Assembly (NCBI GenBank): GCA_949130485.1
Contig: OX422188.1
Span: forward strand, 3,658,222-3,722,221
Direction of reading: 5' to 3'
Source: Agelas oroides
Lineage: Eukaryota > Porifera > Demospongiae > Agelasida > Agelasidae
Length of the DNA stretch: 64,000 nt
This document shows positions 1 through 64,000 of this stretch, one piece after another. A program made the position numbers and the translations under genes. The notes beneath the pieces were generated by a model. That model did no database searches and had not been told where the DNA came from. It worked only from the letters and a program-made list of their open reading frames with translations. Each line of letters starts with the position of its first letter. Position 1 is the stretch's first letter.

Positions 1-2015
1 TCCTTGTGTTAAACAAATCATGGATTTTTATGCTCTAGAAGTGACTCCTATCGTCCTCATCAGTACCACAGCGCCGCAGAGACGACGTCAGTGCTTGAAA
101 CTACCGATACCTGCACCCTGAGATGCAAACTACAATCCAGGGAGATTCACATAGAGGTACGCACCCCAATTACCTCCCTGAAGGTACTGCCGGAACCCCC
201 CCCTTGCTTGTTTCTTGCTACAGGTGTATTTGTCTGTTTGGGTTGTTCATTCTGTTTGTATGCGGGATCATAACACATCCTTTGTGAATGCAATGCTTCG
301 GCATGCAGCATTCTGAGCATAATATTACAGACATTTGAAAAGGTGGAACCCAGATGTGTAGCACAGTTGCAGTAGATATTACTGCCTTACTGAACATTTG
401 GAATTTGATATGTGAACATAAACTTTTATATATAACGAGCAAAGTAACCGCACCCCAAGATGCTCATAAGAGATTAGTGCTGCAGGTTTACCTTGGCTCG
501 AACACTTTAGAGTTCAGTGATATACATATAGGTAAAATGTTTGTTAGTAGGCTTTAAGAAAACAAAGTTCACTGCTCCTTAGCTACAAGACCTGAAGTAG
601 AAGGCTTTAGAGATCAGGATTTTGTGCTGCAAATTTACCTGAAGTAGAAAGCCTTAGAGTTCAGAGTTTTGTGCATTCTTGAGAAAGCTTTACCCTCAAG
701 GGAGGAGCCAGACATCAGTTTATCAATCGTGAATAGCAAGGCACGCTTTCACCTGCTTTATACTCACGTGTTACACGCGTATCGAAGCATGGTAGCGCGC
801 TCAATACACGTAGCAATGATATTATACGTAGGTATATTGAACGTGTGACGTCACGTAAGCGAAAAAATCGCTTCGGAAGTCGCTGTGAGGGGTGACGGTG
901 GTGTAGCTGGTGAAGGGAGAGTTGTTGGTGTACCAAAGTTTCATTCATGGGGTAAGTGCACCATGTCATTAACGAATATCAACTCAGATTGGATGTCCAA
1001 CGCTTCCTCTGGCCTGTGTATTATTTATATTATGCGGGTCCTTTAAGTTGCATCTTGGGGTGTAATTTAAACATAGAGTTTTGAATATGTAGTACAAGCA
1101 TCAGAGAGTTCATACCATACCACTAGGTTTTGAACTAGACTTCGTAAAACATTACTGTTGCCACACTGCAAAGTTGCCACACTCCATAGAGTAGTTATGC
1201 TGGTTGCAGACAAGCTGAAGAGACATGTATGAGAGGTGAACTGTGATGGTTCTACAATTGGGGTGTTGGGTGGGGGAGCGCCAACACTGCTGCGCACATC
1301 ATAACTCCCATTTGTCAAGGCAAGGCTCGCATAATTACGTAGGGGGGAGGGGGTGATGGCCACTTGTCCTTGGTTAGGCTGTTTGTGGGGGTGGGGCTAA
1401 ACACGCTATTGTTACAGGAAGAAATTAGGCTAGTGGTGGGGCTAAGGGGAGGGGGAGGTGGCTGGTCCTGGGGGAGTCACAGGTAGGGGCATGGGCACGG
1501 CTTGAGGCGGGTACATGTGGGGCTAAATAGTGGGGGGGAGGGGCTACAGTTAACAGATTTTAAACTATTACTATGGGGCATGCAAAGCGTTACTGAGAGG
1601 AACAGCCTGAATTAGCTGTTTGGCGCCTCCTGTATCGTGTTGACGCTGTCATCCTGCATCTGGGGGGGGGGGGGCTCCAGCAGTACCTCCAGGGAGGTAA
1701 TTGGGGTGTGTGCCTCTATGTGAATCTCCCTGGATTGTAGTTTGCATCTCAGGGTGCAGGTATCGGTAGTTTCAAGCACTGACGTCGTCTCTGCGGCGCT
1801 GTGGTACTGATGAGGACGATAGGAGGGGGTTGGAAAAAAGTTTCAATCTTCACTGCTTTGTGGCGCAACGTTTCACTCAGCGGTGGTGAGCTTTTTCAAG
1901 GGTAGGTAGAAGTGAATGAAACAGCACTTAAATACAGGTTTGTTTAGTAACAGATTGTAAACGCTATCAGAGTCACCTCTAGAGCATAAAAATCCATGGT
2001 TTGTTTAACACAAGC
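1..2015. mobile_element. TIR (foldback-type) DNA element, non-autonomous
   Basis: The first ~205 bases return as a reverse complement at about 1660-2015 with few differences. The shared blocks include the outermost TTGTGTTAAACAAA and an inner block around GACGACGTCAGTGCTTGAAA. The right arm carries about 140 extra bases (roughly 1828-1970) that are missing from the left arm, where the outer and inner blocks are joined directly at position ~46. The interior is G-rich (1260-1560) and I see no transposase in it. The left end coincides with the window edge, so the target-site duplication cannot be judged. The superfamily is unknown. Confidence 0.65.
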
Positions 2016-2019
2016 AGGT

Positions 2020-2335
2020 GACTCCTTCACAGATGTTCAGTGACTATTGTCTCACAATCTTGCAGATAGTAATCACTGACCATCTGTGAGGGATTTCACC
2101 GCAGGAGCATGGGTGTGCATGCTCTACATGTGACTTTCCCACAGATGTACAGTGATTACTATCTGCAAGACCACGACACAGTAACCACCGAACATCTGCA
2201 ATGGAGTCAACTGCTTGTATTAAACAACCGCAACATCATGGCTGTGATACTCAAAGGTGATTCCCTCACAGATGTTTAGAGATGCACAATTGTTAACAGT
2301 AACCACTAAACATCTGTGATTGAGTCACCTGTTTG
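2020..2335. repeat. Three consecutive palindromic units
   Basis: Three hairpin-like units of about 70 bp lie at roughly 2028-2097, 2131-2206 and 2262-2330. Each starts with a version of CACAGATGTTCAGTGA and ends with its inverted form (TCACTGACCATCTGTGA or similar). They are separated by about 35-55 bp that contain copies of GAGCATGG / TGTATTAAACAA, sequences like the end of the neighbouring TIR element. They may be tandem short foldback elements or subterminal repeats of that element. Confidence 0.55.
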
Positions 2336-3910
2336 TATCTCGAGCATGGAAAGCTTCATCAGACTCTCTGACACCAAGGTACTATCTGTACTATCACAGT
2401 TGTACAACCAAAAGGTCATGTACATGTATGTAGGCCTGACTAGTTTGACTCATACTCTCATAACAAGGCTGTCTGAGTACGAGGACAAACCAGAGTTCCT
2501 GATTGCGGAACTGGTCACTTCCAATATTTTACAGTTCTAGTACACATACGTACATGTAGGCCTGACTGCCAGGTACATCGTTTTACATATGTCCTAGAAT
2601 AAAAATAATTTGCATCATAAATGTCATGTGTAGGAGTTATTATACCATTTATTGTACGTTGAAGATTACTTGTGTACACTATACAAACCCACAACTTTCC
2701 GCCAGTGCAATAACTACATGAGAGTGCATTAACTCACAGATTATTGCATTGTTTACAGTATACAGCCATTCATGTATATGAGTGCAAGAGCGGCTGTTGC
2801 AGGCACCCTTTGAATGCTTTTCATGGATGTTCTTGGGTAGGAATGATGAGGTCAACTGTTTTCACTTTTCCCAACACCAAAGCACACAAAGTAGCTAGCC
2901 AGCTAGCTTAGCCTCATACCTGGCACACGAAGAAAACCACATTAGACCCAGGCTAGCGACAAGTTGCAGTGGCTACACATGTAGCTGCATTCAATTTGCC
3001 AGGGCTAAGTAACTCTCTAGCTGTACAACCACCTAGAAATGCACAACAAATCAGTTAGATCATGCCAATTCAGGATCTAACCACTTTATACGCACTTGGC
3101 ACTCAGGCGCTGCATGCCCTTGTGCCGCCTCGTCAGTTACATCTCTCACGAGTGTGATATAACTAAAGTTCACATGTTGATGACAGACAACCTACTGCTC
3201 AAGTATGCAGAGATATTTGAAGTAATGATTTGGGTAAGCAGGTTGGTTATGCAATCACTCTCTAATACCAAACTGAATCTCACCAACTAATTCTGTGGTT
3301 ACTCTTTTTTTTTTTTTACAGTGTATATATAGTTGATTCTTGTGAACCCATTCTGTTGAACTTTCAACTTCCCAGCTTTAACATTGATAGACAATAATCA
3401 CAGCAGGGCTGTAGGAAGCATGAAAAACCCTGTCCAGCAAAGTTCCGAAAGTATGGCATGCTTTCCATGCAATAGTCCACCTGGATGCCAAAAAAGGGCA
3501 CCTGACATCTTTGGACTTGCCTGGAAATGTAAGACGCTCAGGTACTTTGGGAAATTCACCAACCTACGGCAACCACTCAATTGGCAATGAGCATGTTTTC
3601 GAATATCCACCAACTGTTTAGTTTTCATGCTTCTTGCAAGTGGCAGTGCAAAAATGTGGTAGCCCCACATAAACTGTCACAGCCATGGCATGGCCAAACT
3701 AACACAGCAATGGTACTGTGTATATCACGAGAATAACTAACCACATCAACAGTAGCCAGTGTACATGTACTTCTACTGCAAAATTATGATCCCACAAGTT
3801 TACAAATTGACAGAAAACCACACCACTACACAAGTGCCATCAGTATAGCTGTGAATATTATTCAACATGCACAACTTTAAAAATGTTACATGACGTAGTG
3901 TGGTTTTCCG
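2336..3910. other. Unassigned intergenic stretch
   Basis: Only short ORFs (61-90 codons) without recognisable domains are present. There is a T-run near 3306-3318. I see no repeat structure or convincing exon. Confidence 0.5.
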
Positions 3911-3915
3911 TTGAC

Positions 3916-3923
3916 TATAAAAA
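3916..3923 (+). promoter_or_regulatory. TATA box of the collagen pseudogene
   Basis: TATAAAAA lies in a block (about 3912-3992) that is closely similar to the block upstream of the intact collagen gene at 5221-5312. It is a conserved promoter and 5'UTR that survived although the coding region decayed. Confidence 0.5.
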
Positions 3924-4113
3924 TCACTGTGTCCCTGTCTCACTTCTGACAGTTGCAGTTGTCTTATATCAAACTATTCCACAGCACTGGTGCAGGAATA
4001 ACAACAAGTGAAATGTGAAAAACACTTATAGCTTTGTTATATTTTGTGTGACAGTTGGTACATTGCTCGTGCTTTGTACTAAATGTTCTACTTTCCTGCA
4101 CTCTATTTTGTAG

Positions 4114-4849
4114 CAGGAGCAGCTCTGCACAGGACCCAGAGAAGTGCTGACACTCAGAGTGGAGGGAACAGTGTGAACACAAGCTCTTTCCCTTACATTG
4201 AGGTGCTGCGAGGACGAGATGGAAGGGATGGACGAGATGGGGTGCCTGGTCCCTGTGGACCCCAAGGACATAGGGGAGACCAAGGGGTAGCGGGCCCCCC
4301 TTGACCAAGGAATGGAGGCATGGTGGGGGAAAACTAGCTGTCCAAGTGTCTCAGGAACCACACTGGTGTATGCAGGGAGGGTTGGTGGAACATACTTTAC
4401 ACATAAGGGAGGAGCAGCTAACTACCTCTGTATGCCTGATGATCCAGACTATCTAAGCTGCCAATCTGGAGTTCAAGGGTGGAACTATGTGTATGGAGCA
4501 GAGTATCAATCTTATCAAGGACCACTCCAAGCTGTTAATGACCACAATGTCCCCTGTGCTGTGCTATGCCTCAACAAGGGTGGTAGTCACAATGATCCCA
4601 GCTAAAACTAGTTGTCCATCAACATGGACTTTGGAGTACTCTGGCTACCTCATGTCAGGAACAAGGCTCCACAGTGGCCGCCAGTGTACCATGAGTGTAT
4701 TGATAAAGACTCAGACTTAGTGCCAGGCAGTGCTTCTAATACTAATGGTGCTGTCCTTTACCATGTTGAAGCCAGCTGCAATGGAATGCTGTGCCCACGT
4801 ACCTTATGATCCACAGAAAGAACTCACATGTGCAGTTTGTACCAAATAG
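4114..4849 (+). pseudogene. Short-chain (spongin-type) collagen pseudogene
   Basis: This is a tandem copy of the intact gene at 5321-6471. The exon-2 equivalent begins after an AG at 4112-4113 and keeps the RSADTQSGGNS linker, the GRDGRDGRDG collagen triplets and parts of the C-terminal non-collagenous domain (VYGAEYQ, ASCNGMLCP). Lesions seen against the paralogue: a Gly codon in the collagen run is TGA near 4302; about 11 nt are missing just after it; 2 nt are missing near 4565; the stretch around 4655-4690 is scrambled; and 4 nt are inserted near 4796. The exon that carries the start codon and signal peptide is not recognisable downstream of the conserved promoter. It is therefore a dead duplicate. 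Confidence 0.85.
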
Positions 4850-5220
4850 AGGACATTACTTTGTAAAACAATACGTACCAATTTTGCATGTAATTTTGAG
4901 GCAATGATGTGTACACTGACTGTACTGATTTTTTTTGTTAATGATGCTTAACGTTGTATTGAACCTTATTGCATATTGCTAGTATGAAAAGGTACATTCA
5001 ATCTGCTCGATACACTCAGGTAAGTATATTGAAGCCATGATACCAGATGAATTTACACATGATTTCAATAATTGACATGCTCACTAAGCTCCACTCTGCA
5101 GCATGATGGTGGGAGATTATCTTGTTATGTAAGACTACAGAGAAGCTGCATGTAGTTATCTGACAACATCAGTGTTCCTTTACCACATATGATGTCACAC
5201 GTTGACACAATAACATGATG
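4850..5220. other. Spacer between the two collagen copies
   Basis: AT-rich sequence without an ORF or repeat that I could support. It separates the pseudogene's stop region from the TATA block of the intact copy. Confidence 0.5.
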
Positions 5221-5224
5221 TAGC

Positions 5225-5232
5225 TATAAAAA
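5225..5232 (+). promoter_or_regulatory. TATA box of short-chain collagen gene
   Basis: TATAAAAA lies about 96 bp before the chosen ATG. The surrounding block (5221-5312) is duplicated upstream of the pseudogene, which supports a functional core promoter and 5'UTR. Confidence 0.55.
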
Positions 5233-5320
5233 TCACTGCACTTGTTGCTCACTGACATTCTGACAGTTGCAGTTGTCTCATATCAAACTATTCCACAGTA
5301 CTGGTGCAGGAAGAAGAAGA

Positions 5321-6471
5321 ATGCAACTGGCAAAGGTGGTGATCACCAGTGCTTTGGTCCTTGCAGCATGTACAGAAGGGCTTCCTGAAGGTAAACATTG
5401 TATTCGAAATGTGACTAATTTCTCAGATTGGATATCCAGGTTGTTATACTGAAGTTGTTTGTAGTACGATATTATCTGTCAGTCTGTTCAGTAAAGAAAA
5501 TGAAACTGAAATCAGTACAATTATATGGATAACAGTAGAGTTCGGTTGCTCAATATTATTGAGATACATGCACTAATAGACCACAAAACAGTGTGAATGC
5601 TTGTGTCTCTACTTGTACTCAGTTCATGGTATGTCTTCTCTAGAGACCACTAGTTTTTGGGAGTGCTGTTTGATGCAATGTGTGTGTTTTGAGCAATGTT
5701 ACTATACCATACTGCACACGTACTGTAGCAGGAACAGCTCTGCACAGGTCCCAGAGGAGTGCTGACACTCAGAGTGGAGGGAACAGTGTGAACACAAGCT
5801 CCTTCCCTTACATTGAGGTGTTGCGAGGACGAGATGGAAGGGATGGACGAGATGGTGTGCCTGGTCCACGTGGACCCCAAGGGCAGAAGGGAAACCAAGG
5901 AGTAGCAGGTCCCCCTGGACCAAGGAATGGTGGAGTGGTCTACACAAGGTGGGGGAAAACTAGCTGTCCAAACGTCTCAGGAACCACAACAGTGTATGCA
6001 GGGAGGGTTGGTGGAACATGGTATACACAAAAGGGAGGAGCAGCCAACTACCTCTGCATGCCTGATGATCCAGACTATCTCAGCTACCAATCTGGAGTTC
6101 AAGGACACAATTATGTGTATGGAGCAGAGTATCAGACATTTTCCGGAAGTCCCTTCTCAGCTGTTCAAGATCACAATGTCCCCTGCGCTGTGTGCTATGC
6201 TTCAACAAGGGTGGCAGTCACAATGATCCCAGCTAAAACTAGTTGTCCATCAACATGGACTCTGGAGTACTCTGGCTACCTTATGTCAGAATATCATACT
6301 CATCATCGCTCCATGTATGAGTGTGTTGACAAAAACCCAGACTCGGTGCCAGGCAGTGCTTCAAACGCTAATGGTGTTTTGTTTCACCATGTTGAAGCCA
6401 GCTGCAATGGAATGTTGTGCCCACCTTATGATCCACAGAAAGAACTCACCTGTGCTGTTTGTACCAAATAA
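5321..6471 (+). CDS. Short-chain collagen (C4-like, spongin-type), secreted
   Basis: Two-exon model, 5321-5390 and 5729-6471, 270 residues. Exon 1 encodes a signal peptide (MQLAKVVITSALVLAACTEG). The donor GTAAAC at 5391 and acceptor TGTAG at 5724-5728 join in frame (phase 1). An in-frame upstream ATG at 5267 is possible, but 5321 gives a clean signal peptide. The mature protein has a short linker, about 11 Gly-X-Y triplets (GRDGRDGRDGVPGPRGPQG and on) and a ~170-residue cysteine-containing C-terminal domain (VYAGRVGGT, YLCMPDDPDY, VYGAEYQ, MYECVD, ASCNGMLCPP). This layout is typical of sponge short-chain collagens of the spongin/exopinacoderm matrix. Family and extracellular role come from family knowledge; assembly partners are unknown. 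Confidence 0.9.
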
Positions 6472-7340
6472 ACAACATTATATAATACATGCCAATGTTG
6501 AGTGTACTTTTGAGGCAATACTATATACATGCCAATCCTGTGAGTGTATTAAATCTTTTCTGATCGTGTTGTTTACCATACCAATACTTCACAGCTTTGA
6601 GTATATATTACATGCCAGGTCCTTATGTTATATATACTACACTGCGCGGGCGGATTACATAAGCGGTTCCGTTTCCGGTATTGCATTTTTGAATTTTGAA
6701 TCGACGAGGCTAGTGTCGTTGTGCGTTGCTGCTGCTTTTTGACTGGAAAAGGATGAGTTTAAGTACGTACGCTTAGGCCACCAAAAGACCCCCGAAACAT
6801 CTCTGCAGTCAAGGCAGAGTCTGAGCCATGATGAAGGGCCTTTCGCTCGTGTCGACATGAAACCAAGATGCTGCTGGCACTCGGCCATGATGCCGATAGG
6901 CAGCTAGCTTGCTACCTAGCCACTCTCGGAAGCTGGCGATCATGAAACAATGGTTCAAGCTGGCAGTAGAACGCCCAGCCTCCCAGTTCAGCTGGCAGTG
7001 GTGGCAACGACTTGTCGAATACAAACTGGTCCTAGCGCTATCCCTGGATCAACCGCCTGGCGAGTGAAATTATCATAGGCATCCGTCAGGGTAGTGCCAG
7101 CTAGCTGCCGGGGAGTAGTAGCATCTGTCCAGCCGTGCGTGGTTCAACACACCAAGTAAGCGCTGTATCGCTGTACGAATAACCTGGAAAATTTGTGCGA
7201 TGCTTTGGCTATTGTGCCAGTACTGAGTACGGGGGCTCTATAGTGCTGGCAGTGGCTCTCCTATAGTGAGGACTGGGGGAGAATTGGCCATTCCATTGCA
7301 AAAACAAAAAAAATTCCGTTTCTCTGTGCTGCAGTTGTGA
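6472..7340. other. Unassigned stretch, moderately GC-rich
   Basis: Follows the collagen stop. 6640-7150 is more GC-rich than its flanks and has short minus-strand ORFs without recognisable domains. Possibly an unrecognised MITE or an unidentified 5' exon; nothing can be supported. Confidence 0.4.
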
Positions 7341-7346
7341 ATTGCC

Positions 7347-7430
7347 AAATATACACCACTGACTCAGCAATATACTCCCTGCGGTTGAAATATACACCCC
7401 TGACTCAGCAATATACTCCCTGCAGTCGCA
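7347..7430. repeat. Tandem duplication, 41-bp unit x2
   Basis: AAATATACACC(A/C)CTGACTCAGCAATATACTCCCTGC occurs twice in direct succession with a 41-bp period. Confidence 0.7.
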
Positions 7431-8310
7431 GCTGCGGGGTGTATATGCTATATATGACCCCACGTGGCGCCTTTGATCTGCCCACGCACTATAGTATATA
7501 TTTAAGCCGCTGGGCACACTCAGATGCAGAGACCAACATACCAAAGGAAATGACACAGAAATGGATATTAACTTGTCAATGATGAAGTGGGATGATATGG
7601 AGACTGTCATGAATATGACTGTCCAGTCTTTGTGTTATGCAAGACTACAGAGCAGCATTTTGTGCTATTGATGAACAAGGTTCATCAATGGGTACACAGT
7701 TAACCTAATACAAAGCCATGTGACCTAGCCCTGTATTTCTATAGGACACTCCACTGACCTTCAAATGGCTTTTCCTTGGGCCAAAGCAATATCCGAGCAT
7801 ACTCAATGCAGTGTTCAGGCAATCGTGGATTTGATGCAATGGTGCAGAGAGGATATGTCACCTGTATGTGGAGGTATACACTTTATGACATTTAATTGCA
7901 AATATAAATTTCCACATGCAAACATGAACCTTAAGGCCATGGTAATTAAATTTCCGGTTTCTCAGACCCGCTTGCATCTAGTTTTTGTTCACAGTTTTTT
8001 GTTAATACGATTTTCAGAGGTAATGTCCACATCTTTCGTTACGTCTTTCCAGTTACAAGCAAACAATCAATACACAATAAAACACCAAAGCCTCTAAATC
8101 TAAGGGGGAAAAATGGTATACACTGGTGGGTGAGGTTTTGATCACCAACTGTTCGAGCTACAAGCATCGGAAAGATAATTTTCAGCTTGAGATTGAGATG
8201 CTATGCCAAAAACATAACACATGCATGTCAATGATATGCTAATTTTGTTTGTGCACATATAGCAAATTTTTGTCCTTCATAACATGAGGGTAATTGTTGG
8301 TTCTTCCTTG
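7431..8310. other. Unassigned stretch
   Basis: Contains a 110-codon plus-strand ORF (7765-8097) without a recognisable motif, and AT-rich sequence. I cannot support a gene. Confidence 0.4.
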
Positions 8311-8843
8311 TACCATGTGGTTGGTAATTTTTGCAAGGGATTTATTTTCGTGTTTTTCACGAGTCAAGAGCAAAATTAAAACCGCGAAATTTTCATTGTC
8401 CACATACAAAGTGAGAGAATAGCGTTTCAATCTGGTACTACAACTACCTAGCCATCCTAACTCCAATAGAAGCCTGTCAGCAAGTGTCCCTTTGATGGCT
8501 ATCGCTCAAGCCATTTAAGAAATCGAAGTGCTACGTAAGCACAACCTGACGCATGAACCAGACGGCAGCATAAGGCCAAGAGTGGAAGCAATCATTTCTA
8601 CGAACATCCTGGGTACAGGGTTACTTTTCTCACCATACTGGAACAAAGAGTTGAGATAGCCACCACTCTTTATAGACAATTCTAGACATTCGCTCAGCTT
8701 TTAGCCGTACAGCTAGCTACTAGCTAATGCGCAGGTCCCAGATTCATCGACAACGAAAATTAATACTGCGAAAATTTCTGAAAGCCGAATTTTGATCTGT
8801 TTCGCAAAAATGTGTAACCGCGAAAATTACCAACCATACAGTA
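8311..8843. mobile_element. MITE with CGCGAAAATTACCAACCATA-type ends
   Basis: The left end reads TACCATGTGGTTGGTAATTT and the right end AATTACCAACCATACAGTA, an inverted pair. Subterminal CGCGAAA/TTTCGCG motifs recur inside (8380-8392, 8745-8830). A related fragment is at about 21345-21445. It carries no transposase, so it is non-autonomous. Confidence 0.55.
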
Positions 8844-9239
8844 TATGCTTCCAGTGAGTTTAGGTGGTGCATTCATTCACCAGACTTACATGTTTATGGT
8901 GCATTTTTCTCCCCATGTGTTTTGTAGGTGTGAAATAGCCTCCCTTCCAGCAAACGATATTTGACCACAGACAAACTATACATAGTTTTAAGAGTTCTAG
9001 GAAGAGCACAGATTATCTTAGTGAATTTGATGATAGTAGTACTACTTGCAGTACTAAAAGTAGCTTTGGGAGAGCAGTGAATATGAGACTGATTCGACAA
9101 CAACTGATGATCTCTCAACTGACCTGTCAGGAAGTTAGGATCAGTCTGCCTTTCCTCACACAGAAATCAAAGCATCACAACCATGCAACGTATGTCTATA
9201 AAAGAGCAAGCTGGTACCAAGTGCAAAGGTTGATGTCAA

Positions 9240-9990
9240 TCCTGATGATGTTTGTAGCAGAGGAGAGCACAGAGGAGGCTGAAGACACAAAAGAGGCAGG
9301 GGACACAGAGGAGGCAGAGGAGGAGCAGCAGGACAGAGTTAGGGAGGAGATCGAAGAACAAGAGGATAGAGAGAAAGTCAAGGAAGAGAGGGAAGTCCAG
9401 AGGTAGTCGAGGTAAAGGACAAGGAAAGGGTGGAAGGAAGAAGGAGTCTGAGAACTGTATACCTAGTGATAGTGCATCTAAGCTTCCTGAAAAATTCTGC
9501 CCACTACATGACCGTACTAGCCCACACATACTTGAAGATTGAGAGTTTTAGAGTTCTCTCTCTCATCACACAGTTCTTTGATGAAATGGTCAATTCATCC
9601 AGTGCACACCATTATAAGCAGAAATTTATATGGAGAATTTTGAAAAGGATGTAAACCGAAGCAATATGCACTCATCATGTTAATGGGAAGAACTGATATT
9701 ACATTTGATTGCCTGCCAACAATTTGAACTGAACGACACTTTTCTGCATGCTGTTACACCCAAGGAAAAGGAGGAGCTAAACAATAACCATCTTCACAAA
9801 CTATTACCACTGATAGAATGTATGAAGGGCAAATGTTTGTAGAGCTCAGTGTTGGTGGACAGATGGTGAAGTCAAGAGCATAATGCCACATGGTTCAATA
9901 TGTGGAGGATAAACCAACAAATTTTGGGTTCAAACTTTAGTGTGTTACTTATCCTAGTGAGTGTAGAAATCATCACCACAGACACTGAAA
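9240..9990 (+). pseudogene. Degenerate piggyBac-like transposase
   Basis: Stop-ridden coding remnant. An acidic low-complexity stretch (EEAEDTKEAGDTEEAEEEQQ, about 9260-9400) is followed by pieces that fit the piggyBac DDE fold in order: FFDEMVN near 9571-9590, then SVGGQMVKSRA near 9849-9880, and QYVEDKPTNFGFKL near 9897-9940, the typical 'QYMxxKPxxWGFKL' segment. The first catalytic Asp is not visible (Gly in its place). Frames change several times, so it is inactive. The acidic N-terminal assignment is less certain than the two DDE motifs. Confidence 0.55.
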
Positions 9991-10124
9991 AGCTGCTGCG
10001 CCTGAAGAGCAGCCATGCAACACAATAGTTAGCCTGCCACATCTACCAGGACCACTACAGGACCTAAACGCAAGAACCCTACAATCACTGCAATCATTGC
10101 CGTAGGTAAGGTTGTGTTCTCAAC

Positions 10125-10144
10125 CAGTCAGTCAGTCAGTCAGT
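10125..10144. repeat. (CAGT)5 microsatellite
   Basis: Five perfect tandem CAGT units. Confidence 0.85.
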
Positions 10145-10585
10145 GCTTACAACCGTGTCATCTGGAACAACAACATTTCTACACACCCTTCACTATTCTA
10201 ACCAGGAATCAGCCCCCTCCCGCTCAAACAGAACTACACCATTGTAACCAAAACATGTTTTCATAGAAAGCAATAGCCACACACAGAGGGCTCGTCACCC
10301 CAGTGTTTGTTGCTTGAAAGCACTAGGCTTTCTCAGAAGTATGTTGTATGTAGGTACACGGACTTTCAACTGCCTGACCATGTCTCCGCCTTCCATTGAC
10401 TTTCACACATACTTGTTTCGACAAGAACATGTCTGGCTGCACCACAAGCAGTCTGCAAGTGACTAAACAGCCTCCTACACCAGCCACTTAGCTACTTTGA
10501 TTTTTTTGCCAGACTACCCAATCAAACCGGGTTCACAAATAAACAACTAGTGCAGCAGCCTTCCACACAACTGGATTAGTCAAAG

Positions 10586-10852
10586 TATGTGACAGTCCTG
10601 TGTAGAAATCGAAGATTATTCCATCGCATATTTTGATCACATCACTGTGTTTGAAGTGCCGTATCGCTGAACTTCCATTAAGGGCGGGGCTCATATGCAC
10701 TTCGTAGATGCATGAATAGCTAACGAGTCTAAGAAGTACGTATGAGCCCCGCCCTTAATGGAAGTTCAGCGATACGACGTTTTGAACACAGTGATGAGAT
10801 CGAAGTACGCAACGGAATAATCTTCGATTTCTACACAGGACTGCCACATATG
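10586..10852. mobile_element. Foldback MITE, ~267 bp
   Basis: Nearly the whole element is an inverted repeat. The left arm 10586-10694 and right arm 10743-10852 share GCAGTCCTGTGTAGAAATCG-type ends and an inner block AAGGGCGGGGCTCAT, around a ~48-bp loop. There is no coding capacity. The 76-codon ORF through the right arm is incidental. Confidence 0.8.
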
Positions 10853-10859
10853 AATTTCT

Positions 10860-11720
10860 TCCATCAGATTGACTTACTGTTTTACACTTATCAAAGTGAA
10901 ATTGCACACCCTACTCCATCACAGACAACTCAGGTTGCTTACCACCTAACTAGCCTCTTTTCTACCACTTAATTAACCTACTTACCTAGTCACCCCCTAA
11001 CACTTAATTAGCCCCTCATCTACTACTTATTTTGAGTGGCCCTTGAGTGTTAAACAATCACTAGGAAACCACACCACTGTCAACGGAAGATCTACTATTC
11101 ATTCTACACTGTGGAAGAATGCATACAGTCATGGTAGTGTATTCAGTCAAAGTAACAACCGGAAGCGTATGTGCACAGCAGTCCCTTTTTTGCTCGGAAT
11201 AAATCTGGTGAGTGGTTTTAGGCTGTGATTTTTTTTTTACTTACGTCCTAGCTTGTGTCTCTTCACAGAAAGTGAAGTTACCATTTGTTCTCAACACAGG
11301 CATCAGTTTCCTTTGGGGCACCACTCGTTACTGTCCACCTGCAGTTTGCATATGACCACTCAAAACAGTGAACCAAGTTGGACTGGTTGTAGTCAAGGAT
11401 CAACAAAACGAGCTTCTCCACCAACAGCATCCTCAACTCAGCATTGTCAACACTGCCGACAAGCCATGTGTCACTAGACATCCGGCCAAAAGACAGAGAA
11501 ATGGTGCAGAACGGGCCGACACACGGGCTCAAAAGTGTCCACCCCCACCAGAAATTTGGGTTTTGCATTTCTTCCATGCACCGAATCACTGTATAGCCAA
11601 TAGGAAAGTGCGGCAAGCAGCAGCTAAACATCTTTACCCTCAGCAGAGGTATCAAAATGAACAGTCATGGATACCTCGGGGCTCAATCATGACTGTAGGG
11701 TCGCAGACTGCAGGATCCCC
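10860..11720. other. Unassigned stretch leading into a minisatellite ORF
   Basis: A plus-strand reading frame from 11368 runs 218 codons, through the 66-bp repeat, to 12024. Its non-repeat part has no recognisable domain. It could be a relic or a chance ORF extended by the repeat. Confidence 0.35.
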
Positions 11721-11724
11721 ACCC

Positions 11725-12010
11725 CCAGTTGGCACTCAGGAGGAACACACCACAGAAAGTGGTGGAACAATTCCCCACCCAATTGGTACCCCAGTTGGCA
11801 CTCAGGAGGAACACCCCACAGAAAGTGGTGGAACAATCCCCCACTCAATTGGTACCCCAGTTGGCACTCAGGAGGAACACCCCACAGAAAGTGGTGGAAC
11901 AATTCCCCACTCAATTGGTACCCCAGTTGGCACTCAGGAGGAACACACCACAGAAAGTGGTGGAACAATCCCCCACTCAATTGGCACCCTATTGGCAGTC
12001 AGGAGGGGCC
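11725..12010. repeat. 66-bp minisatellite, ~4.3 copies
   Basis: Units start with CCAGTTGGCACTCAGGAGGA at 11725, 11791, 11857 and 11923, with a degenerate fifth at 11989. The period is exactly 66 bp (22 codons), so several frames on both strands stay open. In the 11368-12024 frame it would encode a repeated VGTQEEHPTESGGTIP segment. Confidence 0.85.
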
Positions 12011-12029
12011 ACCATAGAAAGTAGTGGGC

Positions 12030-12950
12030 TAAATCCCTGCCCACTGATGTGGAACCCATGGCTGTGGAACACCAAGCCATCTATGCAACAGTTTGCAAAT
12101 GGGATGGGCAGAAGACAGAATCAGCCAGAGCAGCCTCTCTCATGCTACCTACCTGTCAACACACTTAGGGTCAGATGAAAGCAAGTGTCAGACAAATGGG
12201 AAGTGTAGTAACCTACTACTAAAATGTGGGTTCGATTGCAACCACTGCATTATCTGAGACAGACTTACAAGAGACAGACTGACTACACAAAAAGTGCATC
12301 ACAACTCTCAACAAAGCCAAAAATGCCTTGAGACCGCAGAAGGAAATGGTAAATACCTTGAGTGCTACTTCTGTGAGACAACAGGCTGTCTTGCATTACC
12401 AAATATCTACAGTCAGGCTGCTGCAAACCAGTGGCGTAGCCACACGCAGCCGTGAACTTTTATCTGATGCACCCTTTTTTGGACTTAGTCTCCGCACAAC
12501 GTTCAAACTGGCAAACTGCACATGCACAAGTGGGTAGAACTTGAACCTTTGAACCTTGAAGCAAACTAGGTGATGGCTCTACTTGGAGTATCCAACTTTG
12601 AACAGCTATTGTTGAAGCAGCCAGACACATGCCAGATACAGTAAAGGCCTTTACAAGGTAATTTCTGTTAACAGTTTCATAGCCTCATTCCCATAAGGTT
12701 ATGTTTGCATACAACTGCTACATATGTATACTGTGGTCCACTGGAATGCCGTTAGTTGGATGATGCAACCATTTTCAAATAATGCACTTACTGTCTTTTG
12801 TTAAGCGTGCATAGTCACATTACATTGCCATTTGTATGAGTGCAAATAACAGTCTTGACAATGGCAACAGAGAGCCAGGACATATTATCTACTGCAGCTG
12901 TAGAATTACTTCAGCCTAACTTATATTTATAGAGTGCCTCTAGCTCTACT
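12030..12950. other. Unassigned stretch
   Basis: No ORF above 70 codons with recognisable features and no clear repeats. Confidence 0.4.
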
Positions 12951-12956
12951 GGCGAT

Positions 12957-13173
12957 GTACACCTGCCCTGTTTGTGAAGATATCATTCGCGAAACTAAGG
13001 GCTGAAGCAAGGGGCAAGATGTGGTCTTCTGTGATGGTTCTTGCCAAATGTGGTTGCGCTATTGTTGCACGGGTCTCTCCAGAGATCATTTTGAAGCTTT
13101 GGCAAGTTCTGAAGAGTTGTTTCTGTGTCCTGTGTGTCAGCACGACAGCCAGCACGAAACCATAAAGCTAGAG
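12957..13173 (+). pseudogene. Orphan PHD-type zinc-finger remnant
   Basis: One frame reads TCPVCEDIIRETKG, a TGA stop, then KGQDVVFCDGSCQMW, CCTGLSRDHFEALASSE and LFLCPVCQHD. The Cys spacing and the aromatic before the second Cys pair fit a PHD finger, of the sort often found at the N-terminus of invertebrate retroelement or repeat-associated proteins. The in-frame stop and lack of neighbouring coding sequence suggest a fragment of a dead element. Confidence 0.5.
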
Positions 13174-13179
13174 CTACAT

Positions 13180-13725
13180 GTACAATGACAAAGACACCAC
13201 GGCGGAACAACCTGATCAAAATAAGGATTCCACTGGCATTGTCCTGCAGCACAATGATGCTGAATCAGCAGCTGACAATGATTTTGCATCCTGTAAGCGA
13301 TCAAAAGCTGGATTGTGGGAAGGCATGGGAATGTGCGAATGCAGGCAATGTGAGTGTGGAAGACAACTTACGATATGTGCCTACCATTCACGTAATGATT
13401 ACTTCGCAGTCAAAAAACCTACTGTGTTTCCGTAGACAACAAAACTGTCTGATACACAGCCGTCCAATATAGCTGTTTATGAGTTTTAAATACCTGCTTA
13501 TAATTATACTATAAAACACAAAAAAAATGTGAAGAATCCCCAAAATTCGTTTCCCTGTGTATGATACTAATTAAAGGTGATTTCCATTGTGGTTGGCTGG
13601 GGCTGTGAGACCAGTAATATAATAGAGTCTACTGTTGTCTGATATGCATTGCTACAGAATCTTTCTTCAACACAGATGGTTGATATCCTTCAGTTTGTGT
13701 TTTCATGCTAACTTGGTGTTTCAGC
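13180..13725. other. Unassigned stretch
   Basis: Possible continuation of the PHD-containing relic (acidic/polar frames to about 13435). No domain is recognised. Confidence 0.35.
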
Positions 13726-13729
13726 TGGA

Positions 13730-13782
13730 GCAGTTTTGATAGCGTCCGAGGGGCAAAGCCCCGGGGGCGCTATCAAAACTGC
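13730..13782. repeat. Near-perfect hairpin, 24-bp arms
   Basis: CAGTTTTGATAGCG ... GGGGC, then an AAA loop, then GCCCC ... CGCTATCAAAACTG, with two mismatches in the stem. Confidence 0.75.
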
Positions 13783-13821
13783 TGAGGGTGTAACCCATAT
13801 TGCAGACACTACTGTGTGTTA

Positions 13822-14205
13822 ATTGGCTTGTCACTATGGGAAGCCATAAGATGAAAGGCTTCCATAGCAACTAGTGACGTAGCTGTGCACTGAATCGTAG
13901 CAACCAATTCAAACTGCGATTCAAACCAGTTGCGACTAGTTATGAATAAGAGCCTGCATGGCGATGGCAGGAACGCGTGAGCCGCTTAGAGACCCAGATT
14001 CTGTGATAGTCCAAGCTGTCTATATAGGAGAACCGTGGTGCTCCGAATGGCAGTGTTGTGCACTGGCGGACCCGCAGGCAAACGACGACGCTGACTTCAA
14101 GAACCCACCGCTAATATCACCTACGTGCTCAGCTGTCTTGCTACATGATCTATCCCACTGTCGGTGCCTTTCATCTTATGGCTTCCCATGTGACAATACA
14201 AGTTG
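13822..14205. mobile_element. Inverted-repeat element, ~0.38 kb
   Basis: The left arm near 13827-13860 (GGGAAGCCATAAGATGAAAGG) is inverted at about 14166-14190, and both are followed outward by CTTGTCA / TGACAATACAAG. The ORF at 13958-14218 lies inside and is probably incidental. This is a possible MITE or the remnant end of the adjacent hAT relic. Confidence 0.45.
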
Positions 14206-14328
14206 TTGTCAAGCATGACCCAGTTGTCAAACAGCGGATTGAACAAGGACCACAAAATGCCACTTATCGATGCCCAAGTTAATTCGGCAAGAGGGGCAGA
14301 TTTAGTTTCAGTCAACTCTTGAACTTTT

Positions 14329-14956
14329 TTGTGCTGATGAGGAGTGGGACAAGTTATTCTGCTATGCAGAGCAGGTAGCTGAGGTCAGGCATATAGATAC
14401 CACTCCCCCTATAGCACCCAGACAAAGACAACTTCTTCAGCGCTTTCACAATGGTATTGTCACTGCACCTACTGAAAGACAGGAGCCACTTTCAACAAGT
14501 CATCAGCATAAGGTTAACCTCTATTTTCCTGTGCTAGATGCAGAGTTAAGTTGTTGCTTCAGCCAGGAAGGGCAATTCAGGCTCAGAGCACCTCTTGAAC
14601 CCCAAACCTATAGTACTAACGTACAATCTTGACTAAGCATTGAATCAAGCACAGCAAGACGTACCCCGAAGAAAGCTGAAATGGAAAATGTTGGTGATGT
14701 CTTTCTTCAACCGACACCACTAAGGTCTGCATTTCCAACTTTGTTAAAAGCTATTCAAATTGCCCTGATGATTTCTGTCAGCAAAGCACAGTATGAGAGG
14801 TCCTTCTCAGCACTCAAAAGGATCAAAACGTATTTAAAGTCATCTATGACTGAGCAGCGGATCACAGATTTTGCCATTCTTTCCATTGAAAAAGAACTCA
14901 CAAATGAACTATCTTTAGATGCAGTTGTCACTGAGTTTGCGGCTACAGATACGTGA
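14329..14956 (+). pseudogene. hAT-superfamily transposase relic (C-terminal part)
   Basis: An upstream frame has RQRQLLQRFHNG and KVNLYFPVLDAEL, which fits the linker of ZMYM1/ZNF862-like hAT transposases (R-V-N-x-Y-x-P-x-L-D). After a break, an uninterrupted 91-codon stretch (14681-14956) contains AFPTLLKAIQIALMISVS, YERSFSALKRIKTYLKSSM and FAILSIEKEL, the hAT C-terminal dimerisation domain. Catalytic-core Asp residues and the BED/TTF finger are not seen. Inactive. Confidence 0.75.
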
Positions 14957-15540
14957 TATTAAATTTTTTTACCTAGAGCAATCATGAAAAAGTGGTCTCA
15001 GATTGGCCTAAAATTCACCTCAGAGAGACTAAAAATTTTCTTGGGGGGGGGGGTGTGTCATGCTTCCAGATCCCCCCCTAGATATGTCTACACTTCATGC
15101 AAAAGTTCTTACAAGCTTAGTGTGCCCGGGTATCTTCTGTACTGCTATGTGAGGCCTGGGAATAAGGGTAGGGAAACCCACTGTGTTGTGCTTTGTACAC
15201 AAACTATAGAGGGGCTTGGGGGGATTGCCCTCAAGAAAACCCAAAATTTTAGAACCCCTGAGATCACTTTTTAAAACAAAATGTTCATTATCTATGAATG
15301 GAACTGATTACCATATTTACTAGTACTGGTAAGGCACTCTTGACTCCATGTGGAGGGGGCAGCAAGATTCTGGCAAAGGGGGTGAATGTCCCCTTCTGCC
15401 TCTCCCCAAATGAAGCCCTGGGTATCAGGAGTCGGATGGCTAGCGTTTAACTGCAGCCTCCTTCCTCGTTCGACTTCAAGAACCCAAACAAGTGGCTGAG
15501 GTGAGAGCGCCAATTTGGGCAGTACTGCCTGGCATCCTGT
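14957..15540. other. Unassigned stretch after hAT relic
   Basis: G-tract at 15044-15053 and short ORFs; possibly the 3' end of the hAT element. No TIR was identified. Confidence 0.35.
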
Positions 15541-15559
15541 CTCAACTCAAAGGGGGATG

Positions 15560-18290
15560 AAAAACAAGTCTGTACTCTGATGTACTGCACAGGAGAAGAC
15601 ACAGAGAATATCCTCACTTCCACCAACATCACAACAGATGACGGAAAAAAAGTACTACTAACTAAATGTGATGCTTTTTTCAAAGTCAGGAAGAACATCA
15701 TATTTGAGCGTGTACAATTTAGAGACAGAGTCTACATCTTCCGAGTCGACTGTATCATTGCTGGACCGACTCGAGGCTCCTACGTGATCAGAACTGTCCC
15801 GTAAGCACTGTGTACACATTGGGAATAATGGGGAAGATAACAGAGCATAATTGGTAAAACTATCAGGAATAAAGGAATAGCATAATAGGATAGCAATGAA
15901 GCATAATGTGCGGGAGCCTACAGACGAAATGTTTATCACATGCCTCTACAGTCTGGCCGAGAACTGGACTTACGGGAATCTCAGAGATGAAATGATACGT
16001 GACCACATTGCTATGGGGAATTGTGACAGCGTGCTATCGGAGCAGCTGTAACTTGACCCTGACTTGACCTTGAAAAACAGGAAAAAAATTCTAGTGCAAC
16101 AGCAGTCAATCCTGAGAGGTGGTGCACCAAAGCAAAAGTCAGCCATCATGTCAGTGGAGAGGCAGAGAGTCACACAAGACACCTGTGAAGGGAAAGCAGA
16201 CATCAGCCAGCAACATATGTGTGCCCTGTGGAAAAGAATCACACCCCAGAAAGTTGTGTCCAGCCAGGGAAGCAGTGTGCCATACCTCCAAAAGGAAGGA
16301 CACTAGAGTTCTCTGTGCTTTCAAAGTCAGTGGGCAACATTGCAGTTCTTCTGCCTGATGCCAAGTATGGTGATATGACATACCTCAACACAGGTGGATA
16401 TGAGGACAGCAAGACATCATGAAATACCACAATCATGATGGGCAGGAAATGTCATTTAAAATTGACACTGGAGCAGAGGTACATAAAGATGATATCCAAC
16501 AAAGCCTGAGTGTCGAAGAGCTGCAGAGCCCCACTGTGTAGCTACATAGAAGACCTCTAGCTGTTATGGGAGAGTTCCCAGTGTCCCTGTCATACAAGTA
16601 TCAATCATGCACTCAATTTGTGTATGCTCCAGTAGAACCTCCTTGGCCTACCTGCCATTTGGGCTCTATACCAGCTCACACAAGCTGATGTTATTCAGAG
16701 GTCTGTCCCAGACCAATATCCTGGTCTTTTTACGGGCCTTCCTGACTGCTACAAGATCAAATTGAAGCTTGATGCTCAACCCTTAGCCCTATTCACTCCG
16801 AGGAACATCCCCTTTCCATTGTGGAGAAGAAGGTTGAAGAGGAGCTCTCCAGGATGGAGTCACTAGGGGTTATTATATCTCGAGTCAGTGAGCCAGCACG
16901 ATGGTGTGGTGGGATAGTGATGGTGTCAAACAAATTTGGCTCTGTGCAAATTTGTGTTGTCTTCTGACCGCTGAATGAGAGTGTTATGAGAGAGATTCAC
17001 TCCCTCCCAAAAGTTGACAACACTCTAGCTCAACTAGCCAGTGCTACTGTTTTCAGCAAACTTGACGCCAATTGCAGGATCTGGCAAATTACCACTTTCC
17101 TGACCCCCTTTGGTAGGTTGTATTTAACTGGGCTACAATTTGGGCAGGCTACATACAGCTCTACAGAAAATTCAGTCTACAGGAGTAACCCTGAACAAAG
17201 AGAAGTGTGAGTTCAACAAGGACTCATGTGCTTAGGTCATGTGATCAACAAACAAGGTGTGTCATCTGACCCTCACAAAACATGTTATTCTCCAAGCCTC
17301 GACATGAGCTCTTGAGCAGCAAGAAATCATGGTTCTCATGACACAGTGTTTGAGAAGCTCAAAGGTGAACTCACTCAAGCAATAGTCCTAACACTGTACA
17401 ACACAGATATGCTAAACAGAAGATTTCTTTAGATGTGCCTGCCTATGGAGCCATCCTCCTTCGCTGTGATTTAGAGGAAGCCAGTAGCATATTCCGCTCA
17501 TTAAATGAATGACACATTAGAGGAAGGTATTCCCCTTGTTCAATGAATGACAAAGAGCAGAGGTTCTCCCAAATTGAAAAGGAGGCACTAGCAACTGTGT
17601 GGGGTCGCAAAAAGTTGGCTGGCTACATTGCAACTGACCACAGGTCCCACTGCTCAGTACAACAAGCCTGGATTATCTGAGTACTGTGATTTCGGATACA
17701 CCTCTCCAGGTTTGACTATACTGTCAGCTATGTTCCCAGAGCATTTCTGTGGACAGCTGGTGCACTCTCATGTGTACCAGTCGCACTGACCGATGATAGC
17801 AACTACATAGAGCTGTTTGTGCATGCTGTCATTTCTTGCCAGTGAGCAAGGACCACCTGGGAGAATATTGAAACGCCCAACAGGAGGACACTACATGTTC
17901 TCAGCTTATCAAATTCTGCAAGCAAGGATGGCCAAGCAGGCACACCATCAAAGGATACCTTCTGCAGCACATTCACCTGTGAAAGATGAACTCACCTTGA
18001 ACAAAGACCTCCTCCTGTGTGGAACAGGATTGTTGTCACTAAAAGCATGCAAGCAGAGGCATTGCATCAGGGACACCAAGACATGCAGAGGTGCCACTTG
18101 CGTGTGGCCTGTGCTGTTTGATGGCAAAGATTGCCTAGAGGTATCAAAGCTTCTGTTCAAGTGTATCCTACCTGTCAGAAAAACACCCCTCCTACTCAAG
18201 AGCCAATGTTGCCATCGCTGCTCCCAAAGAGGAAGGTATGCAGCGTGGCACAAAGATGATATTCTTATAGGCTTTTATGTCACCAGTTTC
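15560..18290 (+). pseudogene. Degenerate Ty3/Gypsy retrotransposon (gag-pol)
   Basis: Ordered remnants in shifting frames: gag (LMYCTGEDTENILTSTN near 15578 and FFKVRKNIIFERVQF near 15676), a YGNLRDEMIRDHI segment near 15972, a zinc knuckle (CVPCGKESHPRKLC, ~16220-16262), protease (FKIDTGAEV, ~16456), RT (FSKLDANCRIWQI, ~17053; TFLTPFGR, ~17097), RNase H (DKEQRFSQIEKEALATVW, ~17550), and an integrase zinc-binding-like region near 17990-18190. Many stops and frameshifts and internal deletions, including most of the RT palm, are present. No LTR pair was found. Clearly inactive and much older than the element at 33534-37980. Confidence 0.85.
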
Positions 18291-18599
18291 TTGTGTTGTT
18301 GGTGGTGTTGTATTGGCCTGTGGGGCATACAAAACTGTCATCTGAGTCAATGGTAATGGCTACTCATTCGCTCTCTCTACTGGTTGTTGTATCACTGCTT
18401 GCAACTAGAGGATCCTTAGCTGATGACAAGAAGTGTAAGGCACCATGGAGTAGCATTTTACAACCAGAGTTAGGCGACTCGGCCTCAATACTGAGTGTGG
18501 ATTGAACTTCTCTGCTGTTCTCGTACAAAAGTCTTGTCTGGCAAAACTCGAGGACCCCTTGGCCTCTATTCCTGAATTGTACACAATGTGGGGCCTTGA

Positions 18600-18900
18600 A
18601 CGTACCAGTTGTTGCCATCAAGAGAGTTGTTAGTGAACTGTGTGACATTATCCAAGACTTTGCTCTACACCAGTTGGTGCCATCAAGAGAGTTGTTAGTG
18701 AACTGTGTGACATTATCCAAGACTTTGCTCTACACCAGTTGGTGCATAATCAGACTCGGGAAATGACACCCTTGACCTGTTACTTACAAATGACTCCCAC
18801 AAAGTACGACGTGTCCAAGTTGTCAATGGCTCACCTAGAGCAAATCATAATGCTGTAGACTTTAACCTACTTTTAGGCAGAGTGAAAAATGAGTGTGCCC
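18600..18900 (+). pseudogene. LINE endonuclease-domain remnant
   Basis: The frame with LCDIIQDFALHQLV, then NDTLDLLLTNDSHKVRRVQV and ANHNAVDF, matches the C-terminal half of an APE-type LINE endonuclease ('..LDLxxTNxP..' then '..DHNxVxF'). It is interrupted by stops and a local duplication. No reverse-transcriptase part was recognised downstream. Confidence 0.55.
18605..18745. repeat. 65-bp tandem duplication in LINE relic
   Basis: CCAGTTG(T/G)TGCCATCAAGAG units start at 18605 and 18670, with a truncated third at 18735. The period of 65 is not divisible by three, so it also shifts the frame of the host relic. Confidence 0.85.
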
Positions 18901-19750
18901 AAACGTCAGGTGTATAGCAGACTTTGATGAATATCATAATGTACTGGCAGCTGTACCATAGGACACCTGCTTCCTGAAGAGGATGTTGAAGCTACATGTA
19001 GCAGGTTCAAAGTCATCCTATTCACTGACAGCACTTTCATCAATTGTTATACTAGGCAAATGTAGAACATCGTGGGGCGAGCGTCAGCAAGCAAAAATAC
19101 ATTGAGACATTGAACTGTCATATAGCTAAAAGCTTTACCAGTGAAGTATCAGGTCACAGCACACAGGCTGTGGCATGCACGTAGCCAAAAAAAGGTTTGT
19201 CACTCTGCTGTCTGCAAAAGTGCTTAACAGCAGCTCATGATTGCAGAGAATAGCTTGCCCTCACACAGTAGATGTTTACATTCCCAGCAGACCCTTTCAA
19301 ACATCTCTTGTAACTGCGTCTTGACTAACGCTGAAACAGGGGAAATCATCAACCTCTTACATGTTTTTGACTTAGGCTGGCTGCATCTTGCAGAGTAGAA
19401 TTTTACTTTTGTCTGTTTGTGGTGTGAAGTTATTGCATTAAATTACAGCGTCAAATAACAAACGGAACGACGTATGCCAGATATATATATATACAAAAAA
19501 TCACAATTCAACTCACTAGTGTTGGGCTCGCTCATGCTCACCCCAATCACAGATACACTCTTCACTCCTGATGTTTTTTAGCTCCTGCTGCAAATGATAT
19601 ATGTAGGCTGTTGGTTTCTTCAACTGCAGATAGCTCATATATATAACAGTAGTTTTGTGTAATGGCTCAGTGGTTTATGTTCTGCAAGGCAGTAACTGAC
19701 TGGAAGTAGGAGTTAAACCCTTTAACTTTGTCTGGAAGAGAGGAAAGCTG
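18900..19750. other. Unassigned stretch
   Basis: No ORF or family match. A short (AT)n run lies at about 19481-19493. Confidence 0.4.
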
Positions 19751-19754
19751 CCAT

Positions 19755-20615
19755 CATAGATAATAGAGCACTGAAACGGGATTGGAAACGGACAAAAAAT
19801 TTACGGGCAAACTCGGGCAAAACGCCGATGACGTCACGTTGAATCATCGTTCCGGTGTTTCGGTTAGAAGGCGGTGCCCACTAACAGGTGTACGATCGTT
19901 TATCTCCCGCGCGGGTCATCGCACTAGAGGTTCTTGTGCATTTACTGATATACCACGGTATCTACAATATTCTGGTCGAAAATTGTACTATGCACAGTTG
20001 TGAATTGACTTTTATGCAATGTAGAAATGCTAAAATAATAGTTTCGTAGTTTTTTCTGGAAAATAAACAGGGCTACCCAATGATGCAAGCTGTCATAAAG
20101 TGTAACCATTAGCAAAGAATGTAACTGAGTGGCTTATTTCTTTGTGATACAGTACACGGTTTGATGGGAGGTCTTGAAGAGTGTAAATAATGTGAAAACT
20201 CTTGTAGTTTTCTAGAGAGATCTGTACCCTGGTTTAGGTAAAGTCTGCTGGTACAGTATTAGCAGTACATAGGTCAATGTAATGCTGACAAAACAATGGA
20301 GCTGCAGTAATTGTGTGCAGTTTTCTCCAGCTTTCTGAACAGGTGCCTCCAGCTCATGCAGAGGACGTATCAATCTGTCTTAGTCGTCTTCAGGCCTGCT
20401 GATAATTTTCAGGACTCGTGAATATCCCTCCATCGCAATAGCAGTCTGCCAGAAACCACTCGACCTTCGGGGGGAAAGAAGAAACGCACATAACCGCCGC
20501 TCTCGCACAGTCGTCTACTGCCAATGCAGTGTGCGTCAGATCACATGACCGAAACGATGATTCGACGTAAAATTATTGCCGTTTCCAATCCCTGTTCGTA
20601 GCTCTATTATCTATG
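19755..20615. mobile_element. P-type MITE (non-autonomous P-element relative)
   Basis: 861 bp. It begins CATAGATAATAGAGC and ends with the inverse GCTCTATTATCTATG. Both ends continue with GGGATTGGAAACGG and similarity runs on to a TCATCGTTCCGGT-type block. It is flanked by a perfect 7-bp duplication CTGCCAT (19748-19754 and 20616-20622). Termini and TSD length match the autonomous P-type element at 44029-49734 (CATAGATAATATAGC... GGGATTGGAAAC). No transposase is present; the 73-codon ORF inside is incidental. Confidence 0.88.
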
Positions 20616-20622
20616 CTGCCAT

Positions 20623-20998
20623 CCAATATAATAAAGGACAGGAACTTTTCTGTAGCTGTCTTTAGTATCCATTAGCCATCTTCAGAAAGGTTTTGGGTTT
20701 GAGTGCAGCTGGTGTATGTGTAAGCTGCTCAAGATGTTGGTGATGAGTTCTCGTACGATCTCTTACCCTACTACTGATAGATTTGCAACACCTGAGATCA
20801 GCTTCTTTTCCAGACATTCTCATAATCCTGTACACACGTATCTTGCGTCTTACAAAGTTGAGAGTGTCTTCCAAAATACAATTTCATTTTCTTCCTGGTA
20901 GTTCGTAATTAAACCAGCAACAATCAAAGTAATTATTTTCTTCTATCAGCTTTTTTCTTTACAATAGATCACGATTGGTTATGAAAAGCCCTTTTGGT
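20623..20998. other. Possible orphan exon, minus strand
   Basis: A 70-codon minus frame (20874-20662) contains EDTLNFVRRKIRVYRIMRMS, followed by a possible donor (CAG|GTGTTG). It looks protein-like but I do not recognise it. Confidence 0.2.
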
Positions 20999-21108
20999 TA
21001 GCCTCGTTCCCAGGCCACTCCCAGATTTTATCACACAGCTGTGGAGAAAACTCGGGTTTTCTCCACAGCTGCGAGATAAAATCTGGGGGTGGCCTGGGGA
21101 CAAGGCTA
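20999..21108. mobile_element. Short palindromic MITE (TAGCCTCGTTCCCAGG family)
   Basis: A ~110-bp hairpin: TAGCCTCGTTCCCAGGCC ... CTGTGGAGAAAA, then a short loop, then the inverse, with a few mismatches. Related ends or fragments occur at 21493, 23646, 41770, 50242 and 59237, so it is an abundant family in this genome. Confidence 0.75.
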
Positions 21109-21344
21109 CTTTTTGGTAACACTTGATGATACCACTAAGGCAATTGGGAAAAGCTAGGCAAGAAGAGATAAGGCATTCTGCAAGGTAATTTCAAAACTCC
21201 CCAGAATTTGCCAGACGATTTTATCGGAAATGGGAAATTTAGTGCAAAATCATCTTCCAGTCACTAGATCCTTTGTTTGTACTTCTTGTATCAGAGAGTC
21301 AGTAGATTCTTTCTGTGTAGGGACGGTGCGGACATGCAATATAC

Positions 21345-21445
21345 CGCATAGTTGGTCATTTTCGCAAGGGATTTATTTCCGTATTTTTTGTGAGCTTGAA
21401 GGCGTTCGCGAAAATTAAAACCACAACCGCGAAATTTTGCAATCC
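21345..21445. repeat. Fragment related to the 8311-8843 MITE
   Basis: TTCGCAAGGGATTTATTTCCGT and AAAATTAAAACC...CGCGAAATTTT repeat the left-end half of the element at 8311-8843. Confidence 0.55.
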
Positions 21446-21967
21446 AGATCTGGAATGGAATAGGTGTATGCACTAAAACACGTGTGAGGTGTTAGCCTCG
21501 TTCCCAGGCTCCTCCACTCCGGAACGCGAAATTGAACTTGTGCATGCAGAGAGAACCTGGTATTTATTCTCACACGAGAACCCTCAAAGGTAAAAAGGGG
21601 TAGATTGCACGTGGCGGACGCAACCACGCCTTGGAGACCTGCCCACGCATATTGCGAATGGCGCAACGGGCATATACATGCTGCACTGTTGATTTCATCT
21701 CGCTTTGAATGCTTAGCGTGCAAGAACCAGCAAGTGCATGCTTGCACACGTACGTTAATAAGCTCACACTATTCGAAGCGGGGCAAAATCAATACTAGAC
21801 CAAACTACATATACTCAGTCACACAAGAGGCAAGCTGCTTGCTTATCAATCGAGGCTTGGGAAACTGCAAGCCAACAGCAAAGTAAAAATATCATAGATA
21901 ATTGGGCGGGAAACATCATTAACAGCACAGCTGCAGCTTATAAATATTCATAACAGACAAGGAAACA

Positions 21968-23620
21968 TTGGAAGAGCACAAGGCATGGTTGAGGAAAAGG
22001 CATCGTGATGCCCCTCTTGAAGGATATTGTGCAAAGAAGGTCAAGTTTTCTGATGTTTTTGAGGAACTTGAGAAGCAGTTTGCACCTAGCACGAACATAG
22101 TTTCACAGGCAATCAAGGAGGTATTTCCGCAGTCTTGCAGCAAACCATCAGGAAAATTACGGCGTAAATTCATTTTTGGAATCAAACCCGTGAGTTGTGA
22201 TACACAGATGACAAGTAGCCAGTTGTCTTGCAATCATGCTGCATTGCTGGAAATAGAACAGACTAAAAACAGGGAGCTGCAGGAACAGGTGCAGCAACTT
22301 GAACAGAAAGTTTCAGAAATGACTGAGGTTCTCGATCATCAGATGGGTAGTGTGCTCCGACAAGGTCATCAAGTAGTTGATGGACCAGACACCCTTGAAC
22401 ATTTCATAGTTTTTCAATCGACACGGTGATCACTGAGTTGAAATCGAATGCTCATTATTTGTATCAACTTATGGTGACCCTTGGGAAGACAGAAAGAAAC
22501 CAGACTCCTGGCATCAATACAGAGCAGCGCCGTGCAATCATGTCGATATGTACCCTTTTGAAGGCAAGATCTGTGAGGGTGAAGGGGGTACAGCTGCTAA
22601 TAAGTCTCATGCTTATAGCAAGAGCAACGAATCGACAGGTAATGCTCCACTAATTACAATCAACTTCCATTGAGGCAAGAGTGAGCGAGCTAGAACAGTC
22701 TATGGCACATAGTCATGACCCACTTTCACTCCAAATAGGCCGGTTGGTAATTAAAGCATTTCCAAATGCACAATCCAAGCGAGTAGGGCATGAGAGAAAC
22801 ACATTCACTGTGGGGATTAAGCAACGTGCCACATCAGATCTATCATCCCAATCAACACAGGCATTGTTGCAAGCTGAAAAGGCCAAGACTGAGCAGCTTG
22901 CATTACGAATAGAAATGCTTGAGGCAAGAGTGTGCGAGCTAGAACAGTCTATGGCACATATATAGTCATGACCCACTTTCACTGCAAGTGGAAGAAATCG
23001 TGCAGAATGGAACAACTGTACTCCATGGCCCAGACACTCCTACACGATTTGACGATTTTTCACTTGCTGCTGTTACAAACGAACTTCGTACCACTGCACC
23101 TGATTTGCTGTTACAAACAAACTTCATACCACTGCACCTGATTTGTTTTGCCTGGTCAATCGCTTGGCTGAATCCCAGCGTAATGCAGCTTCTTCCTCAG
23201 AAGTAACTGGTGAGCAGCGCAAGGTAGTCATGTCCCTCTGCACCCTCCTTAATGCTCGGTCGCAACAAGTTAAGGCGTTACAGCTTCTCATCAGCTTCAT
23301 GCTTGTGGCACAGGCAACTAGCAAACAGTTAAGTAATACAACCAAATTAATAAAGTAGATGCAAATTAAAAGCTGAATGAATGTGCTGTTACACACATCC
23401 AGGCAATGACAACTCTGAACCATGCTGGCATTTGTATGTCATATGTCCAAACCTCGGCATATTTGAGGCAGCTGAGTTCAGAAGCCAGGTATTTGGAGGT
23501 TGTTAAGTCAGGGAAGTGGATATGGGTGTATGACAATCTCAACATACACAAGGCAGTTCGCCATGAGCAACAAAGTATGGAGTTAGATTGCTATGTAAAA
23601 AAGCTTACCACGTAACATTA
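21968..23620 (+). pseudogene. Duplicated N-terminal modules of a multi-copy sponge gene family
   Basis: Two diverged copies of the same module order are present. Copy A (21968-22640) has KFSDVFEELEKQF, RRKFIFGIKP, a coiled coil (LQEQVQQLEQKVSEMTEVLD), GPDTLEHF, a 1-nt frame change, then EQRRAIMSICTLLKARS and LLISLMLIARATNRQ. Copy B (22681-23340) repeats FTVGIKQ, a coiled coil, GPDTPTRFDDF, EQRKVVMSLCTLLNARS and LLISFMLVAQATSKQ. It continues after an intron-like gap (acceptor near 23402) with LNHAGICMSYVQTSAYLRQL and SGKWIWVYDNLNIHKAVRHE. The last motif resembles the start of DUF6589-type transposon-derived proteins, from memory and unverified. Stops, the frameshift and a local 38-bp duplication indicate relics. 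Confidence 0.5.
23075..23150. repeat. 38-bp tandem duplication
   Basis: CTGTTACAAAC(G/A)AACTTC followed by (G/A)TACCACTGCACCTGATTTG occurs twice in direct succession inside copy B of the module relic and breaks its frame. Confidence 0.75.
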
Positions 23621-23639
23621 AATTAATTGTGTTAGCTGT

Positions 23640-25745
23640 GATTGAAGGCCTGGGAACGAGGCTATGAGGTGTGAGAGTCTTGGTGAATCATGTGTTGCTA
23701 CCTCAAGCAAACTAGCTGTCCCAACCTGTCGGCGAGAGTCCCTTCGGCTGCTATTGCTGAAGCCAAATGTTAAGTTGAAGCTTTGCAGGAAGCGCAAAAG
23801 AGTCAAGTTGGACAAAAGCGAGGACCTTACTATCGCTTCATGCAGGAAGAACGAGCAGAAATCGGCAAGTACACAGCATATCATATCACAATTTAAACAC
23901 TAGCAATGTATGTGCGCACAATCAGCCCCCCTCCCCATAATGTAGACTGCCCGTACATAACATGGACTTGCACGCACGTACATAACAGGGTTAATCATAT
24001 CTATAATGACACACTACTTGGGACCCTCCAGGGAAGAGTATGATCATCATTTTCAGCACTCTCTGCAGCCAGGCGACATTTGGAATGGTGGGTCAACTTG
24101 GAGAGCAGAAAAGCACACTCCTAGAGGAGCTGAAAGACTTACAACCCTCAGAGAAAGTATAAATTAGATCTAACCCTCACCTTGGTAATAACGTATGTAG
24201 ACAACTGTATGTATGTGCTGGGTATGCGCTTCTGTGTATGTATTCACGCTACATTGTATAACCTGGTGACGCTATTTTTACTTAAACACTGCGCAAACAC
24301 ACACACAGCCAAGATGTTTCAGCGGTAACTGTGAACGCATCACTCAGTATTGAAAATGTTTTTGGTTATAACAAAAGTCTTCTTGTTATGTTATAGTTGT
24401 TTAACCACTCACGAGGGTTTTAGTAGCTACGTATATAAGCACACTGCTCGAGGGTAGTGTGCTTATATATACTATATCAACTAATCCCCGAGGGTGTTGT
24501 TAATAACTGGCTTCTAGCCTGTTTGCGCATGTGTTTCATTCAATGTGTTACTACGTCTGTTTATTTGTGAACGTGGCTGTTTTCAACGATTGCACTAGTA
24601 GTCTAGCTAGCTTATAGCTACTCAGTTACCTGTACTGTAGCAACAGTAATTAGTAGCAACAATTAACTTGGTCGCAGTTGCAAATAGCACAACTCTAAAA
24701 CACTGGGAAGAGAAGCTGTATGAGAATTGACAGAAAACCATGTCATGCTGTGACATTTTCCTGCTGTTTTCCTACAGCACTGATGAAAAACTGTGTTCCT
24801 CAAGGCCTCCTAAATTCATATCAGACAAGCCTCAAAACTAGCCTGGTAGCTACCATGAGTACAAAGTGCTACTGGCTTGGCTTTCGTCTACTTGGGGCTC
24901 CTTGGGGCTTTTCTACACTGACTTACTCTCAGACTAACTATCTCTGTTGTTAACCAATTCAATTGTTACAATGCTGAGCAGTCCAAGTAGAATGTATATA
25001 AAAAACTATATTATATATATTTCTGCATAACGCTAGGCAAATAAAGCTACCTGTAGTTATGACAAGAGGGTACAAATTACAAGGGTTTATCTAAACACAG
25101 TGCACTGTATTATATAGCAACCACATAGCAACAGGCTAGAAATCCCAGTTACACCCCAAGTGGAAAAAAAGATCCAAGCCAAAAAAGCCATAAGAGTGCT
25201 CATGTTAGGTTTGTATACACAAATGGTATCAAGTGAGGGAGGGGAGCCTTCTGTACAAAATCGTAGAATACTTCACCATTCAACGAAGCCAGTCACTGTC
25301 TTGCAATCAAGTCATCCATTCACAGACATGAAAGCAATTGCAGAAATTCCTTTCCCCTTACTAACAGCTTTCCACTCACCAGGGGTTTTCCTCTGAGACT
25401 GATTCCATACCGCCTGATGGTAGCACATTGATCACTTCCAGTTTTATCGAGCATTGCTGGATCGTAGATGGAAACGTCAGAAGCGAAGATGAATTATCAT
25501 AAGTTACAGGGGTGTTGTGAGCTTGCTGTAGATTCTCGTGGAAGAATCATCTTTTTTTTTTGCACACCACTAGTCTCCCTGAAGCGAGCTTGCACACCAC
25601 TATATTCTATTTACTACCTGTTTCATTCCCAAACTGCACTCCAGCATTCAGTCTGGCAACCACATGGCAAGATCGTGGCAACATCATGTTCAGCCTCAGT
25701 AGTCACCATGTGCTACTGTGAGCAGTTCAGACTGACAGTGAATCA
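23640..25745. other. Unassigned stretch with one palindrome
   Basis: Short ORFs only. 24432-24469 is a hairpin (TATATAAGCACACT / AGTGTGCTTATATA around CTCGAGGGT). A CCTGGGAACGAGGCT fragment of the common MITE family is at 23648. No gene supported. Confidence 0.45.
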
Positions 25746-25747
25746 GT

Positions 25748-25950
25748 GGTGGTTTACAGACAGCAGGTGAAGTAGACTATGAGGGAGAGCAGGTGAAGTA
25801 CATATGACTATCATTGGTGGTTTACAGACAGCAGGTGAAGTAGACTATGAGGGAGAGCGGGTGAAGTACATATGACTATCATTGGTGGTTTACAGACAGC
25901 AGGTGAAGTAGACTATGAGGGAGAGCAGGTGAAGTACATATGACTATGAG
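25748..25950. repeat. 68-bp minisatellite x3
   Basis: Units start GGTGGTTTACAGACAGCAGG at 25748, 25816 and 25884, and within each unit AGGTGAAGTA occurs twice. Confidence 0.85.
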
Positions 25951-26269
25951 TGAGGGCCAAACGATTTAGCAGTCTCACAGGTCAGACTCTCACGCATCTA
26001 ACATGTCTCACAGGAGTTGAAGATGATCTCACACCTGTTTTTACCACCACTCAAAATTTTCCAGGTACAACCCTGAATCATGGAGTGCTTATACTCATTG
26101 GGTGCTAATAAACGCATGCAATATTCTGTAGTGTAGAGGATTGTGTTAGCTGTAGTATTCTTACTTTTCCTGTGCAAACAACATGAACCCTGGTCTTGTT
26201 CCATTTCAACTACAGGTATGTTGTGCACATTTGTAGAAGAGGAATTTTTAACATGTATCCAATACTTCT

Positions 26270-27310
26270 GAGCTTGATGTGATTGTTGTCAGAAAGGAAG
26301 GAGCAACAGGATCCCATTGTGACTTCCATATGAGGAGGTCAGTTGTGCTTCATGCAATGAAGCAGTTGATTGAACACATTAACCACGATTTTCCGGCTCT
26401 TCTGCCAGATGATGAAGACCCTTGTCAGATGAGGACGATGCTTCAGCAACACAAAATGCTGACTCTTACATCGCACATCCAGTGAGCATGTTTGTTCCCA
26501 TGCCCACTAGAAGCTGAATAGAACAACAAACCATCAGGCATCCACCAGTCGTCCTTTGGCCTTCTGCAGGCAGAACTCCTATCAATGAGTTTAACACTGA
26601 GGGACACATCTCCTGCGCTTTCCCTACTCTGTTTCCTACTGGTAATGGTGACTTTGTTGCTTCTTGAGCTTGAACAGTAAGTGTTGGAAGGAAACTACTT
26701 CAAACACCTCCTGCTGTACCATGATGGCAGGTTTGCCAAACACTTCCTGCTGTACCATGATGGCAGGTTTGCCAAGCACCTCATGCTGTACCATGATGGC
26801 AGGTTGGCCAAACATCCTTGGTTAGGTACTTTGCCCTAAACACTGAGATGAAGTACGTATCATGCTCTCCAAGTTGGAAGGATATAACATTCTCACGATG
26901 ACCACCTTTCAGTGGATGAGCTCCAGGATATAGTTGGTAGAGAAGGAGATGCCTTCTCCAACAGGGTCTGCACTTTGCTTTGAGCCTGCGAGGAACACGA
27001 CAGTACTGGTACAAGCTAAGGAGCCACCTGATTGCAATGGTAGACACATTTGGTCTAGCCACTGTTTTCTTCACACACAGTGCAGCTGACCTAAAGAAGC
27101 CAGAACTAGCTCATCTCAGATGGCCTGAAGACACTAATTGTAGTGCTAGCCAATCAAAGGCACTCATGAAAAACCCAGCTGGTTCTTCTACCACCATCTC
27201 CACAAGTTCATTGATGTATTCTGCAAAGAGAAGTGTTTGGAGTTTCTGCCTATTAAGTGTGCTCCGAATGGCAACATCATGGCAGCCCTCATGTTCATGG
27301 TCTAGCATGG
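26270..27310 (+). pseudogene. Helitron Rep (Helitron_like_N) relic
   Basis: Remnants in the order of a Helitron Rep/helicase N-terminal region: MRRSVVLHAMKQLIEH near 26329, INEFNTEGHISCAFPTLFPT near 26583-26640, repeated LLYHDGRFAKH (26711-26815), FALNTEMKY near 26832, SLRGTRQYWYKLRSHLIAMV (26981-27042), and GLATVFFTHSAADLKKPEL (27052-27108). Frameshifts and stops separate the blocks. The HUH nuclease motif and helicase domain were not located, so it is a truncated dead copy. Confidence 0.8.
26711..26815. repeat. 36-bp in-frame triplication within Helitron relic
   Basis: CTGCTGTACCATGATGGCAG-type units start at 26711, 26747 and 26783. The period of 36 bp is 12 codons, so the Helitron motif YHDGRFAKH is encoded three times. 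Confidence 0.85.
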
Positions 27311-27319
27311 CTACAAGAT

Positions 27320-28149
27320 GTACCTAAAATGTGTTTCTTATCTTTGCTAGTGCTGTAATTTCGTTTTTTCGTTGTTTTGTTTCCTTGCACATTGTTCTCT
27401 ATATCTGCTCTAACATGTTCCTAGCTACTATCATCGGTTTGTTCCATTTTTATTTCTTACGTATTTTGCTCTTCTAGTTCTCACTAGAACTTGTACATTG
27501 TAGTTAGTTACTTTGGTCTTAGCTTTTGTGTGTATCAGGACCTGCACGTAAATCTCCACCTTGTGTAGATCCAGCAATCCTGTCTCAAATTAAAATTCAT
27601 TCCATTGAAATGGAGTCTGCCACTCCCAGCCCACCTCCAATATGCCACACTTCCAGCTCTACACTCTCAGCCCTGAACCTTGCACTAAGTCCTGTACTTT
27701 CACTCTTTCTCCAATATGCAACCTTGCAGTCATAGCTCTTCTCAAACAGTTTCGAACCCATCTCTTTCCTCTTCATAACCCTGTATCTCTTCTCCACCAT
27801 TACTTTCTGCTCCTACCACCCAACTCCATACCTGCTACCCTCTCATAGTGCACTTCCCCCTTTTGATCTCTCTACCCCTCTCCACCAGCATCACCAACCC
27901 CTTCCATCCTTCACACCCATCCCTATCCACCATCAAACTGTACTCCATCCGCTTCTCCTCTGGATCTCTCCAGCCCCTCTTCCCTATCGTTACAAAGCCC
28001 ATCCTCAACCTTTCCACCCTATATCCATGCATTACCTCTCATAGCTCCAACTGACCATCTGTCCTAGCAGTTGATTGACTGTTAGCAAACTCTTGTCCTG
28101 TGTGTATGATCATTTACTACTGCTACAAACTTGAATGATTTGTAATGTA
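27320..28149. other. Unassigned, pyrimidine-rich stretch
   Basis: From about 27600 to 28050 the plus strand is strongly C/T-rich, giving open frames on both strands with biased composition (minus: KRKEMGSKLFEKSYDCKVAY). It may be a relic similar to that at 30190-31045, but no domain is supported. Confidence 0.3.
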
Positions 28150-28566
28150 AGGCCAAAGCAGTTTAATTTCCTGTTTCTCATCCAATAAGTTGTCAGAATT
28201 CAATGCGGGCAGGCGGGTTAAAATACAAACACGGTGTTAAAAACAACAGCACGTGACCTTGCATGCTCTTCAAATTAGCTTTCGCATCCAATGTGCGGCC
28301 CACCTAGCAAACCTGAACGACAAGCTGCAAGACAGAAAGACAAATAACAAGCGCCCTTGTGCATGCGTGAGGTTAGTCTGAAGTCGTCTACCCTTCAATT
28401 GCAGGAGGTAAGCGAAGGATCGGCGACACCAGACTAGCACAAAGTTACCTTACTTCATTCCACAAGTAATGCAGAAATAATTTGTATTCGTGTTTTCTGT
28501 AGAGTGAGTTGCAGGAAATCAATGTGGGCGGTGGATGAGAAACAGGAAATTTTCCTGCTTTGGCCT
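28150..28566. mobile_element. 0.41-kb MITE, copy 1
   Basis: Ends AGGCCAAAGCAGTTTAATTT and TTTTCCTGCTTTGGCCT are inverted, with TTCCTGTTTCTCATCCA / TGGATGAGAAACAGGAA immediately inside. Nearly identical to 49767-50178 over its full length. No coding capacity. Confidence 0.88.
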
Positions 28567-28703
28567 AGTGATTCAGAAACATTACAACACACTTTAATGC
28601 ACATAACATCCCACTTCCATAACATAATCCAACTCAAGTACAGTTCAAACTCCACCATTAGTTACTGAACTGATGACACAATTCCGTTCTTAGTGATGGT
28701 GTA

Positions 28704-29655
28704 CCATATTTCTTCGATCAGATGCTGCGGCTACTATTTTTTCGCTGCACATTTTGGTGGGGCTACTATTCGAGAGCAGCATTTATTTCTTTGGAAAGTC
28801 CACAGACATTAATGACGGCTGGATAAGGTACATACAAGCGATACAGTGACGACTATCAGTAGTACAAGCAGTCTCTCAGTCCTGCTGTCAGCCGTGGAAG
28901 TGAATCACACAACACAAACAGCCCTAGTGCTAGCCCAATGACTGTCGTCACAAATTATTCTCATGCATGTGCGTGTGCTGAGTATAGTAGCAGCGGCTAC
29001 TATTCAAGGGCAGCGTTTGTTTCGCTCAGAGCTCCTGATTGCGCGGCTACTATTCAAGAGCAGTGTTTATATCGCTCAGAGCTCCTGATTGCGCGGCTAC
29101 TATTCAAGAGCAGTGTTTATATCGCTCAGAGCTCATGATTGCGCGGCTACTATTCAAGAGCAGTGTTTATATCGCTCAGAGCTCCTGATTGCGCGGCTAC
29201 TATTCAAGAGCAGTGTTTATATCGCTCAGAGCTCCTGATTGCGCGGCTACTATTCAAGAGCAGTGTTTATATCGCTCAGAGCTCATGATTGCGCGGCTAC
29301 TATTCAAGAGCAGTGTTTATATCGCTCAGAGCTCCTGATTGCGCGGCTACTATTCAAGAGCAGTGTTTATATCGCTCAGAGCTCATGATTGCGCGGCTAC
29401 TATTCAAGAGCAGTGTTTATTTCACTCAGAGCTCCTGATTGTGCAGCTACTATTCAAGAGCAGTGTTTATATCGCTCAGAGCTCCTGATTGCGCGGCTAC
29501 TATTCAAGAGCAGTGTTTATTTTGTTCAGAGCTCCTGATTGTGCGGCTACTATTCAAGAGCAGTGTTTATTTTGTTCAGAGCTCCTGATTGTGCGGCTAC
29601 TATTTGAGGGCGGCGACTATTCGAGGGCGGCATCTATTCGAAGAAATACGGTATT
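28704..29655. mobile_element. TIR element with internal 50-bp minisatellite
   Basis: The left end (ACCATATTTCTTCGATCAGA, 28704 on) is inverted at the right end (TCTATTCGAAGAAATACGGT, ending ~29653). Inside, copies of GCGGCTACTATTCGAGGGC-like sequence near both ends grade into the tandem array at 28995-29610. It is directly followed by a second TIR element at 29657. Confidence 0.6.
28995..29610. repeat. 50-bp minisatellite, ~12 copies
   Basis: Units GCTC(C/A)TGATTGCGCGGCTAC... start every 50 bp from 29031 to 29581, with a partial unit before. Variants (GCTCATGATT, ATCGCTCAGA/TTTGTTCAGA) mark sub-blocks. Unit alternation C/C/A/C/C/A suggests higher-order expansion of a three-unit block. Confidence 0.92.
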
Positions 29656-29656
29656 T

Positions 29657-30183
29657 CAGTACCGTAGTCTCGCGAAAGAGCGCCCATGGGCGGAGCACGT
29701 TACAAGTCTGTCAAAGAGAGGGGTGGGCCCTCTTTCAAGTGTTGCCACATTTAACCATGAAAGAGCACCCAAGTCACGTTTACAGCAACAGGATACCCTC
29801 AAAGAAAATAATTGGACAAACAATAAAGTGCAACAGAGCTACCAGCGGCTTTGAAGTCAAGGTCTGACGGCACACAACACCCTGAACGGCGCTATGTCAC
29901 CGTGAACTCGCGGTGCGTGCTGCATTAGTTATGTCCATCTCCGTAAAGCTGCCTTGTAATAACCTTCGGTGAAGTATAACACGCAGTTTCTTACTTCAAA
30001 TATGCATAGCACTCAAGGCTGTGCTTCACAAACTCCACAAGTACACTCCATTAGCCACACGAAGCTCGCTCCAGGGTGGGCGCTCATTCGAGTAAACTTT
30101 GACCCTATACAGGAAATTGGGCCAAAAGTAGGGGGTGGGTGCTGTTTCGAGGGTGGGCACTCTTTCACAAGACTACGGTACTG
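29657..30183. mobile_element. TIR element, 527 bp
   Basis: Starts CAGTACCGTAGTCTCGCGAA and ends TTCACAAGACTACGGTACTG, imperfect TIRs of ~35 bp that include GAAAGAG(C/T)GCCCA. A partial internal GAAAGAGCACCC copy is at 29759. Non-coding. Confidence 0.65.
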
Positions 30184-30189
30184 TAGCTC

Positions 30190-31045
30190 TTAAGAGCTTC
30201 ACAGCAACATCATCTCCTTCCTGCACACCTTTCATAACCTGCTGCACAATCTCCTCAAACAGTCACCCAATGGTCTTTTCCATCAGCTCAACCACAATGC
30301 TTGCAACTGTATTCCTCCCAACCTTTGACAATTTAACTTCTGCTCCATACTTCATACCTTGTTCAATCCACCAACTTTGCATTACAAGAACAACAACTCA
30401 TATACTCGTCAAGCCTGCATACCAACACAGTCTCTTCCTTCACAACCACACCTCCACCTGACTCACTGTCTATCACTTCATCACTCACATCACCCACATC
30501 ACAAACCTCTTTCACTTCCGCTTTTTAATATTTAATAATGGTATGCTCTAACTGTAACATATTTCAGCTCGTAACCTGTTCTCAATTTCCAACATCCCCA
30601 GCATCAGCAAACCCTAGTTGCATCAGCAATCACACAGTTCAGCTTCATCAGATATCCTTCTCACGGCTCTTCATACTTACAATGTCAGCTATAGCTCACT
30701 AACTGACACCACCTTCTCTTTCACACAAGCTCATTCACTGCTACTGCAGCTACCTCTTCAATTGCTGCAACTTTCACACCACAAAACAACTGCACACTAC
30801 CAGCCATAGATGCGAACCTTTTGGGTAAACTCACAAGCTCGGTCTTGCTGCCACAAACAATCTTCATCTCCTGGGTGTTTGCCTTGCTCACCTTTACTGT
30901 ACAATTCATGGTCATCACACTTTCCCTGTTCGCCTTCACCTTGTCTACCTCCGACTTTACTGTTTGTACGACAAATACTCCACACACGACTGCTGACGGT
31001 GAAACTAACACCATTTCTGACAGTAGAAAGCACTCACAACGCACA
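30190..31045 (-). pseudogene. Possible OB-fold (RPA-like) repeat-family relic
   Basis: The minus frame 31044-30721 is protein-like (VQTVKSEVDKVKANRE, MKIVCGSKTELVSLPKR, SVQLFCGVKVAAIEE). Further downstream, in another frame, it gives EVIDSESGGGVVVKEET and YMSCCSCNAKLVD, a CxxC pair. The order recalls multi-copy single-stranded-DNA-binding-like (OB-fold) proteins seen in sponges and cnidarians. That is from memory and weak. Several stops are present. Confidence 0.3.
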
Positions 31046-31059
31046 CATCAGACCAATTG

Positions 31060-31838
31060 AACCTTCAGTTTTTATGCGACCTTGCTGTATACACACCACA
31101 TGCGCATGCTCCACCTATCCATTTGCGTAATTGCAAAAGCAAGAATCTCTCCCCTTTCATGCCACTGGTTGCTCAGGCTTGCCCCACAATGGAACCCAAT
31201 CTACTAGCAGTACCTATCAGCCAGTAAAATTTGACCGGCTGTGGGCAAAGTTTCATTGAAGACTAAATGTAGGTAGCAGTCTCAGAAGCAGCAGAGCCCG
31301 GGCATCAAATCCAGAGAGATACCATTTCATGGCACCTGGCTACAATCAAGATGAACGCACTGCTGCCAACAACGGTAACAAGCTGCCTGTAGTGCTTCAG
31401 GCAGTTGATCACATGGTCGTTTTCAGTCAGCAGGGATGGCAAGATTGATGTAGATAGCATTACCTTCATTCGTAGACACAGTCTATTCAAGCCACTCTAG
31501 CGGTAGCCTCACTGATACTGTGGCACCACAATGGCTGCCTTTGCACTGTTGTATATTTAACCCTGTGTACGATATCCCATGACTATAGGTACCCTACGTA
31601 ATTAATACCACAAAAATACGTAATGTATGTTCCCACATTTACAATATATACAGTGCTAAACACACCAAGTATTTTACTAGGTACACATACACGTAGATAA
31701 ACGTCCCGCACGAGCTCCAGTCCGTCCAAGTTGGCTTTGTGCATATACGTAGTAGGTATTTTACTGGTGCATGCTGAAAGCCTGGAAACAAGGCTGGTTT
31801 ACTTGTTGAAATGACTGACTAGTTGACTGTACGCTTAC
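31060..31838. other. Unassigned stretch downstream of last UBA3 exon seen
   Basis: If UBA3 continues on the minus strand, this is intron 8. I could not find the following exon here. A 61-codon minus ORF (31490-31305) has no UBA3 similarity. Confidence 0.4.
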
Positions 31839-34800
31839 TTGTGGAGGATAGAGATCCATAGTACAGTCAATACATGCTGTCAGTCCAGGTAGAATCACCC
31901 GGGCATTGCCTTTGAAACCTATGGAAAATGATCATTTGCAAAGCCTATATAAACACATGAGTATCTGTAGCTACACAGTTCAATAAGCCCTAGTTTCATC
32001 TACGTACTTCAACCTTACACAGAAGAAGCAACATTGATAACACCACACTAGACATGTAACAGCAACCATACTTACCTTCTGTTCCACCATCAACAAGTGG
32101 TATGATTGATGACTGGTCCAGCTGTCCATCTTCATCATATCGTAGCAGACTTAGCTACACAAATAACAGACAATACTAAGCCCAGTACAAGGTTGATACT
32201 GGTTGAAGCATCCAGTATCAAGCATTACACACCTCACAGATGAACTTAAACTCCAATACTATCATTCACTGGGTAAACTGAAGCATGTTAACTCACAATC
32301 ATTCCATTGATCCATCTTCTGGCAACAATTGAGTCCAAACCACACACAATGATGTGGAATTCTAAAAGGGATAACACACATCATACAGACATGCTTTCAC
32401 AGAAGCATACCACAATGCTACGCAAGGTCAGCACAGGCAGTACAGCCATATGATTTCAACTGTAACAATATTTTGGCAGTAAAAGGTTTGGGGAGATTAC
32501 ACTGGTAAAGAGCTATCCCACCATTTTGTGTTTTGACATACCACATCTTCCCACAGTAACCTAATTGTTGGCAGTTTGGCCCCAGAATGTATATCCTCAT
32601 GGCATGCACCAACACATCTCAATAATCTCTGATACTATTGCCGTAGCAATGAGCCTATACACCATATACGGCGATAAGTACCGTAAGCTCCCGAAAATAC
32701 ACTGCACACTACTTTTAGACAAAAGTGGGGAGGGGGCGTTTGCTCGAATATTCAGTTCGTCTCATGCATACTACATTTCTCGTAGTCTTGAATATGCGCG
32801 AATTTGACAATCACGACTGCCGCGGCTCTCTGAAAGAACGGCAGCTTCGTTGAACGTGTGCTACGGGAAATCAGTGGCGCTTGCGTTGATACTCAGCCAA
32901 GAGGCACTGAAGCAACTTGCCTCGTCTGTGGTAACGGGGGACGACTCCGCGTAATCTCGCGTTCCCAATGCGAGCAACGAAAACCTTAGCAGTGGCCAAG
33001 AAATAAGGCGACAGTAATTTTGTGCGTACGTGTTTACGAACTCAATCGACGACAGAGCTAAACCAAAAGCTCACTAAGCATTTCCAGAAGACGTTCCATA
33101 CGGGGTGTTTACACAGGGGAAAAATACATATGTAAGAACTTGGGGGTTAAAGAGGGGGGAGGGCGTTTGCTCGAAGGGGGCGTATTTTCGGGAACTTACG
33201 GTATCAGAGATTATTGAGCACTTACGTAGCATACAATGAACTTGAAGTCAGAGGTGCAAACATCTCAATCCACAGTCTACACGCAGACCTCGAAATTTAT
33301 TCCACCTGCGTAACCGTGTGACATCATCAAATCGGGTATGAATAAGTAATGAGCTCATCGCAAGGTGAAATTTCAAACATTGCATCTCCCAGTTATCAAG
33401 CTTAATTGAGACGATACTTGCGCGGCGTGTTGAGAGATCTGTCTACTGTAAGTTCATGGTACTGTTATTTCTGCTAGTTGCTTCATATGGTGGTAGAGGT
33501 AGCGCTTGCTCGCAAGATTCAGGTTCAGATATGTGTAACAGTATCATGCATCTATTGTATTATTCACCATTACGTCATCGGTTATGAGTTGTCATCATGT
33601 GATCGCCTCGTGGTTATTTATCAGAGCTTGTTGAGTTTGAGTTCACGTCTGTGAGAGTGACTGGAAGTGAGTAGTCTAGTGGCAATCGTTACATGGTGGC
33701 AGCGGTGGGATAGGCCCTAGCCATTAGACAGTCTACGAGAGCAGGTTTACAAGTACAAAGCGTCGGACAAGGAAGAGCCGAGATGGCTACTAGCAACTAC
33801 CTACTACCACCGCCACAGCCATTAGAGATTCACGATCCACAAGTAGCAGAGAAGTGGAAAAAGTTTAAGAGAGCCTGGACTAGCTATGCACTGGCAACCG
33901 AACTCAAAGGCAAAGATGAGGCATTGGGGAAGAGGCCCGAGAAGTGTTCTTCACGTTCACGGGATGGGCAGCAGACGGCGACGATGCTAGAATAGACCCT
34001 GTGTTAGCAAAGTTCGAAGAGTATTGCCAACCGCGGAAAAGCACCCCCTTCGAAAGGTACCGATTCAACTGCCGATCACAACAGCCTGGAGAAACATACG
34101 ATCAGTACCGAACCGCCCTGAGGAAACTAGGAGAGAACTGCAACTTCCAGGCAATAACGCCTGATGAGATTCTGAGAGACCGCCTGGTGTTTGGCATTAG
34201 CGACAGCAAAGTCCGAGAAAGGCTACTGCGAGAGTCAGCCCTCACACTGGCCAAGACAGATGAGATTTGTCGAGCTGCCGAAAGCATGTCACTACAGATG
34301 AAAGTTTTTGAAGAGAACTCAAGCACATCAATTCATGCAGTCAAACCGGGAAGGGAGCAGACCAAGTCTTCCGAGACAGATAAATCAACCTACCGAGAAT
34401 GTTGGAACTGCGGCTACAGACATGAACACAAGAAAGAGGCCTGCCCTGCCCTAGGAAAGACATGCAATAAGTGCAGCAAGAGGAACCACTTTGCAGCGAA
34501 GTGCCGCAGCCAGCGGTCGGTCAAGGCAGTAGCAACTGACGAGGACAAGGATGAGGTGTTTCAAACAGGACCTGCGGGTAACCTCGATGATACCCAACTG
34601 ATCACTCTCAAACTCGAAAGTGGAAACTACTTACGATTCCAAGTCGACACAGGGGCTCAGTGTAATGTTGTTCCCCTGGATCTGTACAAGAAGGCCACCA
34701 AAGACCACCTCCTAAAGAATGTGACACCAACACAGCAGAGGATCACAGCATATGGCGGCATCACGATTCCAGTCTGTGGGACCACACTTCTCAGAGTATG

Positions 34801-37800
34801 GCGAGGAGACTACCGCTGCAGGTTGGACTGCATGCTGGTCAAGCAGGACGACATCCGGCCCATACTTGGGAGGAAAGCCTGCCTCAGCATGAAGATAGTG
34901 ACCTACCTTGACAACGACAACCTGAACAAACCACCCGCAGGAAACGCCCACATCTATGCTGTTGACAGCAAGCAAGCTCCACTGACCAGGGAGGATGTCA
35001 TCCAGAGGTACCCACTAGTGTTTGGAGATGGAGTGGGACTATTGGATGGCGAATACCACATTAGAATCAACACCGGAGTTGATCCTGTACAGCATGCACC
35101 ACGACGTGTCCCAGTTGCTATCAGAGAGCAGTTGCGGTCTACCCTGGAAGAGCTAGTGCTACAGGACATCATCGCTCCCGTAACACAACCTACTCCTTGG
35201 ATCAGCTCACTGGTTGCTCTACCCAAGAAAAACGGCCGCTTACGCTTGTGTCTCGACCCACAAGATCTCAACAAAGCGACACAGCGGGAGCACTACCCAT
35301 TGCCCACCATTGAGGAAATCGCAACACGCCTACATGGAGCAAAGCTGTTCACAACTCTCGATGTACGCCATGGGTTCTGGCACATTGCCCTCGATGAAGA
35401 GTCTTCTCTGCTCACCACCTTCAACACCCCCTTTGGGAGGTATCGCTGGAAGAGGATGCCCTTTGGTATCAATTCTGCTCCGGAAGTATTCCAACAGAGA
35501 ATGTACGAGCTCGTGGAGGATCTAGAAGGTATCGAAGTTGTGGCAGATGACTTTGTGGTTGTGGGGTTTGGCGAGTCACAGGAGGAAGCGAGCAAAAGCC
35601 ATGATGCCCACCTGAGTGCTTTCCTCAGGAGATGCGAGGAAAGGAATCTCAAGCTGAACGAGGAAAAGCTCAAGCTCCGACAGACAGAAGTCCCCTTCAT
35701 TGGTCATGTGGCAACAGCAGAAGGCTTACGAGTGGACCCCCACAAGGTTCAGGCAATTCAAGAGATGCCACCACCCACAGATGTGGCTGGAGTGCAACAC
35801 CTCCTAGGATTGGCACAGTACCTGAGCAAGTTCCTGCCCCACCTCGCTGACCTCACTAAGCCGCTGAGAGAGCTCACCCACCAAGGTAGTCTGTGGACCT
35901 GGGATCACCCCCAGCAAGCCGCCTTGGAGAAGCTCAAGGAAGCAGTCTCCAAGACCCCTGTCCTGAGGTACTACAACCTGAAGGAGGAAGTGACCCTCCA
36001 GTGTGATGCCTCCCAGTCTGGACTCGGTGCTGCTCTACTACAAGGAGGGCAACCAGTAGCCTACGCATCCAGGGCCCTAACACCCACAGAAACCAGGTAT
36101 GCACAAATAGAAAAGGAGCTACTAGCCATTGTGTTTGCCTGTGACCATTTCGAAGCCTATGTCTATGGGAGGGAGTGTGCGCATGTAGAGACCGATCACC
36201 AGCCACTGGTATCCATTGTTGCTAAGCCCCTGTATAAGGCACCGAGTCGATTGCAGAGAATGCTGCTAAGGCTCCAGAAGTACAGCCTCAAGATCACATA
36301 CAAGAAAGGCAGTGAGATGTACCTGGCAGACACTCTCAGCCGGGCACACCTACCAGCGGTCAACACCTGTGCATTCACACACCTGCTGGAAGAGACGGAC
36401 CACACGGCGCTACTTGCCATCCCTCCAGATCAATTGGAAAGAGTCAAGCAGGCATCAGCAGACGACCTGGTCTTGACAGAGCTCCGAGCAACAATTCAGG
36501 CAGGATGGCCTGAACATAAGTCTCAAGTAAGCGAGAGTGTGGTTGCATACTATGATGTTCGAGACGAACTCACAGTCCAAGACTCACTGGTTTTCAAGGG
36601 ACCATTGATTGTGATCCCTAACACACTCAGGAAGGAGATGATCGAGCTCGTGCACTCAACACACATTGGCACAGAAGGGTGCCTACGACGTGCCCGTGAC
36701 ATCATGTACTGGCCTCGCATGTCCACACAACTGAAAGACTATGTCTCGAAGTGTGACGTCTGCATGGCTCACCGACCTCACCAAAGCAAGGAGCCAATTC
36801 AACAACATGAGTTTGCGGCAAGGCCATGGTCGAAGGTGGGTGCTGACCTCTGTGAGCTGAGGGGCCGCACACTGCTTGTGGTGAGTGACTATTATAGCAA
36901 CTATATCGAGGTAGAGAATATTAGCAAGCCTAACACCCTCGGCATTACTAAGGCCCTGATGATTATGTTCGCACGATATGGTGTACCAGACACTTTAGTG
37001 TCAGACAATGGACCACAGTTCAGTTCTGAGGAATTCCGCAGATTTGCCACACATTGGGGTTTTGAGCATATTACATCTTCTCCACGCTATCCACAGTCCA
37101 ATGGCAAGGCAGAAAATGCTGTCAAGACTGTAAAGAGACTCTTCACCAAGTGCGCAGAATCAGGCCAGTCGGAGATCAGAGCACTTCTAGATTGGCGTAA
37201 CACACCAACAGAGGGCATGAGCACAAGCCCAGCACAGAGGTTCTTGGGGCACCGATGCAAGACACTCCTGCCTACCAACACAGCACTGTTACAGCCCCGT
37301 TTTGAAACCTCTGAAGATAAACAAGCTCTGAACAGCCTGAAAGACAAGCAAAAGTTCTATTACAATCGACAGGTAAGACCACTTCCCCCACTGAGTGCAG
37401 GAGAAACAGTGCGGATGCAGCTTCCAGGAGAGAAGACATGGACCCCTGGCGTCTGCACAGGCCAAAGTGGGCCCCGTAGCTACAAAGTTAAAGTGGGCGA
37501 TCAAGAATACCGTCGCAACCGACGTCAACTGATTCAAACAAACGAATCACCACCTCTCCCTCACATCCCGGCCACTCCAACGGGCCCCAGATCATTTGAG
37601 ACTACTCCAGAGACCACTCAAGGTGACACGTTGGAAACCACCCCTACCCAGATTGAGGAAAACCCGAAAGTCCCAACTTCACCAGTCGAACCATGTCGGT
37701 CAAGTCGAATTCGGAAAAAGCCGGACTGGTTCAGCAAACATACAGACGATGGTTGAACAGAACTCTCTATTCTGGACTCTCTAAACTGGAAATTGTGTTG

Positions 37801-40800
37801 TGTTTCCGTAAAAGGAAAGATGTAACAGTATCATGCATCTATTGTATTATTCACCATTACGTCATCGGTTATGAGTTGTCATCATGTGATCGCCTCGTGG
37901 TTATTTATCAGAGCTTGTTGAGTTTGAGTTCACGTCTGTGAGAGTGACTGGAAGTGAGTAGTCTAGTGGCAATCGTTACAATATGGGCCATCTTTGGTTT
38001 GTTGTACAAATAGGGGCAAAGTCAAGACGATCGTTGCAGCGTGAGTACATTACAATCAGCAGTATAACATACTCGAGCTTAGAATAAAAAAGCTCAGATT
38101 CCATGGGAAGTATGAAGCATACAATTTTGGAAAAAAATGGCCTCGCGGGAACAAATGTACAAATGGTAGAGAACACACTATGAACACGCAGCCAACGCTG
38201 CCTAGCTCTCCTGGCCATTTAATATAGCTTACAAAAGGTCCGATTTTCATACCTATTATACTCTCCGAGATACGAGCGCTTTTGCAAGTGCCCTCGGGAC
38301 CGTTTTCAGCGGTGAGCGATTTTCAATTGTTGGTACAAATATGGGCTGAACGTCAAAAAACTCCATACATTTCTGCACACATTGGTTATCACTTTGACTG
38401 CACGCCATTTAAGGCGATCAGCGAGCTTCAAAAAGAAAGATTGCTTTATTCACTTCTAGAGGGTCTAGTTTCAATGTACTTGCAAGCAAAGAGCTGGTAT
38501 TTTCAATGTTCTTCCCAATGTTACCACAGAGCGCAGTTGATCACAGACACCTTTTAGACAAGAGATAACTTGCAGACATTAGTGCAACAAATCAGATTTT
38601 ACAGAAGCTTGTAAATTCCCAGAAATCCTAGGAAACTGAGCATGTACAAACAGTGTGTATCATGTTCTCATTTCTCCACCCGCACACAAGGGCCTGAGAA
38701 CAAGGTTACTCATAGCTACATCTAAGGTTACGGGATACAAAATGGGCCGTGGTCCGCGCTCCAAACGCGATACTCACAGTGCTCAATCGCACCTGACTAC
38801 GTATACGGCTACAAAAAAAGGAGCACAAATAGAGAGGCACTTCATGCGTATACACAGCCAGAAGGAATGGGTAACCTTGTACGAGTGGTCTTTTATGGAC
38901 GGTGGAATTTTGCAAACTTCTGAACCAAAATCTCACCATCCAAGCAACCAAAAGTGACGAACGATACTCTAGATCGACAGTTTTCAACGTACTCAAGTGC
39001 CAGACGGAGCGTTTTGTTGCAAATGTTGTTCAGTTTTTGAGAGATAGCCCGTTGTCTAGTAAACCTGATGACTTCTCACCTCTGTAAAATTACAACAGCC
39101 AACGATATTCAAAAAATGGCTCCGTCAGGCTCTGCATTGTCCATCGTACAGTACGTTGGTAACTAGGTCTCTTCGGATCGATAGATACTGAACGCTATTT
39201 TTGGTTCAAAAAAAAAAGATACTCGACAGCACTAATCTCGTCAGTTCAAAGTCCATGGACAGTCGTCAGTGCAAATGCACAGTTGAACGTTATGCCCAAA
39301 CTGTATCCCATAACCTTAAGTTTGCAACTGCATGCTACAGCACACACACAGACAGAAGGATTAACCCAGTTCCTGTAAAGTGTTACTAAGGTAATCTCCC
39401 CTACACTAAATTGTATGATATCATGTACATGTAAAACTGTACAGGACTTACGCTGGTAGAAGTCAGGGTCAAGATCTTGAATTTTGCAATAAAGTCTGGT
39501 GAGTATGAGTTCAGGAACAAGAGAGACCAAATTAGCACAATTTTCTTCATCAATACTCGCCCTTGCTGTCAGCTCACTGGGTGTGGATTCAACCAATTTA
39601 AGAGCATTCTCACAGGTTTCAATTTTTGGCGCTAACCGCCAATATACCAAGGAACGCATGCAAGCATCCAGGACCAAACTGCTTCTCTAAATTTCAAGAC
39701 ACGCAATTTAGATTTGGCAAAGGAAAGTATAAAAAACCTTCTTTCCACTTACGCAGAAGTCACCAGAGAAACATTTCTCTTATCGTGGTTTAGGGTGGAA
39801 TCAAGAGATACATACTCAGGCACAGCAAGCGAGAGGTACTGTATGCACATTTCAAGTGCGGTCTTCATTTGCTGCAAGTTGAGCTAGAGCTAGACCTCTA
39901 TCATGCTTTACTGTTCCATGCGTAAACAACCATGGGCCAGCACATATATCAAGAAACAGGTGGTTAGTGAATAAACAAGGTAGATACTCTTTCATGGGTG
40001 AAAGTACTTCAAAGAGTTTCTACCCCTCTCTTTAGTGAAGAGTTCTCCTTATTGTAATTTCTAAGGATCAGTATCATACAGAATAAGTCTGCACTGCGTT
40101 GGAGCCACAGTTCTGAATCTCTGTTAGTGTTTCCACTCCAAGTTGGGGAACCAGATGCTCAGTACTAAAAATGACATTGTGATACATGTAACTTACTGAC
40201 TATATCAGTTTGAGCTCCTCATTGCCTTTCTATGTACATACTAGCTACATAGTATATTACATTTACAACAGTAGAGGGAGCAGTGAGATAAGGATACGGA
40301 GTCACATGGCATCCGGGTATACGATCGTTTATAAACTTTGCCGCCACTTCAGCCTTTGACTTGCCAATATCTGCATGCCTGCGGAGAACATGCATACTAC
40401 ATTACATACCCACAGCCTGAAATACCCAAACACTGTAATGCATACATCACTGTAACCAAGCAGTCTACAACCACTGGACTGGACTGCCACTGGCATTATT
40501 TCCAATGTTTCTTGCCAAAACATTTCATGACTTACAGCATTGATAAGCACACAAAACATCTGCTACATGTACATTCATCAGGTAGTTCTGATATTAACGT
40601 AGATCAGGTTTTCTTACTTGTGATATTTAAATGAAAACCCACCAAGCAGCCAATTTATTGTATGCATCTCAAAAAATGAAAAGTGGGGCTTACGATACAG
40701 GTAAGTTTCCTACATGGACCATCCAAAAGTAGCTGTACAGTTTCATAGGCTATGCCGCCTGTAGAAGTTTGCATGCGAATACAAATTTTCACCAATAAAA

Positions 40801-43800
40801 CTTTCATGGACTGAACAAAAACAGTGAAAACTGTGACAACTTTCTACTCGAAAATTTCACAATATACAGTAAACTGTATGTTTAAACCAGCAACTGTTTA
40901 CGATTTGAAAAATGTAAATGAGAGTGAGAACCCATAAATGCAACTGCACAATTCAACGCAACCTATCTTAGACATCACATTGACAAGCTATGGAACAGCC
41001 TATTCTTTGTACCCTGTACCAGCAAACGACAGAACAAGCACCAACAGAATCAAATCAAGCACATGAAACACATCCAGGCTGTACATGTGCAGATCGCTCC
41101 AATGTGTTGGCATGTAAACATGTAAATATGTGATAACTGGTATATCACCCATCCCACATTTTCTGCTGTTCCAGATACAAGTACACAAAGCTGCTTGGTC
41201 TAGAGTTTGGGGAATAGGCTGTGCCTCAGATCACATGTTGAATCTATCAGCTGGCTTTGTTCTCACCTTTTCTGCTGGGTAGAAAGCAATTAAAGCTGTG
41301 CTGGTAAAACCCAATTGCATCAATGCAATGAGAAACATACATATACATACCATTTTAAACACACCTGAATAGAAACTGCCGATTGAGATTTGAAAGGTCA
41401 ATTGTGTCCATGTCAATGCAGTGAATCTGACTAAATCCAAGGAGGCCCTAGACGACAGGAAAAGAAAACAGCATTAATATGTACTTGCAGAAAACTGACT
41501 TCAGAAACACAGACTGACACGCTCTACTGGATATGTACACAATACTGTTCCATGTAAATGCCCATTTCTGTGCAAGCACCCACTCCACAATTTTCACAGT
41601 TCTGTGGTTCCATAGAGGCCTCTGTAAAATTCCTATACAATCACATTTTCAGCTTTGTACTTGTAGCAGCAATGACTTGAATATGCAATTCAGGTGTCAA
41701 GACATCTGGCTGGTTCACAAGCACTAGTCCACTCATTCCATTACCTGATACAGCTTTCGCCACTGATAAGCTAGCCTCGTTTCCCGAGCCTCCACTCAGA
41801 TTTTAGCATGCAGCAGATAAAATTTGGGCAGATGCCTGAGAACAAGGCTAGCACAAACCATGTTGTTAATATTGCGTTTCAAATCTTGAAATTACGTGAC
41901 ACATGCTTGCGAAAAGCAAAGCATGGGTGAAGCAACAATGCGGCTCTTTTCATATCCAGTACTATATCAGACAATCTAGTTTCTCAAGGGGTGAAAATGT
42001 AACAGAAAGGAAGGTATATAGATAGATACAGGTATATTGATGTATGTGCCTATCAACAGATACAAGACGTACGTACGTATGACCACCCTATGATCACCCT
42101 CACTCAGAACCATACCTTATGATGGTGGCAATGGTTGTTATGTGGTCATTAAATGACCCCATCAAATACGTAGCATGGTTATGTTATGTACTATGTGTGC
42201 ATAGACACAGTATTTTTGAGCTCTTTGCAGTGTTTCAGATCATCTGTGGCAAAGATCACTCACAAGGCAATTCAAGACCACTATTTAATGGAGAACAATG
42301 GCATCTGTCAGCTATTCCACAGTTGATTGCGGTACCGCTATGACAAGGTACTGGTAGTTCACTTTGCAAAAAACAAGAAGCAAAACCATGGAATGAGCTC
42401 AAGGGGTTAGGGGTTAGAACCTTCATAGAACTTAGAGGTAGAAAAATGCATGCATATCCACATAAAGACGACTGAGTTGAGTTATGGTCAGCCTGCCTCA
42501 GTCTTTCAATTTAGCAGTTAGTCTCAACCATAATTATATTTTAACAGTGAAACTATAACATGCCGCAGCACACTAATTTGCACAATCAATGATGCCACAA
42601 TCAGGCATACTCCCAAACCCCAAGTGGCAATCAGATTACTATACCTACAGGACATGCATAGAGTTACATTCACCACTAGTGTTCTAAAGAGCGCTCATGA
42701 TGAGGATAACTAGAAAAGCAGGGAACAGGAAACAAGCTTGGGAATGGGGAATTGTATAAAGACATTGTACGAGCAGAGACAAGAGAGAGAGACTTGGGAC
42801 TCATAGAGAGCTTGTTTACAACCATCGCCAGGGATGACTTGCAACTCACGGTGATCTTGTTCACAAACTAAAGAAATCAACTGAGTTGCCTTCAAGTTTC
42901 ACTTACCTTTGGTCTTGTTACACAGCAGTCAACACTTTAGGATAGCAGCTACTAGAATAAGTACACATCAGTGAACTACGCCATAATTTCATAGCATGCA
43001 CAAGCATTGACAATCACTCATCACTGGCCCTATGACGCCCTATACCATTTTATCAAGTCAAGAGCTGGGAAACAATCTCTGATTCAGTACAGAAAACACT
43101 CACCAAGTCCTTGAGTAGTTCACATCCCAGACCTCCAGCCCCAACCACCAAAATCTTGCACACATCATGAATAAACTTGAGTGTCTACAAGAGGAGTAAT
43201 TCAGCTTTAGGAAATTAATCTTCCAACATCCATTTATGATCATACACTCACACATGAAGAGAACATAAAGACTCAGCGATACCACAGATCTGTAAGCAGA
43301 GAACCATGGTATCTGGCACACCAAAAATGGCACCAGCACATTGTGCTCTTTATATGCTAGGAGTAATAAATGAACATCCAATTTGAATACAGTATAAGAT
43401 GAATACATAGCCATAGATCTGCACTAGAGTCGAAGAATGCAACCATGGATCTGTGCTAGGGTCAAGCGATGCAGCCATGGATCTGTGCTAGGGTCAAGCA
43501 ATGCAGCCACGGATCTGTGCTAGGGTCAAGCGATGCAGCCATGAATCTGTGCTAGGGTCAAGCGATGCAGCCATGGATCTGCGCTAGGGACAAGCGATGC
43601 AGCCATGGATCTGCGCTAGGGTTGAGTTATTTACTAGTACTAGTATTAGTGCTAGGGTCAAGAAAGTATTTAGTAGTACCTTCGTTTGCTCAAGTTTACT
43701 TAAGCTCTTTGACTGAAGGAGCCCGAGAGCCAAACCATAATAAGTAATCCAGTACATAATAGTACTCACCTGATTAAAGGTATGCTATTGCTACAAAAAT

Positions 43801-46800
43801 GGTCAAAGGGGGGGGGTCACTTCCATACCCCCTGTAGTCACAACTATGATTTACAGTTCACTGTTGAATTGAAATTGATCTTAGCAATAGTCTCCAAATG
43901 TTAGCCACCACGTTGATGATATCTCCTATCAAAACTCCAAGAAACACTTGTCTCACACAGACCTCTCAAGTCTTACGGATTGTGTGTGCGACACATGCAT
44001 TTACATGTCATCTCATGCTCACACACATCATAGATAATATAGCTCCGTACCGGGATTGGAAACAAGTCACGTGCGCCCATAAGGCTTCGTATTGAGCACT
44101 CGGGCATTCCGTGTTACGGTCTTGAACGCGAATTTTTACGCAGCGAGCGTTACGGCGGCGAGAGTTTGTGCACTTTACCAAGAAACAGCGATACATTGGA
44201 AGGTTCCACGCGCATTCGTGACTACTACGTATCCCAAGTAAGTAGTAAGTGTAGCTAGGAGCTGAGTAACGGTGCATATAAGCGTTAAATTTTGCAGTAA
44301 TATTGTGGATTTTATTATTCGGCGTTTTTGTGTACCTTCTGTGCTCATGTATTACAACCTGTAAAACATTAATAGCTTTCAGGATGAGCTTTAGTGGTTG
44401 AAGTTTTGCATGGTGTAGCTGGTTTATGTGAGAAGTTTTTAAAAAAGCGTTAATAAGAAGGAAACAAAATTTTATATAAACGTTACTATCAAGATTTTGT
44501 GTACCTTGTAGCTAAACAGGAACTAACAGAGTTCAGTTTCAAGGAGTTATAGTATTAGCTTAGGTATAGTACTTTTGCATGGTACAACTTTCATTGTTCC
44601 CTTGTATGGTATAAGCACCATACGTTTTGAGTAAGACTTTACATACATGTATATGAGACTGTTACATTTCATATATCCATGGTAACACCTGTTGTTGTTA
44701 GTCTGTATAAAGTTAGCTTTATGTCAACAATTTAAATTTTATGTCAATATAAAGTGCACATTTGTCTACCAACAGTAATGGGTCGCAAATTTCGGTTAAG
44801 TGTGCACCGGAAGAATGAAGAGAGATGTCGCAATGCACCCATCTCTCTGCCAGTGTCAATTCCACTAACAGGGCAAGTAATGGTCTCCATTCCACGGCAC
44901 TTAGTTGCTGTGCCTAACTACGTAGTATCCTTACCACTGTCAGCCCTCACAAGTGCCTCGGCAGTAGGGTTAGACATGCTACATTCAAGGCTTGGCAAAA
45001 GTAGAATGCTACCATCAGCCTGGATGAACATCTCCAGAGGCACTCCCTTGCGCAATCTGACACTCTGTAAGATTGTTTATTATGAGGAAGCTAACAGAGC
45101 TTGTCTCACATTCACAGTGGTGATTGACGAAACGTTCAGTTGGAAAATCACAATCTCCAACCATCATTTAGATGGTAGTAACAGTCACATGTTGTTGGGG
45201 GTACCGGAAACAGTATGGAGTGTTAATAACATCATACAACTGCTATCCCTACTTGACTCAAGCAAACTGTGCACTGGAGTTTCAGATGGGAAGTACCACT
45301 CTGCTTTCAACCATCACAAGAACACGCTTCATGGAGCATCTAGTAAGGCAGAATCAAATTTATAAAATGTTACGATGAGATATTAGGGTAGTTTTAATAA
45401 AGGGCTTATGCTTTTAGTTTACTTTTTAAATTCGGAAAATAATATTAACTTTAGTTTTCTATTTTTACGTTTGTTTCAACTATTTGAACTGTAAACCCCA
45501 TAACTAAAAGGCACTTAGTTGTAATTATTGTTGGGAAAAGTCCTTTTTTATATAATATGTCAACAGGTTCAGCCTATGTTGATGGTAACACCCTATGTGC
45601 CCCTACTATTCGAAGCAGCAAGTGTGAGTTTCTGATCTCACCTGACAGCAAGAGTACCAGTTGCCCTCCATGTCGCAAACTCAGAGAAGTCCTAAGGGTG
45701 AAAAATTGGCGATTACGTGTGCGTGAGAGGAATGCTGCGAGTGCTGTAAGCAAAACAGCGCCCACAAGCCATGTTAACCACCGATACCTGACACAAACAG
45801 AGCTCATTGAACGCATGCAACAGCAGCATCACCTTTTTCGGCTCACCAGCAAGCAGTTGTCCCGGCTCAAGTGCAAGATTGTAGAAGATTCTGAGCGAAG
45901 CGGAGTCACGCTTGACGAGGAGGCTCATGAAGACCTGTGTGCAATATTGAAGGGTGAAAACGAAAAGGTAATGCGATCTCTTCCTCCTGACACATTTCCA
46001 CACTTGTTTTGGAAGCAACAATTGAAAGCTTCCTCACAAAAGGATTCTAGAGGTATGAGATGGCACCCTTTAATGATAAAGTGGTGTTTGTACCTGAGAC
46101 ATAAGTCAAGTGGTGCATATGAAACACTACGCAATTCTGGATGTGTCCATCTGCCTTCTCAGAGAACCCTGCGTGACTATACACACTATGTGCATGCAGC
46201 ACCAGGGTTTTCCAATGAGGTCGACAATATGTTGAAACAGGCTGCAGAGGTTGACACATGTGAAGAGTATGAGAAATGCACACTGCTATTGCTTGACGAG
46301 ATGCACATTCGCGAAGGGCTGGTCTATGACAAACACAACGGCAAACTAATTGGTTTTGCTGATTTGGGTCAAATTCATGACCACCTATGGAAGTATGAGA
46401 GGTCGCTGTTAAATGAATCTCCATCAGCTCAACCTCTAGCCACTACAATGATGGTTTTTATGGTGAGAGGGCTATTCAACAAACTGCAGTTTGCCTATGC
46501 CCAGTTCCCTTGTGCAAAGGTCTCTGGTGACCTCCTATTTCACCCTTTTTGGGAAGCAGTTCGCAGGATTGAAAGATGCAAGTTAAAAGTAAGTTTATAC
46601 ATTATATAAAAACTCATAATATATATATTTTTTAAAAATCATATTGCTTTTTGTAGGTGTTGGGTGCTACCCTTGATGGCAACTCTGTGAACCGAAAACT
46701 GATGAAGATTCATGACCCATCAGCATCTCTGGTACACAAAGTACCAAACCCCTTTGCTAGCGATGGTAGAGAGCTGTTATTTTTCTCCGACCCACCACAC

Positions 46801-49800
46801 CTTCTAAAAACGGTCAGAAATTGTTGGGCTTCAAAAACAAGGAAGCTTTGGGTAAGTAACTACAAAATGTTACACATAAATTATGATACAATTACAGGGA
46901 AATTAAACTTCATTTATTATAGCTCAATGGACAGAACATATCATGGCGACACCTGGAGCAGCTTTACCATAGAGACAAGGGGCAAAGTGTGGGTCTATAC
47001 TTGCTCCCAAAGCTCAAGTTTGAACACATACACTTGACATCTTTCTCAAAGATGCGAGTGGACTTGGCAGCCCAGGTTAGTAACAGATTATACATTGTAA
47101 CAATACATGTCGATATGTATGTCTAAGTGATTGTGCTTCATTTACAGGTTCTTAGTGAGTCTGTGTCCAAGGCTCTTACACTTACAGGTGGTAGTGAGGT
47201 TGCTGAAACTGCTCACTTCATAAACATGATGGACAAGTTTTTTGACACAGTTAATGTGTCCAACTACACCAACGGAATCCGCAAACGAAAACCTTTCCAG
47301 CATCCATATAGGTCAGGAAAAGATTTTCGGTTGAAGGTAAATTTTCACATTTTTTCAATCAATAATTACATTTTCTAAAATAAGATTTCTTATTTACACA
47401 GTGGCTTGAAGAGGAATTCCTCCCATATCTTGATAAGTGGGAGCAGTCTGTACATGAAAGGCCTGGTTTCACAAACTCTGAAAAGAAGCGAATGCTTTTG
47501 AGCTCTGAAACCATGTTGGGGCTAAGAATCACAGGTTAGTGAAACATTTTACTTGTAGGCTATTTGTTGCCATTTTCATCACAAATTTTCATGTATATTT
47601 CACAGCAAAATCATTCATTGAACTTGTTCAATACCTCTTCACCATTCCTGGAGTGCACTCCTTCCTAAGTCAAAGGATATGTCAAGACCCGTTAGAAAAA
47701 TTCTTTGGATGTCAGAGGCAAAGAGGAGGCACTCACGACAATCCTAATGCACAGGAATTCCTCAAAAACACCCAAGCATTTCTTGTGTTTAACTCGGTCA
47801 GTAAAGGACCTGTTAGGGGAAACTGTCGTGGTACTAACTCACCTGTCAACATAGATATGGAGAAGGAGAACAAGCCTCTCCCAAAAAGATCCGCACATAG
47901 AAGTAAATGAAATGTATTATGATAATGTATACTGTTATATGAACAACAGCATCAATATCATGTTAACAAGGTCACGGAGTGGGTATATGTTATCTTTTGA
48001 ACAAGACGAAGACATGGTAAGTTACATTCAATTTTTAACAAGATGAAATGGTAAGTATAAGCTATGATGACAGAAGTTGGCTGCACAATGGGGTAATAAT
48101 TTCATCAAATATCACACCAACATCATACTGGTAGAAGGTTAGATCAGGGTCAGTGGTAGTAACATTTTCAACAATATGATGACATGGTTGTTTTGCAATG
48201 TAGTGTATAGCCTGAAGCATCACAAACGGCATTCTGTTCCTCATATGAAAGGGCTAACTCTTACTGAGCTATAAGGACAAAAGTTGGCTACACAGTGGGG
48301 CAGTGTTGCTTAAGAATTTCATATCACATTAACAACATGCTGGTAGAAAATTAAGGGTTGCATTTACAAAAATATGACATGGTAAGTTATGTTACATTTC
48401 AACGAGATGATGACATGTAAGTTATGCTACATTTTTAACGAGATGGTGACACAGTAAGTTCTATATGTTAGTAGGAGGAGGAACGAGTTGCTTCCTTACA
48501 CCCTTTGACTTCTGAACAGACTTTTTGTTTGCTAATTTGTACTTTTCTATCCAAGCACTGGCAAATGAAAATCCACGTATGGTGATCCACATGTCGATGA
48601 TCATCATCAAAAGGGCTTCACTTTCACCATCTTCCCAATCTGCCGAAACCAATGACCAGTAAAAAAAGTACATCCTCATCCTTTAAGATTCTACTTTTAG
48701 TTTCTTCCTTAAAATTCTCTGGTAGTGGGACTTGGAAGCAGCGTTGAACCATCATTTCCATTGAATGGAAAAACATATATGTTGGATCATTCACATGCTT
48801 TAACCCTCCTCGATCTGTTAGATTGATCCAGTCTTGGGAGTCACTGGAAATGTCGTCAGCATCATCCGTCAGATCAATCAGACAGAGAGTGAGCTGATCT
48901 TTGAGTGGGTGTGATGAAGTACGGAGCTTTTTTGTAAGCGCTCATGGTATATAGCCTGCAGCATACCGAAGGGCATTCTGCTCCTCATACGAAAGGGATA
49001 ACTCTTCTGGTGATGTACCAGCAGAAGTTGGCTGCACAATGGGGCAGTGTTGCTTCAGAATTTCATCAAAAATCTTTCCAATAACATACTGATAGAAGGT
49101 TGGATCTGGGTCGGTGCTGGTAACTTTCTGCAAAAGTCCACCCATTCAGATTTGAAGGCCTCTGATGACCGAAGCTGGTGAAATGCACCACAAATCTTCA
49201 TTCTACCAGAGCGATTCATTGGGTGATTTGCAATACACTCTTCCAATGACGTCACCACCTTTTTGCTGAATGCAGCTGTAACAATTTCATTACTGGGACA
49301 AGCCATCCATTTTGATAACTCTTCAGCTGTCTGCAAAATTGTTGAGCAGAAACCACCCTCTGTAATTACCGCCTCCACGCCTCTTTTCAGGAGTTCACAA
49401 GACACTGAAAGTCCAGTTACAAAAATTATGTATACATTAAAGTCATGGATACACTAAACCAACTTTATTGTAGTTTAAATTACTTACATACATACAGTAT
49501 GCTTACCATTTCGATCGTCTGTACACGATGAACTGTAGGCAGCCGCAGAACAGGCAGAACCACTGCAACCAGAAGCTTCCATCTTCAGCTAAGTTATCAA
49601 CAACAGCTGCAAGTTTAAATACCGCGCCATTAACTCGCGCGCGCGTGCACCTCGCGAACGACTTCTGGCATAACGCAGATTGGACGCGTGATAAACGATG
49701 TTTCCAATCCCGGTACGGAGCTATATTATCTATGCACACATGCACAAGCAAATCTCACACAACTTTAGGCCAAAGCAGTTTAATTTCCTGTTTCTCATCC

Positions 49801-50680
49801 AATAAGTTGTCAGAATTCAATGCAGGCGGGCGGGTTAAAATACAAACACGGTGTTAAAAACACAGCACGTGACCTTGCATGCTCTTCAAATTAGCTTTCA
49901 CATCCAATCCGCGGCCCACCTAGCAAACCTGAACGACAAGCTGCAAGACAGAAAAACAAATAACGAGCACCCTTGTGCATGCGTGAGGTTAGTCTGAAGT
50001 TGCCTACCCTTCGATTGCAGGAGGTAAGCGAAGGATCGGCAACGCCAGGCTAGCACAAAGTTTACCTTACTTAATTCCACAAGTAATGCGGAAATAACAT
50101 GGTAATGTATATTTGTGTTGTTGCAGGAAATCAATGTGGGCGGTGGATGAGAAACAGGAAATTTTCCTGCTTTGGCCTAATGGAACTTCAAGCAGACCTC
50201 GTTAGCAGTTTCCATTGAGCTCACCAACCACACAACATTCTGCTAGCCTCATTCCCAGATACAAAGTGGCAGACACGTCCTTCAAAGTCTCGTTCCCAGT
50301 TCTATGCTAAGTGTTTCAGTGGCTAGTGCCCTGAAGTGCAGTTACAAAATTAATGTAGACATTTTACCATGACTATGACAGGTGATGAGTGTCTCCTTAT
50401 GGAGGGCCTCACTCACTTGGAACACATCTCATGAATTATGAGATAAGTCTCACTCAAGTGAGGCTGCTGGCCTTGAGAGGTCTACTCACAAGACATACGA
50501 CAACGCCGGTCTAGGGAGGACCAGGTGGATTTATTAACTTGCGTTCTATATTTATATTAACATATGTACGCGTACCTCATCACTGGGTTCAAAATCGGGG
50601 TGGGCAAGAGGACTACCTCTACACAGCAGTCGTTGTAGGTGAGACCACCTAGCAGCTTCAGTTATACCACCCGCGGACAT
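31839..50680 (-). CDS. UBA3: UBA3, NEDD8-activating enzyme E1 catalytic subunit (5' eight exons)
   Basis: Exons (minus): 50680-50576, 43184-43104, 41447-41365, 40378-40298, 39495-39452, 32361-32297, 32154-32076, 31918-31839. All junctions are GT-AG and in frame, giving 206 residues. Markers in order: [12 protein letters not shown] and HPDFEPSDE (exon 1), [18 protein letters not shown] (ATP-binding Gly loop), [100 protein letters not shown] (first zinc CxxC), ending YPPQ. With NAE1/APPBP1 it adenylates NEDD8 and passes it to UBE2M. The exons with the catalytic Cys and the C-terminal ubiquitin-fold domain were not found. Introns 1 (7.4 kb) and 5 (7.1 kb) are swollen by transposons. Confidence 0.95.
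32679..33203. mobile_element. TIR MITE in UBA3 intron 5
   Basis: TACCGTAAGCTCCCGAAAAT at the left and ATTTTCGGGAACTTACGGTA at the right form the TIR. GGGGGAGGGGGCGTTTGCTC-like blocks are subterminal. Ends on TA. Non-coding. Confidence 0.75.
33534..33693 (+). repeat. 5' LTR
   Basis: 160 bp, TGTAACAGTATCATGCATC ... GGCAATCGTTACA, same as 37821-37980 by eye. An internal TTATTTATCAGAG may contain the promoter. Confidence 0.95.
33694..33712 (+). promoter_or_regulatory. Candidate primer binding site
   Basis: TGGTGGCAGCGGTGGGATA starts directly after the LTR, where the tRNA primer site is expected. The tRNA species was not assigned. Confidence 0.5.
33783..33995 (+). pseudogene. gag N-terminus, out of frame with the rest
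   Basis: Begins [16 protein letters not shown] and [20 protein letters not shown], a normal start for this Gypsy lineage. Around 33925-33935 the family-conserved segment before GEEAREVF is missing and the frame changes. The remainder of gag continues in the frame of the pol ORF. The lesion looks like a short deletion not divisible by three, so Gag is probably non-functional unless a frame change is tolerated. Confidence 0.7.
33944..37756 (+). CDS. pol: Ty3/Gypsy Gag (rest)-Pol polyprotein
   Basis: An open frame of 1270 codons (listed start is nominal). In order: gag core ([19 protein letters not shown], residues ~28-46; [20 protein letters not shown], ~80-100), two zinc knuckles ([16 protein letters not shown] and [14 protein letters not shown], ~150-186), aspartic protease ([10 protein letters not shown], ~234), reverse transcriptase ([13 protein letters not shown] ~470; catalytic VADDFVVVG ~533), RNase H (CDASQSG ~687, ETDHQPL ~749), and integrase with an HHCC finger (HSTHIG ... 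CDVC, ~903-940) and D, D, E residues (GADLCE ~966, SDNGPQF ~1022, GKAENAVK ~1055). No env-like ORF follows. It replicates through an RNA intermediate. Confidence 0.95.
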   Translation: MFFTFTGWAADGDDARIDPVLAKFEEYCQPRKSTPFERYRFNCRSQQPGETYDQYRTALRKLGENCNFQAITPDEILRDRLVFGISDSKVRERLLRESALTLAKTDEICRAAESMSLQMKVFEENSSTSIHAVKPGREQTKSSETDKSTYRECWNCGYRHEHKKEACPALGKTCNKCSKRNHFAAKCRSQRSVKAVATDEDKDEVFQTGPAGNLDDTQLITLKLESGNYLRFQVDTGAQCNVVPLDLYKKATKDHLLKNVTPTQQRITAYGGITIPVCGTTLLRVWRGDYRCRLDCMLVKQDDIRPILGRKACLSMKIVTYLDNDNLNKPPAGNAHIYAVDSKQAPLTREDVIQRYPLVFGDGVGLLDGEYHIRINTGVDPVQHAPRRVPVAIREQLRSTLEELVLQDIIAPVTQPTPWISSLVALPKKNGRLRLCLDPQDLNKATQREHYPLPTIEEIATRLHGAKLFTTLDVRHGFWHIALDEESSLLTTFNTPFGRYRWKRMPFGINSAPEVFQQRMYELVEDLEGIEVVADDFVVVGFGESQEEASKSHDAHLSAFLRRCEERNLKLNEEKLKLRQTEVPFIGHVATAEGLRVDPHKVQAIQEMPPPTDVAGVQHLLGLAQYLSKFLPHLADLTKPLRELTHQGSLWTWDHPQQAALEKLKEAVSKTPVLRYYNLKEEVTLQCDASQSGLGAALLQGGQPVAYASRALTPTETRYAQIEKELLAIVFACDHFEAYVYGRECAHVETDHQPLVSIVAKPLYKAPSRLQRMLLRLQKYSLKITYKKGSEMYLADTLSRAHLPAVNTCAFTHLLEETDHTALLAIPPDQLERVKQASADDLVLTELRATIQAGWPEHKSQVSESVVAYYDVRDELTVQDSLVFKGPLIVIPNTLRKEMIELVHSTHIGTEGCLRRARDIMYWPRMSTQLKDYVSKCDVCMAHRPHQSKEPIQQHEFAARPWSKVGADLCELRGRTLLVVSDYYSNYIEVENISKPNTLGITKALMIMFARYGVPDTLVSDNGPQFSSEEFRRFATHWGFEHITSSPRYPQSNGKAENAVKTVKRLFTKCAESGQSEIRALLDWRNTPTEGMSTSPAQRFLGHRCKTLLPTNTALLQPRFETSEDKQALNSLKDKQKFYYNRQVRPLPPLSAGETVRMQLPGEKTWTPGVCTGQSGPRSYKVKVGDQEYRRNRRQLIQTNESPPLPHIPATPTGPRSFETTPETTQGDTLETTPTQIEENPKVPTSPVEPCRSSRIRKKPDWFSKHTDDG
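37810..37820 (+). promoter_or_regulatory. Polypurine tract
   Basis: AAAAGGAAAGA abuts the 3' LTR, the expected plus-strand priming site. Confidence 0.75.
37821..37980 (+). repeat. 3' LTR
   Basis: 160 bp; no difference from the 5' LTR was seen on base-by-base reading. Confidence 0.95.
37986..39451. other. Rest of UBA3 intron 5
   Basis: No exon or ORF of note. Short related fragments (TTGTACAAATAGGGGCAAAGTC near 38010 and GGTACAAATATGGGCTGAACGTC near 38333) suggest an old repeat into which the Gypsy element inserted. Confidence 0.4.
41770..41852. mobile_element. Short palindromic MITE in UBA3 intron 2
   Basis: GCTAGCCTCGTTTCCCGAGC ... AACAAGGCTAGC with an inverted AGATTTTA / TAAAATTT inside; same family as 20999-21108. 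Confidence 0.65.
41860..43100. other. UBA3 intron 2 remainder
   Basis: The stretch between exons 2 and 3 outside the small MITE. No ORF with recognisable features. Confidence 0.5.
43410..43625. repeat. ~32-bp minisatellite, ~7 copies, UBA3 intron 1
   Basis: CCATGGATCTGTGCTAGGGT / CAAGCGATGCAG units with a period of about 31-32 bp; edges diverge (CCATAGATCTGCACTAGAGT at 43411). Confidence 0.85.
44029..44064. repeat. P-type TIR, left
   Basis: 36 bp, exact inverse of 49699-49734 by eye. A closely related TIR ends the MITE at 19755-20615. Confidence 0.92.
44065..44777. other. P-type element 5' region
   Basis: AT-rich leader between the TIR and the transposase start; presumably promoter and internal binding sites. 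No THAP-coding exon was recognised in it. Confidence 0.45.
44778..47910 (+). CDS. P-element/THAP9-type transposase
   Basis: Seven exons: 44778-45342, 45567-46588, 46657-46851, 46923-47075, 47148-47336, 47402-47534, 47606-47910. All are GT-AG, joined in frame, 853 residues. Start [17 protein letters not shown]; an in-frame ATG 24 nt upstream (44754) is the alternative. Markers: [56 protein letters not shown] (first Asp ~430), [14 protein letters not shown] (second Asp ~535), [19 protein letters not shown] (GTP-binding/insertion region side), [25 protein letters not shown]-like [35 protein letters not shown] (Glu ~783), [19 protein letters not shown]. Those three acidic residues are the RNase-H-fold triad inferred by family alignment. 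No N-terminal C2CH THAP finger is visible, although a CEFL...CPPC cluster lies near residues 205-225. Confidence 0.93.
47911..48460 (-). pseudogene. Degenerate partial duplications of accessory-gene segment
   Basis: About 48062-48260 repeats, in diverged form, the accessory-gene part around [11 protein letters not shown]...IFDEI and [10 protein letters not shown] (here [15 protein letters not shown]). A shorter second copy lies at 48265-48360. ATGGTAAGTTA(C/T)...-type ~38-bp units flank them (48012-48060, 48375-48450). Non-coding debris inside the P-type element. Confidence 0.6.
48461..49582 (-). pseudogene. P-type element accessory gene, convergent to transposase
   Basis: Exon 1 49582-49507 ([19 protein letters not shown], donor GTAAGC) joins in frame to exon 2 from 49404. 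Exon 2 reads [37 protein letters not shown], a 1-nt loss in a T run near 49128, then [39 protein letters not shown], a TGA at ~48942, then [58 protein letters not shown] and [19 protein letters not shown], stop at 48461. I recognise this only as an uncharacterised family repeated in sponge-like genomes; function unknown. Two lesions separate it from one ~350-residue ORF. The T-run indel could be an assembly error; the TGA less likely. Confidence 0.65.
49699..49734. repeat. P-type TIR, right
   Basis: Inverse of 44029-44064; followed by the CACACAT duplication. Confidence 0.92.
49767..50178. mobile_element. 0.41-kb MITE, copy 2, UBA3 intron 1
   Basis: Same ends and body as 28150-28566 with scattered substitutions and a few small indels; lies 25 bp after the P-type element's target duplication. 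Confidence 0.88.
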
Positions 50681-50752
50681 GTCTGACAAGGTCAAGTCTC
50701 AAGATGGTCGACGGTTGCTGTGAACTTTGACCCGATACGCACGTTATTAGCC
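50681..50752. promoter_or_regulatory. UBA3 start-proximal region, boundary with KDZ element
   Basis: Only 65 bp plus the 7-bp target duplication separate the UBA3 ATG from the left end of the KDZ-type element. The natural UBA3 promoter and 5'UTR are either these bases or have been displaced into or beyond the transposon. Confidence 0.45.
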
Positions 50753-50779
50753 CACCCGCTTCGGAAACCCACTTCCACT
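50753..50779. repeat. KDZ element TIR, left
   Basis: Aligns to the inverse of 59209-59234 as CACCCG(C/G)TTCGGAAACC(C/T)A then TTCCA, with a 1-nt gap. Confidence 0.7.
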
Positions 50780-50880
50780 TTAAGTACTGTACAAATACGG
50801 AAACCTTTCCAGTTAGATGTCTGTGTGTAGGTTTTACGGTATCTCAAATTTAACCCATTCGCTGCTGTATTTTGAGCAAA

Positions 50881-53800
50881 ATGGCTTGGCGTATGAAATT
50901 GCGGCTTCCTAGCTTTAAGCTAACTCAAAGATGTACTAGAGGCGATGCAGCGAAGTGTAGCATTCCAAGAGGTCGCAAAGATGTCAAGAAGGAGGCTATG
51001 AATGATGAAGAAATGGGAAGTGAAGCTGGGCCATCTTGGGAAAGCCCACCATCGGCTATACCTTTACCAGACTTGGGAGAATTTGAGGCAGAACATGGTT
51101 CTACTCCTACTCTACATGAAGTGAAACAGGCTGCGAATGTAGCAGCCTGGGGAAATATTCGTTCTCGTCTCTTACAAGCAGCAACTGAATGTAATGCAAT
51201 GCCAGTTGATGTGTGTTGTATCGTTTGCTCTGGTACAGCGAAGTACAGGTGTATCCACTGTGGTCCACTTGCCTACTACTGCCTTTCATGTCTTGGGGAT
51301 TCACATTCCAAGGCAAATGTGTTGCATGGTCCAGAAGTTTGGGATGTAAGTCACACAAATGAGGAAATGAGGGAAGATCACCACATTTATGTAGCTGATT
51401 ACAAATGAATGGTGTCAAGAAAGCATCTATGGTGATAGAACCAACTTTACACTGTCTATTCTGTACCTTAGGAGGGTGTGTATAAACCTGTCGTGATTGA
51501 GAATGGAATAATAGATGCCAGGTCTCATCAGTGTTCAACAGTAAAGAGAGTACCCCTTTGTTGCATAGATGAATGGGGTATGTTGAATTATAGTAATACC
51601 CTTTGTTGTAGAGATGAATCAGTACCTCTGTTGCATAGATGAACTTGTCTTGCAAGCAAGACCCTTTCTGTTTCATAGTGCCAATAGCCGTCGGTATCAG
51701 CATGTGGAGGATATTGAAAGCAATTGGTGCTGTGGAAGGAAAGGGTCTAGCTTGTGAGATTATAGATGAACAATATGCTATGTTGAATCATTAAGCATGC
51801 ATGTCTCTCTTGCATGCATGTTTTGTAGGTATGGAGCACCACATTACCTTCTGCTGCTGTCAGTGTGAGCCTACACCTGTCACAATGGTCCGAGCTCGGC
51901 TTTGGCCAGCCAGCCCTCGTTTTCCCCAGCTAGCCTTCACATTTGAGTTGCTTGACTGGGCTGAAGCACTTCTTCTTGAGTGTCAGGTGGCTCTTGGAGA
52001 TTTGTGTAAAGCTCTCTACTTTAAATGCCCCCATCTAGTGAACAAGGTATTTTGTTACATCTGTATATCACAGCCATCTTTAGTGCTACTCAGGTTTGTG
52101 ATTTGCACTGGTCCTACCCCTAAAAACACTTTACTACTCATAATGGCATCTGGAAGTGTCCTCATAACTAGGACCTTGCTTGTTTTCTCCTTTTCTTTCC
52201 TACAGAGAAAGGATATCTATCCAGCAATGATTGATGCTTTTGAAGAATACAGGTATGTTATATTAATTCTGTACTGTGTGTGGTAAATTCCTCAAAGTGT
52301 CTATACAGGTACCTGAAGGTTGAGCTTCGTCACTTGGGTTATTTAAGTGGAGAGCTTGACGGTGGAAATATGTGCCCAGCTTGTCCCAAGGTATAATTTC
52401 TACCTATACGTTGCCACAGAAAGTTGCTGTTCTTGACAAATACCAAATGTGGCTCACAACCTTATGTTATAGGAAACTGGGAGCGTTGTTCTTTCCATGG
52501 ATGCTCTTTTTGGACTCCCAAGGAAAAAGTCAGCCGGACAGAGCTTCAGAAAACCCCTCCATGGGCACCTCTACTTCAGTGATCAACAGGCAGTTGATGA
52601 GTACGTGGCATGTACTCCCCAACAGAAAGCAACTGAGAAGGTATAAGCTCATTTAGGAAATACACAATGACAATGTATAACTTAGTATCATTTTTTCTAG
52701 CCATGCAGTAACTTTCTTGCTGGAGATGTTCTTAGGTCATCAAAACGGTACAAGGCTCTAGATGAGACAGCTCTGTTTGGCTGTGCCTGCAGGCATGAGT
52801 TTACCCTGATGTTCTTCAATCTCAAACACGGAGAAAAGTAACTACTAATTTGAATAGATTGGTATCAGAGACTTAAGTTCCTGCATTTACAATTACCTTT
52901 GTATAGACTCGCCTATAGTGAGTGGCTACTGCAGGAGATGATTCAATGTTACCCCTCAAGGATCACAATTTACTTGATGTATGACATTGCTTGCACTCTC
53001 ATAAAGCATCTTAAGGTAAGGTGTATAATATATCCCTCCTAATAGTGTTTGCCTAGACAACAGGTGGGGTTTAACTGCGACATTTTCCCTCCCTGAGGAC
53101 CACAAAGTGGCTCACAATCCTATTCATTACCATAGTATATAGTACGGTTTTTAGGTGCGTAAATAATGTTGCAAACGCTTGCACATGTACAGATGTGTTT
53201 ACAGTAATAACAACAAAGGACCAATCAGATGGGATATATAATAGTCATAGCACAGGTGGCCAGGGATTTATGGCTGTCAGTAAACAAACTTCATCCTTGG
53301 GCTACACCCTCAGACTTTGTCTGTTTACTGCCATAAGTTCCTGGCACTAACATGCTTAATCGATTTCATACACATTATGGATCATCATCTTTCAGAAGAC
53401 TGGCTCTGCTGAGGTCTTAGAGAGGGTACATTTTGCCTTACCATCTTTCCATGCATATGGCCACAAACCAGATTGTCAGGTAACAGTTCATAAAAGCCAA
53501 GTAATTGTTATCTTTCCTTCAGATTACTCTGAGCCCAGTTCGGTGTGCTGGTCTTGGAATGTCTGATGGGGAGGTAATGGAGCGCCTCTGGTCATATCTC
53601 AGACGCTTCTCACGCATGACCAAAGAAATGCGTCCTGCACACAGAACTGACATTCTGTGCCATGCCCTCCTTTACTATGGCTCCAAAACCAAGCAAAAGC
53701 TAGGTAATGATATGGGGATCCTAATGGGAGTTCTGAATGATCCAAGGTTTATTAACGTTGAAAGGTACACTCCTGGTACAACGTTGGAAGAGAACTGATC

Positions 53801-55066
53801 AAATGAAGATTATTGCTTCCCAGAAATATGAACAACTTGTTTCATCCCTTTCAGGTAATTGGTATGGAGTTTGTTATAATAATAGTGAGTTAGATTCAAA
53901 CATTTGCTGTTTGCTTGGTATAGTTTCTGTGACTGAAGAAACTGTCCAGCACTGGATTGAAAATGAAAAGTCAGTGATCACCAGCAAGGATGTGCACTGC
54001 CCAGTGGCAGATTGGAGAACGACATACTTTTTGATGGTCCAATCATACTTTCTCATACGGTATTACAACTATGTTACATAGTAATATAACAGGAAGTAAG
54101 ATAACCAGTGTTGGTTCTTCTTGTATAGGGACAACCTGACTGTTGGTGTGGAAGCTCAGGAAGCAGTTTCCTCCTTTGAAACATTACCCAGGTGAATCAG
54201 GGTAACAGGAGTTGGCTACACTACCAAGCAATACATAATTAATGCTGTCTCAATCCACCATAGACTTGATAACCAGCTGTCTGAGTTTGAGCAAAAGCAT
54301 GGCATTGTAGTTCGTTGGACTGCAGATGATCAACAGTATATTGATGCCAGATGCCACCATCTCAAAGAGAAGCAGCAACAATTACGATCATCACTTTGGG
54401 CTGTAATCTCCAGGAGGCACTATCTTTTGAGAATGAAGGCAAAATATGCTGGTATGACAATAGAAAGTCTATCCTAAAGTTGTGTGTTTATAATATCATG
54501 TTCTTACTTATACAGATGGGCAGAAAGTTGCAAAGAAACTCTCTAAGAACATTTCAAAGGAAACCTGTAACGTCAAGAAGCTTCTAGATGAGTATAATGC
54601 TGTGTCCTCCCAAATAGAAGTACAGTGTCCACCAGTCCCTCTAGCTGATGTCCTTTCCTCTGACTCTAAATTTTGGCAATTTCCCTCTGACAAACATGCA
54701 CCGGGGGATGTTCCTCTTCGCATTCAACAGGATATCATCGAGGCATTTCATTTAAAGAGGCGTTGCGATGAAGAGCTGCTACTCCTGAAGAATGAGATGC
54801 ATAATGTAATCAATTACTGGAATCAGAGGGAGGACTGTATCAAAAGGTTACTTCTACAGCTGACAGAAGATGACAGCCAATTTAGCAGAGGTTCACAGTG
54901 TCTCCTTAAAAAACTTTTGTGGGAAGTTGAACTGTTACGTTCAAGAGCAGCTTCAGCGTTTTCTAGTGTGATTTCACTTGCCGGATATGAAACTACAACC
55001 CCATCCTATGACACGGATTCTGAAACCTCTGATGAAGACAGTGGCAGTGACTGTGCTATATTATGA
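50881..55066 (+). CDS. KDZ-family transposase
   Basis: Fifteen exons: 50881-51345, 51472-51577, 51829-52046, 52206-52252, 52309-52390, 52473-52640, 52701-52837, 52907-53015, 53396-53479, 53523-53703, 53765-53854, 53924-54059, 54129-54191, 54264-54451, 54516-55066. All GT-AG and in frame, 874 residues. The N-terminal Cys cluster (CCIVC...CIHC...YYCLSC, residues ~110-140) and CCCQCEPTPVTMVRARLWP, LLECQVALGDLCKAL are typical of KDZ proteins. RNase-H-fold triad candidates are SMDALFG (Asp ~316), YLMYDIACTLIKHL (Asp ~435) and DGEVMERLWSYLRRFSRM (Glu ~489-492). RHEFTLMFFNLKHGE, FHAYGHKPDCQ and RWTADDQQYIDA also fit. The C-terminus is acidic (ETSDEDSGSD). The acceptor of exon 11 (GAAAG) is the weakest junction. 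A TTG start three codons upstream was rejected. Confidence 0.88.
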
Positions 55067-55503
55067 TTATACTGTGCAAGCATGCATGTCAACTGTATTG
55101 TCTTTCTACACAACTCAAGATAGTTGAGTTATGTTGCAATTGTATATGCATCATAGTAGTGTAATTAACACCTCAAACAGCAAGTAGCTAGGCCTGTGCA
55201 TGTGACAAAGGGTAAAGCATCCCAATCTGTAATCTGTACGTATCTAGTACATTAACATATAGCCCTATAACAATAATACTTGCATGATGAAGAACACCAA
55301 AAGAAACATGTAACAGATGTGTGTTCACATACACATGCAGCATATAGCACAACCATGCACCTAGTTGTGAACTACATAACTTGTGCTTGTGTAATACTTG
55401 AACTCAAAGTAACCAACTTCTCACTGACCGGTACATCCATTAGAGTACAACAGGGTGAGGATGCAGAAATGTGTACAAAGATAACAAGCAATGTTTATAA
55501 TGT
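55067..55503. other. Spacer between convergent KDZ-element genes
   Basis: AT-rich 3' region shared by both genes; holds their presumed polyadenylation signals. No ORF of note. Confidence 0.5.
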
Positions 55504-58237
55504 TCATCTGCATGAATTGCAATGCCAATCTTTGCCTTTAAGACTCTCATCCACAGCCAGTCCGATACATTCCTTCTGAAACCACTTTCTACACCTATCA
55601 CATCGTACCATTGCTTTCTGAGGGTTGTTGGGTGTGTGGCAAATGCAGTAGACTTTCAGTTTGTAAGTGTTCTTGATATGATGCCCAATGGGGATTTTCC
55701 TGGGGCGTTTAAGAGGAAAACGTTCCAGTTTCCTATTCTCTAAACACTGTAGGAAGTGTATTCGCATTACTTCTGTATCATACCGACAGAGCAGGGGATC
55801 TTTCCCAAAGGCGAGTTCTGTAGCATTCGCAACAGCAAACACACCACAGTCACACCCATTAGGCTGGGTTTGGATGTTCACCATGTTGATGGTCACATAA
55901 TCACCCTTTGGCCTCCAAAATGAACAAATTTGCATCTTTGCATCCAGATCTAAGGTGGCATAGGCACTATCGTAAACATTAATAGTATTAGCTTCACAGC
56001 CAATGTTGGAAACGGATATCCAATGTGATTTATATACATTCAATATCTGAACAAATTCTCCTTGCACTTCCTTAAATTGCTGCTTCTGCCATAGGTAAGG
56101 AGGTTGCAAACCACCTACCTGAGGAAATGCATCATGGAGTAGCTGCTGGCATCCATCAATCAATCTGCAGTTTAACCATGCACTAGACTTTAAGAGCTGC
56201 TTATCTGACTTCAAAAGGTAGGGTCTACTCATCCATTCATTGGGATCGTCTTTTAGTGGACTTGTGGAGTCAATGTTAATAACATTTTCACTGGATATGG
56301 GAGGTGGGCTAGTAGGAGTTGGAGGATTGTCAACGGATGTGGGGATGAGAGGAGGATTGTCACTGGGTGTGGGAGTGAGAGGAGGATTGTCACTGGATGT
56401 GGGAGTGAGAGGAGGATTGTCATTGGATGTGGGAGTGAGAGGAGGATTGTCACTGGATGTGGGAGTGAGAGGAGGATTGTCACTGGATGTGGGAGTGAGA
56501 GGAGGATTGTCACTGGATGTGGGAGTGAGAGGAGGATTGTCATTGGATGTGGGAGTGAGAGGAGGATTGTCACTGGATGTGGGAGTGAGAGGAGGATTGT
56601 CACTGGATGTGGGAGTGAGAGGAGGATTGTCACTGGGTGTGGAGGTAAGAGGAGGATGATTCTTGATGGAAGGATGACTGTTGGTGGGAGGTTGTCTCTT
56701 AGAAGAAGGATGGTTCTTGACAGGAGGTTTGGCGGGAGGATGATTCTTGACAGGAGGTTTGGCGGGAGGATGATTCTTGACAGGAGGTTTGGTGGAAGGA
56801 TGATTCTTGACAGGAGGTTTGGCGGGAGGATGATTCTTGACAGGAGGTTTGGTGGGAGGATGATTCTTGACAGGAGGTTTGGCGGGAGGATGATTCTTGA
56901 CAGGAGGTTTGGCGGGAGGATGATTCTTGGTGGATGTGGTGGAAGCTGGGACATTGGCTTCTGGCAGTAGAATGGGAGGATTGGCTGTAAAAGGAGGAAA
57001 AACTTTATGTAAACCACTCAAGTTGTAACATATCTGATGTCTCTAACCTGCAATGATGATTGCATGCAGATACTCCAACAGTTGTGGCGTAATGCATTTC
57101 AGCGTTGTTGATGTCCCAACCACTTGACTGAACTCCTCATAAAACCCAATGGAGAATCCTTGAAAACCAAGATCTTCAAGTTCGTTGTACTGTATGTGTA
57201 AGAGAGTTGGTAGATTTTCCTTGTAAGTTCATGCCAGAGATAGGCTACATCCTAAGGTTTAGCTATCTACTCCGAAGATTATTGGCAAGAGATTTCAGGT
57301 GTCCCAGTAGACTACTGAAAAAAGGTTTTTGGGTTTCCCAGTAGACTACTGATAACAGGTTTTTGGGTTTCCCAGTAGACTACTGAAAAAAGGTTTTTGG
57401 GTTTCCCAGTAGACCACTGAAAAAAGGTTTTTGAGTTTCCCAGTAAACTACTGAAAAAAGGTTTTTGGGTTTCCCAGTAAACTACTGAAAAAAGGTTTTT
57501 AGGTTTCCTAGTGGACTACTGAGAAAAGGTTTTTTGGTTCCTAGTAGACTACTGGAAAACTATTCCTTGTAGACTATTGGGAAAAGGCTTCTGGGTTGAC
57601 TCCTAACCTACCAGTTTCTGGATCTTCTTGAAGGCTTTTTCACCATCTTTTAGCACTTCCTTTTTTGTCATTCTCTTTACTGTATCAGTGGTGCTAGTCA
57701 CCTGACGTTTCAGCTCCTCTTTTTCTTGTATGGACATTCCTTGGTAGATTGCACTTGCCTCCTTGTTGAATGCAGCGGGGTTTTTCGCCATTGCATTCTT
57801 TCCAACTATAAATGGAGGCAAAGATAGCTATGAGAGATTGTGGATAAGTGCATGGTTATAAACATTGGCAAATATAACCGGCTAAATACCTTCACTTTGC
57901 CCGAAGTTTTTGAGATGTTGCTGCCAAGGTGTTAGTCTGACTCTCTTTCGTGGACATGCTTCATCCAGTGAGTCTTCAGCATGCCGTTTTTTCATGTTCT
58001 CTCTCCGAATCCAATTCTATATTGAAGTGTAGCATGTCAAATCATGTGAATTTTTAAATTTCTTAATACGCATACCTTAACCTGATTTTCAGTCAGACCT
58101 GTGGTTTCCATAGCTATTACAACAGCTGCAGCATGCTTTTTCCCCCAGCCAATCATCCCTCTTTCATACAATGACTTCAACGATTGTTGCAATGGCCAGT
58201 AGGGAACGGTTTCCCTGGAACTATTCTGCCGCGGCAT
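55504..58237 (-). CDS. Homeodomain-like / repeat / Ulp1-type protease / PHD protein
   Basis: Five exons (minus): 58237-58076, 58016-57890, 57805-57612, 57189-57048, 56984-55504; all GT-AG, in frame, 701 residues. Residues ~15-75 (LKSLYERGMIGWGKKHAAA, GLTENQVKNWIRRENMKKRH) resemble a homeodomain third helix and its lead-in. Residues ~225-420 are two arrays of 10-residue repeats (NHPPAKPPVK and NPPLTPTSSD). Residues ~460-620 are C48/Ulp1-like: YKSHWISVSN (His ~531), INVYDSA (Asp), QTQPNGCDCGVFAV (Gln and nucleophile Cys ~586). Residues ~655-701 are a PHD finger (YCICHTP...VRCDRCRKWFQKECIGL...WHCNSC) with Gln where the usual His ligand sits. Probable nuclear deSUMOylase-like partner of the transposase; role inferred. 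An acidic frame upstream (58371-58177) overlaps in another frame and may be a 5' exon or chance. Confidence 0.82.
56320..56650. repeat. 30-bp coding minisatellite, ~11 copies
   Basis: GGAGGATTGTCACTGGATGT / GGGAGTGAGA repeats; on the minus strand each unit encodes NPPLTPTSSD with S/N, P/S variants. Several other frames are open only because of the repeat. Confidence 0.92.
56695..56930. repeat. 30-bp coding minisatellite, ~8 copies
   Basis: GGTTTGGCGGGAGGATGATT / CTTGACAGGA repeats; minus strand encodes NHPPAKPPVK (variants T/A, S/P). Confidence 0.92.
57299..57575. repeat. 34-bp intronic minisatellite, ~8 copies
   Basis: CCCAGTAGACTACTGAAAAA / AGGTTTTTGGGTTT units with starts at 57303, 57337, 57371 and 57405 and so on, decaying toward 57575. 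Lies wholly inside intron 3 of the Ulp1/PHD gene. Confidence 0.9.
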
Positions 58238-58239
58238 TG

Positions 58240-59208
58240 CTCATTCTCTGGTTCAGACTGAGAATCCAGTGAATCTGATGGAGGACTGCTGCACCTTGAC
58301 TCATGCAAAGACTCCAGATCCTGTGCCGCATTCTCACACTCAGAATCAGAGGCCATGTCTGCAGCAATCAAGCGTATTCAGCAGATCAGAATACACGTGT
58401 TCACTTGCAGTCACTAGGGGGTTAAACAAAGCGGAAACCTACATCAGTGTAGCGATGTCGGGGTGAAAATCAAAATTCGTTTATCACAACAACAACCTTT
58501 ATTTTTGAAAAGAGCTTAAAATGGCGATTCCAACGGTACCCATATCAATGAGATTGGGTGAATACAACAAGCGGTATGGTCTTCGAAATGTAACTGGTTT
58601 GCCAAATTTTTTCTACGTCATTTTAGCGTAATATTCCGGTCACTACCTTTCCGGAAGCGACTGTAAGCCCGATCAGAATGAAATTCGCTGTGAAGGATAG
58701 TCTGTACCTATTCAGTCCAATGAAGGTTGTGGATTTTAGATATCTAGTATAATCCTTGCACTAGGCTTGATAAATGCTTAAAAAACGGCATTTTGTGGCC
58801 ATAAATAGTTGCATTTCCGGGGAAGTTGTAGCAAGGTTCCAATCAAAAACCTGTACCATCCCATTGGACAACTACTCTAGTATACAGAACTGGTTGTGCT
58901 TTCTTGAATATTGAAGTGACTGTGAGCAGCATCACAAAATGTCTTAATACTTCAACAATTTGCAGAAAAGTAGCGAGATGTGACAAAAACTTGTGTGTAG
59001 TTTTGATCGAGGCATATATTTTTAACAAAGCTGTGCAAGGAAATATGCCCAAGCCTCTAAGGAACCTCTACATCAAATTTGATGTGAATACATTAAGGCA
59101 TTGTGGAGAAATGGCCTGTGTAGAAGAATATTTACATACTTTTGGAAATTCTGACATCACTAATCAGTGCATTTGGTGTACAGGTTCTCATGTTTTACCA
59201 GTACGAGT
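58240..59208. other. KDZ element right-hand non-coding region
   Basis: About 1 kb between the accessory gene start and the right TIR. Holds an acidic minus frame (58371-58177, ASDSECENAAQDLESLHESR) and a 104-codon plus frame (58904-59218, CRKVARCDKNLCVVLIEAYI) with no recognised domain. Presumably promoter of the accessory gene. Confidence 0.4.
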
Positions 59209-59234
59209 ACTGGAATAGGTTTCCGAACCGGGTG
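59209..59234. repeat. KDZ element TIR, right
   Basis: TGGAATAGGTTTCCGAACCG then GGTG, followed by the ATTAGCC duplication. Confidence 0.7.
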
Positions 59235-59236
59235 AT

Positions 59237-59275
59237 TAGCCTCGTTCCCAGACCTCCCTTCTCTCCCGAACGCAA
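59237..59275. repeat. Fragment of the TAGCCTCGTTCCCAG MITE family
   Basis: TAGCCTCGTTCCCAGACCTC begins inside the right TSD of the KDZ element, so the KDZ insertion broke into (or next to) a member of this family. Confidence 0.5.
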
Positions 59276-59279
59276 ACCA

Positions 59280-60320
59280 AAAAACCCCGGGCTGGCGACA
59301 TCGAGGTGGATGTGCACTTAGCATAGTATTACTGGATGAGTGAGATCTATTTGCAGGGATAAGCATCTACTTATGATCCAGTCTGGGGCTAGTGAGAGCT
59401 CCAGAACTGAATTCAAGAAATTCAGTTCCATTGCATACTTTGTGACCAGGCTAGTGATGGTCAACCTTAATGCAAACGTACTGCAAGACTGCTTTACGCT
59501 GAGATTTGGTAACTACACAAACACACTGCATAAGCCTATAATGCATGATGTTCGAACTGAGCTGAAATCAACAGTAGAGCTCTAAATTGAAATTATAGCA
59601 GTCTAAGAAACAACTTGATACCTTAATCTATAGCTACTTCAATGCCAACATTAGGGCTCCCAACGAAAAAATCGAAGGTGCTCCGATTTAAAATCTGTTG
59701 TACTAGAACTAACTATCTATCTGAGATATATAAAAACCGGACTATAAAAGTTGGTGCTGCAAAGCTATTTTCAGTCAATTCGTCTTGGACTTGAAAGGGT
59801 TAAGTGCCAAAAATTGGGCGCAGTTCGGTTCAAGTGACTTTTGAAGCTTCGCTATGAAACTAGTGGTACTGATGGATTTCACTTGATGTATCTTGTGCAA
59901 AAATGCCTGGACCACTCAAGTTTATAGCTGTCAAGAGACTACATTAGCTGTTATTTTATGTTGCAATACATTTCTCCCATAGAAGAATAATTGATAGTTT
60001 GAAGTGACTTTTGAAAAGTAAATTTAGCAAACACCAGTGCAATTGATTATCTACCATTGGTAGAGTATTAAAATAGCTGGACCACTCGCGTGGATATCTG
60101 TTAAAGGTATGTTCATATATAATCCCCCATATAAAATCAAAAATCCCATAATGGCCATATTTTGGCACATAACCGTCTGTTCGCTTTATTTATTTTCGGA
60201 AGAACGAAAGTCATAGAAACTATTGTAACTGTAGTTTACAAACAAGGTCACTTGGTTCTTGGATTTCAGCATACTTGAGTCAACTTCGTTCGCTCTTAGA
60301 TTTTTTGTTGGGACCCCTAC
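59280..60320. other. Unassigned stretch with diverged internal duplication
   Basis: Two diverged ~170-bp segments share AAGTGACTTTTGAA and AGCTGGACCACTC (or CCTGGACCACTC) in order (about 59835-59935 and 60000-60110), perhaps an old tandem duplication. The plus ORF 59340-59585 has no recognised domain. Confidence 0.35.
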
Positions 60321-60835
60321 CAACATGAAGGCAATTGTAGCAGCAATGCCGCAGACTGGTCTAGTCAGGCTAGCCTACAAGAATTGCATACCTTGCTTGC
60401 ATTGAAATCCAGGTCCCAATGCACCAGCATCTTTTAAGCAGTTTGGTCTGGAGCAGAGTTGGAACACTCTTGATTTCACTGCAAGATGACCTCAACCCAC
60501 TTTTTACAGATATCAGGCACCCCACCCCACCCATATCGAAACCAAGCTGTTCCCAACACTCAATGCCAACATGAAGGCAATTGCAGCAGGAATGCCGCAG
60601 ACTGGTCTAGTCAGGCTAGCCTACATGTAGAATTAATTGCATGTATATACTGTATACCTTGCTTGCATTCAAATCCAGTTCCCAATGCACCTGGGTAACT
60701 TGAGTTTGCAAAGTCTGGAGCAGAGCTGAAATGCTCTTGATAGCATAGAATGGCTTCACTGCAAGATGACCTCAACCCAGATCATGGCACTCACCCCACC
60801 CACATCGAAACCAAACTGTTCCCAACACACAATGC
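60321..60835. repeat. ~245-bp tandem duplication
   Basis: CAACATGAAGGCAATTG(T/C)AG begins at 60321 and again at 60567. Both copies run through ATGCCGCAGACTGGTCTAGT, CTTGCTTGCATT, TTCACTGCAAGATGACCTCA and CCCACCC(A/C)(T/C)ATCGAAACCAA with small indels. Confidence 0.85.
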
Positions 60836-60839
60836 CCAT

Positions 60840-61087
60840 TCCCTCACCAAGCAACTTAGTTATGCAAATTTAATTAGAAGTGCTAAGCAATTGTTGCTAA
60901 TCAATTGTATAAAATGGAAGTGAAAACATGCAATCACAATCAATAAAAAAATTGGTTGCTGTCCAAAATTGCCAGACTTCCACTAAAGTATATACAAACA
61001 CAACAAATCAGTGTTATGAGAAATTGCACAATTATAAGAATCGCCTAAAAGCTACAATGTTCCACTTGGAAGTCTCTAACACTAGCT
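60840..61087. other. 3' flank of the Gly-rich gene
   Basis: AT-rich; contains the presumed 3'UTR of the minus-strand gene (AATAAA-like sequences around 60940). No other feature. Confidence 0.4.
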
Positions 61088-62431
61088 TCACTTATTATTA
61101 AAGCCATACGTGTTTTGGATGTGAGCTCCGAGATTCTGTCGAGCATAATCACGCCACTGACTGTATGGATTCCACCTTGGATAGGATTGTGAGTAAGCAC
61201 GAGGTCCCCACTGGTTGTATGGGGCATATTGCCATGGATTCCACCTCTGATTGTCTTGTGCATAAGCACGAGATCCCCACTGTGGATATGCATACCCATA
61301 TGAATTCCACATTGAATTGCCTTGTGCATAAGTGTGGAACCCCAACTGGTCAGTTTGTGGTGCAGCATTTTGCCGTTGTGTATTCTCATTTTGAATTAAC
61401 CTGCCTCTGAAAAACAGTACTGGAGACTCTGTTGGAGACTGTAGCACAGGAGAGGCAGACGGTTCTGTAGTATGTGGAACAATAGTAGGCTCAATAGTAG
61501 TAGGTGCTTCTGTTGTAGGTGGAGTAAATGTAGGAGTAGGTACCTGACTTATAGCCATTTCTATACAGCTTAAAACCATTCCAGGATTGTAACTAGGGAA
61601 GTATATTGGCTGACCAGGCCTATACGGCCACCCATTTCCTCTTTGTCCTGGGTAGAATTGACGAGTTGCAAATCCACCTTGTCCTGGTCCACCACCATCT
61701 CCAAAATCACCTTGTCCTGGTCCACCACCACCACCACCACCACCACCACCTTGTCCTGGTCCACCGCCACCTAGTCCTGGTCCACTAGTGTTACTGCTAT
61801 TTTCAGATAGAGCTTCATTCCAAAACCTGCTTCCTTGTCCTGGTCGGCCAGCTCCAAAGCCACCTCCTTGTCCATGGCGGCTTCCATTTCCGTTTCCATC
61901 GTATCCTGGTCTGTCACCATCTCCAAAGCCACCTCCGCCAAATCCACCTTGTCCATGTTGGCTGCTATTTCCATTTCCACCTTGTCCTGGTTCAAATTCA
62001 CCTCCACCAAATCCACCATCTTGTCCTGGTCCACCACCACTTCCAAATCCACTACCACCTCCTGGTCTACTGCTGTTTTCAGAATGACCTCCATCCCAAA
62101 ATCCACCTTGTCCTGGTGTACCACCGTTTCCAAAGCCACCTCCTCCTCCAAATCCACCTCCTCCAAATCCACCTTGTCCATGTTGGCTGCCATTTCCATT
62201 TCCACCTTGTCCTGGTCTGCCAAATCCACCTAGGCCGCCGCCAGGTCCCATCATTGATCGGTAAGTGTTATTTCCTCCGCTGGTCTGGTTTCGCTCCTGT
62301 ACATCATCTTCCTGCAGCAAAATCTCTTTTATCTCCTTCAAAAGGAACTCGGCGCTTGGTGCAGGGCGAGATTGTGAGCGGACGCTCAACAATGCGGCGA
62401 TCAACAATACGGAGAAAGCTACTCTCTTCAT
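61088..62431 (-). CDS. Secreted Gly-rich / Tyr-Trp-rich structural protein
   Basis: Single exon, 447 residues from MKRVAFSVLLIAALLSVRSQ, a clear signal peptide (an upstream in-frame ATG at 62467 would bury it). After a short acidic propeptide-like part (FLLKEIKEILLQEDD) come ~200 residues of Gly-rich quasi-repeats built on GGFGGG, GRPGQGGNGNGSQHGQGGFG and GGPGQGG, with many N-glycosylation sequons (NQT, NNT, NGS, NSS). Then a Thr/Pro-rich linker (TPPTTEAPTTIEPT) and a C-terminal tail of ~20-residue repeats rich in Tyr, Trp, Gln, Arg (YAQDNQRWNPWQYAPYNQWG). Composition suggests an extracellular matrix, adhesive or silica/spongin-associated protein. I do not recognise a named family. Confidence 0.8.
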   Translation of the reverse strand: MKRVAFSVLLIAALLSVRSQSRPAPSAEFLLKEIKEILLQEDDVQERNQTSGGNNTYRSMMGPGGGLGGFGRPGQGGNGNGSQHGQGGFGGGGFGGGGGFGNGGTPGQGGFWDGGHSENSSRPGGGSGFGSGGGPGQDGGFGGGEFEPGQGGNGNSSQHGQGGFGGGGFGDGDRPGYDGNGNGSRHGQGGGFGAGRPGQGSRFWNEALSENSSNTSGPGLGGGGPGQGGGGGGGGGGPGQGDFGDGGGPGQGGFATRQFYPGQRGNGWPYRPGQPIYFPSYNPGMVLSCIEMAISQVPTPTFTPPTTEAPTTIEPTIVPHTTEPSASPVLQSPTESPVLFFRGRLIQNENTQRQNAAPQTDQLGFHTYAQGNSMWNSYGYAYPQWGSRAYAQDNQRWNPWQYAPYNQWGPRAYSQSYPRWNPYSQWRDYARQNLGAHIQNTYGFNNK

Positions 62432-62510
62432 AGTCTTCTCGCGAGAACACCGAATCGACAACAGCAACCACTAGCAACGTCTCTGTAGGTACACAGTGCC
62501 TGGCCTGCAG

Positions 62511-62519
62511 CTTTTTATG
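62511..62519 (-). promoter_or_regulatory. TATA-like box of Gly-rich gene
   Basis: CATAAAAAG on the minus strand about 80 bp upstream of the chosen ATG; fits a short 5'UTR. Confidence 0.4.
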
Positions 62520-62524
62520 CACAT

Positions 62525-64000
62525 CCCAATTAGTAAACTGCCTGCGAGGAAGCGGCGGGCGTAAGCGGCGGGCGCAGCGGCACACGCGCGAGACTAGACT
62601 CAGTCTAAAGCTGCGGGCGGTGACCCATACTGGTGGTGGTTGATAAATGTATGCTCGAATTATGCCATTCCACATTCGCCAATTCTCTAGCCCATTATCA
62701 CGGCCAGAAAAGGTACCAAGTATTATGCCCGTAATTATAGAGCTGTGCAAAATACAGGCAACTGAGTATTGATATCATTAGTGATGCAGTGCAAGACTCG
62801 GACTCAGAGGATGTAGATGCTGACAGTTGTTCACAGGATTCACCATTTGCTGAGCTGGAACTCATGTTGTAATATAGTCTGTGACTAATGATTTTGCAAG
62901 AGCACAGTCCTGTAGCCTGACATGACATGACTAACTTCATTATTGTGCTCTGGATTTTAAGAATGTTGCTCTTATGCTTGTAGCTAGCTACTAATTATGC
63001 TCAAAATAAACAAGATGATCAAAAAGGATGGAGGATCTGTATTGCACATAGATGGTTCTTTTTAGGGCAAAAACTATACAGATTTGCATTTTTCAATCTT
63101 GGATTGCACACATATATGGTTTCTATGGAGAAATATAATGTTGTTATCCCGAAAGGGTCGAAAGGTTGGAACTTGCAATGTAGTGTACCACCAGGACATT
63201 GCATCCACTGTTCATGTATAGTAGTAATGCTTACAACTTTAAAGCATTTTGCTGAATATATATTCCACTGACTATAGCTACCACCATTTTTCAGATAGCT
63301 GAATAATGAGCACTGTAGACAGAGAGGGTTGACACCACTGTCTGTATTATGCATCAGCAAAACAAGATTGTGAGCATACAATACATCTCATTATTGGTCT
63401 ATTTACCTCTGGACAAGCTGGAGACAAAGTACTCTTCACTGATATAGTTCTGAGTAATCTAATTACAAGTCTCATGTTTGAGCCCTTGTGTTCCAGGGGC
63501 AGACCAAGGGGAAGATAATGGGGGAACAATCCATTCACCAACCTACTTGTAAAGATGACCAGACAGATCAAGAGAAGCCTCACACGCAGATGACCCCATC
63601 TTGGTGGTCAGTGCATACACATGGCTGCAAGGTCAGCACTCAGTAAGATATGTACATGATGTCACATGAACTCCTTAGCTATGACAGTTGTTACGTAGTG
63701 TTAGTAATGATCATCAGTGGGACCCCCAAATTTTCCAGAAAGCAAAATCAGAACATCAAACTTTAAATCTTCCTGGGGACCATATTTTAAAGAATGGTCC
63801 TAATTTGGGCATGGTTTCAGACTCCCGTACTTTGCATTTTTCTATCATAAACCTAATCAGATGAAAAATTAATAGTATGTGCAAATCAATACACTATAAT
63901 TATACTGTAGACCTGGTTTTGCTTGCATAGCAAAATAAAAATTGAGTTTCCAGGTTTGGAAGCAAGTTATGAATCACACTGACGGCCACACCCGCACAAG
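62525..64000. other. Unassigned terminal stretch
   Basis: GC-rich to about 62620, then AT-rich. A minus frame near 62866-62760 (MSSSSANGESCEQLSASTSS) looks like an N-terminal exon but lacks a clear donor or continuation. No domain in the ORFs at 63019-63583. Confidence 0.35.

Follow-up and report, generated by a model that had tools for sequence, protein, structure and literature searches.

A recently mobile KDZ-superfamily DNA transposon in the sponge Agelas oroides with a convergent partner gene encoding a SUMO-protease-like, PHD-bearing protein

The locus studied here raises the question of whether two convergent genes in the Agelas oroides genome belong to one mobile element and what the second gene could do for the first. 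Within the window, which is the whole 64,000-nucleotide stretch analysed, positions 50753–59234 represent a KDZ-superfamily DNA transposon that has been recently mobile in this genome. It is bounded by the left TIR CACCCGCTTCGGAAACC (50753–50769, plus strand) and the right TIR CACCCGGTTCGGAAACC (59218–59234, minus strand), each 17 bp long and complementary at 16 of 17 positions, and the perfect 7-bp TSD ATTAGCC flanks both ends (50746–50752 and 59235–59241), as had been claimed in the sequence-only reading. The claim of a complete transposon stands for these ends; however, it does not extend to positions 58450–59162, where a separate 713-bp MITE-like element (ends TAGCGATGTC / GACATCACTA) is nested with its own 7-bp TSD, ATCAGTG (58443–58449 and 59163–59169). 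This insertion does not belong to the KDZ element proper, and neither the C11 nor the C5 copy carries it.

Nine two-ended copies, the window copy included, were found in the genome; they fall into four families with 46–55% transposase identity between them and TIRs of 17 to more than 80 bp. The termini of the element read CACCCG..CGGGTG. Eight of the nine have a perfect 7-bp TSD, every one different. The search for copies with the same ends and other 7-bp duplications recovered C11, which shares the start and end bases of the window element and has the TSD GGGAACG, and C5, which matches at both ends, lacks a TSD and differs by 4 nt within one exon of the transposase gene. The 8,912-bp copies at three sites differ at one base in total, indicating that the unit moved very recently. 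The target site of C3 is also present in an empty state: with the joined flanks and a single AGCATGC as the query (40 of 790 candidates scored), 40 of the 42 matches span the junction at 160, from about 59 or earlier to 249–251, and the one match that was aligned further is unbroken at the insertion point. A genome search for the empty site of the window insertion matched only the two flanks of the window copy itself, and a search of a phage collection gave no match. Both genes sit between common TIRs and move together. That they are two host genes lying between chance inverted repeats, for which the multi-exon structure alone would speak, is virtually impossible: with further element copies at other genomic positions, chance TIRs and TSDs are untenable, and the same-ended copies at many sites, the different TSDs and the empty site rule this reading out.

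The transposase gene (50881–55066, plus strand) encodes 874 aa in 15 exons (50881–51345, 51472–51577, 51829–52046, 52206–52252, 52309–52390, 52473–52640, 52701–52837, 52907–53015, 53396–53479, 53523–53703, 53765–53854, 53924–54059, 54129–54191, 54264–54451 and 54516–55066), all in frame with GT-AG introns. Spliced alignment of a relative from Halichondria panicea recovered 18 of the 24 internal exon borders; the misses lie at the junction of exons 9 and 10, where exon 12 ends, at either end of exon 13 and where exon 14 begins. The proposed KDZ identity, with its Cys cluster and D/D/E residues, was borne out by Pfam, which placed a KDZ domain (PF18758; E=1.8e-41, 142.7 bits against a cut-off of 26.6) behind an N-terminal CxC2 Cys-cluster domain (E=1e-7, 32.5 bits against a cut-off of 27). 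D316, D434, E489 and E492 are invariant in 15 sequences, and across all 31 relatives the final Glu never varies, with conservation of at least 90% at the remaining three positions. As to an RNase H-like transposase fold, Foldseek with the transposase model, a search swamped by helices, gave no match at E<=0.001, and in a second look unrelated helical chains scored close to integrases. The copy C2:11.46M has a stop within the transposase alignment.

The partner gene (55504–58356, minus strand) has five exons (58356–58076, 58016–57890, 57805–57612, 57189–57048 and 56984–55504), two borders of which were set by comparison with other families. Its protein is composed of an HTH-like front, a conserved middle domain, a linker of coding 30-bp tandem repeats (56321–56929), an Ulp1/SENP-type C48 protease domain and a C-terminal PHD finger (the last two at 55507–56292). 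Two lesion-free spliced genes had been proposed, which is true of the transposase but not of the partner: exon 1 of the window copy differs in length by 2 nt from that of the C11 and C5 copies, splitting the frame of the first ATG from the remaining partner frame. The partner frame is also broken in C2:11.46M and is open in C11; where a family is represented by three almost identical copies, the gene models are open for both genes.

The Ulp-PHD partner was found at nine of the 12 transposase loci (a minimum count, with 52 of 102 candidates scored), convergent in all nine, and a tenth locus retains the front part. Its position and orientation do not differ between the four families. Three loci have the front part without a transposase match, and in this genome the HTH/middle part was found only at the KDZ partner loci and in these three fragments. 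A search for partner homologues with just the front part, covering 1,624 candidates, gave no match at E<=0.001, and a joined partner profile matched three of 7,587, which were seen without their genomic context. Linkage at nine of 12 loci in four families, the eight sites with TIRs and TSDs, the near-identical copies and the empty site strongly support the two genes as one mobile element, in agreement with the two-component element first suggested.

The chromatin- and SUMO-directed domains attributed to the partner gained support from Pfam, fold matching and the relatives of the PHD finger. Both Peptidase_C48 (PF02902) and PHD exceed the Pfam cut-offs, and the catalytic His, Asp, Gln and Cys are invariant in three families. 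The protease model is nearest to SENP5 and Ulp1 (E 1.7e-7) and also matches deubiquitinases and a NEDD8 protease; the SUMO specificity of this Ulp1/SENP-type protease is predicted from the fold only. The PHD finger, nearest to PHF2 (5.4e-11), BPTF (1.2e-10), EBS and PHF8, is closest to H3K4me3 readers and is a putative reader. The homeodomain assignment of the front is weakly supported by sequence: its best PDB match has E 0.0044, hhalign against a homeodomain gave 91% over 28 columns, and the best Pfam result was Homeobox_KN at E 0.22 for a single family of the three compared, with nothing for the other two. A homeodomain-type recognition helix was not borne out, because the helix reads W-I-x-x-x-N rather than W-F-x-N-x-R, with Arg or Lys at the Asn51 position. 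The front may be a homeodomain-like HTH with an atypical recognition helix.

Several known systems share parts of this arrangement. Zisupton, the fish KDZ element that Boehne is said to have described in 2012, reportedly carries an Ulp1 SUMO-protease domain C-terminally within its transposase gene; it resembles the sponge element in having a KDZ transposase with a Cys cluster and many exons and in carrying Ulp1, whereas the sponge element encodes Ulp1 in a gene of its own, on the strand opposite to the transposase. To our knowledge, Zisupton has no PHD or HTH partner. A protein of the fish Xiphophorus maculatus is 43% identical to the sponge transposase over 91% of the queried part, and Halichondria, Amphimedon and Dendronephthya have close transposases too. 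The TSD of Zisupton is given as 8 bp in PMC12730594, in contrast to 7 bp in eight of the nine sponge copies. The same paper describes fungal Kyakuja as a KDZ element with 7-bp TSDs, 5'-CA..TG-3' termini and a TET/JBP dioxygenase accessory but no TIRs; the sponge element likewise has 7-bp TSDs, CA..TG termini and an epigenetic accessory gene, but its families have TIRs and its accessory is SUMO-protease-like. Ulp1 with PHD forms the C-terminal tail of Ginger1 (and Mutator) transposases according to PMC2836005. The sponge element has the same Ulp1 and PHD module, with integrase-type relatives in the same genome, but as a separate convergent gene rather than as the tail of an integrase-type transposase, and Pfam found no Gypsy-type integrase, a Ginger1 trait, in either element protein. 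In a tree of 11 sequences that also holds Ginger-labelled ones, the four KDZ-linked Ulp-PHD domains and P0032 form their own branch (98/98); the labels Ginger and MULE_L038 in it are author-assigned. L038 was dropped as a Mutator-like element and left unclassified, because none of its transposase-like pieces matched Pfam. The suggestion that no such partner had been described thus holds in part: Ulp1 (reportedly, in Zisupton) and Ulp1 with PHD (in Ginger1) are known, and the apparently new part is the separate convergent partner gene with an HTH front, of which a limited literature search found no earlier description.

That the partner helps the transposase is plausible. We consider it likely that the element is an autonomous two-gene cut-and-paste transposon whose partner is a chromatin-directed de-SUMOylase promoting transposition or countering silencing. 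The transposase would excise the element and rejoin it at 7-bp staggered target cuts; the HTH part could dock the partner on the transposase or the DNA of the element, the PHD finger could recruit it to H3K4-methylated (active) chromatin, and the protease could remove SUMO either from the transposase or from proteins that silence the element. The partner would thereby promote transposition or counter silencing, by analogy with what is thought of TET/JBP in fungal KDZ elements.

Alternatively, the partner could be a passive passenger. The Ulp-PHD module would then have been acquired from a different transposon in a single event and would play no role. Ulp-PHD modules with integrase-type elements are indeed abundant in this genome (at least 148 Ulp-PHD matches from the 146 candidates scored out of 527, few of them KDZ-linked); of the four non-KDZ loci read, two carry the module as a fusion with an integrase-like ORF and a third carries it in an adjoining ORF, and some copies have a broken partner frame. 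However, this is very unlikely given the kept place and orientation of the partner in four families, its open frame in the family whose three copies are almost identical, its retained catalytic residues and its sequence constraint: across three families, pN is 0.25–0.44 in the HTH, middle and Ulp-PHD parts against a pS of 0.80–0.94, so the protein is under amino-acid constraint despite saturated synonymous sites.

Another possibility, which we hold tentatively, is a role mainly like that of the Harbinger Myb/SANT protein, in which the HTH would bind the ends and bring the transposase, and the protease and PHD finger would act in target choice or protein stability, not against silencing. PMC12730594 describes PIF/Harbinger (Nuwa) families as a transposase plus a second, Myb/SANT DNA-binding protein; the sponge element likewise pairs its transposase with a second, putatively DNA-binding protein, but the Harbinger transposase is of another superfamily and its TSDs are 3 bp long. 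The HTH-like and middle domains of the sponge partner are constrained as strongly as its protease. Intron 3 of its gene holds an array of 7.7 copies with a period of 34 bp (57298–57559); the partner-gene introns of all four families hold arrays with a period of exactly 34 bp, and 7-mers from the element ends recur in three of them. On the other hand, the C2b array shares none of these 7-mers, and the recognition helix of the putative DNA-binding HTH is atypical. With one consensus unit per family, the shuffles reaching the observed array-to-end similarity numbered 0/60 for W, 2/60 for C3, 6/60 for C10 and 45/60 for C2b, which leaves the array as copies of the element ends suggestive only; homology of the unit between families is clear only for the W/C3 pair (0/60), and the remaining five pairings gave 4 to 39/60. 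As far as we know, the Harbinger partner has neither protease nor PHD finger. A more elaborate form of the de-SUMOylase reading, which we regard as rather unlikely, is a dedicated two-protein KDZ system in which a DNA-targeted, histone-reading de-SUMOylase would shield the element from SUMO-dependent silencing, with the intronic 34-bp array of the partner gene acting as an internal site for docking or autoregulation.

This locus provides a well-bounded and very recently mobile animal KDZ element. Participation of Ulp1-type proteases in transposition has been suggested (PMC2836005), and the separate partner gene of the sponge element, which could be omitted with the transposase intact, makes such a role testable. 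A dedicated de-SUMOylase system, if true, would be an animal, SUMO-based equivalent of the TET/JBP genes of fungal KDZ elements. The locus further shows that a single transposon group has recruited different epigenetic enzymes, TET/JBP in fungi and Ulp1-PHD in the sponge.

The limits proposed for the element in the sequence-only reading, 50753-59234, are exactly borne out: 16 of 17 positions pair between its terminal inverted repeats (TIRs; 50753-50769 and 59218-59234), and ATTAGCC flanks it on either side. A BLAST search of the 259-Mb genome with the left end returned five places, including the window. The same element is present on contig C11 with both ends (7,781 bp, 99.3% identity over aligned bases) and a different 7-bp target site duplication (TSD), GGGAACG, which is what that reading asked of further copies as a check; the C5 copy (7,882 bp, 98.1% identity) departs from this, having no TSD at its ends, and also carries a 4-nt difference within a transposase exon. 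A truncated copy lies on C8, and more distant relatives were found at C2:11.46M, C2:8.86M, C3:5.11M and in the trio C10/C14/C21. When up to two mismatches were allowed, a genome-wide TIR scan found 25 places and its reversed control 42, so that two-mismatch places carry little meaning; restricted to one mismatch or none, the scan leaves 15 places, which account for six elements at both ends and for three lone ends. Eight of the nine two-ended copies have a 7-bp TSD, no two alike (ATTAGCC, GGGAACG, GCTGTGT, AATTAAT, AGCATGC, ACCCCTG, ACATACC and CAGTATG). Lone KDZ-type TIRs, with no matching second end in the scan, occur in stretches L046 (C5:941137) and L047 (C13:4555633); the former leads into the beginning of a C2:11.46M-type partner gene, so that truncated or deleted derivatives exist.

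The C10, C14 and C21 copies are 8,912 bp each, with one variable base among the three. The C3 copy is inserted within another repeat, and its flanks, joined with one AGCATGC, gave at least 42 matches in the genome when 40 of the 790 candidates were scored; in 40 of these matches the alignment, 89-96% identical, runs through the junction, starting at or before about position 59 and ending at 249-251. The alignment to stretch L037 is likewise continuous over the insertion site, the target being a relative of the L037-type element. Because the joined flanks match unbroken sites elsewhere, the ends and the 7-bp duplication are shown for this copy. The same search for the window insertion matched its own flanks alone, and no empty site was found. 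Nested in the window element is a 713-bp MITE-like element (58450-59162; ends TAGCGATGTC / GACATCACTA); of its candidate places in the genome, at least 367 in number, 40 were scored. It is the product of a recent burst, since identity is 98.9-100% in the 19 further copies examined, 15 of which have a perfect 7-bp TSD.

The sponge Halichondria panicea supplies the nearest relative of the transposase (66% identity over 90% of the queried part). Within the genome, the transposase has at least 95 matches (52 of 102 candidates scored), grouped as at least 12 loci, and a gene with the Ulp1-type protease and PHD finger (Ulp-PHD) adjoins nine of the 12 loci listed, convergently in every case. The C2:11.86M locus has the front part of the partner gene and a TIR; those on C8 and at C2:10.51M are both fragments, both without the Ulp-PHD gene. 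The front part gave 40 matches at 13 loci, three of them without a transposase match among the matches listed. Transposases of different families share 46-55% identity, and their Ulp-PHD regions 39-55%.

The partner gene has five exons in identical layout in the C11, C3 and C10 copies, where it is open over 729, 637 and 690 codons, respectively (stop counted); it is broken at C2:11.46M. The window copy is not free of lesions as had been read, as exon 1 differs by 2 nt in length from C11 and C5, splitting the first ATG from the remaining frame; an internal ATG stays in frame and is a candidate start. The predicted product comprises an HTH-like front, a conserved middle, a repeat linker, Peptidase_C48 (E 1.1e-4) and PHD (E 7.8e-6). 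Among C11, C3 and C10, pS outside the linker is saturated at 0.80-0.94, and pN is 0.25-0.44 in the HTH, middle and Ulp-PHD regions and 0.45-0.59 in the linker. For the front, Pfam gave Homeobox_KN at E 0.22 in one of three families and no homeodomain family in the other two, and profile comparison gave the MAT alpha2 homeodomain (E 0.0044). A structure model of the Ulp domain, built from four sequences (mean pLDDT 74.5), has SENP5 as its top structural match (E 1.7e-7), with deubiquitinases and a NEDD8 protease weaker. The PHD finger is nearest to those of PHF2 and BPTF, which are H3K4me3 readers.

A tandem array with a period of exactly 34 bp lies in a partner-gene intron in all four KDZ families (window 57298-57559, L036:7886-8401, L009:1533-1752 and L035:835-1463), namely intron 3 in the window family, C3 and C2b and intron 1 in C10; in C2b, a 32-bp array adjoins it. 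Control DNA from the same genome (161.5 kb) held seven arrays of period 25-60 with at least five copies, none of period 34. The window and C3 units are clearly homologous, and the array bears a suggestive resemblance to the element ends in the window family, C3 and C10, which is absent in C2b.

The Ulp-PHD module by itself is far commoner than its KDZ-linked form (at least 148 matches; 146 of 527 candidates scored), and four loci outside KDZ elements were read (L037, L038, L048 and L049). An integrase-like ORF carries it as a fusion in L037 and L048 and precedes it in an adjoining frame in L049; these ORFs appear Ginger1-like, with SH3_Tf2-1 below cut-off in each and a Ty3 polyprotein match in L048 (E 6e-7). 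The L037 type has long inverted arms and at least five equal-scoring places. In L038, possibly a further transposon type, a few kb separate an Ulp-PHD ORF from one for a DEAD-box helicase (Pfam E 2.6e-20), at 260-811 and 5146-5973; Pfam matched none of its transposase-like pieces. In a tree of 11 Ulp-PHD sequences, the four KDZ-linked domains and the protein P0032 fall on one side of a branch (98/98). P0032, of 346 aa and from an ENA contig, groups with the C10 partner and has Ser where the catalytic Cys is expected.

No publication naming both Zisupton and Ulp1 was found in the literature searched by those words. Any mechanism for the partner is one that we infer. The element is a KDZ transposon, mobile in very recent times, whose predicted Ulp1 function resides in a separate, convergent, HTH-fronted and PHD-bearing gene, an arrangement that four families retain.
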